Assembly (NCBI RefSeq): GCF_001281045.1
Contig: NZ_CP012622.1
Span: 992,001 to 1,056,000, forward strand
DNA: 64,000 bases
Origin: Spiroplasma cantharicola
GTDB taxonomy: Bacteria; Bacillota_I; Bacilli_A; Mycoplasmatales; Mycoplasmataceae
Direction: 5' to 3'
In this document: in pieces, positions 1 to 64,000 of the stretch
How positions within the stretch are numbered: the stretch's first letter is position 1
How the letters are laid out: every line of letters starts with the position of its first letter
Position numbers and translations under genes: made by a program
Notes under the pieces: model-generated
What the model was told of the DNA's origin: nothing
Seen by the model: only the letters and a program-made list of their open reading frames with translations
Database searches by the model: none

Positions 1-1353
1 AGAAGTAAGTATTTCCTTAAATTCTAATTCATTACCTTGAATGTTACTTTCACTGATTATTGAATAATTATCTAATTGATAATTTTTATTTGTGATTTCA
101 AATTTCATTTCATTTCATTTGCTCATTTCAATATTTTCATCAGACTTATTATTTGTATGTTTTATAGAAACGTTAAAACTTAAAATTTTTCCACTAGGTT
201 TTTTATAATCATATTTGAAAATTGTTGATTTATTAAGTTTAAAATCTTTTATAGCTTTAGAGTTATTAAGACTATCAATATTGAAACTTATTTCATTTTC
301 AGCTAAATTATATTTTTTAGAAATAAAGTATTTAATTTTATGATGATTTTCATTTATATTTTTTAATGAACTTTCAAAATTTAAATCAACATTGTCATAA
401 TTTGTGTTTACTTCTAATCCTTTAATAAATACTTTGATATTTTTTTTCAAAATTTGTGAATTATTTTTTAACTCTACAACACCAGTCATTAAATTTGTTT
501 GAAATAAATTACTTGAATTTAGTGATTTTATTTCTATAATGTGACCGGCCTCTTTTTTAATATTTAAATATTTAAAAAATTTATCATCTGAATTTAAAAC
601 TTTTTGCAATTTTTCTCGCGAGTATCTATAGTCAGTATTAATATCTGTTAGCACTGTATAATATTTTTCTTCTTTATCCTGAAAATAATTTTTTCTAGAT
701 ATAAAATTTGTTTTTAAATTTGTTAATAATAAACCACCACTTTCAATTGCTCCAAGATTTGATCCTCATTTTTTATTTTTTAAAGCAATTTTATCTTTAA
801 GAATTTCTTCTTCAATTGTTCCAGAAATTACTAATCCAGATTTAACTTCAAATACTTTTTTAAATTCCAAATTTAATTTTGTATATATAAATGTATCAGT
901 TCACTTATCATGATAACTATATTCTTTTTCTATTGTTTTTGATTCTTGTCTTTTATCTAAATTAATATTTAATTTATAACTTTCAAACTCTAGATTTTCA
1001 TATTTAATATTTTGACCAGCCTGTAATCCACTGGAATTTCTTTGCACAATATTTTTAAAGTTTAATTCTAAAGATGAGTCAAATCAAAATTCTTGCATGT
1101 GTTCTAGTTTAAGTTCTTCTAATGAAATAAATTTATTAATCTTACTTTTAAAAATGGCACTATTATTTTTTCTTATAATTGTACTAATATTTTCTTTTTG
1201 GTCATCTAAAAGATAGTATGGTTCTTTTTCTAAATTATGTTCTTCAATTTCAGTACTTGTTTTGAATAAATTTTTAATATTTAATTCCATAATAGGTGAT
1301 GATATTGTCCCAAAAGGAATTATTGTAAATAACAATTTTAATATTTTTATCAT
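1..1353 (-). CDS. Unknown exported or membrane-anchored protein, 3' end outside window
   Basis: I do not recognise this protein. It starts at an ATG at 1351-1353 behind a clear AAGGAG ribosome site and reads to the window edge with UGA read as Trp (for example at 1084-1086 and 115-117), so at least 450 residues are encoded and the C-terminus is missing. The first ~20 residues (MIKILKLLFTIIPFGTISSP) form one hydrophobic segment, compatible with an uncleaved anchor or a signal peptide without a lipobox Cys. The rest is polar and rich in Lys, Asn and Glu with no membrane segment, so the bulk probably lies outside the cell. It is followed upstream by the rsmB terminator, so it is a separate transcription unit. 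A surface or secreted role is inference. Confidence 0.7.
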
Positions 1354-1390
1354 ATTGTATTCTCCTTCTTTCTCTTAATCGACCAATATG

Positions 1391-1423
1391 AAATAAAAAA
1401 TGAAAAGAATTAAATTCTTTTCA
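1391..1423 (-). terminator. Rho-independent terminator of rsmD-gmk-rsmB
   Basis: A near-perfect 11-bp inverted repeat (TGAAAAGAATT / AATTCTTTTCA, 1401-1423) is followed on the minus strand by a T-rich tract. The rsmB stop codon lies inside the hairpin. Confidence 0.75.
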
Positions 1424-2663
1424 TTTTACAAATGTAAAAACCATCATTATCATATTCATTACCAAAAAAAACTTTTTCATATATTTTTTCAATATCTTTA
1501 TGCTTTAGTAAAAAATTATTAATTTGTTCTTCATTTTCTTTTTTATTAATAGTACAAGTTGAATAAAGAATTTCAGTTCCCTTATTGGTACAATTATATG
1601 CTTTCTCTAAAAGTTTTGATTGCAATAAAACAAGCTCTTCATTTTCTTGTTCACTATATTTTTTTAACTTAATTTCAGGCTTTTGCCTTATAACTCCATA
1701 TCCAGAACAAGGTGCATCTAACAAAATAAAGTCATATTTTTCTTCTTCAATTTCAAGTGCATTTTTGCATTCTAAAATAACATTTTTCACTCCTAGCCTA
1801 GAGAGATTTTGTTTTATTAAATGTATTTTGTTTTCTTGCAATTCATACGCATGTATCTTTCCCGTATTTTTCATTATTTGTGCAAGATGAGTTAATTTAC
1901 CACCAGGAGCACTGCACATATCAAGAACTTTTGAATTTTCTTTTGGAGCTAAAATATATGAGGCATACCCACTCATTTGATCTTGAACTGTTACATAACC
2001 TTCCAAAAATATTTCTTGATTAATAATATTTTTATTTGATAAATAAAAATATTCTATCAGTTGAGATTTTTCCAATTTATATTTTTCAAAATATTTTTTT
2101 TCAAAATCTTCTAAAGATATTTTTAAAGTATTTAATCTCAACGAAATTTTACTTTCAATATTTGAATGTAAAATAAATTGCTGAGCTTGCTCTTTTGAAT
2201 AATCATTTTCAATTTTTTTATAAAGTCAAAATGGAAATCCATTTTCTAATGGGAAAACATTTTGCTTATTTTTAATTTTAACTTCTCAAATATTTTCATC
2301 TTCTAATATTTTTGAAACTTTATTAACTAAGCCTGAATAATTTTTATTAATTGATTTTGCAATATCAACAGCTTCATTAATTACATAATATGCTTTTGCT
2401 TTTAAAAATTTTAATTGATATAAATTCATTCAAAGTAATATTTGAATTTTTAAATCAGTTTTATTTGAATCAATTATTTTATTAACAACGTACTCTAAAT
2501 AAATTTTGTATTGAATAGTTCCATATACCAATTTAAAAACAAAAGCTATGTCTTCTTTTGACATAGCCGTTGTTTGTTTGAGATTACTAAGTAATTTATT
2601 TGAAAATTTATTATTTTTAAATACTTCAAATAAAATCCTTAATGCTTCTTTTCTTGCGCTCAT
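1410..2663 (-). CDS. rsmB: 16S rRNA (cytosine-967-C5)-methyltransferase RsmB
   Basis: This 417-residue protein has the two-part layout of RsmB/Sun: an N-terminal NusB-like RNA-binding domain (residues ~1-130) and a C-terminal Rossmann methyltransferase domain. The SAM-binding motif CSAPGGKL is at ~250-257. The two catalytic cysteines of m5C methyltransferases are present in DAPCSGYG (Cys ~319) and YSTCTI (Cys ~370). The family methylates C967 of 16S rRNA in the cytoplasm. Its ATG overlaps the gmk stop codon as TAATG (2661-2665), so translation is probably coupled to gmk, and rsmD lies just upstream; two of the three genes therefore modify 16S rRNA. It ends inside the terminator hairpin. Length and motifs fit a functional enzyme. 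Confidence 0.93.
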
Positions 2664-3550
2664 TATTTTTGAAATTCTTTTTGTTCAACACTAAAGAAAT
2701 TAACATCAATCATAAATTGTTCCACAGTAGCTTCAATAAAACTTGATTTATCAAGATTATTTAAATCTTGACTTGCCAATACATATGCATATGTTTTATC
2801 TGTTAATAATCCAACCAAATAATTTTTAAAATCAAAATTCTTATCAATTTGTTCTCCACCAACTTTTTCGACATTTTCTTTTCAATTATTTACAAAATAT
2901 TCGTATTGTTCAGTAACAATTTCACATACTTTATCTCTTAATTTAAAATACTTACTTTCACTTGGGTCAACACTTAATGTATTTTCTTTTGTTAAAACGT
3001 CTTTAACTTTTGCAACAGCATTTTCTACACTATCAATTTCAATAACATATTGATATTTGTGTTTCAAAGGAATTTCTAATAAAGCTTTATCTAACCTTTG
3101 TTTAATAATTTCTTCTTTTTCAGTTCCACGTTTTCTTAATCTTTGTTCTAAAGCTTTTAAGCTTGGAGGCATTAAAAATATTGAAACAAGATTTTCTGGT
3201 TTCTCTTTTTTTAAAACTTGTGTAGCACCAATTACTTCAATTTCTAAAACTACATTTTCACCTTTTGCAATTTTGTCATAAACTATTTTTCTTGGTGTTC
3301 CATAATAATTATTAATAAATTCTGCATATTCAATTAATTCATTGTGTTGTATTGCATCTTTAAAAGTATCTTTATCAACGAAATAATAGTTAACTCCATC
3401 AACTTCTTCTGGTCTAGGTGCTCTAGTTGTCATAGAAACAGATTGTACTAAATTTAATGATTTGTCTTGTGCTAATTCTTTATTAATTGTTCCCTTACCA
3501 ACACCAGATGGTCCTGATAAAATAATTATTTTCCCTTGTTTTTTCTCCAT
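2663..3550 (-). CDS. gmk: Guanylate kinase with C-terminal extension
   Basis: Guanylate kinase phosphorylates GMP to GDP with ATP. The P-loop GPSGVGKGT is at residues ~11-19 and the GMP-binding motif TTRAPRPEEVDGVNYYF follows at ~40-58. The usual enzyme has about 190-210 residues. Here an in-frame UGA at 2882-2884 is read as Trp and the frame stays open to a TAA at 2663, giving 295 residues. The additional ~75-95 residues (containing LASQDLNNLDKSSF and VEQFMIDVNFFSVEQ) form a separate C-terminal segment of unknown role. The ATG follows the rsmD TAA directly and sits behind GGAGAA. The stop overlaps the rsmB start. The kinase call is firm; the function of the tail is unknown. Confidence 0.93.
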
Positions 3551-4117
3551 TTATAAATTCTCCTTTTCAAATCTTAAAATATAGAGATGCTTATTTTTAA
3601 AATCTTTATATTTTAAAACATTTAGAATTGTAAGTTCGCTAATTTCCAACCTTAACTCTGATTCCATAATTAATATACCATAATTATTAAGCAATTGATT
3701 CTCAGAAATATATTTGAAAAAATCCTTATAATACTCTATTTTAGCAAATGGTGGATCAAAGAAAATTAAATCGACTTGTTTTTTCATTGATGTTAAATAA
3801 TTTAGCATTTTTTTATAATCCAAGTTAAATAATTCATATTCTTCATTGTTTAAACCAATAAAATTTTTCTTAATTATTTCTAAAGCAGGTTTATAATGAT
3901 CGTTTACATACGCAAACTTAATACCTCGAGATAAAGCTTCAAGTGACAAAGCACCACTCCCACCAAATAAATCTAAACAAGTCTTACCTTCAAAAATAAA
4001 ATAATTATTTAAAACATTAAACATATCTTCTTTAACTCTAGTAATTGTTGGTCTTGTATTCATTCCTTCCAATGTAACTAGTTTTCTACCTCTAAAACGC
4101 CCACTAATAACTTTCAT
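3551..4117 (-). CDS. rsmD: 16S rRNA (guanine-966-N2)-methyltransferase RsmD
   Basis: The protein begins MKVISGRFRGRKL, the typical RsmD start, and carries the SAM-binding motif LDLFGGSGALSLEALSRG (residues ~44-61) and the catalytic FFDPPF motif (~118-123) of N2-guanine methyltransferases. The family methylates G966 of 16S rRNA. The ATG at 4115-4117 is chosen over one 11 codons upstream because AAAGGA stands 8 bases before it and family members start here; the product is then 188 residues, the usual size. It is the first gene of rsmD-gmk-rsmB, with its stop abutting the gmk ATG (TAAATG). A divergent promoter region separates it from def. Confidence 0.93.
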   Translation of the reverse strand: MKVISGRFRGRKLVTLEGMNTRPTITRVKEDMFNVLNNYFIFEGKTCLDLFGGSGALSLEALSRGIKFAYVNDHYKPALEIIKKNFIGLNNEEYELFNLDYKKMLNYLTSMKKQVDLIFFDPPFAKIEYYKDFFKYISENQLLNNYGILIMESELRLEISELTILNVLKYKDFKNKHLYILRFEKENL

Positions 4118-4141
4118 TTTAATTTTTCCTTTGCTTTTTAT

Positions 4142-4168
4142 ATTATACAAAAATAATTATTATATAAT
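4142..4168. promoter_or_regulatory. Divergent -10 elements between rsmD and def
   Basis: A TATAAT sequence at 4163-4168 faces def on the plus strand, and another (plus-strand ATTATA, 4142-4147) faces rsmD on the minus strand. No convincing -35 boxes are visible. Confidence 0.5.
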
Positions 4169-4188
4169 GGTAATTGAGGTGTTGATTT

Positions 4189-4797
4189 ATGAAATTAGAT
4201 TTAAAAAAGGACTTATTGCAATCGCAATTGCCAACAAATAAATGATTGTGCAAAGATAATCAACCAGAAATTATTAGAAATAAATCAATTGATGTGGAAT
4301 TACCATTAAGTAAAGAAAATGAGTTAGTAATGAAAAAATTAATTGATTTTGTAAGATATAGTCAAGATCCTGAATTAAATAAAAAAGAAAATGAAGATTA
4401 TTTAAGACCTGCTGTTGGTTTGGCAGCTCCTCAAATTGGAAGTAATACTAATATGTTTTTTACAAGATTTGAATGAGATGTTGAAGCTGGTGATGTTGAA
4501 GAATATGCAATAATAAATGGAAAAATTACTGCAAAAAGCGATCAAATTAGTTGTTTAAGTGACGGTGAAGGTTGTTTAAGTGTTGATAAGGATCATAAAG
4601 GTTTAGTCCCAAGAAGTTATAAAATTCAAATTGAAGGTTATGATTGATTAAATCAAGAATATATTGAGTTAACTCTAAGAGGTTATCATGCAATTGTTTT
4701 TCAACATGAATTAGAACACAATCAAGGTGAACTTTACTATGACCGAATTAACAAGCAAAATCCCGATTTTAAAGATGAAAGTTGAATAATAATTTAG
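4189..4797 (+). CDS. def: Peptide deformylase
   Basis: Peptide deformylase removes the formyl group from the N-terminal Met of new proteins. All three family motifs are present in the 202-residue product: AVGLAAPQIG (motif I, ~85), EGCLS (motif II with the metal-binding Cys, ~127) and the metal-binding HELEH (motif III, ~172). UGA is read as Trp at several places. The start is ATG at 4189 behind GAGGTG. It stands alone: its promoter region diverges from rsmD and a strong terminator begins at its TAG stop. Confidence 0.94.
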
Positions 4798-4822
4798 AAG
4801 TTTAACAAAACTTCTTTTTTTA
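4796..4822 (+). terminator. Rho-independent terminator of def
   Basis: A perfect 8-bp stem (AGAAGTTT / AAACTTCT) with a 4-base loop is followed by seven T residues. It overlaps the TAG stop of def. Confidence 0.9.
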
Positions 4823-4841
4823 TTTAAATTTACTAAGATTT

Positions 4842-4921
4842 TTGTATATTTAATTTAGTTTTTTGCTAAAATACTATTAACTATGACTTTTAAATTATTT
4901 GGAAACGATAATATATATAAT
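4842..4921 (+). promoter_or_regulatory. Probable promoter region of the RNase J operon
   Basis: An extended -10 element (TGCTAAAAT, 4864-4872) is preceded by TTGTAT at 4842-4847. A second TATAAT is at 4916-4921. This leaves a 5' leader of 50-100 bases before the RNase J start; I see no strong structure in it. Confidence 0.5.
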
Positions 4922-4975
4922 ACTTTTACGTATCATTTTACAAATTTTTACATTTTAATATAAGGAGTTGAAAAT

Positions 4976-6778
4976 ATGGAAGACAAAAAACAAGAGTCTC
5001 TACAACAGGTCAAAAGCGTAGTTGCAAATTTAGAGAAAAAAATTGAAATAAAAAAATTGGCAGATAATACAAATCCGCCAAAGAAAAAATTACAACAAGC
5101 ACCTTTTCCAACAAAAGTATTTGCTTTAGGTGGTTTGGAAGAAGTTGGGAAAAATACTTATTGTATCGAATATGATAATGAAATTATTATGATTGATGCA
5201 GGAGTTAAATTTCCTGATGCTACACAATTAGGTGTTAGTGCTGTAATTCCTGATTTTAGTTATTTAGTAGAAAATAACTCGAAATTAAAAGGATTATTTA
5301 TTACACATGGTCACGAAGATCATATTGGGGGTATCCCATATCTACTTCAACAAGTTGAAGTACCCGTAATTTATGCACCTGCCTTAGCAGCAGCATTAAT
5401 TAGAGATAGATTAAAAGAATACAAGTTACAAAATAAAACAGTTGTTAAAGAATATACTGAAAATGATGTTTACGCAACAGTAAATTTCACTATTCAATTC
5501 GCAGCAGTAAACCACTCAATACCCGATGCTTTTGGAGTTCACATTCAAACACCTAATGGTGCTGTTTTCTCAACAGGAGATTACAAATTTGACTGGACAC
5601 CCTTAGGCCATGATGCTAACGTACAAAGATTAGCAACATGAGGAAACGATGGCATTGAATTGCTAATGGCAGATTCAACAAATGCTGAAGTTGAAGGTTA
5701 TACAATTGGTGAAAGAAAAGTTATTCAAAATATTGATACACTTTTCTTAAAATCAAAAGGAAGAATCATTATTGCTTCTTTTGCTTCAAATGTTCATAGA
5801 TTGCAACATATTATTGAACTTGCAAATAAATATGGTAGAAGAATTGTTGTTATTGGTCGAAGTATTGAAAGAATTATTAAAATAATTAGACAAATGGGTC
5901 ATTTAAATATTAATGATAAAATGTTCATTAAACCTAGTGAAATCGAAAACTTCCCTAAAAATCAAATTATGATCTTGTGTACAGGAAGTCAAGGAGAACC
6001 AATGGCAGCTCTTTCAAGAATATCTAGAATGGAACATCAAACAATAAAAATAATTCCTGGTGATACTGTAATTATGTCTTCATCACCTATTCCTGGTAAT
6101 AGAGCTGATGTAGAAAATGTAATTAATAAATTAACAAGAATTGGCGCTAAAGTTATTGAAAACAGTGGATACAATCAAATTCATACTTCTGGTCATGCAA
6201 GTCAAGAAGAACAAAAATTATTATTCACTTTATTAAAACCAAGATGCTTTATGCCGATGCATGGTGAATATCGAATGTTAAAAATTCATGGGGAAACAGC
6301 TACAAAAGTTAATGTTAAACCCCACAATGTCTTTGTTGTTGCAAATGGAGATCAAATTGAATTACATAATGGAGTTGGTCAACTAGGAAAAAGAGTTCCA
6401 GCTGAAGCTGTCTTTATTGATGGAAAAGATATGACAGGAAAAGCAAGTAATGTAATTAGAGAAAGAAATATTTTAAGTAAAGACGGCTTAATGGCTGTAA
6501 TTATCTCAATTGATTCACAAGTTAATAAGCTTTCAGCACCACCTAGAATTGTTTCTAGAGGTAGTTTCTATGTTAGAGATAGTGGAAATGTTATTTCTGA
6601 ATCAATAAATATTGTTACAAATGCAGTACAAGAAGTTCTTAAATCACCAAAACCAACATTTGGCGCAATTAAGAATGCAATTAAGGAATCTTTATCACCT
6701 TTCATCTTTAGATATAAAAGAAGAAATCCTTTAATTATTCCAGTCATTTTAAATAAAAAAATAGAGGTTAATAAATAA
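4976..6778 (+). CDS. rnj: Ribonuclease J (metallo-beta-lactamase/beta-CASP)
   Basis: RNase J is the endo/5'-exoribonuclease central to mRNA turnover and rRNA maturation in Gram-positive relatives. The metal-binding motif HGHEDHIGG is at residues 111-119, MIDAGVKFPD precedes it, and MPMHGEY near residue ~420 belongs to the beta-CASP part. The product has 600 residues, with a polar Lys/Gln-rich N-terminal extension of about 45 residues before the conserved core. The ATG at 4976 follows AAGGAG. An in-frame UGA (5639-5641) is Trp. The stop overlaps the next ATG as TAATG (6776-6780), coupling it to an amino-acid permease. I cannot tell rnjA from rnjB from the sequence alone. Confidence 0.93.
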
Positions 6779-8460
6779 TGAAAACAAGAAAAGAACAATT
6801 AGGCCTTTTTTCAATAATATGAATCGGCTTTACATTTATTGCTGGAATTACTTTTACAGCAAGCTTTAGTCAAATAGTTCTTGTAGGAGATGGAAAAAAT
6901 CCAGAACAAGGAATAGGACTTCACATTATATGATTATTTTTAGTTGAAGGTTTAATAGCATTTATGTGTGCTTGGGCCTTTGCTAAATTAGTTAAATATC
7001 ATCCCCAAGCAAATGGTGGAGGAAGTCAATATGTAAGAACAGCCTTTGGTAAATTCTGAGGGTTATTAATTGGTTTTATTAATTATTCAGTTATTCCAGT
7101 AATTGGAATGGCTTTAATAGTTACAATGATTAGAGCAAACTTTGGACCATTAGAAGATGGTCAAAATGGACTATGATTAGTTGGTCAAGATGCTAAAGGG
7201 CAATATGGTAAATTTGGTGAATGAGGAAATCTATATTTAGATTTAATCGCTTTTGCACTTTATATCTTTGCAGCAACAATTATATTTTTTGGAATTAAAA
7301 AATATAAATATGTTGGATTAATTATTGGTTATATGACATGAGGAATGACACTATTGTTAATGATTTTTGGTATAACAGCTGGATTTATGAATTTAAGTGT
7401 AGGTAATAATCCTTTTGATGCATACAAAGATCAAAAACTTACTATGAATGGATTTACAAATGCCTTTACAACTTGTTTCTTTGCATTTTGTGGAATAGAG
7501 ACATTCATTTCAACTGGTAAAAATATTAAAAATAGAGCAAAAAATATGCCAATTGCAATAATTGTTATAATGATTGCAATCACAATTTTCTACATAGTGT
7601 TCTCTACAATTACTATGTTTGCAGTTGGTGGGCCATTTACTGGAAATCCAAATAGTCAGTTATTTCCAGAAAATAACTTTTTAAGAACTTTTGGTCCAAC
7701 TTTAGTTATTATTTGTACAATACTAATGAGATTTAATTCTTCATTACAAATAACATTATTTGGAGGTTCAACTTTGGAACCCCTATCAAGTCAAGGGTAC
7801 ATTTCACCAATTTTTAGAAAAGAAAATAAAGAAAATGTTCCTGTTGCTGGAGTTTTAGCAACAATGGGATTATTTGTAATTTGTGCAATAATGTTCTTAT
7901 TTATTCCAGATATTATTGAAGGAGCTACAAAGTCACCTTCTCCACTAAATTATGGAACAATAGCAAGTTGTGCTTCAATTCTACTAATTGCAATTTATGG
8001 AATAATTATTCCTGTTGTATTAGTTCAAGGTTTTAAAAAGAAAATAAAAGTTCAAATATGAGAATACATTGCTTGGTTCATTACTTTAGCTTTCCTAATG
8101 GTTATATTAGTTTGATACTTCAAAGGATTAGCTGATGTATTTGCAAATCCAAAAGATGAAAATGGTAAATTACTTGTTCAAAATCTAGTAAGCAGTATCT
8201 TCCAATTGGTATACTTTGGGGGAATTGTAATATGAGCAGTCTTACAATACTTCTTATATTACAAAAAGAAAATGAAAAAAATGGACCCAAATTCAGAAAT
8301 GGGAAAAGTTATTTCAGAATATGAAAATTTCTTTAGACTTTTAACTGATAAAGAAATGGCAGATATTAGAGCTGAAGAAATTAAAAATGATCAAGAATAT
8401 TTACAATACAAATTAAGTTTAAAAGAAGAAAAATTAAAAAATAAAAGTGTTTCAAAATAG
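6778..8460 (+). CDS. APC-superfamily amino acid permease
   Basis: The protein has 560 residues and about twelve hydrophobic segments, the pattern of APC-superfamily amino-acid transporters. Features include the Gly-rich ANGGGSQYVRTAFG near the second and third membrane segments and the FFAFCGIETF segment, resembling the conserved F-G-E region of the family. The last ~65 residues are a charged cytoplasmic tail. Six or more UGA codons are read as Trp. The substrate cannot be told; a role in amino-acid import is expected because Mollicutes lack most amino-acid biosynthesis. Translation is coupled to RNase J through TAATG, and a terminator overlaps its TAG stop. Confidence 0.88.
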
Positions 8461-8481
8461 TCCATAAAGGACTATTTTTTT
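8458..8481 (+). terminator. Terminator of the RNase J-permease operon
   Basis: A 6-bp stem (TAGTCC / GGACTA) is followed by seven T residues. Confidence 0.85.
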
Positions 8482-8514
8482 ATAATATAATTATCTTATT
8501 ATGGAGGAAAAGAT

Positions 8515-9471
8515 ATGAAAAAATTACTAATAATATTAAGTACATCTGCTTTATCAGTTGGTGCAATTGCTCCTGTTGTAAACTTTTCTCTTTATGCTCC
8601 TGTTGAAATAATTACTAAAAAAATTAGTTATTCTTATGATTTTAAAAAGTTTAATTGAAATAATTTACAGTTTAAAACTATAAATGGAATTTCTCAAGCA
8701 GAACTAACTAATGAAGAATTTACAAAGGCATTAAGAGATTGCGTTGAAAAAATGTTTGAAGAAATTCCTGAAGAAATATCAAATGTTTATTTTATTAACT
8801 CTATTACAACAAATTTTAATGGTGATTTAGGATCTAAAAATAGCCAAGCAGAAGAATTTAGCAAAGAGTTTGAAGATGCAAATAAAAATATAAATGCAAT
8901 GAATATTAAAAACCATACTCTTGTTATTGAAAGATATAATGACCCTACTTTAGGTTATTTATATTTTGCTAATGTTTATGCTTCAATTAATAATCAAAAA
9001 ATTAGGTTGTTTGGTCTTAACTCTTCAAAACCTTTTCAAACATTAGATGATCTAAAGAATGAATTTGAAAATATTTTTGAATTAGAAATTCACAAAGAGA
9101 TTCGAATAGATGGTTATGATAAAAACCCTTGGGGATTAAAATTTCCTCAAAATGTACCATTTCCACCTGAATATTATATTATTGGTTGATTTATGAGTGC
9201 AAATGAAGAAAGTAAAAAAATGCGAAAAGATGTTCTTAAACATATAAATGAAGTTAAAAAAGTGAAATTAAATGAAATAGATAGACCTGAAACTGTATAT
9301 CGTGCTATATTCGATAAAGATACAAATACTTATTCTCCTGGAAAAGCATATGAGGATAGTGTAAGAGTTGATGAAGATTATTTCTATATAGGCATCACCA
9401 ACAAAGAAGGTGCATTTGGAGAATATAAAATTCTTATCAAAAATACTCCAGGTAAAGAAGATAGTAATTAA
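8515..9471 (+). CDS. Secreted protein of unknown function
   Basis: I do not recognise a family. The 318-residue product starts at an ATG behind GGAGGAAA and opens with a typical mollicute export signal (MKKLLIILSTSALSVGAIAP), but no lipobox Cys follows, so it is probably secreted or held by an uncleaved anchor and not a lipoprotein. The mature part is acidic and soluble-looking, with several in-frame UGA Trp codons. It lies between two terminators, so it is probably monocistronic; TATAAT at ~8480 may be its -10. Its signal resembles that of the broken gene at 61949-62789. A surface role is inference. Confidence 0.75.
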
Positions 9472-9476
9472 AATTA

Positions 9477-9502
9477 ACTAAAAAAAAATTCTTTTTTTTA
9501 GT
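9477..9502. terminator. A/T-rich hairpin, possible terminator
   Basis: An 11-bp inverted repeat (ACT plus A-run / T-run plus AGT) with a 4-base loop follows the secreted-protein gene. The T-run is part of the stem, so efficiency is uncertain. Confidence 0.5.
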
Positions 9503-9510
9503 GGTACAAT
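9502..9510 (+). promoter_or_regulatory. Extended -10 promoter of the membrane-protein gene
   Basis: TGGTACAAT matches an extended -10 (TGnTAnnAT) and lies about 20 bases upstream of the AAGGAGGTGG ribosome site of the next gene. Confidence 0.5.
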
Positions 9511-9530
9511 TCTAGTAAGGAGGTGGAAAA

Positions 9531-10454
9531 ATGAGAGGAAATAGACAAACTTCAAGTTTAAGAGTGCTACTTTTAATTGGAAATTGATTCGGATTATTTG
9601 TAGGTTTATTATCAGCTGTAGTGTTTGGTTTTTATATAGCAGATCCAAATTTTGCAAATGAACTTAGTGATGGAGATGAAACTATAAAAAATCTAGTTCC
9701 AATGATTGTTTCATTAGTAGGTTTTGCTATTATAACTAATATATTCTTTTGTTCATTCATCATAAACTTTTTAAGAAAATCTGATGATATTACATTACTA
9801 AATAATAGATATATCATTGCATTATTCTCTATTTCAGTTGGTGGTTTATTCACACCATTTGTACTAGCCCAAATGCAAAATATTCCTATTAAATCAACAG
9901 TTAGTCCAAAATTCACAATATCTAAAGGATACGGTGGAAATAGTTTAATTGCTGGTTCATTGGCATTAGCACTTTATTTTGGTTATTCATTAATTTCTAC
10001 AAAACAAATATTTAATGCTGGATTAGCAGATCAAATCGTTGTTGGTATTCTATCAGCAATCGTATGTTGAGGAGCTTTAAACTGTTTGGTGTTTGCAACA
10101 CCAAATTCAAAAGCAGCATGAGATAAAAAAGGAATTGCCTATAAATTTATGAATTTTATAGCAATTATAAACTTAATCTTTGCTACATTTGTATTGATAT
10201 GACAATTAATAGCAGCTGTTCTTACAATTTTCTCAATTTTTGCTGATCTATTCAACAAAAAAAGAGGATTCTTTGGAGCACTATTGAGTACAACATTTGC
10301 TGCATATAGAATTGCAATTCAATTATTTATTATTTACACAATAAATAGAATTATTAAAGGTATATGAGCTAAAGGTGATACTATTGAATATCAAGATTAC
10401 TCAAGACTTGCTGAAAAACAAAGAGAGTATGAAGTTAACGAAGCACAAGCTTAA
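9531..10454 (+). CDS. Multi-pass membrane protein of unknown function
   Basis: The 307-residue product has roughly seven hydrophobic segments (for example LRVLLLIGNWFGLFVGLLS near the start and LFATFVLIWQLIAAVLTIF-like segments later) and a short charged C-terminus (LAEKQREYEVNEAQA). I do not recognise a family. The start is set by the strong ribosome site AAGGAGGTGG 6 bases before the ATG. An extended -10 box and two downstream terminators indicate a single-gene unit. No motif of a transporter or enzyme is visible. Confidence 0.75.
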
Positions 10455-10461
10455 AAATAAA

Positions 10462-10489
10462 AAAATAAACTTTAATTAAAGTTTATTTT
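10462..10489. terminator. Bidirectional A/T-rich hairpin
   Basis: A perfect palindrome around TTTAATTAAA flanked by A-runs and T-runs lies between convergent genes and could terminate in both directions. Confidence 0.6.
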
Positions 10490-10500
10490 AGTAAGATATT

Positions 10501-10527
10501 TCCATACAATTTAGTATGGATTTTTTT
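10501..10527 (+). terminator. Rho-independent terminator
   Basis: A 7-bp stem (TCCATAC / GTATGGA) with a 6-base loop is followed by seven T residues, a second terminator for the plus-strand gene ending at 10454. Confidence 0.85.
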
Positions 10528-10548
10528 GTATTTAATTTTCATCTAAAT

Positions 10549-11355
10549 TTAATAAATTAAATTCAATAAATCACTTTTTGTACTGTTTTCAATTTTCTTT
10601 GAAAGCAGCAAATTTTCACCTAATAGAATAGCTCTATTTATAAAAGAATTATCAAATAATTCATCCTTATCTGTAAAAATATTGTAAATATTTGTAATAT
10701 TAAGTTCCTTATAACTTATTAATATATTGTTTTGATTTATATAATATATTTTTTTAAAACCCTGCTTTGTTAAAATATTTTTTTCAAAATTAAAATTTTC
10801 ATCTAAAACTATTAATTCTTCTTTTGAAGTTTGAATTACATATTTAGTTTTCAATTTAATAATATCTACAATATCATAATTTATTTTTTTAATAGATTTC
10901 AGAAAATGATCAGTTAATCAAATCCCATCTTCTTTTTTAATTACTAATCTATTGCCTATTTTTTTAATAATTTGTAACTGTTTGGCTTCTAATTCTGAAT
11001 TGAGAATATTAGTAAAAACTTGATTATTTTTAATAAAACTTATATACTCAATTCCTTCAATACTTACAAAATTTTGAATATAGTATTTTGAAACTTTTAA
11101 TACCTCTATATCAGTTTTACTAATATCTTCAAGTGAAGACACTAAAGGACTTGGGTGTGATAAAAATGTTCTTTGTATGTCTGCCTTATTTTTTAAATTT
11201 TCATTAAAATTTTCTTTTGAAATATAGCAAAGGAAATTATTGGTTTTATTTGGAAGACTATCTGTAAAATATATATTATTCTCATCTAAGAATATATTTG
11301 TAATTCATTCACTATTATCTATTTTTCTTGTTTTTCTATTCAAGTAAATCACCAT
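10549..11355 (-). CDS. Unknown cytoplasmic protein
   Basis: The frame is open for 268 codons with UGA Trp at 10918-10920 and 11305-11307. The first ATG is at 11353-11355; the ribosome site there is weak (TTAGAAATG). No signal peptide or membrane segment is visible. The sequence is rich in Ile, Asn and Lys, with repeated short beta-like strands (YVIQTSKEELIVLDENFNF, KKIYYINQNNILISY) that could be blades of a propeller, but I do not recognise a family. It lies downstream of the pgk terminator, so it either depends on read-through or has its own promoter. Confidence 0.65.
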
Positions 11356-11367
11356 TTCTAATTATAA

Positions 11368-11396
11368 ATCAAAAAACACGATTATAAATCGTGTTT
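11368..11396 (-). terminator. Terminator of pgk
   Basis: A perfect 10-bp stem (AAACACGATT / AATCGTGTTT) with a 3-base loop is followed on the minus strand by a T-run. Confidence 0.9.
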
Positions 11397-11405
11397 GTTT
11401 TATAA

Positions 11406-12602
11406 TTATTTATTTTGAATTGCTTCAACTCCTGGTAATACTTTACCTTCCATATATTCTAAAGAAGCTCCACCACCAGTTGAAATATGTGTGAATTTTT
11501 CTTTAAATCCTAATTGAATTGCTGCTGCTGCTGAATCTCCTCCACCAATTAAAGTAAATGCATTTTTTAAATTTGCAATAGCTTCGCAAACTGCTAATGT
11601 TCCTTTATTATAGTGATTGAATTCAAAAACTCCCATTGGGCCATTTCAAGCTACTGTTTTTGCATTTTTTAAAGTATCTTCAAACAACTTAATTGATTTA
11701 GGACCAATATCTAACCCCATTACATCATCAGGTAAATCAACACCTGATATTGTTGGTGGTGTATCTTTAAAGTCACTATTATTTGCAGAATCTATTGGTA
11801 AAATAATTTTTCCATTAGCTTTATCTAAATATTGTTTTGCTAAAGCCACTTTATCTTCTTCACATAATGACTTTCCAATTTTATGACCTTGTGCTTTGAA
11901 GAATGTATATGCCATTCCCCCTCCAATAATAATTTTATCTGCCTTCTCTAATAAATTATCAATAACTCCTATTTTGTCAGAAACCTTAGCTCCACCAATT
12001 ATTGCAATAAATGGGTGTTCAGGTTTATCAATTCCCTTTGCTAGCATTTCTAATTCTTTTTGAACTAAAAAACCAACACAACTTTCCTTTATATTAGATG
12101 CAATTCCAACATTTGAAGCATGAGCTCTATGAGCTGTTCCAAATGCATCATTTACAAATACATCTCCTAAACTAGCTCAGTATTTACCAAGTTCACTGTT
12201 ATTTTTTGATTCATATTTAACAACCTCTCCATTTTGAACGTCTTCAAAACGTGTGTTTTCAAATAAAATTATTTCTCCAGCTTTTAAAGATTTAATTGCT
12301 GATTCCAATTCTTTTCCTCTTGTTTGTGCTATGAATTTTACTGATTTTTTTGATATTTCTTCCAATTTTTTAGCAATCGGTGCCAATGTTTTTTTGGTTT
12401 TATCGCTTTCTTCTTTAATTCTACTTAAATGTGAAAATAAAACAATTTTTGCTCCTTTTTCAATTAAGTAATTAATTGTTGGTAAAGCTGCTTTAATACG
12501 GTTATCATCAGTTATAACCCCATCTTTTAATGGTACATTAAAATCAACTCTAACAAGAACAGTTTTATCTGCTACTTGAATATCGTTTAGTGTCTTTTTC
12601 AT
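11406..12602 (-). CDS. pgk: Phosphoglycerate kinase
   Basis: Phosphoglycerate kinase makes ATP and 3-phosphoglycerate from 1,3-bisphosphoglycerate in glycolysis. The 398-residue product, the normal size, begins with the signature [14 protein letters not shown] (residues ~20-33), has LFENTRFE, the nucleotide-binding [13 protein letters not shown] and the C-terminal [11 protein letters not shown] and [10 protein letters not shown] stretches. UGA is Trp at 12177-12179 and 11646-11648. AGGAG stands upstream of the ATG. The Panacea-domain gene lies 22 bases upstream and gapA beyond it, so the common gapA-pgk pair is interrupted by an unrelated gene. A strong terminator follows. Confidence 0.96.
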
Positions 12603-12624
12603 TTTTATATTCTCCTATACTTAT

Positions 12625-13137
12625 TTATTTTAAAACATTTTTAACTATAAAATCTATATATTCAAAAAAATTATCGTTGTTTTCCATATGAAAACTTAAA
12701 ATATCTTGATCAGTAATTAAATAATTTTTACTTGGACTATATATTTTTTTTCATGGTGTTTGTTCATGACAAATCGAAACTATATCCCAATGTTTTAAAT
12801 TTAATAAAAATTTAATAATCTCATAAGTAATCTTATTTTCAATTTCAAAGTTATTAGATATTTTGAAATCCTTTTCTTTGTCAAAAATTAAAGGAACATT
12901 TAATTTAGAATATTTTGTATGATTCTTTCATAATTCATAAATTACTGGACCTCATTTTCAAGTTTCAAATTTTATATCAACTATTTTAGATTTAAAAATT
13001 AAAAAGTAGGAATAGATAATATACATTATTTTTTGAATTTGAATTTGAGTAACCTTTTTAAGATTATTATTTAATTTAACCTTTGCAATTACATTAAGTA
13101 CATACTCAATATATTCTTCTTTTGAATAAAAAAACAT
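12625..13137 (-). CDS. Panacea-domain (SocA/GepA-like, DUF4065) protein
   Basis: The gene is invisible under the standard code because UGA Trp codons interrupt it; with UGA = Trp it encodes 170 residues from an ATG at 13135-13137 behind GAGGTG. It matches the Panacea/DUF4065 pattern: TQIQIQKIMYIIYSYFLIF (residues ~30-48), FETWKWGPVIYELW (~57-70, the hallmark aromatic-tGPV segment) and HEQTPWKKIYS toward the C-terminus. Family members include SocA, a proteolytic adaptor and antitoxin, and many are antitoxin halves of toxin pairs. Here no toxin-like partner is adjacent: gapA and pgk flank it. A 10-bp hairpin covers its start codon. The family call rests on motif resemblance; function is open. 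Confidence 0.72.
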
Positions 13138-13175
13138 ATTTTCACCTCAATAATAATATCGTGTAAAAATATGTT
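13133..13175 (-). promoter_or_regulatory. Hairpin enclosing the start codon of the Panacea gene
   Basis: A perfect 10-bp inverted repeat (AACATATTTT / AAAATATGTT) with a 23-base loop places the ATG of the Panacea gene in the 3' arm and its GAGGTG ribosome site in the loop. It lies just after gapA and lacks a T-tract, so it looks more like a translation-control element than a terminator. Confidence 0.5.
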
Positions 13176-13195
13176 AATTGTTTTATTTTAGAAAA

Positions 13196-14209
13196 TTATA
13201 AACTTAACATGTAGTTAATTGTACGGATAAACTGTGAAGTAAATGAATTTTCATTGTCATATCATGCAAATACTTTAACTAATTGTTTTCCATCAACTTC
13301 CATAACTCTTGTTAAAGTTGCATCAAAGATTGAACCATATGTTGATCCAATTACGTCTTGTGAAACGATTTCTTTTGTACAATATTCTAAAGCTGCTTTC
13401 AAGCCAGCATCTTTTGAAATTGCTGTTTTAATTGAGTTATTAATTTCATCAACAGTTGTATTTTTTGCTAATTCAACAGTTAAGTCAACAATTGATCCAG
13501 TAATTGTTGGCACACGTAATGCTAAACCATCTAATTTCCCATTTAAGTTTGGTAAAACTTTTCCTACTGCTGCTGCTGCTCCAGTTTTTGATGGAACAAT
13601 ATTTCATGCTGCTGCACGTCCACGACGTAAGTCAACGTGAGGTAAGTCTAATAAGTTTTGGTCATTTGTAACGGCATGAATTGTATTCATTAATCCTTTA
13701 ACAATTCCAAATTTCTCATCTAAAATTTTTGCTACTGGTGATAAACAGTTTGTTGTACATGAAGCTGCTGAAACTATTGTATCATCAGCTGTAATTGTTT
13801 TGTGGTTTACACCAAAAACAACTGTTTTTAAATCTCCTGTTGCTGGAGCTGAAATAATTACTTTTTTAGCTCCTGCATCAATGTGAGCTTGTGACTTTGC
13901 TTTATCAGCATAGAATCCAGTACATTCTACTACTAAGTCAATACCCATTTTTCCTCATGGTAAGTTTTTAGCTTCTCTTTCAGCTAAAATTTTAATTTCT
14001 TTACCATTAACTACTATTGCATCTTCTTTAGCCTCTATTTTTCCACTCATAAATCTCCCGTGAGCTGAGTCAAATTCTAATAAGTATGCTAATGTTTTTG
14101 AGTTTGTTAAATCGTTAATTGCTACAATTTCAACATTTTTTGATAAGAATAATTGTCTAAAAGCTAGACGCCCAATTCTTCCAAAACCGTTAATTGCTAT
14201 TTTTTTCAT
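13196..14209 (-). CDS. gapA: Glyceraldehyde-3-phosphate dehydrogenase
   Basis: This is the phosphorylating GAPDH of glycolysis, which oxidises glyceraldehyde-3-phosphate with NAD. The 337-residue product starts [14 protein letters not shown] (NAD-binding fold), has the catalytic Cys ~151 in SAASCTTNC followed by [11 protein letters not shown], and the phosphate-site segment RRGRAAAWN. The C-terminus has the conserved WYDNE motif. UGA is Trp at 13955, 13604 and 13262. The start is behind GAAAGGA, and a TATAAAAT element (minus strand, ~14236-14243) may be its -10. No strong terminator separates it from the Panacea gene, so the two may be co-transcribed, possibly with pgk. Confidence 0.96.
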
Positions 14210-14304
14210 ATTTGGTCGTTTCCTTTCACGTCTTTATTTTATACCTTAATGACTTAATTTATTAAAAAAAAGCACAAAAATTTATTTCCAATTTTTCCGA
14301 CTAA

Positions 14305-14323
14305 TTTTTCCAATGTGGAAAAA
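14305..14323 (-). terminator. Hairpin after dnaI, possible terminator
   Basis: An 8-bp inverted repeat (TTTTTCCA / TGGAAAAA) directly follows dnaI. No good T-tract follows on the minus strand, so termination is uncertain. The remaining bases to 14210 hold the gapA promoter region. Confidence 0.4.
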
Positions 14324-14329
14324 AATCTA

Positions 14330-15229
14330 TTAATATCTTTTATTAGTTCCAGTTAAATGAAATTCAAATGTTAAACCCTTTAGTCTTTCTGTAAATCTTA
14401 AAGTTTTTTGCTTTTCAAATTTTTTTTCTTCAACTCCAGTCACTCTTTTATTTAAATAATAACCCTGTAATTCTGAAATTGAAAAATTTGAAGTAAAATG
14501 AGTTACCATTTTATTTTCCAACCTATGATTTAAAATTCCAAATAGTAATTCATCTCTACTTCAGTCACTAACTATCTCTGCTCCAATATCATCAAGTATT
14601 AATATATCAACATTTAAGCAATCATCATAAAATTTAGACAATTCATTTCTTTCTTGATTATTAAATGTATCTTTTACTATTTTTACTAATTTATTTACAG
14701 TAACAAAAATGACTTTTTTATCTTTTTTTGCATAATAATTTGCCAATCTTTTCATTAAAAAAGTTTTACCAATTCCAGGTTTACCGTGCAGATAAAATCC
14801 CTTTCATGAATTATTAGTTAAATTTTCTCTAATCTTAGTAAATAATGTTTTTTGGGTCAAACTAACTTTTGATAAGTCTAAAGCTTCAATATATTCGCCA
14901 ATAGTTTGAGTATTCTCTTTTAAATCATAATCTGCATATATTATATTTTTTGTAATTTTATAATCTTTGTTTTCAAATACTCAATGTTTACAATTTTTAC
15001 TTGCAATATAAAAAACATTATTTTTATAAACAAGTTTTTGTTGGACACCTACAATTGGTTGCTTGCAAAACCTCAATTCTTCTTCTTTAGAACAATAGAT
15101 ATAATCACTTAGAAATCTTCTAATAAGTAAAATGTTATTTTCCAATATTTGATCTGTTATACTATATTTTTTAATTAGTTCTTTAAAATCCTTGTGATTT
15201 TTAATTTCTTCTAAAGTTAATTGCTTCAT
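14330..15229 (-). CDS. dnaI: Primosomal protein DnaI (helicase loader)
   Basis: DnaI-type AAA+ ATPases load the replicative helicase. The 299-residue product has an N-terminal domain (with KQPIVGVQQKLVYKNN) and a C-terminal AAA+ domain with Walker A GKPGIGKT and Walker B ILILDDIGAE, then a sensor region (HFTSNFSISEL). UGA is read as Trp at 14981, 14561 and elsewhere. Its ATG follows directly on the TAG of dnaB (TAGATG), so the two are translationally linked, matching the dnaB-dnaI pair of Bacillus. The N-terminal zinc-binding Cys set of Bacillus DnaI is not obvious here. Confidence 0.88.
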
Positions 15230-16498
15230 CTAAAAATCACCTCATCCTGTTTCATCAAAAACTAAATCATCTTCAATTTTTATTTTATATGTTTCTTTAT
15301 GTAAAGCCTCATCTCATTTAGAATCCAATTCAATTTTATGCTCTTTTTTAATCTTTCCTTTTGATTTTTGATGAGCAACTTTTAGATATTCAAAAGCTTC
15401 AGCAGCAACATTAAATCCATTTTCTGACATTGTTGCTCCAATTTTATAAATATAATTAGGAATGATCTTTCCTTTATTTTTTAAGAAAACAAAATCCAAT
15501 AAACAATTAATTACTCCATTTCTTAACTTATATTTATTTTGTAAAATTTCAACTATTTCATTATGAATTTTATCCAACTCTATTATATTTGCAGATTTAG
15601 AATTTATTAAAGCTAATAAATATTCTTCAGGTTCTATTGTTTCCATTTCTGTTAATTTTTTATTTTTTTGATTTTGAATATTTAATTTAGCGTCAAAGTC
15701 AGGAATAGTTTCGCTAAACTCGTCTTTTTTAAAAATAACTTTTGAAGCTTCTTTATAGAATAATTGACTATCAAATGAGCACGTTTCTTTATCATAAATC
15801 TTTTTTATTATTTTTTCAATTTCATTTTGAGTTATATTATATGATCCAAAAACTTCCTCTACTGCTTTTTGAACAACTTTATTACTTTCACTAATTATAA
15901 AATCTTCTTTTTCTAAAGATTTTATTAATTGCTTATAATCTAATCCGTTTAATAATGCATTTGTTCTTTTTGGTTTTGCCTTAATCATTTTTGCTTCGTT
16001 TGCTATGTCTTTTTTAACCTCTCCAAAAACTTCAACAAATTTTGAAGATGTATCTTGATAACCACTTTCTATTGAAACTTCTCCTTCATCTCTAAATGAA
16101 AATCTAACCAATTCATAATCGTCTTTGCCAAGCTTAGATATTAATACATTATTGAAAACCTGATTTTCAAAAAAGATTGAAGGTTCTAATGGTGAATAAA
16201 GATTAAAGATTATAGTTTTTCGTTCTTTATTTTCTAAAGTTCTTAAGAGTCCTAACGCTTCTAATTTTTTAAAATATTTAGGTAAACTATTTTGTGAAAT
16301 ACCTGTAATTTTTGAAAGTCTATTATCTGACAAATTTATTTTTTTTAGATCATGAAAAATATATGACTCGTTAATTAACGAATAGTATAAAGAAACTGCT
16401 TTAGAGCCCATTATTGGCTGGTATAAGTAAGTTATAATCTTAATATTTGAACTATCTATCATATTTTTTAAAATGACTCTGTAATTAAAATTATTCAT
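15230..16498 (-). CDS. dnaB: Replication initiation / membrane attachment protein (DnaB of Firmicutes, DnaB/DnaD family)
   Basis: The 422-residue protein resembles the Firmicutes initiation protein DnaB (not the helicase), which works with DnaD and DnaI at oriC and restart sites. The N-terminal part (YLYQPIMGSKAVSLYYSLI, residues ~24-42) is a winged-helix-like domain, and the C-terminal part has helical DnaB2-like segments (YIYKIGATMSENGFNVAAEA-like stretch near residue ~360). UGA is Trp at 15314 and 15242. Its stop abuts dnaI. It begins a new unit after the fpg terminator region reading toward gapA. Assignment rests on position beside dnaI, fpg and polA, and on domain resemblance. Confidence 0.8.
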
Positions 16499-16601
16499 TG
16501 TATACCTCTTACCCTTTTGACTTACTAATAATAAAAAAAAAGAAAAAAAAGGAAATAGATTTAATAATCTTTTAAAAATTGACTATTAATTGTTAATAAA
16601 A

Positions 16602-16634
16602 AAAACTAAAAAACACCTTAAATAAAGGTGTTTT
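16602..16634 (-). terminator. Terminator of the dnaE-polA-fpg block
   Basis: A perfect 10-bp stem (AAAACACCTT / AAGGTGTTTT) is followed on the minus strand by a long T-run. Confidence 0.9.
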
Positions 16635-16639
16635 AGAAG

Positions 16640-16648
16640 TTATCCACA
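16640..16648. promoter_or_regulatory. Perfect DnaA-box consensus
   Basis: TTATCCACA matches the 9-bp DnaA-box consensus exactly. It sits in the intergenic space between the fpg stop codon and the terminator. Only one box was noticed, so this is not an origin; a chance match in a 64-kb AT-rich window is possible. Confidence 0.4.
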
Positions 16649-16650
16649 AC

Positions 16651-17484
16651 TTAATATAGAAATTGACATTCTTTACAGAAATAAGTGCCTCTTCCATTTA
16701 CTTTTATTTTCTCAATAATTCTTCCACATTCATAGCAAGGTTTATTTTTTCTTGTATGTACTTTTAACTCATTTTGAAATTTACCATCTATTCCTTGCTC
16801 TGGTTGATAAGTATCTATTGTTGAACCACCAAGATCAATTGAGCGTTTTAATATTTTTTTAGAAGATTTAAGTATTCTTTCATAGTCTTCTAAATTAAGA
16901 GCACTAGCTCTTTTTTCAGGGTGAATTTTTGAATCAAACAAGATTTCGTCAGCATAAATATTGCCAATTCCTGATATTTTGGTTTGGTCTAATAAGACTG
17001 TTTTAATATGTTTATTTGAACGAGACATTATATCAAGTAAATATTGGCCATTTAAAGCGCTATTAAAGGGTTCTGGACCCACCTTATTTATTGGATTTTG
17101 ACTTTTAAATGTAGCTTTTTCTTGCAAATGAAATGTTCCAAATTTTCTTGTATCACTGTATACCATCATTTTATTATCACTTAATTCAAAAATTGCTTCA
17201 ACATGCTTTGTATCATATACAGTTTGTGAATCGAAAACAAATCATTTACCTTCCATTCTTAAATGGCTTATTAAAACAAGATCTTGCAATTCAAAAATTA
17301 TATGTTTTGCAATTCTTGATATATTATCTATTTTTCTACCTTTAATCTTATTTTCAAAATCTTCAATCGAGATATCTGTTTTAATTAGATTTGGATAAGT
17401 TATTTTAACTTTTTTTATTGTAAGATTTTTAACCTTACTATTTAAGGTTCTTACAACGGTTTCAACTTCTGGTAATTCTGGCAT
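16651..17484 (-). CDS. fpg: Formamidopyrimidine-DNA glycosylase
   Basis: Fpg/MutM excises oxidised purines such as 8-oxoguanine and cuts the abasic site. The product has 277 residues, begins with the catalytic signature MPELPEVET (Pro2 nucleophile, Glu3), has the helix-two-turn-helix region TKISGIGNIYADEILF and ends with a zinc finger (C-x2-C in CYECG, then C-x2-C in FCKEC). UGA is Trp at 17242. It follows polA with 14 bases between and an AAGGAG site, repeating the polA-fpg order of Bacillus. Fpg is retained in many Mollicutes. A terminator follows. Confidence 0.95.
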
Positions 17485-17498
17485 AATTTTAAGTCTCC

Positions 17499-20195
17499 TT
17501 ATTTAAGATTAAATCAATCATTTGCTTGCGAATAATTTATTTCTAATTCAACAAGTGCTTCTCTATTTTTATTTGCTATTTTTAATAAATCATTATAAGC
17601 TTCTTGCATAGTTTTTAAAACCATAGTTTTAACTTCTTCTAATTCTTGCTTTTTAACTAATAGAATAATTTCATCATGAATTTGAGCTATCATCTTTGAT
17701 TGTAATTTTTGAGATTTTAAGTTTTTAAATACATTAATCATAGCAACTTTTAAGATATCAGCAGCTGTTCCTTGTATTGGAGCATTAACAGCTGCTCTTT
17801 CACCAAATTGTTTTACCATATAATTAGTATTACTTAATTCATAAATATATCTTCTACGATTCCCTAATGTTTCAACATAACCTTTTTCATAACCAAGTTT
17901 TATAACTTCTTCTTTAAATTTTAAAATTTGAGGAAAAGCTTCATAATAAGTTTTTATATATTCTTTAGCTTGGGGAATAGAAATTTTTAAATCCTTTGCA
18001 AGACCAAAGTCACTCAAACCATAAAGAATTCCAAAATTAAATACCTTTGCAACTCTTCTTTGTTCTGAACTAATTTTTTCATCTTGATTTAATTTAAATA
18101 TACTTCTTGCAGCTTCTGAATGAATATCTCTATTCATTGAAAAAATTTCAACAAGTTTTTTTTCATTAACTATATCTGCTAAAACTCTTAATTCAATTTG
18201 AGAGTAGTCAAAACTCAAATATACATTATCTTCTTTAGTTACAAATATTTTTCTAACATTTTTTTGTTCTTCATCTCTTACAGAAATATTTTGAATATTT
18301 GGATAACTAGAACTTAGTCTTCCTGTATTTGTAAGGGTTTGATTAAAAATTGTATGTACTTTATTATCTGGATGAATAAATTTTTCAAAACCTTTTAAGT
18401 AAGTTGAATGTAATTTATTATATTTTCTAAAAGCAATAATTTTTGAAATTACAGGATGCTTATCTTCTAAATAATCCAAAGTTTCTCTATCGGTACTTCC
18501 TTTATTGTAATCAGGTAATTTTAGTTTTTCAAAAAGTAGTTCTTTTAATTGTTTTGGAGAAGCTAAATTAAAATCCTTGTCTATATATTCTTTTAAATCA
18601 TCTTTTATATCTAATTCCAAATCAACTAGTAATTGTAATATATTTTTTTCTTGTTTTGCAAGTTCATCACGATCAACTTGAATTCCTTCAATTTCCATAT
18701 CAATTAAAACTTTGGCAAATTCAAATTCAATTTTTTCATACAAGCTCATTTGATTATTATCTTTTAATAACTTCAAAATTTCTTGTTCATCTTTTTTTAT
18801 TAGTAAAACTTTGTTTACAATATAGTCCATTTTTACTTTTTCATCAATCACTTGAGTTTTTTTAACACCCTTACCAAAAATCTCTTCAAAAGTTTTTGTT
18901 TCAATTGAAGGGTCAATCATAATTATATGTTGATCAAAAGTTGATTTAACATTTGAATTGATAACATAGCAAGCAATCATCATATCATAAATAAATAAAT
19001 CAGGATTTATTTGATAGCCCATTTTCATTAATGCAATAATAGTTTTTTTAACATCATAAGTTTTAAACTTTGAGTTTTTTAAAAATATTTGAAATTGTTC
19101 ATCAATTACAGAATTATTCCAATTAAAAATATCTACGGTTTCACTTGTATTAAATGAATAATAAAAATTTCCCTTTGAATTTGCTATTGCAATTCCAATT
19201 ACATCACTTGTGTGATAATTATCATTTAGTGTTTCTAAATATATATAGTTCTCAGAGTCACTATATTTTGGCTCTCATTTATTTAAAACAATATACTCTA
19301 ATTTTTCTTCCTTGGTTTCCACACTGTTTTTTGAACTATATTTTTTTAAAAGAGAATTCATTTCGTATTTTATAAAAAAATTCTTAAGAGCTTCAAAATT
19401 TATTTCAGTTTTATTAAAGTCTATTTTATTCAATTCCATATCTTTATAAATTGTTGCTATTTCTTTTGAAAGGAACGCATCTTCTTTTCCAGAAATTAAT
19501 TTAGCTTGCTTTGCACCTTTTATTTTTTCAAGATTATTATAAATATTTTCTAATGTATGGAATTCTTGTAATAAGTCCTTTGCAGTTTTTTCTCCAATCC
19601 CTGCAACACCCTTGATATTATCTGAAGAATCTCCTCTAAGACCTTTATAATCAATTACTTGCTCAGGAGTTACCCCTCATTTATCAAATAATTTTTCACG
19701 ATTATAAACTACTAGTTCACTAGTTCCAATTTGAGGTGATAAAACAAATGTTTTATCTGATATCAATTGATACATATCTTGATCACTTGTTAAAATATGA
19801 GTTTCTGCTTCTTTATTACTTTCCAAAGTTTTAGTTATTGATCCAATAATATCATCTGCTTCATAATTATCCACTTCAAATCATTCGATATTGGCATTTG
19901 TTAAAAATTCCCTAACTATGGGAAATTGTAAAACTAGCTCAGAAGGAGTTTTAGCTCTTCCTGCTTTATAATCTTTTAATTTTTCATGTCTAAAGGTTTT
20001 TTTACCTTTGTCAAAAGCTACCTTAACGCAAAAATAATCATTTTTTTCAATAATATTCATAAGCATATTAATAAATGAGAATACAGCATTTGTGGGTATC
20101 CCACTTTTTGTTGTTAATGTTGCTCTTCCATAAGAACTATAAAATGCTCTAAAAATTAAAGCATTACCATCAACAAGTAAAAATTTGTTTTTCAT
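17499..20195 (-). CDS. polA: DNA polymerase I
   Basis: The 898-residue protein has the full-length PolA layout: an N-terminal 5'-nuclease domain (LLVDGNALIFRAFYS at the start; GVAGIGEKTA helix-hairpin-helix at ~200), a middle 3'-5' exonuclease-like domain, and a C-terminal polymerase domain. Motif A DYSQIELRV is at ~663, motif B RRVAKVFNFGILYG at ~713-726 and motif C QIHDE at ~838-842. In the exonuclease domain the expected Asp-x-Glu pair reads YLE, so proofreading is probably lost, as in several relatives. The ATG at 20193-20195 is preferred to upstream starts because GGTGG precedes it. It lies 51 bases downstream of dnaE and leads into fpg. Confidence 0.94.
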
Positions 20196-20246
20196 ATTTT
20201 CCACCATTAATTCTATATAACACAAAGAAACTTATCACTCTTTTTA

Positions 20247-23243
20247 TTATAACTCTTTAACTACCTCAAGTAGCACTGCATTTATTTTATTATTGAAGCT
20301 TTGCGTTTTAATTTTAATAATTAAATTTTTTCCTAAATTTAATTTAGGTTTCAGATTTTCAAATACTGAAGCAAAAATTGTAACTATCATTGAATCAGTT
20401 TCATCAACAATATCGATAAAGCCCATTTCATTTCCATTTTTATCATTTTTTGTAACTATATTTTCAATATTTATAAGTACATCACAAATAATTCCACTAT
20501 CTTTCAAACTATTTAAAGTTCTTAACTTATTACTGTTGATTATTTTTTGTCTCATTAGGGATAAAGGATGTGAAGATACAAAAAAACCTAAATATTCTTT
20601 TTCAAAACTTACTATTTCTTCTGGTTTATCTTTTCTTTTTTGTAAGTCCAATGATATATTTGGATCATTTAATAATGTCGCTGTTTCACTTAAATTGAAA
20701 ATTTGCTCTCTTCTTAAAATTAAATCTTTTCTTGAAAAACCAAAGCAATCAAATGCTCCAGAATAAACTAATGCAATATATCTTTGTTCAGTTAAACCAT
20801 TTTCTTTCATATTACCAATAAATAAAAGAATATTTTCAAAAACTTCTTTTTTAGTTTTAAATAGTAGTTTTATATTTTTTAGAAATTCTGGACCAATATA
20901 TTTAATTATATTCATAGGAATATTTATCATATTATTATGAAAAACATAGATACTATTTGGGTTTTTTATTGTTGGGGGATTAACATTAAATCCCGCCTTT
21001 TTAACTTCATTTAAATATTGAGAGGTCTTTGTCTCATTTCTAATTGAACCATTTAATAATGAACAATAAAATGAAGCCTTATAATTAGCTTTTAAATATG
21101 CCATTCAATAACTTATTAATGAATATGCAATTGCATGAGATTTATTAAAACCATATAAAGCAAATTTTTCAATGTAAACTCAAATTTCATTTGCTTTATT
21201 TTTAGAATAGCCATTCTTGATTGCTTCATTAATGAACTCTTCTTTAAAATCTTGCATTAAAATTTTATCTTTTTTACCAATAGCTCTTCTTACAATGTCT
21301 GCTTTACTTAAACTCATATTAGCAACTCTCTGTAGCATTTGCATAATTTGTTCTTGATAAACTATTATTCCAAAAGTAGATTGTAAAATATCTTCAATAT
21401 TTTTGTCAACTGATAAATCTTTAATTCCATGATTTTTTCTTTCAATAAATAAAGGAATGTTATCCTGCGGACCTGGTCTATACAATGCACTTGTAAGAGC
21501 TATATCATCAATTGAGTCTACTTTCATTTTAATTAATACATCTGTCATTCCCACTGATTCTAATTGAAAAATTCCACTAGTATCACCTGATTTTAAAAGA
21601 TTAAAAGTATTTTTATCATTTAAAGGAATATCTTCTAACTTAATATTTACTTTATTAATCATTTTAATATTTTTAATTATTTCTTGTATTATTGATAAAT
21701 TTCTTAAACCTAAAATATCAGTTTTAATTAATCCAATATCTTCTAGATAGTTCATAGAAAACTGTGTTTGAGAAATACCATTAATTCCAATTTTGGTTGG
21801 AACAACTTTATATAATTCAACATCAGAAAAAACTACACCTGCAGCATGAGTACCTGTTTGTCTTGGTAATCCTATTATTTTTTCACTAATGTCAAAAATT
21901 TGAGGATACTTATCTTTATATTTTTTTAAAATCTCACTGTCTCTTAAAGCCAAACTTAAGTCTTTGACATTCTTCTCATTAATCTGTTTGCTCATATGAT
22001 TAATGTCACTAATTGGTATATCAAAAACTCTGCCACAATCTCTTAATGCATTTTTAATTCCAATAGTTTGAAATGTAGTAATAGTTGCAAAATTATTTTT
22101 TCCATATTTGTTAAATAGATATTCCAAAATTTCTTCTCTTCTATCATCTTGAAAATCTAAATCAATATCTGGAAGTGTAACTCTTTCTATATTTAAAAAT
22201 CTTTCAAAAAGTAATCCTCATTGAATTGGATCTAATTTAGTAATTTTTAATAAAAATGAAACTAAGCTTCCAGCAGCTGATCCTCTTCCTGGTCCATATA
22301 AGATTTCTAATCTTATTGCTTCGCAAATCATATCATGAACAATTAAAAAATAGTCTTCAAATCCCATTTTATTAATAATATCTAATTCATATTTTAATCT
22401 CTCTTTATATAAATTTTTGTTCAATTCTTTTTTTGATTCCAAATATTCTTCTAGAAACTCTTCACAAATTACTTGTAAATAATTTTGTGAGGGCATTTTT
22501 TTACTGTTTGGATATTTTAAAAAATGTTTTTTATAAACAAAGATATTTTCAAAATCAATTTGTGAATATATTTTTAATAGATTATTTTGATGATTTTCAA
22601 TATTCATATAATTGGCAACTAAGTCCTTTGAAAAATAAAAATTTTTATCGACATTTTCTAACTCTGAAATTAATTTTCCCTCAGATATAGCTTGTAAAGT
22701 TTTATATACCGAAAATTCACTCTCACTTAAAAAATTAATAGGATTTGCAAAAACGGTATTACTATTTTTTGAAAAATATTTATAATTTTGCTTATTTATT
22801 CCAATATAAAAATTGTTAGCATTTAAGATCTTATTAAATTTATCAATATACTTATCAACATTTTCAATTGAAAAAATTGATATAACAATTAAGTCATCTG
22901 AAATTATATTTCAAAAAAAATTCTCTAATTTCTCTAAGTCTAATTTATCATTTTCATTAATAAAAGAGCTTATATGGCTTATTTGTTGATAACCATTATT
23001 GTTTTTTGCATAAATTAAAATAGTTCCAAAAGACAAATCAATGTTTAAACCTATAATAGGTTTAATATTTAATTGCTTTGCTTTTTCATAGAATTCGGCT
23101 GCACCATACATGGTTTTTTTATCTGCATAAAAACCATAACTCAAATTATTTAATTTTAAGAAATTCAAATAATCTTCAATTTTAATTGTTGAATTTAAGA
23201 AATTATAGCAACTATGAATATTAAGTAAATTTAAGTATTCCAT
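20247..23243 (-). CDS. dnaE: DNA polymerase III alpha subunit, DnaE type
   Basis: The frame encodes 998 residues with many UGA Trp codons. The N-terminal PHP domain is degenerate: the usual HxH reads NIHSCYNFL. The palm and finger regions are intact: GPGRGSAAGSLVSF, the catalytic DIDxDFQDDRREE stretch around 22160, and RQTGTHAAGVVFS. The C-terminal domain includes the SLMRQKIINSNKL segment and an OB-fold-like end. It is shorter than the ~1150-residue type of many bacteria, as usual for Mollicutes, where PolC is the main replicase. It starts the block dnaE-polA-fpg; the dnaE role is lagging-strand or repair synthesis by analogy. Confidence 0.93.
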
Positions 23244-23283
23244 CCTAATTAAACCTCACTTACTTTATTTTACATTATTAACA

Positions 23284-23311
23284 AAAAAACACCATTTATT
23301 GAAATAGTGTT
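23284..23311 (-). terminator. Terminator of the J-domain gene
   Basis: An inverted repeat (AACACCATTT / AAATAGTGTT with one G-T pair) is followed on the minus strand by seven T residues; it separates the J-domain gene from dnaE. Confidence 0.75.
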
Positions 23312-23718
23312 TACGCTTTTCTTTTGTTAAAATCTTCAACTATAATATCATATGCATTATTAATCTTTGTCATTTCAGCTTGAGCTTCTAAGTTACCTGG
23401 ATTTTTATCTGGGTGATATTTTTTAGCTAATTCAATATATTTTTTTTTGACCTCTTTTAAAGTTACCCCTTTTTGTAATCCTAAAGCTTGATAGGCTTGA
23501 TTAATTTGAGATTCTCCTTTATAAAAATCAGTATATGATTGCGATTGATCAAAACCCTGATCTTTTGTTTCATCATCAAAATAACGACTTTGATTATTAT
23601 TTCTATTATTTTGATTTGGTCCGCCTCTTCTTTTTTTTCTACTGAATAACATATCAATAAGTAAATAAATAAAAATAAAATTGATTATTCTTCAAAGTAA
23701 TTTAAATAAATCATCCAT
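23311..23718 (-). CDS. Membrane-anchored J-domain protein
   Basis: The 135-residue product has an N-terminal hydrophobic segment (residues ~5-25, including IINFIFIYLLIDML), a basic, Asn/Gln-rich linker and a C-terminal J domain (~72-135) with the HPD motif at 102-104 (KKYHPDKNPG). J-domain proteins stimulate the ATPase of DnaK-type chaperones. The G/F region, zinc finger and substrate domain of DnaJ proper are missing, so this is a membrane-tethered co-chaperone, probably recruiting DnaK to the membrane. The upstream ATG at 23716-23718, revealed by UGA = Trp, is chosen because it adds the anchor; a shorter start at 23652 would lack it. Confidence 0.85.
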
Positions 23719-23733
23719 CAATTTCTCTCTTCT

Positions 23734-24042
23734 CTAAGTAATAACAAGCCAAACTATTAGTAAAACTATTATTAATAATATTATTATATATGCTGCAATT
23801 TTATAAATTAAATAATTTGTTTTTCTTTTTTTACTTTTAATATTATTTTCTCAGTCTTTTTTATTTAATGGTGAAGTTTTTTCAATTTCAGAAATTGTTA
23901 ATGAAGAATCTTTATAATTTTCTATTGCAAATTCTTGATCAACTCCCAAAGTTTCACTATTGACTATATTGCCATTGAAAACTCCAAATTTATTTTTTGC
24001 TAATTTCTTTTTATTTGTTTTCTTTTTCACATAATTCACCAT
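23734..24042 (-). CDS. Small tail-anchored membrane protein, unknown
   Basis: The 102-residue protein has a basic N-terminus (MVNYVKKKTNKKKLAKNKFG), an acidic middle and a single C-terminal hydrophobic segment (residues ~78-101, AAYIIILLIIVLLIVWLVI), giving a tail-anchored topology with the body probably in the cytoplasm. Its start overlaps the end of thiI by 32 bases, so it is probably translated from the same mRNA. I do not recognise a family. Confidence 0.65.
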
Positions 24043-25204
24043 CTTTTCATATATAAGTTTTTATTAAATTTGTAATTGTATAATCAATTAATTCATCTAA
24101 AAGTAAGTTCTCTTCTTGTTTTTGAGCAATAAAAGATTTAGGTTTTGTAACTGGATTTTTTGGGACATACATTGAACAAACGTCATCAAAAGGCAATATA
24201 GAGATATTATACGTATCAATTTTTTTTGATATTTCAATAATTTCTTCTTTATCACATGTTAAGACTGGTCTCAAAATTGGCAATTTTGAAACTTCATTAA
24301 TAACATTAATTGATTCAATAGTTTGACTAGCTACTTGCCCCAATGACTCTCCTGTTATAATTGCATTTGCCTTAATTAACTCACATAATTTATTTGCAAT
24401 TCTTATAAAGATTCTTCTCATAATTGTTATTCTATAAGATTCTTCTTTTATATGCATTAATTCTTTTAAAATAATTGAAAAATCACAAATATAAAGAGAG
24501 AAATTACTCTGATTATATTTTTCTATTTTACTTGTTAATTGAAAAACTTTGTCCAATGCTTCTTTTGAAGTATGAGGTGGAGTCATAAAGTGTAAAAAAT
24601 CAACTTGCATTCCTCTTTTTAAAGTTAAATAACTTGCCACAGGAGAATCAATTCCTCCACTTAATAAGGATAAGCCTTTGCCACTAACTCCAACTGGTAA
24701 GCCTTTTGAGGCTTTTATTCGTGAAGTAAATATAAAAGCACCATTATGCTTTATAATAACAGTTATTTTTAATTGTGGATTGTGCACATCAACAGTAATG
24801 TTTTGATTATTTTTAAGTATGCTCACTGCAATTTTTGTTTTTAAATCTTGAGAACTTACTTGAAAACCTTTATCTTTTCTTTCAACTTCAACTTTAAAAC
24901 TTCCAATATGTTTACTTGCAACTTCCAAACATCTTTTTAATATTAAGTCTACATCTTTTTCTACAATTTCAACTATTGATAAAGAATATATACCAAAAAT
25001 ATTTTGTAATATATGACAAATTTCTTCTAACTTATCTGAATCCTTAATCTCCAAAACTAAACTGTTATGGTCTTTTTTATAAACAATAATATCTTTATAT
25101 TGTTTTAATTTATATTTTATATTTTGAATTAGTTTACTAATAAAGGCATTTCTATTATTACCCTTTAATGTTAATTCTCCATATCTTATTAAAATGTTTT
25201 TCAT
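24011..25204 (-). CDS. thiI: tRNA 4-thiouridine synthase ThiI
   Basis: ThiI adenylates U8 of tRNA before sulfur transfer, forming s4U. The 397-residue product has an N-terminal ferredoxin-like region (IRYGELTLKGNNR), a THUMP domain and the PP-loop ATP pyrophosphatase motif SGGIDSPVASY (~190). The C-terminal rhodanese domain of the E. coli enzyme is absent, as in many Firmicutes, where an IscS-like desulfurase supplies sulfur. An UGA Trp at 24047 extends it 12 codons and into the next gene. RBS AGAGGT precedes the ATG. It lies 16 bases downstream of the ezrA-like gene, so one operon is likely. Confidence 0.93.
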
Positions 25205-25220
25205 TTATTACCTCTGTAAT

Positions 25221-26975
25221 TTATCTTCTGTAATTTTCTTTAATTCTTAATAATGTTTTTAAAGAATAACCTATTAATTGATCAAGTTGTCTTGTTTTAA
25301 ATAACCCTTCACAATCAAATATAATTTTTTCAATTCCTTCAATTTTACCTACATATCTTTCCAAATATATAATAATTTCTTGAGAAATATAGTCTAAAAA
25401 AATTGTATCATTTAAATCTCTTGCTATAAATAAAGTTTCCTGATTATATAATTCAACTTCATTTGATACTAATGAACGATCTTCTAAAGTTGATATTTTC
25501 TTTAACTTATCTGTAGAGATTTTTTGTAATTTAGCATGTATTTCTTGAATTGGTAAAATAAATTTTTCTAATTCTTTAATTGATTTATATTGATTTATTT
25601 TAACATCCAATTGATTTAAAATTGATTGAACAAAAATAATTTGATTTTCTAATGAATCAATATTTGTACTTTTACTTTCAACTGTTTTTGCAGATTTTTC
25701 TAAAGCAGTCATATCTTTTAATGATTGGTCCATAAGCTCAAGCATTTGAGATTTAATCTCAGATAAATTAATTTCATTTCCACTATTAGTTCCTAAATCA
25801 ATTTGTGAAAATAATAAATCAGCTTTTGTTTTTGTTTTTCTAAAAGAAGATTTTGCATTTTCAAATTCATTTCTTTCCTTTGAAATCTGCTTTGAAATTC
25901 CTTCAACTTTTGCAAAATCTCTTTCAATATATCTTGATGATTGCTCAATACGGTCAAATTTATTTCTTATTTCTGGAGTTCTAACTTCAAAGAATGACTT
26001 TAAATTATCTTCATTTTCAACAGCACTTTTGAATACTGCAATTTGATTAAAGACCTCTTTTAAAGTTCTATTTGCTTTTTTAAATTGCAATTTCTTTAAT
26101 TCATTATTAATTTTAACTCTTAATTTATCTACTTGATTTTCAAGTTCTGCATATTTCAATGCATTTCTTGGTAATTTTCTTTCAACAGGTCCAAAAGTAA
26201 TATGTTTATTTTTTAAACTTATCATTAATTCTGGAATCACAGTTGTTATTGTTGAAATCACATATGGAATTGAATCTAAAAGTTCAATTAAAAAAACTAA
26301 GGCTTGATCAATTTTTAATAAATAATCTCAACTTTCCTTATATTTACCTTCATCTAATTTTAAATAGAAATCTTCAAATAGCTCATCTATTTGTTCAATA
26401 GTGTTCTTTAATTTTTCTTCATCTATGGCAACTTCTTTAAATGTAGTCATTATAACTTCATCTTTTAGTATTCTAAATAATTCTTTTTGAAATGTTATTG
26501 AATCTCTTTGAATAAATTCAATTTCAAGATAATTCATAATATCAATAAAAATATCATGAACATTCTTGTTAATATTTGTTACTCTTGAATAAATTGCTTC
26601 AAATTTTTTAACATTTTTTAAGTTAGGTAATGTATTCTTTTTATCTTCTAATAATCCAACAAAATCCACAAATATTTTTTGCAGTTCTTTTTCAAATAAA
26701 ATTTCATATTTTGTTCTTCAAATCATTAGTTCCTTTTCAAAACTACCTGTTTCGTCAAAAATAATTGATATTCTATTTAGCCTATATTTTAAAGGAGATT
26801 TTTTTAAGTCATCAATTAAATCAATTGTTTTAGCAGCAACTTGAAGAATTTTTTTATAAATGCTTAATAAAATAAGAATAATGACTGTTGCCACAAGACA
26901 AGCTAAAAAAATACATAAAGCAGATATGTATATTGGATTCTTAAATAATTGATCAATATCCCATAATGATTTCAT
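25221..26975 (-). CDS. ezrA: EzrA-like septation ring protein
   Basis: The 584-residue protein has one N-terminal membrane segment (residues ~13-37, PIYISALCIFLACLVATVII) followed by a long helical cytoplasmic part, the topology and length of EzrA (about 560-570 residues), a spectrin-like regulator of FtsZ rings. The downstream text is rich in heptad-like Leu/Ile with Lys/Glu. The start at 26973-26975 is chosen because AAGGAAG precedes it and a TATAAT-like element lies further upstream. UGA is Trp at 26718, 26328 and 26262-26281. Directly downstream are thiI and the small tail-anchored protein. The call rests on architecture plus resemblance and is moderate. Confidence 0.68.
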
Positions 26976-27067
26976 ATAATACTTCCTTAGAATTAATTTC
27001 ATTATATCATATACATAAATCTTGTTGTTTTTTTTCAAATATCTTATTTTTTACTCCTAATTTAAGA

Positions 27068-27244
27068 TATAATTATTTTTGGTTAATCTGCAATTAAACA
27101 CTGCAAAATAATTAGTCTATAACTTATTAAAAGTAACCCCTGCAGATGAAGGGCGAACTATAGACTTCCTTTGCTGGAGTTTAACTTTAGTTAGGATTTT
27201 CCAAAATAATATAATAAAAATAGAAAATTAAGAGGATTTAAAGT
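27068..27244 (+). promoter_or_regulatory. rpsD promoter and structured 5' leader, probable S4 autoregulation site
   Basis: A TATAAT at 27068-27073 is followed by ~170 untranslated bases before rpsD. The leader has an 8-bp stem (AGTCTATA 27114-27121 / TATAGACT 27159-27166) enclosing a CCC/GGG hairpin whose loop TGCAG (27141-27145) is complementary to CTGCA at 27088-27092 and 27101-27105, a possible pseudoknot. Ribosomal protein S4 is known to regulate its own gene in Firmicutes through a leader RNA. Equating this leader with that class is inference from position and structure. Confidence 0.55.
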
Positions 27245-27862
27245 ATGTCAAGATATACAGGCTCTACATTTAAAAAAGCTAGAAGATATGGATTTTCTAT
27301 CTTAGAAACAGGAAAAGAGTTCTCAAAAGGTAAAAAAAGAACTACTGCACCTGGACAACATGGAGCAAGAAGAACAAAACTATCAGGTTATGGTCAACAA
27401 ATGCAAGAAAAGCAAAAAGTTAAATTTATGTATGGTTTAACTGAAAGACAATTTAGAAATACTTATGCAAGAGCTAAAAAAATTAAAGGAATTACAGGTA
27501 CAATTTTCTTACAACAATTAGAATCAAGATTGGATAATGTAGTTTACAGAATGGGATTATCATTAACAAGACAAGGTGCAAGACAATTAGTGTCTCACGG
27601 ACATATCTTAGTTAATGGGAAAAAATTAGATATCCCTTCTTATGCAGTTAAAATCGGAGATATTATTTCTGTTAAAGAAAAAATGCAAAAAAATGACAAA
27701 ATTGTTGAAGCATTAGCATCAAATGTATCAACTGTTGAATTTGTAAAATTTGATAAAGCAAAATTAACTGGGTCATTATTAAGATTGCCAGAAAGAAAAG
27801 AATTAAACCAAGAAATTAATGAAGCATTAATTGTTGAATGATACAACCGTTTAATTAAATAA
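27245..27862 (+). CDS. rpsD: Ribosomal protein S4
   Basis: S4 is a primary 16S rRNA-binding protein that starts assembly of the 30S subunit. The 205-residue product has the typical opening [16 protein letters not shown], the APGQHGARR segment, and the S4 RNA-binding domain [14 protein letters not shown] (residues ~92-105) with [11 protein letters not shown]. An UGA Trp at 27839-27841 precedes the true C-terminus YNRLIK, matching the family end. RBS AAGAGGA lies upstream. It is monocistronic between a structured leader and a terminator. Confidence 0.97.
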
Positions 27863-27875
27863 TGAGTTAATTTGT

Positions 27876-27910
27876 AAAAGCATCTGAAATTAAATTAAGA
27901 TGTTTTTTTT
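27876..27910 (+). terminator. Terminator of rpsD
   Basis: AAAAGCATCT pairs with AGATGTTTTT across a 12-base loop and is followed by T residues. Confidence 0.8.
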
Positions 27911-27951
27911 ATATAAAGTTTAAGAAGTATTTACATTAAATCTAATTATTA

Positions 27952-27980
27952 AAAAAATTTCTACTAAATAGAAATTTTTT
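27952..27980. terminator. Bidirectional terminator between rpsD and tsaC
   Basis: A perfect 12-bp inverted repeat (AAAAAATTTCTA / TAGAAATTTTTT) with a 5-base loop lies between convergent genes and touches the tsaC stop codon. Confidence 0.75.
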
Positions 27981-28486
27981 TATTGTCTAATTATTTCATT
28001 TTTGCTAAGATCTATTATTTTTGATGGTTTAGATTTTAACTCACCATCTCAGAAAATCTCACTTATTTTTATATTAAATAAATCTAACTCTTCTTTTTTT
28101 GTCAAAAAGTTATTTCCTGAATAATTGACACTTGTAGAAAAAATTAAACCAACTTTATTTATTATCTTTTTTAAATCTTTTCTTTTAACTTTTCTTAAAG
28201 CAATTGGTCCATTTTGTCCATCTATAATCTGAGTTAGGGGTTCTTTACTTTTACTATTGCTTTTGAATTCTTTACTAATTTTTGCAATCTTTTTTAGTTG
28301 CTTAAATTTTGAAAATAAAACAATCAATTTTTTTGAAGTACTTGATTTTTTTATTTCATTAATCTTTTGTTCATTTAATTCATCATATAGGGCACTAATA
28401 CCATATATTGTATCTGTGGGTAGAATTACTATTTTATTCTCATTTAGAAGCTGTATAGCTAATTGAATATTTCTTTTACTTAACAT
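27980..28486 (-). CDS. tsaC: Threonylcarbamoyl-AMP synthase, TsaC/YrdC family
   Basis: TsaC/Sua5 enzymes make threonylcarbamoyl-AMP from Thr, bicarbonate and ATP for the t6A37 modification of tRNAs reading ANN codons. The 168-residue product has the family opening NENKIVILPTDTIYGISA (~15-32), a Lys/Ser-rich KKSSTSKKLIVLF segment and the STSVNYSGN motif (~119-127). Length fits the short TsaC form without the Sua5 C-terminal domain. UGA Trp at 28049 extends it to the TAA at 27980. Its ATG overlaps the SDR stop as TAATG (28484-28488), so it is the last gene of pgsA-SDR-tsaC. Confidence 0.88.
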
Positions 28487-29286
28487 TATTTTCTCTTTCT
28501 TTGATAATTATAAACAGAGTTTAAAACTATTGATTGAGGTGCTCATTTTGTAAGAGACTTTGCCATTTTATTGCTTCTACCTGTTATAATATAATTTTTT
28601 CTTTTAGTTTTTAAACCTGCCAGCAAACTTTTTTTTGCATATGTACTTGTTTTCATAACCTTAATAGTTGATTTATATTTAGCTTCTTTTTGATTGCTAC
28701 TTCTATTTCAAAATTCAGTTTTTAAAGGCCCAGGACATAAAGTAATCACTCTTACTTTTGATTTAGTCTTTTTAAGTTCTGTATTAATTGCAACTCCTAA
28801 ACTTCAGACATAAGCTTTTGAAGCATAATAACTTGAAAAAACTGGAGCTGGTGTAAATGCTGCCATAGACCCAATGTTAAATATTCTACCTCTATTTTTC
28901 TTTTGAAATTCTTGAACAAATAACTTGGTAAGTATATGTAAAGTCTTAATATTTAGATCTATCATATTTAGTTCTTGTTCTAAATCAGATTCTTCAAAAA
29001 ATCCCCAAACTCCGTAACCTGCATTATTAATAACAATTTCAATATCAAAGTCTTTAGATTTTTCAAATAGTTTATAAGAGTTTTTAATATCGCTTAAATC
29101 TAAGTCTCATGATTCAACTTTTAAATCCAAATATTTGTCTTGTAATTCCTTAAGAGAACTTGTATCTCTTGCAACACCAATAATGTTATAACCTAATTTC
29201 AATAACTCTTCACAATAAGCATAACCAAGTCCTTTACTTGCTCCTGTAACTATTGCATATGCTTGTTTATTTTGATTTTTCTTCAT
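28486..29286 (-). CDS. Short-chain dehydrogenase/reductase
   Basis: The 266-residue protein is a classical SDR: cofactor motif TGASKGLG (~15-22), NNAGYGVWG (~88-96), catalytic Ser in IGSMAAF, and the YxxxK catalytic pair in YYASKAY (~148-154), followed by LCPGPLKTEF. The ATG at 29284-29286 is chosen because GGAG precedes it and the upstream alternative has no site. UGA codons at 29107, 28810 and elsewhere are Trp. It overlaps the end of pgsA by 20 bases and its stop overlaps the tsaC start. The substrate is unknown; in similar gene sets a lipid- or cofactor-related role is possible but not shown. Confidence 0.9.
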
Positions 29287-29926
29287 CTTTTTTCTCCGTT
29301 GAACTATCAAATAAAACTTTTTTATTTGCTTTTATATAAATAAATGCAGAAATAATTGAAAGAATAGTTGTTAAATACATCGGTATTATTACAACTTGAT
29401 TAACTCAACCATATTCTCCCATACCCTCTCAACATTGAATACCTAAGAAAAATAAAATTGATAAACCTAGCATTTCAGCAGTTGCTCTAATTCTTCCCAT
29501 TTGATTTGCAGCCATTACCACTGCTGAATTTGCTAATACTTGTCTTACAACATCAATTATAAAGTCTCTACATATTAAAATTACACACATTCAAATTGGA
29601 ATTATTTTAAAACATGCAAATATAATTAATATGGCATTTGTTAAAAGTTTATCTGCTATTGAGTCAAAAAACTTACCAAAATTTGTAACCATATTGTACT
29701 TTCTTGCAACATAACCATCTAACATATCAGTTAAGCTAGCAATGATGAACAGTATTCCTGCTATCAAATATGTTAATGTTAAATTATAATTTCCAATGCT
29801 AATAACAGTTAATTTTAATGCTGGCACCCCACTATATATAGGTTCTACAGGGGTTAAAAGTAATAAGATAACTATTAAAGGAATTAAAAGTATCCTTATT
29901 AATGTAATTTTATTTGCTAAATTCAT
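29267..29926 (-). CDS. pgsA: CDP-diacylglycerol-glycerol-3-phosphate 3-phosphatidyltransferase
   Basis: PgsA makes phosphatidylglycerol phosphate, the committed step to phosphatidylglycerol, at the membrane. The 219-residue product contains the CDP-alcohol phosphatidyltransferase signature DMLDGYVARKYNMVTNFGKF with the following DSIAD (D-G-x2-A-R-x8-G-x3-D-x3-D), residues ~65-90, and several membrane segments. The start at 29924-29926 is chosen because AGAGG stands 8 bases before it and MNLANKITLIRI is the family opening. UGA is Trp at 29591 and later. It overlaps the SDR start by 20 bases. Confidence 0.94.
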
Positions 29927-30039
29927 AAAGAAGCCTCTTTTCATTCTATCTTATTATAATATAACACTAACAACTAACCTATGAATATTTAAATATTTAG
30001 ATATTCATATATGATAGAATATAAAAAATGAGGAATTTT

Positions 30040-30768
30040 ATGGGAAATTTCATAGATGAAAAATTGTATATAGCTTTGGACGAAAGTGGAAAATTGAATA
30101 AAAATGACATTGCTAATTTTTTTATTGTTGGTGGTTTTTTGTATTCTGATAAAGACCTTGTAAAGACTAAAATACGTTTGATTGAAAATGAAATTAAAAA
30201 TAAATATAACATTCCTAAGAACTTTGAATTAAAAGGTAATAAATCTGATGAACTTGCTATGGTAGATTTTATTAATAGAATTTTTGATGAAATTGGAGAT
30301 TGCATTTACCCCATTTTTTCTGTTGTTTCTAGAAAAGAGCTAAGTGAGCACTTTACTGTTAATGAAATGTTGGCATATGATTTCTTTGTTAATAACTTAA
30401 TACATTTTAATTCTAAATTGTTTTCTTTTGAAGAAAAATGTAAAAGAATTTTTCTCTTAATGGATGAAAGAAACTTAAAGAAAACTGAATATAACCAATT
30501 GGAAAATTTGTTGAAAACTAATTATATTGAAAAACCCTATACTATAAATACTTATTATTTATCTAGTAAATTAACTGATGTTATTAGACTAGCTGATATT
30601 TTGGATCATGTAGTCTATACTTTTTACAATAATCCAAACTCTGAAAAGAATGAATTATTTCAAACAAAAATAAAAAAGGAATATCTAGAAAGAATTAAAA
30701 ATGGAACAATTTATTATCCCTTTAAAAAGTCTTACTTTAAAAAAATTAATGAAATGAACAAAAAATAA
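30040..30768 (+). CDS. DUF3800-like protein
   Basis: The 242-residue product opens with YIALDESGKLN (Asp14-Glu15 in DESG) and FFIVGGFLYSD, the pattern of DUF3800, a family with an RNase H-like fold found widely in phages, plasmids and defence-associated loci. The later segment VIRLADILDHVVYTFYN fits the second conserved helical region with an Asp (ALAD type). The start at 30040 is preferred because AGGA precedes it; an ATG 12 bases upstream is almost at the likely transcription start (TAGAAT at ~30014). It diverges from pgsA and has its own terminator. No Trp-UGA codon was seen. Its biological role is unknown. Confidence 0.72.
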   Translation: MGNFIDEKLYIALDESGKLNKNDIANFFIVGGFLYSDKDLVKTKIRLIENEIKNKYNIPKNFELKGNKSDELAMVDFINRIFDEIGDCIYPIFSVVSRKELSEHFTVNEMLAYDFFVNNLIHFNSKLFSFEEKCKRIFLLMDERNLKKTEYNQLENLLKTNYIEKPYTINTYYLSSKLTDVIRLADILDHVVYTFYNNPNSEKNELFQTKIKKEYLERIKNGTIYYPFKKSYFKKINEMNKK

Positions 30769-30801
30769 AAAAACTGATATATTTACATATCAGTTTTTTT
30801 A
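30768..30801. terminator. Bidirectional terminator
   Basis: A perfect 8-bp stem (ACTGATAT / ATATCAGT) with a 6-base loop, flanked by A-runs on the left and T-runs on the right, lies between convergent genes. Confidence 0.85.
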
Positions 30802-30810
30802 TTTATAAAT

Positions 30811-31527
30811 TTAAATTTTTAATCCTGCTTGAGCTATTACATTAGAAAATATCTCAACATTAACTATTAAACCCATATGTTCTGCATTTGCTGATGATAA
30901 TTTAACAATATCATGAACTCAGCCATATTCATCAATAAGAGCATTATAATCAATAAAATAATCTAGCCTTTTAATTTCATCTTGTTTAATCAAAACTTCT
31001 TTTGCCAAAACTACAATCTCATTAATATTTTCACAAGGTATTATTTTTTTAAAACAATTTAAAAGTTCTTCGACTTTTAAATTATCTAAAAATCTTGATG
31101 GGAGATTTTCGTACTTATTTAAAACTCTTTGACAATTTGATGTCAGTTTTCTTATAACAAATTTTTCATTTAGATCAATCAATTTTACATCAGATTGAGA
31201 ATGTTTTAAAAAATTTAGATCAGTAAAAGATTCTTTAACTTTCTTAAAAGCTTCAAAAGCAGATGACAGTAAAATCTCTGTACTTGCATAAAGCTTATGA
31301 TCAACATTTGATCTTGTTAGCAATTCTTGATTCTCTTGTCTTAATATATTTACTTCCTGAATAATCGAATCAATCATATCTAAATTATCGGTAGTTATTT
31401 TTTCTATTAAATCTTCTGAACCTAATTTTATGTTTTTGTTATTTATTTTTAAGTCTTTAAAACACTCTTCATTAAAATAAATTAAAATTTCCCCTAAAGT
31501 TTTTTTCAAGATTAAATTAAAATTCAT
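30811..31527 (-). CDS. Unknown soluble protein downstream of tyrS
   Basis: The 238-residue product starts at an ATG behind AGGAG, 12 bases after the tyrS stop codon, so it is the last gene of the tyrS unit. It has no signal or membrane segment and is predicted largely helical, with a coiled-coil-like stretch (DSIIQEVNILRQENQELL, residues ~52-69). Only one Trp (UGA at 30919) occurs. I do not recognise a family. Confidence 0.7.
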
Positions 31528-31539
31528 AATTGAATACTC

Positions 31540-32784
31540 CTATAAAATTTCTATAATAATATATTTTTTCTTACCTTTTTTAACAATAATAAAATTATCT
31601 ACTGTTGTCATTTTTTCATTAACAATAGTTTTTTCATCAAATTTATTGCTATTGTTAATTCAAATTGCTCCTTCATTAAGAAGTTCTCTAGCTTCTCTTT
31701 TTGAACTGGCTATTTTTGACTCCACTAAAAAATCAACCATTTCCTGATTTTTTTTAACTTGCACTTTCTCCATAGAATTAATTATTGATAATAATTCTTC
31801 TTTTTTTAAATCAGATATATTACCACTAAATAAAGCTTGAGTTATTTTTTCAGCCTTTTTTAAACCCTCTGGTCCATGAACAAAAGTTGTAATTTCTTGA
31901 GCCAATTTTTTTTGCATTAATCTTTTAAAAGGCTCTTTAGCATGTTCAATTTTAACTTTTTCAATTTCTTTTAATGAAACAGTAGTTAAAAATTTAAATA
32001 ATTTTTCACAGTCTTCATCATCTTGATTAATAAAAAACTGATAAAATTCATATTCACTTGTCTTATTTTTGTCTAACCAAATTGCTCCTGATTCAGTTTT
32101 TCCAAATTTCACACCGTCTTTTTTTGTTAAAAGATTCATTGTTATTCCACAAGCTTTTGAATTTTCTCTACCAATTTTACTTGCTATATAATCAATACCA
32201 CTTGTGATATTACCTCACTGATCTGATCCTCCAATTTGCATTCAGCAATTATGATCTTGATATAACTTGTAGAAATCATATCCTTGAAGCATTGTATAAG
32301 AAAATTCTGTAATACTTAATCCCTTTTCAATTCTAGATGAAATATTTTCTTTTGCTAATAAATAAGCTAAATTAAAATCTTTACCAATTTCTCTTAAGAA
32401 ATCTATTAAAGACATTTTCCCCAATCAATCATTATTATTAACAACTTTAATATCAGGTATTAAAAAATTTAATTGTTTTTTAAGATCTTTAACATTTTCT
32501 TCAACTTGTTTTAAAGTTAATAAATTTCTTTCTTCACTTTTAAAACTAGGGTCACCTATCATTCCAGTTCCACCACCAAGTATTGCTATTGGACTAAAAC
32601 CAAATTCCTTAAACCTTTTTAAGTTAATGATTTGAATTAAGTGACCAACATGAAGTGAATTGGCTGTTGGATCAAATCCACAATATAATCCAGCTCCTTC
32701 TTTTTGAGCTTTAATTATTTTTTCTTCATTTGTGTATTGCTTGAGTAACTCTCTTGCTTCTAGTTCTTTTAAAATACTTTGCAT
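31540..32784 (-). CDS. tyrS: Tyrosyl-tRNA synthetase
   Basis: TyrRS charges tRNA-Tyr. The 414-residue product has the class-I HIGH-type signature as HVGH (in SLHVGHL, ~50), the tyrosine-binding GFDPTANSLH stretch, the KMSKS-equivalent KFGKTESG (~232) and a C-terminal S4-like RNA-binding domain (SKREARELLNEGAIWIN). The start at 32782-32784 is chosen by AAGGAG and homologous length. UGA at 32425, 32242 and 31660 is Trp. Directly upstream is the YtxH-like gene, whose stop codon overlaps the tyrS leader. I found no T-box-like leader in front of this operon. Confidence 0.95.
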
Positions 32785-32785
32785 T

Positions 32786-33292
32786 TTACTTCTCCTTTTT
32801 AATTTTTGGTTTTGCTTTAACTTTTTTTGAATCGCCATTTTCATAAACATCATCGCTCATGCTTATTGATACATCTTTTACTTTTGAATAAACGTCATCT
32901 GCTTTATCAATAATGTCAACAGTTATTAAAGCTAAGTCCTTAGCAATAATTTTTACATTATCAGATTTAGAGATTTCTTGACCAATTTTAACTGTTGCTT
33001 GACCAATTTTTTGTAAAGCTTTAAATGCTAATTCCTTTGTTTTGGCTGCATCTAATTCATCACTTGCTTGTCTAATATTTGAAAGTTTCATTTCAACATT
33101 AGCAACTATTTCATCACTTTCATTTCCTTGAGATTTTTCTCAAGTTTCTTCAATAGTAGTAATTAATCTTTTTATTTGTGGTCTATATTTTTTTAAATAA
33201 TCAACAAAGTCAGCTCTAATCTCAACACCTTTTTTTGGAGCTAACATCATTCCAATAAAGACTCATGAGGCAAATCTTATTAACTTAAACAT
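32786..33292 (-). CDS. YtxH-domain-like protein
   Basis: The 168-residue protein has a short N-terminal hydrophobic segment followed by FIGMMLAPKKGVEIRADF (residues ~12-29), close to the YtxH-domain pattern (membrane helix, then APK-GxELR). The rest is helical and ends in a Lys-rich tail. In Bacillus, YtxH is a general-stress protein encoded beside the DUF948 protein YtxG; here the DUF948-like gene is likewise directly upstream. The ATG at 33290-33292 follows GAGGGGG. Three UGA Trp codons lie in the N-terminal part. It ends 1 base before the tyrS start codon. The cellular function is unknown. Confidence 0.65.
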
Positions 33293-33311
33293 ATTTTAAA
33301 ACCCCCTCATT

Positions 33312-33659
33312 CTAGTCTTTTGAATTAGCAAATTCTCTTAATTTATCCACTAGTTTATAAACAACATCTTTATTTTTAGTTGCTACTTTAACTCATGATT
33401 TAACATTTCTTTTAGCAAAAGCATCAAAAATATCTGCATAATTTGTAACTCTTGCAACAGTATCAACTGTTGCATTTAACATTTCTGATTTATAAGTTAA
33501 GTCCTCAAAAAAATAATCAACTTTTTTAGCAGCTATTCCTACTTTTCTTAAAGTGATTATTGTATATAAAGTTAAAATTATTGCTAATGCTAATAGAATA
33601 ATTATCATAACTGTTTGTGTTTTTTCAACTGCTGTTGCATAAATTAATGTTAAATTCAT
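33312..33659 (-). CDS. DUF948-like (YtxG-type) membrane protein
   Basis: The 115-residue product has one membrane segment (residues ~14-38, TVMIIILLALAIILTLYTII) and a helical C-terminal part typical of DUF948 proteins, extended by UGA Trp at 33393 to the TAG at 33312. It starts the unit DUF948-like, YtxH-like, tyrS, unknown protein. An N-out single-span topology with cytoplasmic helices is expected. Family assignment is moderate because the family is defined by pattern more than by invariant residues. Confidence 0.6.
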
Positions 33660-33724
33660 ATATAAAATCTCCTAATAATTATTAAAATTATATAACACTA
33701 ATGTGCCTTTTCAAAAACAAATTG

Positions 33725-33771
33725 ACATATAAAAATACTTGATAATAAAAATCTATTCATCATCAAGTATT
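33725..33771 (-). terminator. Terminator of the 35434-33753 pair
   Basis: A perfect 10-bp inverted repeat (AATACTTGAT / ATCAAGTATT) encloses the stop codon of the preceding gene and is followed by a T-rich tract on the minus strand. Confidence 0.7.
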
Positions 33772-34442
33772 CCCAATCTTTCCATTCAATTTTCACTTTT
33801 TCTTATTGAATTTGCTTTAACTTCTTTTTTTATTTGATTTGTTCAAGTAGCTCTATTTTTATTTCTTAATTCAATAAGTCTTCTTGCTCTTTCGGTTTCA
33901 GCATTATAGGCTTTACTGTAAATATGTTTTCTTCTATCTCTAAGAGATACATTTTGTTCTCTCAATGCAATGGTATCTATATTATCATGGACTTTATCAA
34001 AGGCTTTTAAATATTCTTCTTGTAACTCTACTGTTTTTTCTAATTGTTCTGTATCTTCTTTAAAAATTAAACTGCCAATTTTTCTATTAGTTTTTAAAAT
34101 TAATCTTGATAATTTTTGTTCTTCTTTTAAAAGTCTTTTTTCAAAAATTTTGCTTGATTTATCAAATTCTCTATACTCTGATTGAATATTTGTAATTGTT
34201 TCTTCTATTTCTTTTTGCTGTTCAGGACTAAAAGGAAGGTTCTTTTTCTTTCTTGGTTTTATAATATCTACTTTTTCTAATTGAGAATTTTTAGTCTTTC
34301 TTTTTGGAACATAAAAATCATTAGCAGTTGATTGTGAGCTCATTAATATATTACTATTTTTAATTTCTTCAAGTCTTTTTTTTGTCTCATTTGTTTCATA
34401 AGTTTTCTTATTTAAAATGAAATCATCATTTTTCTTGTCCAT
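33753..34442 (-). CDS. Charged cytoplasmic protein, unknown
   Basis: The 229-residue protein is highly charged and helical, with KEDTEQLEKTVELQEEYLKA (~130) suggesting a coiled coil and a basic PRKKKNLPF stretch (~66). It has no signal or membrane segment and I do not recognise it. It starts 11 bases after the preceding, similarly charged gene, behind GGTGAAATT, so the two form a pair. UGA Trp codons at 33843 and 33786 extend it to TAG. Confidence 0.7.
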
Positions 34443-34453
34443 TTAATTTCACC

Positions 34454-35434
34454 CTATTTCTTTTTACTCTGAGTTCTTCTTGGTTTAATAAGTTCTAATT
34501 CAGGTTTTCTATTTTCTTTAGTACTATCTCTAAGTAATTTATCAAATTCTTTAAGCTTTTCATCAAGATATTGGTCCTTTTTACTTTGATCTTTAAATTT
34601 TTTTGAATCAATCTCTTGTATAGTTAAATCAATCTCTTCTTCTATATTTCTAAATTTTACTTTTTTAATCTCTAATAATTTATTTTTTAATTCTTGCTCT
34701 CTAGTAATTTCTTGAATATGAGAATAAGAATGCAATTTTCGTGGTACTTTAAAAATTCCTTTTACAGTTCGATTATCTTTTTCCACATTTAAATTTTCAA
34801 TAATTTCATTAGTTTTAAAATTTGAAGATTGTCTTTTTTGTTCTTCTCGTTTACTTTGAACTTCTTGGGATAATCTTCTTACTCTTTCTAATTCACTTTC
34901 TACTGGTTTACTTGTATGTTTAGAATAGAACTCCTTTGCTCTATCAGCATAACTAACTGTATTTTTTTTAATTTTTTCAACATCAGTGTATAATTCTTCA
35001 TCAACACCACCTGTTTTTCTTAAATTTTCTATTTTTAGTAATTTAGCAATTACTGGGTCGTTTTCAAGTACTTGAGTTTGAATGTCTTGCGAGTTTTTTC
35101 TAGCACGGTCAATAATTGAACCTAAAACTCCCTCTCTTTTTTGAGGTGTCACTTTTTGAGCGCCAACAATTTTTCTTAGTTCTTCTAACTTATTTCTTAC
35201 AGAAATATCTACATCACCAGAAACTTCAGTATTATCTAAATTCGAAGATGAAGAGAAATTTTTAGATATTTTGCTAGCGGCAGGATCATCTGAGAATAAT
35301 GGTTCCATATTCAGCAAAGGGTCATCATTATATGTTCAATGATTTGGAGTTCTTTCCTCTTGCTTTTGATTAGAGTTTTCAATTACTTTGATTTTATCTT
35401 TATTTTTAGTTTTTTTATTTTTAAACAAATTCAT
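34454..35434 (-). CDS. Charged helical protein, unknown
   Basis: The frame encodes 326 residues from an ATG at 35432-35434 behind AGGTGG. It is Lys/Glu-rich with long helical and probably disordered stretches and a basic end (PRRTQSKKK); no membrane segment is present. The N-terminus MNLFKNKKTKNKDK is strongly basic. It pairs with the next gene (33753-34442), another charged helical protein, and the two may act together; an internal structural role is speculation. I do not recognise a family. Confidence 0.7.
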
Positions 35435-35458
35435 TAGAAAACCACCTTCTATACAACA

Positions 35459-36502
35459 TTACATATATTTTATACTTTTTATCTTGTTTGAAAAAGTATT
35501 TTCTCTACCAAATTTAGATTGCTTTTTTCCATCAATTAATACAATATCACCTGTAAAACCTATTTTATTTTTGGTAATTGCATCTCCTACACCATAAATA
35601 TCTACAGGAACACTATTTTCTTCAAAATATCTAATCTTATATTCATCAAAACCAGATGAAACAATAATCTTTACATTTTGATGGCCATTCAAATCCAATT
35701 TTTCTCTTAACATTTTTACTAAGGTAGGATTTACACCATGTAGTTCATTATCTTTTTCTTTCAATTTTAATAAGGATTTATCAACTAAATTTGGAGAAGT
35801 ATCCAATCTTACAGCAAAAATTTCATTTTTAAAGTGATTACATACCATTAGAGAGTCATTTATACAATCATTATTATAATCAACAAGTGCAACTAAGTTA
35901 TTATTAGGAAAAACCTCTTTATAAGCCTTAGTAGCTGCAATTAAGTCACCATTAAATGAAGCAATTAATGCATGAGGCATTGTTCCATTCAATTCCACTT
36001 CTTCTTGCAAATATTCAAAAGAAGCATATGTAACTAAATTTTTAATACCACCAACTGTTGATGCATAACCATCAACTTGCTGATTTGTATAATAATCCAT
36101 TCTATCATTCATATTTAATACTTTTTTGCCATTTGCAGCAATTGAAATTTTTCGAGCATTTGTTGCAACTGTTGAAGCTCTTGAAAGAATACCATCAAAA
36201 AGACCTTCAAAATGGGCAAAATCATTGTAATTTCCTGTTATTTTTAAAACCGGTTCTAGTGGTTCTACTATATCACCCTCATCAACTGCTTCAACTTTAA
36301 GATTTTTAATTTTTGATAATCTTAAGATTTCTTTTATGATTTCAATACCACAAACTACTGTATTTTCTTTTCTTTGAAATCATTGCATTGTTACTAATTG
36401 ATTAGGCTTAAATTTACTAAGAATTTCTCTAGTTTTTTTAAAATAATCAGCTGAATAGTAATCTTCAAATATTCTCAAATCAATATTGAATTTATTTTTC
36501 AT
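35459..36502 (-). CDS. pncB: Nicotinate phosphoribosyltransferase
   Basis: PncB joins nicotinate to PRPP to give nicotinate mononucleotide, the entry of NAD salvage. The 347-residue product has the family segments NQLVTMQWFQRKENTVVCG (~34-52), MPHALIASFNGD (~175), VRLDTSPN, IVSSGFDEYKI and VDIYGVGDAI. UGA codons in the N-terminal third are Trp. Its ATG overlaps the end of the YtpR-like gene by 11 bases, with GGGGTG as ribosome site. No other NAD gene is adjacent. The call is firm from the ordered motifs. Confidence 0.88.
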
Positions 36503-37076
36503 TTAAAACACCCCAAATTGATTTACCAATATATGTATCATCAACTTCTCATTCCATAATTCCATCTTTATTATATTTTTCATCATTAATTTCTAATTCT
36601 TTTGCAGAACATAACATTCCAAACGAGTCTAATCCTTTAAGTTTGCCAGCTTTAATTTGACTGCCATCGGGCATTCAAGAATCAATTGTAGCCAAAGTTG
36701 TATAGATATCTTTTCTTGCATTTTTTGCTCCACAAATAATTTGAATTTCTTCTTTACCAGTATTAACTTTACATTTTGATAAATGAGTTTCAGGAATTTT
36801 TTCACATTCTGTTATTTTTGCAATAATAAACTGTTTTTCAAATTTAATATCTCCAAAATATTGCTTTAAAATAGGCCTAATTTTTTGTTGTAATCTTTTA
36901 TCTTCCAAATAAAAGTTTTGCTTTGAATTGAAATTAAGAATGTTAAATCCAGCAATTTCTTGATTATGAAATAAAACTGCTAAATTTGAGTCTGTTTTTG
37001 TTTCAGTAACTTTTTTATTACTTAAAATAACTGCTATTGTATTAAAGTTTCTAATATATTTTATAAATAATTTCAT
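36492..37076 (-). CDS. ytpR: YtpR-type tRNA-binding domain protein
   Basis: The 194-residue protein has an N-terminal alpha/beta region and a C-terminal EMAP/tRNA-binding OB fold: HLSKCKVNTGKEEIQIICGAKN (~100-120, shortened here) and MPDGSQIKAGKLKGLDSFGMLCS are the typical motifs of the domain found at the start of PheT and in YtpR. Such proteins bind tRNA or RNA; the precise role is unknown. UGA Trp at 36675 and 36553 extend it to the TAA at 36492, overlapping pncB. RBS AGGTAA precedes the ATG. Confidence 0.85.
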
Positions 37077-37156
37077 ATCAATTACCTGGCTTTTCTATTG
37101 GAATAATATCAAAACAATTATATAATATATTAAGTCTTTTATATAGAGGAGGAATT

Positions 37157-38008
37157 ATGAAAATTGCAATTTTAATTGACTCTTCTTGTGGGATAAAGAA
37201 TACAAAAGATTATAAAGACTTGTATTTGATTCCATTAATGATCACAAAAGAAGATGGACAGCAAATAGCTGATGATGAAAATTTAAGTACTGATGAGTTT
37301 TATAAATTAAATGACTCACAACTTTTAAAAACTTCACAATCTATTCCAGGTGATGTTATGACAAAATGAGATGAATTATTAAAAGATTATGACCAAGTAG
37401 TTTGTTTATTACTTTCAAAAGGCCTTTCAGGACAGTTTAATACATTCAGAATGTTTTCTCAAGAAGATAAATATAAAGATAAAATACATGTAATTGACAA
37501 TAACGGTGTAAGCATTGTTATTAAACGTCAATTAGAATTAGTTCAAAAACTAATTCAACAAGGAAAAAATGGACAAGAAATTAGAGATATCATTGAAACA
37601 CATTACAATGATATCCACGGTTATATTATTCCTAAATCTCTTGTTCAATTAGTTCGTGGTGGAAGAATAAGCAAAGCTGCCGCAGGACTTGCTAAAATAT
37701 TAAAAATCACTCCAATATTAAAATATAATGGAGAAATCGATAAACAAGGAAAAACCAGAACTTTTAAAAAGGCTGTAGAAGAAGCATTAAAATTATTAAA
37801 AGCTATGTATCCTGAAAATAAAAAAATTGATATTTCACATTCAAGAACTGATGAAGAAACTATCAATCTTGTTAAAAAATTAGTAACAGATGCTGGTTAT
37901 GAGATTGGATTGTTAGATGATCTAGCAAATACAATTATTTGTCATACTGGTAGAGAAACGTTTGCTTTTATGCCGTTTCAAATATGAGGAGAAGAACTAT
38001 GAAAATAG
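37157..38008 (+). CDS. DegV family fatty-acid-binding protein, copy 1
   Basis: DegV proteins bind fatty acids and in staphylococci (FakB) present them to the kinase FakA for phospholipid synthesis. The 283-residue product has the opening MKIAILIDSSCG (DxSxG type), TSQSIPGD, the LLLSKGLSGQFNT and the VRGGRISKAAAGLA segments. UGA codons at 37367 and 37985 are Trp, and the true end runs to a TAG at 38006-38008, overlapping the start of copy 2 by 10 bases. RBS GGAGG precedes the ATG. Copies 1 and 2 share long identical blocks. Fatty-acid specificity cannot be read from the sequence. Confidence 0.9.
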
Positions 38009-38823
38009 CTGTAATTACTGACTCATCGTGTGGAATTAATGATATAAGCAGTATTAAAGACCTGTATTTAGTTCCTTTAATGATTACTAAAGAAGATGGA
38101 GAACAAATAGCTGATGATGAATTATTTAAAGCAAATGACTTTTATAATTTAAATGATTCACAACTTTTAAAAACTTCACAATCAATTCCAGGTATTATGA
38201 TGGAAAAATGAGATGAATTATTAAAAGATTATGACCAAGTTGTTTGTTTATTACTTTCAAAAGGTCTTTCAGGACAATTTAATACTTGCAAAATGTTATC
38301 AAATGAAGATAACTACAAGGGAAAAGTATTTGTAGTTGATACAAATGGTGTAAGTATAATCTTAAAAAAACAAGTTCATTGAGTTTTACAATTAATTAAA
38401 GAAGGAAAAAATGGACAAGAGATATCTGATATAATTGAAAAAGCAAATAAAGACTTTAGAGTATTTATTATTCCTAAATCATTAACTCAATTAGTTCGTG
38501 GTGGAAGAATAAGCAAAGCTGCCGCAGGGCTTGCTAAGTTTTTAAAAATTACTCCAATATTAAAATATAATGGAGAAATCGATAAACATGGAAAAACTAG
38601 AACTTTTAAAAAAGCAATTGAAGAATCATTAACAGGACTAAAACACTTTAGTAATAAAGACACAATTGATATTTCATATTCAAGAGTTGATGAAGAAACT
38701 CTAAATATGGTAAAAGAAACAGTAATAAAATTTGGATTTAAAATTGGATTTTTAGATGAAATGCCTAATACTATTACTTGTCATACAGGTAGAGAGACAT
38801 TTGCATTAGGAATTTGACTATAA
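37999..38823 (+). CDS. DegV family fatty-acid-binding protein, copy 2
   Basis: The 274-residue product is a close paralogue of copy 1, sharing for instance LNDSQLLKTSQSIPG, WDELLKDYDQVVCLLLSKGL, QLVRGGRISKAAAGLA and LKYNGEIDK. Differences concentrate in the segment before the conserved VRGGRIS and in the C-terminal quarter, which may set ligand specificity. The ATG at 37999 overlaps the end of copy 1 and has its GAGGAGAA site inside it. The end FALGIWL-TAA uses an UGA Trp. The operon continues 19 bases later with a third, more distant member. Confidence 0.9.
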
Positions 38824-38842
38824 AAAAATAAGGAGAATATAT

Positions 38843-39709
38843 ATGAAAATAGGAATATTAGTAGATAGTTCTACTGGTTTCATTCCAGAAGAACATAATT
38901 CAAAACTTATAAGGGTAATACCATTGCATTTAATTGTTAATAATAAAGACGACTATTTGGATACACCAAAAGTTATTAAAGATAACGACTTGATGAAAAT
39001 TCTTGCAGGAAATAATCGTACTACAACAAGTCAAGCCTCACCTGGTGAGCTAATGGAAAAATATGATGAAATGTTAAAAGAATTTGATCATATAATTCAT
39101 ATGACAATTCCTTCAAATTTATCAGGTATGCATCAAACAGCTGTAATGTTAGCAAATGATGACAATTATAAAGGAAAAGTTACAATTATTAAGCATTTCC
39201 TAGCAGCTAATTGTGTACAGTTATTAGCATTAAAGTTTGAAGAAATGATAATGGATGGTATTAATGATATTTCGAAATTTCAAGAAGAAACAGATAAATG
39301 AACTAAGGACACTTGAATTGCAATTATACCAAGTGATCTAAAAAAATTTGCCGAAGGTGGTCGTGCTAATTCACTTTTAATAGCAATTCTTAAATTTATG
39401 AAGACGAAAGTTTCAATTCAATGATTAGAAAAACCAAAAAAAATTGGTATGGGAAGAACATATAAAGCAGTTTTAGATAAAATGACTACAGCTTTAAAAA
39501 AAGAAATGAAAAATGAATATGAGCTACTTCTTGTATCATTAGAAGAAATAAATCATAAAATAATTGAACAAATCAGAAATTATCTATCAGAAAATAAATT
39601 GGAATTTAAAGAAGATAAAGTACCTACTGTTTTTCCTTGACATGCAGGTATTGATACAATAGCACTTATAGCAATTAAAAAAACATTACTACCTAAAAAA
39701 ATAAAATAA
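38843..39709 (+). CDS. DegV family protein, divergent third copy
   Basis: The 288-residue protein has the DegV opening MKIGILVDSSTGF, the TTSQASPGELMEKYDEMLK segment and HMTIPSNLSGMHQTAVML, matching the family, but it lacks the VRGGRIS wording of the first two copies (FAEGGRANSLL here), so it is an older paralogue, perhaps with a different ligand. RBS AAGGAGAA precedes the ATG. Several UGA codons are Trp, including DTWIAIIP and FPWHAGID. It ends the three-gene degV operon and is followed by a strong terminator. Confidence 0.85.
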
Positions 39710-39758
39710 CTTTATGTACTTAATTAGAAATACATAAAGTTATTTTTTTTTTTTTTTT
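39704..39758. terminator. Strong terminator between degV and tRNA-Trp
   Basis: A perfect 15-bp inverted repeat (39704-39718 / 39731-39745) is followed on the plus strand by 16 T residues. On the minus strand it is followed by a T-rich stretch as well, so it can also end the tRNA-Trp(CCA) transcript. Confidence 0.9.
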
Positions 39759-39833
39759 GGCAAGGGTAGCAGGACTTGAACCCACGACACTCGGATTTGG
39801 AGTCCGATGTTCTACCAACTGAACTATACCCCT
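39758..39833 (-). tRNA. tRNA-Trp (anticodon CCA), reads UGG
   Basis: The 76-nt cloverleaf starts AGGGGTATAG and ends with an encoded CCA (plus-strand TGG 39758-39760). The anticodon loop, in GGACTCCAAATCC, gives CCA. The T arm GGGTTCAAGTCC is canonical. The acceptor stem has one G-U pair. It is nearly identical to the UCA gene 52 bases away. Confidence 0.95.
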
Positions 39834-39840
39834 ATTTATA

Positions 39841-39867
39841 AAAAAATACCCAAAATATTATTTGGGT
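39841..39867 (-). terminator. Terminator of tRNA-Trp(UCA)
   Basis: A 7-bp stem (ACCCAAA / TTTGGGT) lies between the two tRNA genes and is followed on the minus strand by six T residues, so the two tRNAs may be separately expressed. Confidence 0.7.
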
Positions 39868-39885
39868 AAAATTTAGTTTTATATT

Positions 39886-39961
39886 TGGCAGGGGTAGCAG
39901 GACTTGAACCCACGACACTCGGATTTGAAGTCCGATGTTCTACCAACTGAACTATACCCCT
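39886..39961 (-). tRNA. tRNA-Trp (anticodon UCA), reads UGA
   Basis: The 76-nt cloverleaf is the same as the CCA gene except mainly for the anticodon (GGACTTCAAATCC gives UCA) and a fully paired acceptor stem (AGGGGTA / TACCCCT). CCA is encoded. It proves that UGA is a Trp codon in this organism. Confidence 0.96.
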
Positions 39962-40021
39962 ATTTAAAAATACATTTTAATTATATCATTAAAAAATATT
40001 TTGTTTAAATTCAACATTATT

Positions 40022-40450
40022 TTATTTACAATTTTTACAAATTCCATGCAGCTCTAATTTAAAATGTTCTAAGCTCATATCTTTATTAGTTAATATCTCA
40101 GAAAATCTCAAAAATAATTCACTTGCCAATGAAGGACTTTCTAAATCTTCTAAACTCCCACAATTATCACAAAAAATATGCATAAGTTGTGGTGAAATAG
40201 CTTCATAAATTATTTGCTTACCATTAATAGTGTTTGCAAATAATAAATGCAATTCCAAGAATAAGTCTATATTATTATAAATTGACATTACATTAACAGA
40301 GCCTAGATCTTTTTCAACCATAGAAATAACCTCATTAATTGTAAAGTGCTTTTTTGAAATTATAATATTTAACATAGATAATCTTACATCTGTAAGCTTA
40401 ATTTTTTTACTTTTAAAAAGTTTTAAATATTCATTTAATTTATTTTCCAT
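40022..40450 (-). CDS. Fur-family metal-responsive repressor
   Basis: The 142-residue protein has the Fur layout: an N-terminal winged helix (LTDVRLSMLNIII; VNVMSIYNNIDLFLE recognition region) and a C-terminal dimerisation domain with His HIFCDNCG and a terminal CKNCK, i.e. two C-x2-C pairs for a structural zinc. Whether it is Fur, PerR, Zur or Mur cannot be told from these residues. It lies 3 bases downstream of acpP, so its expression may be linked with acpP; the ribosome site is weak, which fits coupling. Confidence 0.85.
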   Translation of the reverse strand: MENKLNEYLKLFKSKKIKLTDVRLSMLNIIISKKHFTINEVISMVEKDLGSVNVMSIYNNIDLFLELHLLFANTINGKQIIYEAISPQLMHIFCDNCGSLEDLESPSLASELFLRFSEILTNKDMSLEHFKLELHGICKNCK

Positions 40451-40453
40451 ATA

Positions 40454-40678
40454 TTATTTTTTTAATTTCTCAATTATTTCTAATAGGTCACTTACTTTTT
40501 TAATATTTAATAAGTCTTCATCTGAAACAGTAATATTTAATTTATCTTCTAAAGTAACAATCATATCCATTAAATCAAGTGAATCTAGACCCATTGATTT
40601 GAATTCTGTGTTATTTGTAATTGTACCTTTTGCACCCTTATTTGAAAGTGCCTTTTTAATTTCTTCAAAATAATTCAT
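40454..40678 (-). CDS. acpP: Acyl carrier protein
   Basis: The 74-residue acidic protein has the phosphopantetheine attachment motif GLDSLDLM with Ser33 and the helical ACP pattern DKLNITVSDEDL. ACP carries acyl chains as thioesters. RBS AGAGGTG precedes the ATG. No fatty-acid synthase gene is near; in Mollicutes ACP may serve acyl transfer to glycerophosphate or lipoprotein acylation, which is inference. It is followed by a Fur-type regulator and preceded by two unknown exported-type genes. Confidence 0.93.
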   Translation of the reverse strand: MNYFEEIKKALSNKGAKGTITNNTEFKSMGLDSLDLMDMIVTLEDKLNITVSDEDLLNIKKVSDLLEIIEKLKK

Positions 40679-40703
40679 TTAAATCACCTCTAATAATTAT
40701 AAC

Positions 40704-41126
40704 TTAAATAAGTTTAAAATTTCAACTATATCTATGATTTACTCCTTGATAATTAACATAAATTTCTTTTGGGAGAGCTAAATTATCTACTCCAAACTTA
40801 ATTTCAATATTATTATTTTTTGGTCCGAGTTTATTAAACTCAATTATAAAATAATATTTAAATTCATTTAAAATAAAGTATTTTTCCTTTGAAAAATTAA
40901 TTATAAAAATTTTCTGTTCTAAATTAAAGTTAATTTTTAAATCTTTTTTTACAAAATCACTTTTTTCAACTACTGGTGGTTTATTAACTTCTTCAACTCC
41001 ATTATTTTCTTCAATAACTGTATTAATTGATTTTATATAATAAAAAATTATAAATCCAAAAGTTGAAATTATTGATAGTAAAAGTATCAATAGGAATAAA
41101 TACTTATATAATTTTTTGATTTTCAT
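40704..41126 (-). CDS. Membrane-anchored protein, unknown
   Basis: The 140-residue protein has one N-terminal membrane segment (residues ~8-32, LFLLILLLSIISTFGFIIF) and an external part of about 105 residues with alternating beta-like strands. UGA Trp at 40722 extends it to the TAA at 40704. Its ATG lies inside the end of the preceding gene (23-base overlap), so both are translated from one mRNA. I do not recognise a family; a joint surface role with that gene is inference. Confidence 0.65.
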
Positions 41127-42357
41127 TTATATAATTAATAATACTTTCTTTTTCTTTTCAACCTATTGAATTAATTTCATCTATTTTATAATTTACTAAA
41201 TAATTTAGTTTATTATTAATTTCTCTATCATAATTTATCTCATATATTCCTTTATTTAAGTTATCACAAATATAGTCTATGGATATTTCTCGTGAATTTA
41301 AATCTATGACTCTATTATAAATAATGGGGTTATTATATAAGGGATTTCATAAAATACCCCTTTCTCCATTTTCTGTTTCTTCAACTAAGCTTTTTGGAAA
41401 ACTATATGAAGTAAAATTATCATTAGTTATTTCATAGTAATTTTCTTGATATGTAACTCTATCTTTAATTTTTTTTATATTATAATAATTTGAAAAATTA
41501 GTTACACTTTTTAATTTTGGAGTTGACTCTAATCTATTAGTTCTATTAGCACCTTGTAAAAACATTTCAATAAATAACTTCATTTTTTTTCCTAAAATTG
41601 ATAATTCCAAATCATTTCATAATGAATAATCACTTTGTATTCTAATTTTAGGATCAATTGTATTTAATGAGTTTTGTTCAATTTTAATTTTCAAGTCATT
41701 TTTTATTAAGTCAAAATAGTTTTTTTTATATTTATTATTAAAATCAAAATTCAAATAGCCATAAGCTAAATTTGCAATTGTAACTGTAGAGTTATTAGTC
41801 TGATATATATTTTCAGTTAAATTTCTACGATCAATTTCAATAGTTCCATAATTGGTATGAGGTTTTAAATCATAACCTTCTACATTGTAACTAGCACTAT
41901 AAGAAATAACTAACTGCTGTTGGCCATCCACTAAATTAGCAGGTATATTTAATTGCATAAAGTCAAAATCATTTAAAGTATAAGTTCTAAGTCTTTTACC
42001 TATTATCGTATAACTAGGGATGATAAGTAAATCTTCTTTGCCAACTTTTATATTTTCTACTCCTGTTGGTGTCTTTATATAAAATTGAATAGCTCCTGAT
42101 TTAAAATTTATTTTTGTTTGGTACATTATAGGATTTTTAAAAAAATAGCTTCTAAAATAATCATAACCATTTTTGTTTGATAAACTTGGACGTACAAATA
42201 ATCTATAATATTCTTTCTTGTTAACAATATATTTTTCATTAAAAAATACAGCATCTAAATTTAAAGTGTTGTTTTTAACTTCACTAACTTTTATAAATTC
42301 CTTATCTTGATGTTCATTTGTAAATTTAATTTCGTCTTTAATATTTATATCTAAAAT
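41104..42357 (-). CDS. Unknown protein with probable non-AUG start
   Basis: The frame is open from a TAA at 42376-42378 to a TAA at 41104 with several UGA Trp codons, about 417 residues. No ATG occurs before 42126, yet a strong ribosome site (GAGGTG, minus strand, ~42363-42368) stands 5 bases before an AUU codon at 42355-42357, and the stretch up to 42126 has normal coding composition. An AUU (or nearby UUA) start is therefore more likely than ATG at 42126. The product has no signal peptide, is beta-rich and contains EMFLQGANRTNRLE. I do not recognise it. It overlaps the next gene by 23 bases. Confidence 0.6.
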
Positions 42358-42393
42358 AAAATCACCTCAATTAGGTTATCGCTCATTATTGAT

Positions 42394-42426
42394 AAAAAAA
42401 GTCTCTTTTAATTAAAAAGAGACTTT
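42394..42426 (-). terminator. Terminator of tRNA-His
   Basis: A 12-bp inverted repeat (AAAGTCTCTTTT / AAAAGAGACTTT type) is followed on the minus strand by seven T residues. Confidence 0.85.
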
Positions 42427-42437
42427 AAATTCTTTAA

Positions 42438-42513
42438 TGGGGCGTATAAAGGGAATTGAACCCTCGAGTGCCGGAACCACAATCCGGAGCGTTAACCACT
42501 TCGCCATATACGC
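42438..42513 (-). tRNA. tRNA-His (anticodon GTG)
   Basis: The gene folds with acceptor GCGTATA / TATACGC, discriminator C73 and an encoded CCA (plus-strand TGG 42438-42440). The anticodon loop in CCGGATTGTGGTTCCGG gives GTG. An encoded G at 42514 would supply the G-1 that marks tRNA-His. Confidence 0.95.
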
Positions 42514-42551
42514 CATAAAATATTGCACCTATTTATTATACTAAAAAGAGC

Positions 42552-42581
42552 AAAAAAAATACAACAATTTTGTTGTATTTT
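42552..42581 (-). terminator. Terminator of the E2-like gene
   Basis: A 12-bp inverted repeat (AAAATACAACAA / TTGTTGTATTTT) overlaps the stop codon and is followed on the minus strand by eight T residues. Confidence 0.85.
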
Positions 42582-45500
42582 AAGAAACTGTTAATATTTC
42601 TGGTTTTTCAAGTATTGATTTAACTTTTGCTAAGAAATTTCCGCTTTCTGCAGCATCAATTATTCTTTGATCAACTGTTAAACTCATATGCATGATTGCT
42701 TTTATAGCTAATTTTTCATTATCAACTACTACAGGCTTTTTAACAACCTTTCCTACTCCAATTACAGCTGCATTTGGATAGAAAATTGTTGGAGTTGCTT
42801 GAATCGCACCAACAGTTCCATAATTAGAAATTGTAATTGTGCTTCCCTCTGCTTCATAATTTAAAAGTTCTCCTGCACGAAGTCTTGATGTCATTTCTTT
42901 AATATCAATTGCAACTTCTTTTATCGATAATCTATCAACAAATTTTAATACAGGAATAATTAAACCTTCACTTGTTTCTGTGGCAAGTCCAATATTGTGA
43001 TATTTTTTAATAATTACCTCATTTGTTTCTGGGTCGTAACTTGAATTTAATCTTGGATATTCTTCAAGAGCAATTGAAATTGCTTTTGCTATAAATGAAA
43101 TAGTTGTAAATTTTATATGATTTTGAGTTTGTTTTAACATATGCTTTAATTTTAAAATTGAACTCATATCAATTTCTGTTGAAATTGTTAATGGTGGAAT
43201 AAAGTTTTGACTTAAAATCATTGATTTAACAGCTGAATTTCTATTTTGATTTATTTTTTCTCTTTCAATAACTTTGTTTTGATCATTAGATTCAAATTGC
43301 AAATAGCCAACTGAGTTATCTGGTTTATCCTTTTCAAAATTTATTTCTCTAATATTTTCTTTTTGTCTTTCCAACTTTTTAAAATCAATTTCTTCTTGTA
43401 TAAGTTGCTCCTCTTCAAGTCTTTCTCTTTCATATTTTTCTCTAAATTCTCTTTCAACTTTTGCAATAATTTCTTGTTCTAAAATTAATCTTTCTTGTTC
43501 CTTACGTCTTTCTGCTTCCAATTTTTGTTTCTCTGCTTCTTCTTTAATTTGCTTTTCCTTTAAATCATTTGCAAAAAGACTAATTTCTTCCTTGATAATT
43601 GACTTTAAATCACTTGCACTTATATCTCTATTTGTAATTTTATTTTGATTCATATTTTGCATCATATTTTGCATTAACATATACTGCATCATCTGACCGA
43701 ATGTATCTGGACCAGCATTAAAATTTGATTGTTGATTTAATTTTGAAGTTGCTGCATGTAACTGATTTTGCTCTTTTAAAGTTCTATGTAATTCTCTAAT
43801 TTCAGATTTTAAAAAATCCAATGTTTCATCAGCAATTTTTTTATCATATACTTTCACAAGTTCATCATCCTTTTTACTTATTTCTGTTTTTATTTCTCTT
43901 TGAACAACTTTGGGAGTTTTTTCAGGAATATCATCTTTTTCAAAATCAACTGTACTTGAATTTTCAAGAACAAGAGAATTATCAAATTCATCGTCGTTTG
44001 CATTAAACTCCTCAGTTTCCATTGTTCTTAAATTTTCATTTTCTGAAAGTTTTAAGTGAATTTTTTTATATATTCCTTGCTCTTTCTCTTGATCTACATC
44101 TTGGTTTTTCTTCTCATTCAAAGCCTGATTATTTTCCTGACCTTTAATTTGCAACTCTTGAGTTCTTTCAATATATCGCTTTTCTGCTTTATACGCTGAA
44201 TACAAATTTGTAGTTTTTAATCACTTTTCAAATTCAATTCTACCTTTTGGTGTCTCATTATATAATACATATGTTGTAGCTCCAGTTTCAGGGTCTTGAT
44301 GTAAAACTTCTCTTAAAAATTCTGCTGGTATTCCAATTTCTTTTATTTTTTTACTAAAACTTAAATTGCCCTCAAGTAAACCTTGTTCAACAGCTTCTCT
44401 TCTTTTTCTAATAGAAGTAGAACTATCATCATTTTTAATAACACTTCATCTTTTTCTTGTATCATGAAGTTTAGATAATTTTGCTTCTGCATAATTTCAA
44501 TTAGGTTTATAATTACTTTCCATTTTATTAAATTGATTTGAATTATCTTTACTCATTTTTGCCCCACTGAAATCAATTTCATTATTAGAATCTACTAATG
44601 CTGATTTTTCTTCTTTAAAATATGATTGATTTAATACATTATCTTGTTTATTAAGTGTCTGAGAATTATCTCTATTTTGATTTGTAATTTGAGAAGTTTG
44701 TTGTAATTGACTATTATTGTCATTCGAATGTTTATCTGGTCTGTCATTATTTTTAACTCTCTGATGGTCTAAAACAGCATTATTTTTGATAGCTATAATG
44801 TCTGATTCTAAAACTCTTGGATCTCCCCCTGCACTATTTAATTTTTCAATTCTTGCTTGAATAATATTTCTCATAATTAGTGGGCGACCTTTTTCATCAG
44901 TTTTTGACATTGCATTAATTTCAGCTGATGTATCTTTAAATTCTTTAAAGTTTTCCTCTTCAAGTAATTTTTCTTTTCTAGCTTGTACAAGTTGTCTAAA
45001 TTTACTCATTCCACTAACATTATCTGTTGACAATAAGTTTTTACCATCTTCTCTAACTACTTCTTCTGGGGTAATTTTTAATAATTCTTCTTTTGAAAAA
45101 TCTCCATTATAATTATTTTGAGGAGCATTTTTAATTGATTCTTTAATATTTGCTCTCATTTGAGCAAATTTATCCATTGATTGATTGTTTGATTCGCTCA
45201 TATTGTTTTTTTCCTCTTGACTCTCTTGTGTTTTAATTGAAGTACTTTTAAATTCTTCTTTGATATTATTATTATTATTATTTGCTACTGTTGATTTAGT
45301 ATTTTGATTAGATGATTCTTTTGTTATTTGCTGAGATATTAAATTTTTGTTAATATTACTTTCTTGCAAGTTTTGTTGCTTAGTTGTAGTTTCTTTATCA
45401 ATGATCTTAGAAACTTCAATTCTTTTAAAACTTTCTCCCTTATATTTTTTAATTTCTTCTTCTCCAATTACAATATTTGCCAAAATACTACCATTTTTAA

Positions 45501-45684
45501 TAGGACTACCTATTTTAATTGTTTTTGCAATAAGACCATTATAATTAGACTTTATCTTAACTTCTTTACCATCTTCTAGTTCAACCAGAGCAAAATCTTC
45601 ACCAAAAACAATTTCTTCTCCAGAAAATAATCATTTTTTTAAAATAGCTTTAGATTGTAAATTTCTAGCTCTTAGATGTACCAT
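42580..45684 (-). CDS. E2-like (2-oxoacid dehydrogenase acyltransferase fold) protein with altered active site and long charged insertion
   Basis: One open frame of 1034 residues, seen only with UGA = Trp. Residues ~1-80 resemble a lipoyl/biotinyl domain (GLIAKTIKIGSPIKNGSIL; candidate Lys40 in EDGKE, not the canonical DKA). Residues ~80-800 are polar and low-complexity with a Glu/Arg/Lys coiled-coil stretch (~720-790). Residues ~805-1034 match the E2 catalytic domain (LTISTEIDMSSI, ISNYGTVGAIQATP, NAAVIGVGKV). The active-site motif DHRxxDG reads DQRIIDA: catalytic His is Gln1006 and Gly is Ala1011. No E1 or E3 gene is adjacent. It is monocistronic; the start at 45682-45684 follows a G-rich AGGGGC site. 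Enzymatic loss and a scaffold role are inference. Confidence 0.8.
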
Positions 45685-45729
45685 AATATGACTGCCCCTT
45701 TAGTATTTTTATATACCACCTATTATTAT

Positions 45730-45761
45730 ATAAAAAATAAAGGCAAATTCCTACCTTTATT
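45730..45761 (-). terminator. Terminator of the Pr6Pr-like gene
   Basis: An 8-bp stem (AATAAAGG / CCTTTATT) is followed on the minus strand by a T-run, upstream of the E2-like gene. Confidence 0.8.
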
Positions 45762-47055
45762 AGTTAACATATTTAGTTTTAAATATTAATACTCCATTTT
45801 TTACAAGTTTTTTATAACGTTCTGCTTCTCTTAAATTATCTTTAACATAGGCTCTGTCTTTATAATTAATTGACAAAATTCATCTTTTAATTTGAATTTT
45901 ATTGTTTTTTTCAGCTAATTTACTATTTTTAATAGAGGCAATTTTTAACTTACGTTCGAGAAGTTTATTTTTAATATAATCTCTTTTTTTAGCTTTTCTT
46001 TCATTTTTCTCTAATACTTTAATTCCTTTTAAAAAGACTTTATATTCAGTTTTTTTGTGAATTAAATTCATTTTAGCTTGATTTTTAATAGTTACTTTTT
46101 TTAATTTCTGTTTTTGGATACGATATGCATGTTCTTCTCTAGTGATCAATTTTCCTTCAATATCATGTCATCTATAAAATTTACCATTATTTCATCTTAA
46201 ATAAATAAATTGTAAACCCACCACTATTAAAGTTATACATAAACAAGCAAATAAAAAAGTAGATATAACCAATCATTGTGGGCCAAAGCTTTCTCTAGCA
46301 ATAAACTTTTGCCCATCAACTGTATATGATAATTCATATTGGTGGATATTTAAAAATCAATATGGATATCACATTTGCTCAGTAAAGTGTCTTGTTTTAT
46401 CAATAACACCATTTTCAGGACTTCAAATGTTATTTCAAAAATAATCATAACCAGAAAATGCTGAGCTAATATTGCCACTTGGTGGACTATATATTCTTGA
46501 ATAAAATTCAGGCGAATAAAAATTATATCTTAATTCTCCTCTTATCATTGTAAAAATCAAATATCCTGTTGGATATAAACAATTCATTGGTAAAGAGAAT
46601 TTTGAATATTTTCTAGGAGAATAATACTGATCTCCACAAGAAAAAATAAAGTAACCAATCATAATACTTGGAATAAAGATATGTAGAACACTAGTAGAAA
46701 CTCAACTGGATGGATAATATGCACCCATTTCATCAACAGATGCAAGAAGTCCAAATCAAAAAACAATCATAGTTAAACTTATATATACTGTCATTGCTAA
46801 TTCTACTGAGAATGGCGGTTTTGTGTTATATATTTTTTTCATAAAAATTGCCATTGCTAAATAGAAAACTACAGCATAATTTGATTGAGTTGTAAAAAAT
46901 GAATAATATATATTTAATCTTTCTAAAGTAGGAATCCCTTCAAGATTCTTTTTAGGTGAATATATTTGTAAAACAAAATCGAACGCTAAAAAAGCAACTA
47001 AAACCATTAGTATCATTACTTTTAAAGAAAATTCAAAATCTTTATTAAATTTCAT
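45760..47055 (-). CDS. Pr6Pr-like membrane protein with basic cytoplasmic tail
   Basis: The 431-residue protein has about six membrane segments in its first ~290 residues and contains SFFTTQSNYAVV (residues ~51-62), the hallmark of Pr6Pr-family membrane proteins. An extracellular loop is rich in Tyr, Ser and Pro (YYSPRKYSKF, SRIYSPPSGN). The last ~140 residues are strongly basic and helical (KQKLKKVTIKNQAKM), so the tail should lie in the cytoplasm. Many UGA Trp codons break it under the standard code. Function is unknown; similar proteins are common and uncharacterised. It has its own terminator and no obvious operon partner. Confidence 0.75.
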
Positions 47056-47110
47056 AATATATCACCTTATTTCTCATTGTAAAAATTATATCTAAATACA
47101 ATAAAAAAAC

Positions 47111-47140
47111 CAAACTGATATACTACTATTTGTATAAGAT
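47111..47140 (-). terminator. Weak terminator of ackA
   Basis: An imperfect stem with ATAC/GTAT pairing follows ackA and is trailed by seven T residues on the minus strand. Confidence 0.4.
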
Positions 47141-47145
47141 ATTAT

Positions 47146-48336
47146 TTATAAAAATTTTAGAGTTTGATTACAAATCATTAACTCTTCGTTAGTTCTAACT
47201 TTTAAAATTGGCATTTTTGATTTAGCAGATGAAATTACTAAATAATCAGAATATTTTTCATCATTTAAGTTTGAATCAATATTTAAATCAAGTAAACCAC
47301 ATTTTTGAGTTACTTTTTCTCTAATAACTCCAGCATTTTCTCCAACTCCAGCAGTAAATATAATTCCATCAATTTTATCATTTATTTGGTTAGCAAATTT
47401 AACTATGAAATCAGCAACTATTTGAGTATATAATTCAACAGCTAATGATGCTTTTTTGTTTCCTTTTTCAGCAGCTGCAATAACATCTCTCATATCACTG
47501 CTTACTTCACTAACACCTTGTAAACCAGATTGCTTATTTAAAATATCTGTTATTTCATAAATATCTTTTCCAGTTTCTTTTGAAATATATTGAATAATTG
47601 AAGGGTCAATATCTCCACTTCTTGTTCCCATCATTAATCCTGCTAAAGGAGTTAATCCCATAGTTGTATTATATGATTTACCATTTTTAATAGCACAAAT
47701 ACTTCCACCATTTCCTAAATGACAAACAATTAAATTTAATTTATCTTGTTTTTTATTAAAAATTTCTTGAGCTTTATACACAATATATTCATAACTAATT
47801 CCATGAAAACCATATTTTCTAACTTTATAATCTGTATATCATTTATATGGGGTTGTATACATATAATTGATTTCTGGCATTGTTTGATGATATGATGTAT
47901 CAAAACATCCTACAAGTTTAGCATTAGGTAAACTTGCTTGAAAAGCATTTATTGAAGTTAATGCTCCTGGATTGTGTAAAGGTGCTAACCTAATATTGTC
48001 TTCAATAGTTTTTTTAATATCATTTGTTAATTCAACTGTTTTAACAATTTTATCACCACCGTGAACTACTCTAAAACCAATTCCTTTAATATCTTCTGGT
48101 TTACCAATAACTTTTAATTCAGTAAACTTACTTAAAATTAATTTAACTGCTTCTAAATGATCCTTCATTTCACTTTCAAACACGTGTTTTTCACCATTAA
48201 TTTCAATTGTTAATTTGCCATCTACTGAAATTCTTTCTGCTAAACCATCTAAAGTTGAAATTGGGTTTTTTATATCTTTTATATTAAATAATTTGAATTT
48301 AATTGAACTACTTCCCGCATTTACTACTAAAATCAT
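47146..48336 (-). CDS. ackA: Acetate kinase
   Basis: AckA converts acetyl phosphate and ADP into acetate and ATP, an important ATP source in fermenting Mollicutes. The 396-residue product begins MILVVNAGSSSIKFKLF, has GFRVVHGGD (~85), CFDTSYHQTMPE (~145) and a TAGVGENA motif near residue ~320. UGA at 47839 is Trp. The ATG overlaps the pta stop (TAATG, 48334-48338). The unit coaD-pta-ackA places the two enzymes of the acetate pathway together. Confidence 0.96.
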
Positions 48337-49319
48337 TATTTATCTCCTCCATTAAACATTGATGTATATATTGTTACAATTGATGTTTGCTTAATATCTT
48401 CTAAAGTTGCTCCTCTTGAAAGGTCATTTACAGGTTTATTTAAACCTAATATAAATGGGCCAGCTGCTTGAAAATTACCAAACCTTTGAGCAATTTTATA
48501 TCCAATGTTTCCAGAGTTTAAATCTGGAAACACATAAACATCTGGGTGTTCTTTTGTAATTTTTGTTGTTGGGTATTTCTTAACTCTTACACTTTTATCA
48601 AAGGCAGAATCAAATTGCATTTCTCCATCAAAAATTATTCCTTTTGTTGATTTTGCTTTTAATAAATTAACTGCTTCTTTTACCTTATCTACACTTGGCC
48701 CCATTCCTGAACCACTTGTTGAATAACTTAACATTGCAACTTGCACATCTTTTTCATTTAATTGTTGAGCAAAATCAGCTGACATTGAAGCAATATCTGC
48801 TAATTGGTTTGCATTTGGGTCAACATTTAACGCGCAATCTGTAAATAAATATATTTCCTTTTCTTTTGACATTAGAAAAACAGATGAAGCTATTGAATAC
48901 TTCTTGCTTGTTTTAATAATTTGTAAAGCTGGTCTTAATGTATCAGCTGTTGTATATTCTAAACCACAAATCATTGCATCAGCTAAATCTAATTTCATCA
49001 TCATCACTCCAAAATAAGTTCTTTGATTCATTAGTTTCTTTGCCGTAGGTTCATCAGCCTTATCTTTTCTTACTTCTAAAAAGACTTTAATCATTTCTTG
49101 TTTATCATACTCATCAATAATAACAACTTGTATTTTTTCATGTAATTTATTTGGTACTTCACTCTTTGTATTAAAAAGTAATACTGGAATTGCTAAATCA
49201 TTTTCTACTAAAAATGTTGCATTTTGTTGTATTTTTTCTTGAGTTCCTTCTGGAAAAACAATTGTTTGTTTCTTTTTAATTGCTTTAATTTTATTTTCTA
49301 TTTCTTTAATTGATCACAT
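48336..49319 (-). CDS. pta: Phosphotransacetylase
   Basis: Pta converts acetyl-CoA and phosphate into acetyl phosphate and CoA. The 327-residue product has the family segments VFPEGTQEKI (~20), NQRTYFGVMMMKLDLADAMI (~105-125), VAMLSYSTSGSGMGP (~215) and GPFILGLNKPVNDLSRG. It starts ATG UGA (Met-Trp), so its second codon is the reassigned one. RBS GAGGAA precedes. The start is 2 bases after the coaD stop and its own stop overlaps ackA. It is the short Pta form without the E. coli N-terminal extension. Confidence 0.95.
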
Positions 49320-49321
49320 AA

Positions 49322-49750
49322 CTATTCCTCGCTTTTGTATTTTTCTATTTCTTTTAATAAAGTTGATGAAATTTTTCTATTTTTATTATCAGATAAAAAT
49401 AAGATTGTTTCTAACTCATCATAAATACTTTTATTTCCATCATAAAGTTCTATTTCATAATCCAAAGTCTGAGAATCTCTTATTCCCCTTACAATGTATT
49501 TTATTTTTCTTTGTTTTGCAAAGTCGGCAGTTAATTTATTTTCATTTATTTCAATTTTTACATTTTTTAAACCCTTAATCATTGATTTTATTTTTTCAAT
49601 TCTTTGATTCAAATCAGGCTTTTCACTTTTTGAAATATTTTTTGTAATAACAACAATCACTTCATCAAATAGTTTTGCAGCTTTTACTAAAATATTTAAG
49701 TGTCCTTCATGAAAAGGATCAAAACTTCCTGGATAAATGGCCTTTTTCAT
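49322..49750 (-). CDS. coaD: Phosphopantetheine adenylyltransferase
   Basis: CoaD adenylates 4'-phosphopantetheine to dephospho-CoA. The 142-residue product has the nucleotidyltransferase motif YPGSFDPFHEGHLNI (HxGH type, residues ~6-20), IVRGIRDSQTLDYE (~88-101) and ISSTLLKE at the C-terminus. It is the first gene of coaD-pta-ackA, two bases before pta, tying CoA synthesis to the enzymes that use CoA. It diverges from coaX, the pantothenate kinase, so two CoA steps lie back to back. Confidence 0.96.
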   Translation of the reverse strand: MKKAIYPGSFDPFHEGHLNILVKAAKLFDEVIVVITKNISKSEKPDLNQRIEKIKSMIKGLKNVKIEINENKLTADFAKQRKIKYIVRGIRDSQTLDYEIELYDGNKSIYDELETILFLSDNKNRKISSTLLKEIEKYKSEE

Positions 49751-49853
49751 ATTAACCCTTCCTTAATACATTTATAATTTTATATTTATTTTAGGCAAAA
49801 AAGTGTCTTTATTTTATTTTATGTAATAAAATAAGGACAAAAGGAAGATAATA

Positions 49854-50591
49854 ATGAAAATACTACTAGTTGATATTGGAAATACAACTGCTGATTTCCG
49901 TTTGTGAGATAAAAATACTAATAAACTAACAAAACTAATTAGACCAGAAACTAAAGACCCAAAATGAAGAAGAAGTAAAGTACTAAGTAAGTATTTTTTA
50001 GATAATAAAATAAAAATTGACAAAATTAGTTATGTCTCTGTTGTGCCAGAATGAAATGATATTATGAGAGCTTTAGCAAATAATGTTGGTGTAGAAATCT
50101 CAAATTTAAGAGATGATTTTGATATTCAAAAAGAATTATTTAAAGTTGATAATATTAATAAATTAGGAGCAGATTTTATATCTAATTTTTATGGTGCAAT
50201 TGAAAATTACAAATTTACAAATGGAGCCATAATTTCTATGGGTACAACTTCCACTATTGCAATAATTAAAGATAAAGAATTGCAAGGAACTATAATTTGT
50301 CCAGGATTAAAAAATTCATTAAATTGTTTAATCTCAAGTGCAGTTCTTTTACAAAATAATGATTATCAAAAATCAAATAAAATTTATGGAACAAATACAA
50401 TTGATGCAATAAATATTGGTGCATTTAATGCCCATTACTTAATGTTAACTTCAATGATTAAAAAACTAAATTTGGATTTTGCTATTTTTACAGGTGGAAA
50501 TTCAATTCAATTTGAAGAGGATATACTAAAGGATGGCTATATCTTTGATGAATCTTTAATATTCAAAGGGCTTATAAAACTCAATAAATAA
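49854..50591 (+). CDS. coaX: Type III pantothenate kinase
   Basis: CoaX phosphorylates pantothenate, the first step of CoA synthesis. The 245-residue product starts MKILLVDIGNTTADFRLW (ASKHA phosphate loop D-x-G-N-T), has KLGADFISN (substrate region; GADR type normally, here GADF) and SMGTTSTIAII and FTGGNS ends typical of the family. UGA is Trp several times. The ATG follows AAGGAAG. It diverges from coaD. The GADR to GADF change is a difference in a usually conserved motif and may merit modelling. Confidence 0.87.
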
Positions 50592-50618
50592 AATTATAAA
50601 AGTTTTTATTTAAAATTT

Positions 50619-51536
50619 TTAAATTGCATTTAAAAATTTTAAAGTATCTTGGGCAACTAGTTCTTTATCTATATCAAAAAGTATTTCATGTCTTAAATTT
50701 TCATAAATTTTTAAACCTACTTTTAATTTAGCTTTTTTAAATTTCTTATAAGTTTTAATAACTTTTTTACCATATTGACCAACTGGATCATTAGATCCTG
50801 ATACTAAAATTATTGGCAAATCTTTTCTCATATTTGAAATACTTTTTTTATTTTGGATATATAAAAGTCCTTCAAATAAATCTTTAAAAGCAGAAGTTGT
50901 AAAAACTTGTCCGCATAAAGGGTCTTCAATAAATTTTCTAACATTATCTTTATCAATAGACAATCACTCAGAACCAGTATTTCCCTCTTTATTAAACTTC
51001 TTATTAAATTTTTTATAACTTAAATTTCATATGAATTGATCAATATTTTTGGCTCCAAATTTTTTTTGTCTTGATTTAGCAACTCTAACTCCAAATTTTA
51101 AAGAAAGTTTACTTTCCCAAGCAGTTCCACTTAGAACTAACCCCTCAATTGTTTCTCCATAATCAATTGCATAACTTCTTGCTAAAAAACTTCCCATTGA
51201 ATGTCCTAACATAACAATTTTTTTATTTGAGTAGTTCTTTTTAATATAATTGTTTATTAGAAATAAATCATCAACTAAAATTTTTCACCCATTCTCATCT
51301 GCAAAATAGCCTAATTCTTGTTTTTCTAAATCAGCAGTTTTTCCATGACCTCTATGGTCATTTGAAATTACAATTCAATGGTTATCATTTAAAAATTTAG
51401 CAAAGTCATTATATCTTTTAGAGTGCTCACAGCTTCCATGAACAAGTTGCAAGATACCTTTTACTTCTTTAACATCATCTCAAATATAAGTATGAATTTT
51501 TTTACCATCTTGAGCAAATAATTCTAATTCTTTCAA
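50619..51536 (-). CDS. Alpha/beta hydrolase (lysophospholipase-like)
   Basis: The ~305-residue protein is an alpha/beta hydrolase: oxyanion segment QLVHGSCEHSKRY (~33), NDHRGHGKT (~61), nucleophile elbow GHSMGSF with Ser (~112) and the C-terminal Asp (SGSNDPVGQYG, ~235) and His (NLRHEILFD, ~278) of the triad. The layout matches monoacylglycerol lipase/lysophospholipase L2 types. There is no ATG: TTG at 51534-51536 stands 10 bases after AAGGA, and GTG at 51545 is too close to it, so TTG is chosen. UGA at 51027, 50964 and elsewhere is Trp. Substrate is unknown; membrane lipid turnover is plausible. Confidence 0.88.
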
Positions 51537-51570
51537 TTTAAACACGTCCTTCTATTTATATTATATGATA

Positions 51571-51610
51571 CAAAAAAATAAAAACCCTTCAAATTATTTT
51601 AAAGGGTTTT
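51571..51610 (-). terminator. Terminator of ldh
   Basis: A perfect 9-bp stem (AAAACCCTT / AAGGGTTTT) is followed on the minus strand by a long T-rich tract. Confidence 0.9.
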
Positions 51611-51613
51611 AAA

Positions 51614-52567
51614 CTAAGCTATTGCTTTTTTTGCTGTATTGAATACTTCTTTTAACTGCTCACAAGATTTATTAAAAAGAGTTTGTTCTTTGCTTGTTAA
51701 ATTTCATTTAATTATTTTTTCAATACCATTTCTTCCAATAATACATGGAACACTAGTATAAATATTTTCATTTTCATATTCACCATTTAAATGAGCTCCA
51801 ACCAATAACATTTTTTGTTCGTTTTTTAGAATTGCTTTTGCAATTGCTGCTAAACAAACTCCTACACCATAATATGTAGCTCTTTTTTTCTCAATAATTT
51901 TGTATGCTAAGTGCGTAGCCTCATCTTTTATTTCTGAAAGATCTTTTTCAGAAATAACACCTTCTTTTATATATTCTTGAACAGTTTTGCCCATTACTGT
52001 AGCTTTACTTCAAGCAGCAACACTTGAATCTCCATGTTCACCCAATAAGTAAGCTTCAACAGTATTTGGCATTACACCAAGTTTTGCTGCCAACAGTCTT
52101 CTTAATCTTGCTGAATCTAAAGTTGTTCCTGAAGAAATAACTTTAGAACTATCATAACCAGTAACTGTTTTGTATACATAAGTTAACACATCAACTGGAT
52201 TTGAAGCAATTATTGTAATTCCACTAAATCCAGATTTTTTAATTTGCGTTGCAATTTGTTTCATAATTTTTGCATTATCTGCAACCATTTCTAATCTAGT
52301 TTCACCAGGTTTTTGTGGTCTTCCTGCAGTAATAACAATAATGTCTGCATCTTTGCAATCCGCATAATCTCCTGCTTTTATTGAATTAAATGATACTGGC
52401 AATACTGCTTGAGCATCTGCAATATCCATTTCATTTCCTATTGCTGCATCCTTGAATACATCTATTAAGACATAATCTTGTGCAATTCCTTGGTTCACAG
52501 CTGAGTAAATAAAACTTGTTCCTACAGCTCCACAACCAACTAATACTATTTTTTTATTTTTTATCAT
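51614..52567 (-). CDS. ldh: L-lactate dehydrogenase
   Basis: LDH reduces pyruvate to lactate with NADH, regenerating NAD for glycolysis. The 317-residue product has VLVGCGAVGTSFIYS (NAD fold), the mobile loop RPQKPGETR, SNPVDVLTYV, SGTTLDSARLRRLL and LLGEHGDSSVAAW, with the active-site His in GEHGD. The UGA Trp at 52007-52009 and 51704 complete the frame. The downstream terminator and the preceding AGGAG-type site mark a single-gene unit. Confidence 0.96.
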
Positions 52568-52660
52568 ATTTTTATCGCTCCTACACTTATATATTAATCT
52601 AAAGTAAACTTATATCTATATAAATAGAGAATTAATATAAAAATGAAAAAAATTTTTACA

Positions 52661-52694
52661 AAAAATAAAAAAAATACTCATAAATGAGTATTTT
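52661..52694 (-). terminator. Terminator of rplM-rpsI
   Basis: An 11-bp stem (AAAATACTCAT / ATGAGTATTTT) is followed on the minus strand by a long T-rich tract. Confidence 0.92.
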
Positions 52695-52718
52695 CATATG
52701 TACATACGATATTGTAAA

Positions 52719-53123
52719 TTAACGTTTTGAGAATTGTGGTGCTCTACGTGCTCCATAAAGTCCGTATTTTTTACGTTCTTTAACACGAGCATCACGTGTT
52801 AATAAACCATTCCCTCTTAATTCTGGTTTGTAATCTTTGCTTGCTTCTAATAAAGCTCTTGCAATCCCTAAACGAGCTGCTCCAGCTTGACCAGTAAATC
52901 CTCCACCTTTAACAGTAATTTTGATTGAAAAATCTGATTTTGTACCTGTTGCATCTAAAGGTTGTTCCATATCTTGAACTAATGTTGCATATGGGAAAAA
53001 CTCTAAAGCTGGTTTTCCATTAACTATAATTTCACCTTGTCCAGGAGTCAGTATTACTTGAGCAACTGAAGATTTTCTTCTTCCTGTTCCTCTATACATA
53101 ACAACTTCTTTTTTTGCTGCCAT
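52719..53123 (-). CDS. rpsI: Ribosomal protein S9
   Basis: S9 is a 30S-subunit protein near the decoding centre. The 134-residue product has [14 protein letters not shown] (residues ~10-23), [17 protein letters not shown] and the C-terminal [17 protein letters not shown], the tail that contacts tRNA in the P site. Its ATG overlaps the rplM stop as TAATG (53121-53125), the universal rplM-rpsI pair. A strong terminator follows. Confidence 0.98.
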
Positions 53124-53578
53124 TATTTACTATCTCCTTTTTTTGATTGAACTACTAAAATTTCTGGATTTTGTGCTTGGTGTGGATGTTCATTACCTGC
53201 ATAAACGTGTAATGCACGGTATTGATTCCCTCCTTGAACATTTTTAGGTAACATTAATCTTACTGCACGCTCAATAATTCTTTCAGGGAATAATTTACGT
53301 TGTGTGGCAACGTTTCTAGATTTTAATCCCCCTGGGTGCATTGAGTGGTGGTAATAGTTTTTATCATTTTCTTTTTTACCTGATAAAACTATTTTTTCTG
53401 CATTAATTACAATTACATGATCACCATTATTAATATGGGGTGTAAATGTTGGTTTATTTTTTCCTCTTAGAACCATAGCAATTTGAGTAGATAATCTACC
53501 TAAAGTTGCTCCAGTTGCGTCAACTACATATCATTTTTTAGCAATATCTGCTGTTTTAATAAGTGTAGTTTGTTTCAT
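53123..53578 (-). CDS. rplM: Ribosomal protein L13
   Basis: L13 is an early assembly protein of the 50S subunit. The 151-residue product has [19 protein letters not shown] (~16-34), [12 protein letters not shown] and the [13 protein letters not shown] motif. The start at 53576-53578 uses an UGA Trp before YVVDA. AAGGAG precedes. A conserved-looking leader stands just upstream and may regulate both rplM and rpsI. Confidence 0.98.
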
Positions 53579-53651
53579 GTGCTTGTTCTCCTTACCTTCC
53601 GGGGCTAGTGAGTAAGCAAATATATTATACATTATTTATTAAAACTGACAA
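53579..53651 (-). promoter_or_regulatory. rplM promoter and L13-leader-like 5' region
   Basis: On the minus strand TTGTCA (53646-53651) and TATAAT (53624-53629) are spaced 16 bases, a good promoter. The transcript would begin around GCTTACTCAC and end with AACAAGC before the ATG; GCTT and AAGC can pair to enclose CTAGCCCCGGAAGGTAAGGAG, which contains the ribosome site. Position, size and the GCTTACTCAC...AAGC arrangement recall the L13 leader of Firmicutes; that identity is inference. Confidence 0.65.
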
Positions 53652-53670
53652 ATAAAAAGTTAAAGAAAAT

Positions 53671-53704
53671 AGAAAAAACCATTTGATATGTCTATCAAAT
53701 GGTT
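53671..53704 (-). terminator. Terminator of the lipoprotein-FtsX operon
   Basis: A perfect 12-bp stem (AACCATTTGATA / TATCAAATGGTT) is followed on the minus strand by T residues. Confidence 0.9.
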
Positions 53705-53745
53705 AATTATTAGCTTTTAAATTAAAATAATATATAAAAAATAGC

Positions 53746-54792
53746 TTAATCAAAGTAACTAAATGTTAATTCGATTCCCTGTTTATCATTTAAATAATGA
53801 GCTTTTTTATCATAATCACCATTTTGCTCTTGAGCAGTTTCTGGTAATTGCATTTTTTGATAGTCTTTTGAATAAAATCTAATTTTATATTGATTTGCAC
53901 TATTTTCAATTGGTAGTGATTCAAAATTATCTAAATCAAGATCATTGACAAATAAAGCTCAATAAGTAGGATTTGATAAATTTTCAATAATAAATTGCAT
54001 TAAAACTGTATATTTATCTTTTCCTTCTAGTTTGCCAAAACTTATTGTTGGTACTTTATTATTTGATATTTTTACTATTTCAGAAATAGTCATTGGAAAA
54101 CTTTGACCTTCAATTTCTTCAGCTATAAAAGGAGTTATTTGATAATTTACATCTAAAGACCCATAGTAGCTTTCAGGTCTTTGTTTTGGAACTTCATCTT
54201 TAATTCTAATTATAGCTCCCTTATTATTTTGTTTATAGTCAAATTTACTTACATCAGTTAACTCATCTCCTACTTTTGATAATTGATTAACCATATCTAT
54301 ATTATTAAACATTAACGCCATCATTATTGTTCTTGGTCGATTATCATAAATATTGCCAATAGTTGTTACTTTAAAAACATCTTGTAAGTGAACAGAATTT
54401 GAGATTTTAATTGATGCAGTAATATTATCATTTGCATTTTCTTTATTACTAATAATAAATTTATATGTACCATTTCTATATAAATCATCTTTCAGACTTA
54501 TTTCACTGTTATTTTTAAAAACTTGAATTTTTAAATTATCTTCTTTATAGCCCCCTAATTCTAGACTATTAATAATTTGCTTTAATAAATCATCTGTATA
54601 ATAAATTTTTTCGATATTGATATTATCAAGATTTACCTTTTCAAAACCATTTTTTGTTATAGGCATAATTGGATCTGGTCTAAAAATATCATCATATTTA
54701 TCACTTGTACATGAAACTACGTTTGCAGTTATACTAGGAATAAAGACAATTGAAGACAATCCAACTAAAACTTTTTTAAATTTACTACTCAT
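53746..54792 (-). CDS. Lipoprotein, last gene of the FtsX operon
   Basis: The 348-residue product has a lipoprotein signal: basic start MSSKFKKVLVG, hydrophobic core and a lipobox-type ANVVSC with Cys28. The mature part is acidic and shows no recognisable domain. A strong AAGGAGG site precedes the ATG, which lies 4 bases after the stop of the giant permease gene, so both are co-translated. UGA Trp at 53959 extends it to a TAA at 53746. The function is unknown; membership in an operon with an FtsX-like permease suggests joint work at the outer membrane face. Confidence 0.82.
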
Positions 54793-54796
54793 TTTT

Positions 54797-57700
54797 TTAA
54801 CCTCCTTGAACTGCTAATAACATACTTACTTTTCTAAGTGATGTTCAACTTAATGCATTACTTATTGAATATAATAGTCAAGTTCCTAAAACTCCAGGAA
54901 TGATATATCAAATTTGGAATGTTAATGGTAAAACTAAACTAACGGAAAGTGTTTTAACAACTAATAGAATTATTGCTCATGCAATTGCAAATCCAACAAA
55001 TGAACTTATAATTGCTACAGGTATATAAATACCTATAAATAATTTACTAATGTATCATTCTTTATAACCAAGTATTTTCATAACTGCTATAATTTTAGCA
55101 TTCTCTGAAATTACTAAATTAATTGTTAATAAAATAATAATAGCGCTTAAAAAGATAGTTACAAAAACAACAAAGTAAATAATCATATCAACAGTACTAT
55201 TAATTCGATTTATTACTTTTAAAGCTTCATCTATTTTTAAAGCATTTTGAATAGAACTAGTTGAATAGCTTGTATAAGAAGTTGTATTATCACTTCCACC
55301 ATTTAATCCAATCATTGAATAATCTCCATATTTTTGATTAGTTGAAACTCCTTTTGAAATATCAGTAAAACTCTTGTCAAAAGAAGTTTTATAGTTAAAT
55401 AGTGGGTATTGAGCTTCAAATAGTTTTAAATAGATTTCGTTATTTTTTTGACTCGCAAATTTTTTAAAATCCTTTAATAGAATGGAGTTATCATTTTGAT
55501 TTTGATTTTCTTTAATTCAATTTACTAGCAAGGCTATCTGACTATTAGGATTTTTAGGATTACTTCATTCTTTGATAAATAATCTAAATAATAATTCCTC
55601 TGTTTTATTATAATTTGAAATTATTTTAGCAGTTTCATTGTTAATTCAAGCTTTATTTTCACCATATTGTTCAACAACTCCAGCTATAGTATATTCAAAA
55701 TCCTTTTCAAAATTTTTTGTTGAAATTTTTCCACTAGCAACATTTTTTGACATAGCATTTGCTCCAACTAAACCTGGACTGCTAAAGTTTATATCTGATT
55801 TATAAACTCTTCCATCTTCTTCTTGATTAATTACTTTATTTTTTCATCCTCGTCCATCATCTGATAACATAGAAGTCGTATATAGATTTTTTGAAGAAGT
55901 AAAATTATCATCTTTTGATGTAGCTTTCATTGATGATGAATCTCAACTATTTATATCTAATAAATCTTGTTCATAATTTAAAGCAGTAATTATATGATTA
56001 ATATTTATTTTATCTCCAACTTTCAGTTTTAATCTTTTGGCAAGTGATTGATTAACTAAAATTGAATTTTTATTATTAAACAATTGTGGTTTTAAATCTA
56101 CAGTTTTGTTATCTTTTAAAATTTGAGTTTTATTATCTTCTTTAATTCCATATAATTTTAGACTTTGATTTTTTACATAACCATTTAAATATATTCCCAA
56201 ATCTTCTTTCTTTTCATTATAAGGAATTAGTCCAAAAGCAACATTAAAATTTCCCTCTTCTTTTTTATATTCTTCTTCGATAGTTTTTTTAATTAAAACT
56301 GGAGCATCATTATAAATTCCTTGTAAAAATGCTTGTTGTAAATTATTAAAGAAGTAAGCTATTATTCAATTATAAATTGGGACAATAGTTGCTAATCTTT
56401 TCTCAGTTCAATTTTCTCTATCTACATAATCATAAAGAGATTTTTCAAATGGCTCATCATTTTTCATTTGACCAGTAGAAGTAAGATCTACTTGAATGAA
56501 TGTAAAACTTCTTCCAAAAGCAGCATAATAATCAGTTTCACTAATCATTGGTTTTCCAGCTTCAACAGGACCACCTCTATTGTCTAATCTTGTTCCATTA
56601 GAAATTATATAACCTTTCCTTTTATTTTCTAAGCCAATAGCATTTTTATATTTTAAATAAAACTGTCTTATTTTTTCTAAGTCTTCAATATTTTCTTTTG
56701 ACTTTGAATCACTTGCTAAAACATCTATTATAGCTTGTTTATTTCAATATTTATCTAAATTAAAGTTTTTTAAATCTGATCAAAGATTAAAAATAACTGT
56801 TTTGTAAAAATTATTTTTTTGATCTTGGCCAATATCACCCAGCTCTATTGTTAAATTATCATTTTTTAAATAATCAATATCAATTGATTTATATGTCATA
56901 TCATTTAATGAACCAACATCAATTGAAGGATTATATATTTTTTCTGATACATTATTTTGTAAAAACATATCAAGAATATTTTTTGAATCATCTAAGTCAT
57001 CTTTAAAAGTGCTATAAGGATTATATGTTTTATAAAAACTTGTTGGAGAATTATATATTGGGCTTTCATATTCAATTTGATTATCAAAACCATTTATTAA
57101 ATAAGTTTTATTTTTGTTCTCATGTAAGACATTTGGCATTATAGCACCAATAGTAATTAAACTAGACGAAACTAACATTACTGAAAATACAGAAAGCAAT
57201 TTTAAAACTGAACCTGATAAGATTGCACCTTTAAATCTTCCATCAAATTTTCTACCTTTTGTTAAAGTTTTTTTAATTGCAAGTTTAAATTTATTTGTAG
57301 AGCTTCTACTTTCAAAATTTATCATTTGTAGAGGTGTATATTTATTAAACATATAGAAATAAGTAATTAATGTAATTATTTCCAAAAATACAAACATCCC
57401 AAAGACTGTTATTAAAATTGATTCTCATGAAATATTAAATGGTTCAATTTTAATTGAGAAAAATTTATTTGTTAAAGAAATAACTAATTCTTGCATACTC
57501 ATTCCAATAATATAACCTAATAATCCTCCAGTAATTGAAATAACTAAAGGATATAATCCATTTGCTCAAATTAAAGATGACTTTTTATATCCTAATGATA
57601 ATAAAACTCCCGATTGACCAAAGGATTTTTTAATTTGGTTATTTAACATTATAACTAGCATTACAATACCAATAGCTAAGGTTATTAACATAATAATATA

Positions 57701-58891
57701 ACTAAAAGTTTTGTAAGACTTAATTGTAAACGCTAGCATTTCAGTTCTGTTGCTATATTTATATTTTATATCTCCTCTATGAATAGCTATTGGTATGTCT
57801 TTATTAATTGTGTTTTCATATCCAGCATATAAATCAATTTCTTTTGACTTATTTAAATTAGTTAAATATTGATTAATTGCTGCTGTTGAATTTTTAATAT
57901 CTTTATTATTTTTAAATTTAAGAACAAAACTTATTTCTTTATCTAAATTTGAAGAAGCAGAAATAATTTCCTCATTTTTTATTTCACTATCTGTATATCA
58001 TATCCTTTGGCTTTCAAAATCTAAAAGATTAAATTGATTATCAGGATAAATACTTTGATAATAAACATTTTTAATACCTAAATGAGATGGTTCAATATAA
58101 ACTAAACCTTCTTCTTTTGTATTTGGAAGTGGTTTTGTTTCATCAATTATAGGAGTTGAAAAATCTGCAGTTGATCCAAATCCAACAACCTGAAATCAAT
58201 TTTGATTTGCATATTCAGTATTATTGATTCATGAGTTAATATCTATTTTTTCATAAAGACTAAAATCTACTTTTTTATTTTCACTATCTTTTACTAAGAC
58301 ACTTGTTCCATAATTATCATCTTGTAATCTAATTATGTCATTTATTTTTATATTATTAGCATTTGCAAATTGTTCATTAACATATACTCATCTTTTTGTA
58401 TTTATATTTGTTGCTTGACTATATTTTTTTCATAAATCGAGACTCATTCCTTTATTAACAACAAACCTATCAACTTTTTGTTCTGAATTTAGCGCAAAGA
58501 CTTTTAACGTTTTGTTTGTTGATAAGGTAGCTATACGAGACTCTACTCTATCAAAATCAAATTCCAAACTTGAATGTTTCAATTTATTTTGTAAATAAGT
58601 TATTAATAAATTATCTCTTACCTCTGAATTTGAAATATTTTTGCTGAACAAATCTTTTTCAAAGTCATTAATATATGAAGCTTTTGATAAATCTATTACT
58701 GCATCATGGATATTACTATTTCTTTGTGAAATAAAATTCTTATATGAATTTTCAACTCTAGTAGTTGAAGAATAGGATAATGTAAATACAAATGCTGTTA
58801 AAAATACTAGAACAATAATTGTAATTAATTGAATTTTATTTCTTAATAAGTTTTTAAATGAATTTTTAAAAAATGGTTTTTGATTTTTCAT
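54797..58891 (-). CDS. Giant FtsX-like ABC transporter permease
   Basis: The 1364-residue protein starts MKNQKPFFKNSFKNLLRNK and has one membrane segment near the N-terminus, a large extracellular region (~45-430), a first FtsX-type membrane block (VLLSLGYKKSSLIWANGLYP type segment near ~445, AMG-like), a second large extracellular region and a C-terminal FtsX block (IAVMKILGYKE, residues ~1188-1198, then three membrane spans). The duplicated FtsX modules are typical of permeases of this family in Mollicutes. No ATPase is encoded beside it. The frame needs dozens of UGA Trp codons. The start is 4 bases after the stop of the preceding lipoprotein gene. The transported or signalled substrate is unknown. 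Confidence 0.85.
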
Positions 58892-58895
58892 TTTA

Positions 58896-60938
58896 TTAAC
58901 TTACTTTTACTTTAAAACTATATGTTGTAAATCCATTTACTTTAATACTCATTGTAGGTTCTTTTGAACCAAAAAAACCACCTGTTTTTTTCTTACCAGT
59001 AAGCTCTATAGTATATTGATAACTCTCATTTTTAATTAAATTAACTGAAGCGACATTAGAATCACTTGATTGAACTGTAACATTATATTCTTCTTTCATA
59101 TTTTCTAAATCAAAATTTAAATTAATTGTACTTCCCTGTGAAACTGTTTGAAATTCAATTGGTGATACTAAAGTTTGATTTAAAGCCATTATATTATGTC
59201 CTTGATAGAAATTACCACTAGTAGAGCCACCAACAGTAAAGCCTCCCATTCCTGCAGTATATTTTTCTTCAAATTTTTTATTGTCTTCATATTTTTCTAA
59301 ATTACCTCCACTAGTAGCAACTTCTGCTAAGCCACTTGCATTTATATAACCATTTCATGCTGCTCCATCATGAGCATATAGTTTATCTGATCCAGGTAAT
59401 ACATCAAATTTGAAATCAACTGGAATACTAGTTGAAATTATTCCAGGTGTAATAACTTCATATGTATCAAAAATTATATTTGTAAATTCTATAAAATGAT
59501 TTAAGCTAATTTCAGTTTTAAAGTTTTGAGATAATTGATTATAAATTTGTTCCTTAGCAGCTTTTTGTGCAAATTTTGATTTATCCATTAATTTATCTAC
59601 GTCAACAAATACTTTTTTATTTTCTGGTAGTGCTTCAAATAATGTTATTCGATCTTCTGGTACGAATTTATATGTAAACTCAACATTTATTCCCTCTTTA
59701 AATATACCTCCAAGAGTTGGCATATTTGTAATTTGGAATGTAGTTGCTGTTGTTTTAGCATTTTGCATAATAGCTTTTCCAGCTTCTCCTAAGTTTTGAA
59801 TAAAATTTGCTTTGATATATTCTAGTTGAGTATTTTTAGCCCCAACTTGTTCAAAGATAATTGCCCCTAAACTAATAACGTCTTTTGAATTAAGTACTTC
59901 AGCAAGTTTATTATAAGCTCCTTCAAATAATCTAATTTCTCCTAAATTTTTGTTTGCAAAATACTCATTGGGGTCAATATTTTGGTTTAGTATTAAAAGA
60001 GTTTCACCCTCTACTACTTGACTATTTTCTTTTGCCCTTATAATTACAGAAGTTCCTATACCATTATTACCTTCTGTTGTTCCTTCTCCCTCTCTATCAA
60101 TTTCTAATTCATCTTTAGAAATATTTGAATTGTTCATTGCATTAAATCCACTAATAATTGCTTCATCTGTTATTGTAAAGCCTTCCTTTCCTACAGCAAT
60201 ACTTGAATCAATTAAACCATTTACCATATTTCCCGCTGCAATATTTACAATTAAGTTTTCTTGAGCTAAGTTAAATTTTGAAGCCTCAATGTTGATTAAA
60301 ACATCTTGAGAATGACTATTGTCTTTTGAAACAACTGTTAGCTTTAAATTTTTTGCAACTTGTGAGGATGTTTCAATTTTTATTCTTTTATTTGCGCTAT
60401 CCAAAGATGCTGTTGCAATTCCTTGATTTTCAAATACAAATTTGTCAGGTTTTGAATTTTCTTGTAAAGCATCTCAATTACTAATTTTAATATAATTGGT
60501 TGAAGAAGTTTTTACATCTAAAGTGGTTTTTTCTAATTTAAAATTTTCTTCTTGCTCTACTTGTTTAACATTAATTGTTATTTCAACTGAGTGAATTTCA
60601 GAAGAAACTGTTACTTTTACAGTTCCAATTTTTTGTGATACAGGTGTAATTACAAGTTGATCTTCTTTAATAGTTTTTGTAATTTGAACTATACCTTCTT
60701 GGCTATATTTAAATTTATTTGGTTTTGATTTGCTATTTAAAATTGTTCAGTTGGTTATATTAATATAGCCAACTTCATTGCTATAAATATCAATAGCTTT
60801 TTTATCTAATTCAAAATTAGTATTTGGTAAATTATCATTATTTCCATCTTTATCCTTAGTTCAACCACAAGCTATAACTGATAATGATGAAGTTGCAACC
60901 ATACTTGTAGTTGCCAATATTGTTAATAATTTTTTCAT
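58896..60938 (-). CDS. Lipoprotein with two Ig-like repeats
   Basis: The 680-residue protein has a lipoprotein signal MKKLLTILATTSMVATSSLS and lipobox VIAC with Cys24, so it should be lipid-anchored outside. Two consecutive ~85-residue repeats (about residues 42-125 and 131-215, sharing the patterns YIxIxNW, SKPxKF and repeated beta strands) look like bacterial Ig-like domains. A further beta-rich part and a C-terminal beta domain follow; GGSTSGNFYQGHN is a flexible loop. UGA is read as Trp in several places, for example in the SNW and NGYIN regions. It starts behind AAGGAG and is the first gene of lipoprotein-FtsX-lipoprotein. Function unknown. Confidence 0.82.
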
Positions 60939-60987
60939 ATTTAGTTTTCTCCTTATTTAATATATTTGGGTATTTAAAAAATTACTC

Positions 60988-61007
60988 TTATATTTTTAAA
61001 AATATAA
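60988..61007. terminator. Perfect 20-bp A/T palindrome, possible weak terminator
   Basis: TTATATTTTTAAAAATATAA lies in the 133-base gap between the membrane-protein gene at 61072 and the lipoprotein operon, followed on the minus strand by a short T-run. It may end the upstream gene or be part of the operon promoter. Confidence 0.4.
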
Positions 61008-61071
61008 TTTGAGTATAATAAAAATTACTATTTAAATAGATTTGCTAATAAATAGCTTTTCAATAAATATA

Positions 61072-61770
61072 TTAAATTAAAGGTGGAGTTGTTGCCTTTT
61101 TTGTATTGTTCAAAAATTCAGCTAATTGATGAGTAAATAAAATATCATTTTCTTCATTTTTAGATGCTAAAAAAATATTAATTTCATCTTTTAGTTCAAC
61201 AAAATAGTTGTTTTGATCAAAATTTATAATATCAAGAAACATTGAGTTAAAGTAAATTGATTCAATTAAAAAGTTATACTCTTTTTCATAAGTATTTATT
61301 CATTTTCTTTTTACAACAAAACTATATGCAATGTACATAGTGATTAAAGTAATGATCAATAAAACTGCAGCTGATGCATAACATAAAATTACAATTTCAA
61401 ATTCTAATACACTTGTTTGTTTTGTAAAAAATTTAACTAAATAAATAAGTGCAAATGGAAAAGTTAAAACTGCTAATTTAAAAAGTGAGACTAAATTATC
61501 TCTTTTAACTACTCATTTTAAATTTTTTGTATTTCCTATATTTATTTCAATATAATACATAAATTTACTAAATTCAATTGTTAAAACAAGAAGTAAAATA
61601 AACATAAATATTGTATTAATAAAAACATTAAAACTATTAAAAATTATATTTGCTTTATTGCTTAAAAAAATTTCAAACTCAGAGACCGCTGATAAATAAA
61701 AATATAAAAGTAAAGATAGTACAAAAATATTTTTTATTAAAGTTTTACTTAATTTTTTTATCTTTAACAT
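61072..61770 (-). CDS. Membrane protein of unknown function
   Basis: The 232-residue protein has four hydrophobic segments (for example NIFVLSLLLYFYLSA at ~14-28 and TIFMFILLLVLTIEF at ~54-68) and a soluble C-terminal part of ~90 residues (ELKDEINIFLASKNEEND). UGA is Trp at 61513. It lies upstream of the lipoprotein-FtsX operon and may belong with it. I do not recognise a family. The start is set by AGGAGATAAG, a good site 7 bases ahead of the ATG. Confidence 0.72.
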
Positions 61771-61875
61771 CCAACTTATCTCCTATTTTTTCTATTTTAA
61801 CAACATAAAAAGTCAAATGCAAGTTTTATTTAAATTGATCCATGAAATTCTAAAAAATTAAACTAAAGGGCTTGC

Positions 61876-61905
61876 ATAAAAAAAGTTGTCTTCTAAAACA
61901 ACTTT
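61876..61905 (-). terminator. Terminator of the broken secreted-protein gene
   Basis: An 8-bp stem (AAAGTTGT / ACAACTTT) with an 8-base loop is followed on the minus strand by seven T residues. Confidence 0.85.
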
Positions 61906-61948
61906 CCTAGAAATTATTTATATTAATTTCTATAATAATTTTAATAAT

Positions 61949-62789
61949 TTATTTTGGATTTATATTATTTTTAGGATTTTTTGTAAAATTAAAAGTATAT
62001 CTTGTACTATTTAATACACCATATCGAGCTCCATATTCACTAGGACTTAAAACCATTATTAAATCAGTTAATTCTCCATATTCCATATCATCTAATTCTC
62101 TTTGTGTAAATCTTTTGTTTGTTTTTGCATTAAATAAAAGATTTGGCTGATTTTTAAATATATTTGGTCCAAAAGCTAATGGAGTATATCAACCAAGTTC
62201 CAGAGTTCAATAATATTCATAAATTCACCCTATCATTTGACCATTAATACTTTCAAGTGTCTGATGATATCACAAAGAAGGATTTTCAATTGGAAAGCGA
62301 TTATTAGTTAATTCAGAATCACTTAAATCTAAATAATTATGTTTCATAAAATTAATAAAATCCATTTCGCCTACTAATCCTTTTGCCTACTAATCCTTTT
62401 AATTTTCCATTATCTGATGGAGCTACTTTCACTTCAAGAATTCTTGTTCCTGCACCATTTCTTCCATAAATATCTTCATTTATTAATTCTCCATTTTCAT
62501 CAATATTTCAAACGGATTTAATGCTTATATCATTTAAATCAATATCTTTTGAGTTTCTTGCCTCATTAATTCCTTCAGCTGCAAGATTTTGTAAAGTCAT
62601 ATAAAAATAATTAATATCCATTTGAAAATAAGACATTTTTAAAGAATATGTCACATAATCATTGGCTTCACTTATATGAAAATTTTTATCTATATCTTTA
62701 TTGACAATATTTGAAGATAATTGAGCAACAGGTACTACACTTGATCCTACAATTACTAAACTACCAATTAAACTAAATAATTTTAACAT
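61949..62789 (-). pseudogene. Secreted protein broken by a 16-bp tandem duplication
   Basis: The gene starts MLKLFSLIGSLVIVGSSVVP, an export signal with no lipobox Cys. Reading proceeds normally to GKLKGLVG at about residue 136, then a directly repeated 16-bp unit (62369-62384 and 62385-62400) shifts the frame: the shifted reading ends at a TAA at 62352-62354 after KRISRRNGFY. Removing one copy restores a frame that runs with typical composition, including seven UGA Trp codons, to a TAA at 61949-61951, giving 274 residues. The intact gene was therefore coding until recently, or the array switches it on and off. No family is recognised. A G-rich leader precedes the ATG. Confidence 0.85.
62369..62400. 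repeat. Two tandem 16-bp copies causing a frameshift
   Basis: GCCTACTAATCCTTTT occurs twice in direct succession with no mismatch. Sixteen is not a multiple of three, so each added or lost copy changes the reading frame of the enclosing gene. Confidence 0.95.
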
Positions 62790-62808
62790 TTAAAAAATTT
62801 TCTTTCTT

Positions 62809-62830
62809 CCAAACCCCACCCCTGCCACCC
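62809..62830 (-). promoter_or_regulatory. G-rich 5' leader of the broken secreted-protein gene
   Basis: The minus strand reads GGG-TGGCA-GGGG-T-GGGG-TTTGG, which is extreme for this genome. A -10 element (TATAAT, minus strand, plus coordinates 62879-62884) would place it in the transcribed leader, 20-40 bases before the ATG. Confidence 0.6.
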
Positions 62831-62932
62831 AATTTCTACATTTTCCTGTTGCATTCATTTTATGTAAAAAAATCTTTAATTATATAAAATAAAAAATGTA
62901 AAAATATTATTTATTAATTTATTAAAAAAATA

Positions 62933-63001
62933 AAAAAGTGATAATACAAATTTTAATAATAAAAATAATATTATTTTCATTATTATTTGAATATCACTTT
63001 A
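62933..63001 (-). terminator. Long terminator of the sugar-binding protein gene
   Basis: AAAAAGTGATA pairs with TATCACTTT across ~48 bases that themselves form A/T hairpins; a T-rich tract follows on the minus strand. Confidence 0.7.
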
Positions 63002-63020
63002 TATTTATATAACTAGATTT

Positions 63021-64000
63021 TTATTTTTTAAAATAATCTGGAATGATTACATTAACATCAATTTTTTCCATTATATTTTTTTCTTTATTAAGATTACTAT
63101 TTTCAATTTCTTCAATTACTTTTGCCATTGATTTTGTAGCCAAATCTGATGATGACATATGAATTGTTGCAAAAATGTTTTCTGTTGGTTTTTCTTTTCA
63201 ATTAGCAATTTGTGTAACTGAAATTGAGTCATAGTCATATCCTACAATTACTCCACCAAGTTTTGTAATTTCTCCAGTTTTTTCATCATATTCAGGAGTT
63301 AATCATTTTTTGCCTTCTTCACTTTTATTTAAAGCTGCCAATGCACCTCTAGCCATTGAATCTGAATGGGCATAAATTATATCTGCTTTTTTTGTAATTT
63401 CAGCTATATTGTCTGAAACTAATTTATTTGCTGTTGTTTCTAAATACATTCCATTAACACCTTCACCATTAATTGGAGGTGTATTATCTCCTTTAAATCA
63501 TGAGTAATCATAAGATTTAGTTTCTGCAAAACCTTTATGTCTTCCCTGAGCAGTTGGAGTTGAAGGATCTCCTCAAATTTCAAATACTTTTAATTTATCA
63601 TTTTCAGTTGGTACAACACCATTTTTAGTTAATAAGCTAAAAATTTCTTTTCCCATTTTTGAAGATGCTTCTTCAGCATCTTGATAGACTTGAAAGTTTG
63701 GTTTTTCACCCTCTTTTAAATCATTTGCAAATGGAATATTAACAGCTACTAATGGTATATTGTTTTGAACTACATACTTAGCAGCTTCTCTCTGAGTTGG
63801 GTTATTTTGTCCCATTATGACTCCCAAAGCTCCTGCATCAACTGCATTTTTTGTATTTGTTAACTCTTTATTTGAATCTTGTTGTGATGATGTTCATTTA
63901 ACTTTATATTTATTTTTATATTTATCATTTGATGATACATATTTATTTGCTGTATCTAATAAATCCTGTCAAAACGCATTTGGATCTTCTGGAATAATTA
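63021..64000 (-). CDS. Sugar-binding periplasmic-type protein, 5' end outside window
   Basis: The protein (C-terminal 326 residues visible) belongs to the periplasmic-binding protein type I group of sugar ABC transporters: QNNPTQREAAKYVVQNNIPLVAVNIP, the GDPSTPTAQGRHKGFAE hinge segment, IIYAHSDSMARGALAAL and VGYDYDS are characteristic of ribose/xylose-type binding proteins and their ligand-contact stretches. In Mollicutes such proteins are lipoproteins; the N-terminus and lipobox lie outside the window. UGA codons are Trp throughout. It ends at a TAA (63021-63023) before a long terminator. The sugar cannot be told from the sequence. Confidence 0.85.

Follow-up and report, generated by a model that had tools for sequence, protein, structure and literature searches.

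The window analysed here is a stretch of 64,000 nt from the genome of Spiroplasma cantharicola (contig NZ_CP012622.1, positions 992,001 to 1,056,000), a complete genome of 1.18 Mb in which TGA is read as Trp. At positions 42580..45684 of this window, on the minus strand like its parts and the upstream membrane-protein gene given below, lies a gene that we call the class A pseudo-E2 gene. It consists of a single frame of 1034 codons with an ATG start, encodes a protein of 1034 aa and is open solely under genetic code 4, with four TGA codons read as Trp; its assignment rests on this frame and on the comparison of orthologues. A Shine-Dalgarno-like AAGGGG box (45695..45700) is located 10 bases ahead of the ATG and a TATAATAATA box at 45721-45730, both read by eye from the sequence; a mechanical promoter scan returned no enrichment. 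Directly past the stop codon, the sequence contains an AT-rich hairpin with a T-run (42552..42579), a likely terminator that the mechanical scan missed as its G+C content lies below the scan threshold. Owing to this likely terminator, the gene is taken as monocistronic, as an earlier note on this DNA had it.

Immediately upstream, neighbour comparison identified a membrane protein of the Pr6Pr family (431 aa, 45760..47055), and ackA and pta are found on the same side. Several congeners and genus g11 have the Pr6Pr-family gene at this upstream position too. Downstream, class A is neighboured by tRNA-His and by proteins without assignment. The statement of the earlier note that no E1 or E3 gene occurs nearby was borne out, the upstream genes being pta-ackA. 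The Pr6Pr-family protein carries a charged C-terminal tail and may be a partner of the class A protein. Elsewhere in the window, at 39886-39961, ARAGORN annotates a tRNA-SeC (UCA), which in a code-4 genome is a tRNA-Trp(UCA); it stands beside a tRNA-Trp(CCA).

Domain architecture of the class A protein

The assignment of the C-terminal ~230 residues to the E2 catalytic domain, made initially from the sequence, holds: residues 807-1031 (42592..43266) match Pfam 2-oxoacid_dh with E=4e-64, in agreement with fold and sequence matches. The nearest solved relative of this core is the E2p of G. stearothermophilus (1b5s; sequence E=1e-44, Foldseek E=8.5e-21); in fold, the predicted core agrees with this structure and with other E2 cores. 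Structures were predicted for monomers only. Folded alone, the core was predicted with moderate confidence (pTM 0.71), and a full-length prediction that used five sequences had a mean pLDDT of 42.9, with low confidence except for the lipoyl domain. The window protein falls below the NCBIfam cut-offs for full-length E2 equivalogs.

At the other end, residues 1-76 (45457..45684) are predicted to form a lipoyl/biotinyl barrel (pLDDT ~80; Z ~11 against lipoyl domains, rmsd 1.8 Å over 72 residues), which bears out the lipoyl-like N-terminus proposed before; the position of the lipoyl-Lys is taken by Gly39. Only one divergent orthologue (L065) yielded a Pfam Biotin_lipoyl match, with E=1e-7. Pfam gave no match to an E3/E1-binding (peripheral subunit-binding) domain in the window protein, where a diverged domain could escape detection.

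The two domains are separated by an insertion of ~730 residues, of which 35% are charged and 18% are Asn or Gln. Conserved blocks occur at residues 171-190, 227-292, 397-500 and 660-680; between them, the sequence is variable or predicted to form long helices. The second of these blocks, from here the FR...RN motif, comprises 66 residues (44809..45006) and was found to be specific to class A by alignment and by a motif model search. The block at residues 397-500 (44185..44496) is characterised in the orthologue alignment by YAE.KL..L.D, IP.EF and E.WL...NLY. A long helix is predicted at residues 591-652 (43729..43914), mostly with pLDDT values of 50-63, followed at approximately residues 660-680 (43645..43707) by a Met/Gln-rich helix, DTFGQMMQYMLMQNMMQNMN, which is supported by both alignment and structure prediction. 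Residues 690-783 (43336..43617) are highly charged, weakly conserved and predicted to form a long helix or coiled coil. The insertion had been described as low-complexity and coiled-coil-prone; the latter stands, and the former needs refining, as several conserved blocks are present. It is better described as a set of conserved motifs and coiled coils than as low-complexity filler.

Active-site and lipoyl-lysine positions

The active-site motif of E2 enzymes, DHRxxDG, reads DQRIIDA in the window protein (residues 1005-1011, 42652..42672), that is D1005-Q1006-R1007-I-I-D1010-A1011, as read from the sequence and aligned with orthologues. E2p of E. coli has the catalytic H603, the D602/R604 pair and D607 (PMC8421416); in these terms, class A has Gln in place of H603 and keeps the D602/R604 pair and D607. 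The substitution, pointed out in the earlier note, is confirmed throughout: in all recognisable class A cores, 28/28 in a first set and 10/10 in a later one, Gln replaces the catalytic His, and the cores examined cover 20/20 congeners and six further genera. Since this residue is conserved across orthologues and the frame is open, a sequencing error or frame break can be excluded. The canonical pdhC of each genome, unlike class A, retains DH[RK]xIDG. Two proteins from genus g11, the most diverged ones, read YDQR and YDRR at this site; they are devoid of the lipoyl part and keep the insertion motif.

The key His is always lost in recognisable class A cores, and the lipoyl-Lys site is lost in most. 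In the window protein the lipoyl fold is present and the modifiable Lys is absent; among the class A proteins examined, only those of genus g12 (G030, G215, G216) and of G203 have a Lys at this position, which we assigned residue by residue within a short loop. A third position was located from Thr323 of E2o, the Ser/Thr that stabilises the intermediate (PMC5986005): it is Ser in the window protein and Ala in most congeners. From these replacements we conclude that catalysis has probably been lost in the class A core. Some residual activity is conceivable because His substitutions in E2o leave 0.5-60% of the activity; in the E. coli enzyme, His-to-Asn retains 0.5% and His-to-Ala 2.1% (PMC5986005). 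Retention of Asp1010 and of the Asp/Arg pair, together with the Lys in g12 and G203, would likewise suit an acyltransferase that still works, with Gln for His and with altered chemistry or an altered substrate. We consider such an enzyme improbable: the window protein and the majority of its orthologues have no such Lys, the oxyanion position is Ala in most congeners, and several genomes lack an E1 partner.

Compared with the E2 components of 2-oxoacid dehydrogenase complexes, class A is alike in its N-terminal lipoyl domain and in the fold of its C-terminal core. It differs by the Gln for His, the Ala for the motif Gly and, in the window protein, the absent lipoyl Lys, as well as by the ~730-residue insertion, the lack of a detected subunit-binding domain and its independence of the PDH genes.

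Orthologues and selection

Class A orthologues were found in 19/19 other genomes of the genus, in genera g6, g7, g8, g9 and g12 and in family f9, with lengths from 670 to 1075 aa. Every helical, swimming Spiroplasma sampled has class A. In the E2 tree they form a monophyletic group (support 96/93). The dN/dS values of the core were 0.016-0.083 among close congeners and 0.08-0.11 in two wider pairs. They lie in the same range as those of the real E2, being below them in some pairs and above them in others. For the insertion, dN/dS was 0.13-0.31. The class A core is under strong purifying selection, and its dN/dS led us to reject a pseudogene reading of the window copy.

In the literature searched, no paper describing the class A protein was found, and no E2 protein is named in the main texts of the proteome papers on S. 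eriocheiris (colchicine), S. melliferum and S. poulsonii. The E2 of the S. mirum antigen paper was considered as a candidate and rejected, as its gene adjoins pdhB and E3 (SMM0327) and is canonical.

Class A and pyruvate dehydrogenase

The window genome contains a separate, intact pdhC (DHKVIDG), a point raised in the earlier note, at G000:C1:1104636; pdhB adjoins it, and E1 alpha is encoded in the vicinity. Most class A genomes also contain a canonical PDH. Nevertheless, class A does not track pyruvate dehydrogenase. Four genomes of the Citri group that are 97-99% complete (G206, G208, G209 and G212) have neither a canonical E2 nor a full-length E1; E1 alpha is absent in G206, G209 and G212 and present as a fragment in G208, which we take to be S. 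phoeniceum P40. All four encode an intact class A protein of 985-997 aa with the motif DQRIIDA and so retain class A without a full-length E1 and a canonical E2. They also retain a second, diverged E2 match, which we take as class B (see below). Retention of class A without canonical PDH is seen as well in G025 (85% complete). On the other side, canonical E2 is present and class A absent in genera g2, g3, g5 and g10. These are here called non-helical because, judged by their size, their gene content and general background, we presume them to be Mesoplasma/Entomoplasma-like lineages. In addition, we noticed that the E2 of G213 has two in-frame TAA codons in a genome without E1, and that the canonical pdhC of G008 (L015) clusters in the tree with the non-helical genera g5 and g2, which suggests a transfer of pdhC.

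That the conserved role of class A lies outside pyruvate dehydrogenase is supported most strongly by this double dissociation of class A and PDH; there is also no gene linkage to E1 or E3, as the earlier note had stated. A subunit with the same plan, a lipoyl domain plus an E2 core without catalysis, does exist in eukaryotic PDH, namely E3BP or protein X (PMC9681731), to which class A, judged by its sequence, appears alike as a non-catalytic E2-fold protein. By analogy, class A might be a non-catalytic subunit of the PDH core that modifies assembly or partner binding, and the presence of canonical PDH in most class A genomes would fit. We regard this as very unlikely and, as a conserved role, largely reject it, because class A persists intact in the four nearly complete genomes without PDH, whereas non-helical relatives with PDH have no class A. 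Moreover, class A differs from E3BP in its far longer insertion and in the lack of an E3/E1-binding domain detectable by Pfam, and it shows no linkage to pdh genes. A practical consequence is that E2-profile matches in PDH-less Spiroplasma genomes are no evidence for pyruvate dehydrogenase.

Distribution relative to MreB and fibril

The distribution of class A was determined by searching a model (A3) of the 66-residue FR...RN motif against 320 genomes of the order. The motif was matched in 45/320 genomes and MreB, at E<1e-100, in 46/320. Both occurred together in 44 genomes, hence class A accompanies the Spiroplasma MreB set in 44 of the 46 MreB-positive genomes and its motif is found in 1 of the 274 others, where it is broken (Fisher p ~1e-50, uncorrected for phylogeny, the genomes not being independent). 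MreB without class A was found in G045 and G061, which belong to distant families, G061 being just 75% complete. The single genome with the motif and without an MreB match at E<=1e-30 is G313, a 2.0 Mb genome of family f9. Its class A copies (L101, L102) are pseudogenes, two N-terminal fragments interrupted by stops or breaks of the frame. Few independent events lie behind the association: class A originated once, and it was lost in the non-helical genera, which the E2 tree places within the Spiroplasma lineages, and one or more times in f9.

Family f9 has no fibril, and class A is present in those f9 genomes that have MreB; the distribution of class A thus goes with MreB and not with fibril. 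In G014 (C1:424287-425812), the fibril gene is split in two frames, and class A and the MreBs are intact; this is in line with published accounts of helical species in which the fibril gene is disrupted (PMC7609405). A role as strict fibril partner was rejected on the basis of f9 and G014. As a separate observation, the gene that immediately follows fibril on its strand (L082:3080-3553) encodes a charged protein of 157 aa, which may be a fibril partner.

The genome G205, which we take as that of S. eriocheiris, encodes class A. The published Triton-insoluble fraction of this species comprises 16 proteins, including fibril and four MreBs (PMC5289999 Table 1), among which the class A protein is missing; Triton-soluble or low-abundance proteins would escape such a fraction. 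A Triton-soluble linker, a missed band or a role elsewhere in the cell would each explain the absence. The suggestion in the earlier note of contacts with the cytoskeleton gains support from a phylogenetic profile that follows MreB and not PDH, and the main observation against it is the S. eriocheiris list. The same absence would fit a Spiroplasma-specific scaffold unrelated to MreB that serves, for instance, cell division, the organisation of the chromosome or of the membrane, or a polar body, the match to MreB then reflecting shared lineage only. Many Spiroplasma-restricted genes would show a similar profile, and a conserved membrane protein adjoins class A. We think this rather doubtful, though clearly worth weighing, since f9 genomes with MreB and no fibril keep class A, those without MreB have lost it or hold decayed copies, and the non-helical branch has lost it as well.

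Possible role and relation to known systems

Because class A follows the MreB genes and not a metabolic pathway, it is probably a structural cell part and no longer an enzyme. On balance, we lean towards the view that it is a paralogue of the PDH E2 turned into a non-metabolic oligomeric scaffold that works as a multivalent hub in the architecture of the helical cell. The paralogue would have arisen once, in the lineage carrying the Spiroplasma MreB set. Its core may still trimerise or form a cage, and the N-terminal lipoyl fold could serve for binding. The FR...RN motif, the Met-rich helix and the coiled coils belong to the long insertion, which would project out from the core and tie together MreB filaments, the membrane or a polar structure, and the protein would thereby become a multivalent hub. 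The more specific version, a dead E2 trimer or cage in which each subunit bears a coiled-coil arm of ~730 residues and which arranges the MreB ribbon or the polar structure attached to it, is put forward tentatively as one possibility. Class A thus appears to be a non-catalytic E2-fold protein for which a cytoskeletal role is possible but unproven.

A precedent is fibril, likewise an enzyme turned into a strongly conserved, Spiroplasma-specific structural protein; it is derived from SAH nucleosidase and its conservation is far above that of the enzyme (PMC8432965). Fibril differs from class A in its nucleosidase fold, its absence in f9 and its split frame in G014. The parts list for Spiroplasma swimming is incomplete, as fibril and the MreBs are known and the dumbbell and connectors are not. 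Class A is a concrete candidate part: it follows MreB, outlasts the loss of PDH and, in lineages without MreB, has disappeared or decayed. It extends the theme of a Spiroplasma motility system built from metabolic enzymes. If the proposed role is true, class A would be the second metabolic enzyme, after fibril, recruited to the swimming machine.

A second pseudo-E2 paralogue of 542 aa, class B, is encoded outside the window at G000:C1:958205-959833 (L094:5205-6833). It occurs in most genomes that have class A: it was found in 20/20 congeners and in g7, g8, g9 and g12, weakly in g6, and not in f9 or g11. Class B resembles class A in having a lipoyl-like domain at its start, a coiled and charged linker and an E2-derived C-terminus without a catalytic motif. 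It differs in lacking the FR...RN motif and in an E2 part that has decayed almost beyond recognition, leaving a remnant that ends in NPG[FL]LI. Under the role proposed for class A, class B would be a third recruited enzyme and a possible partner.
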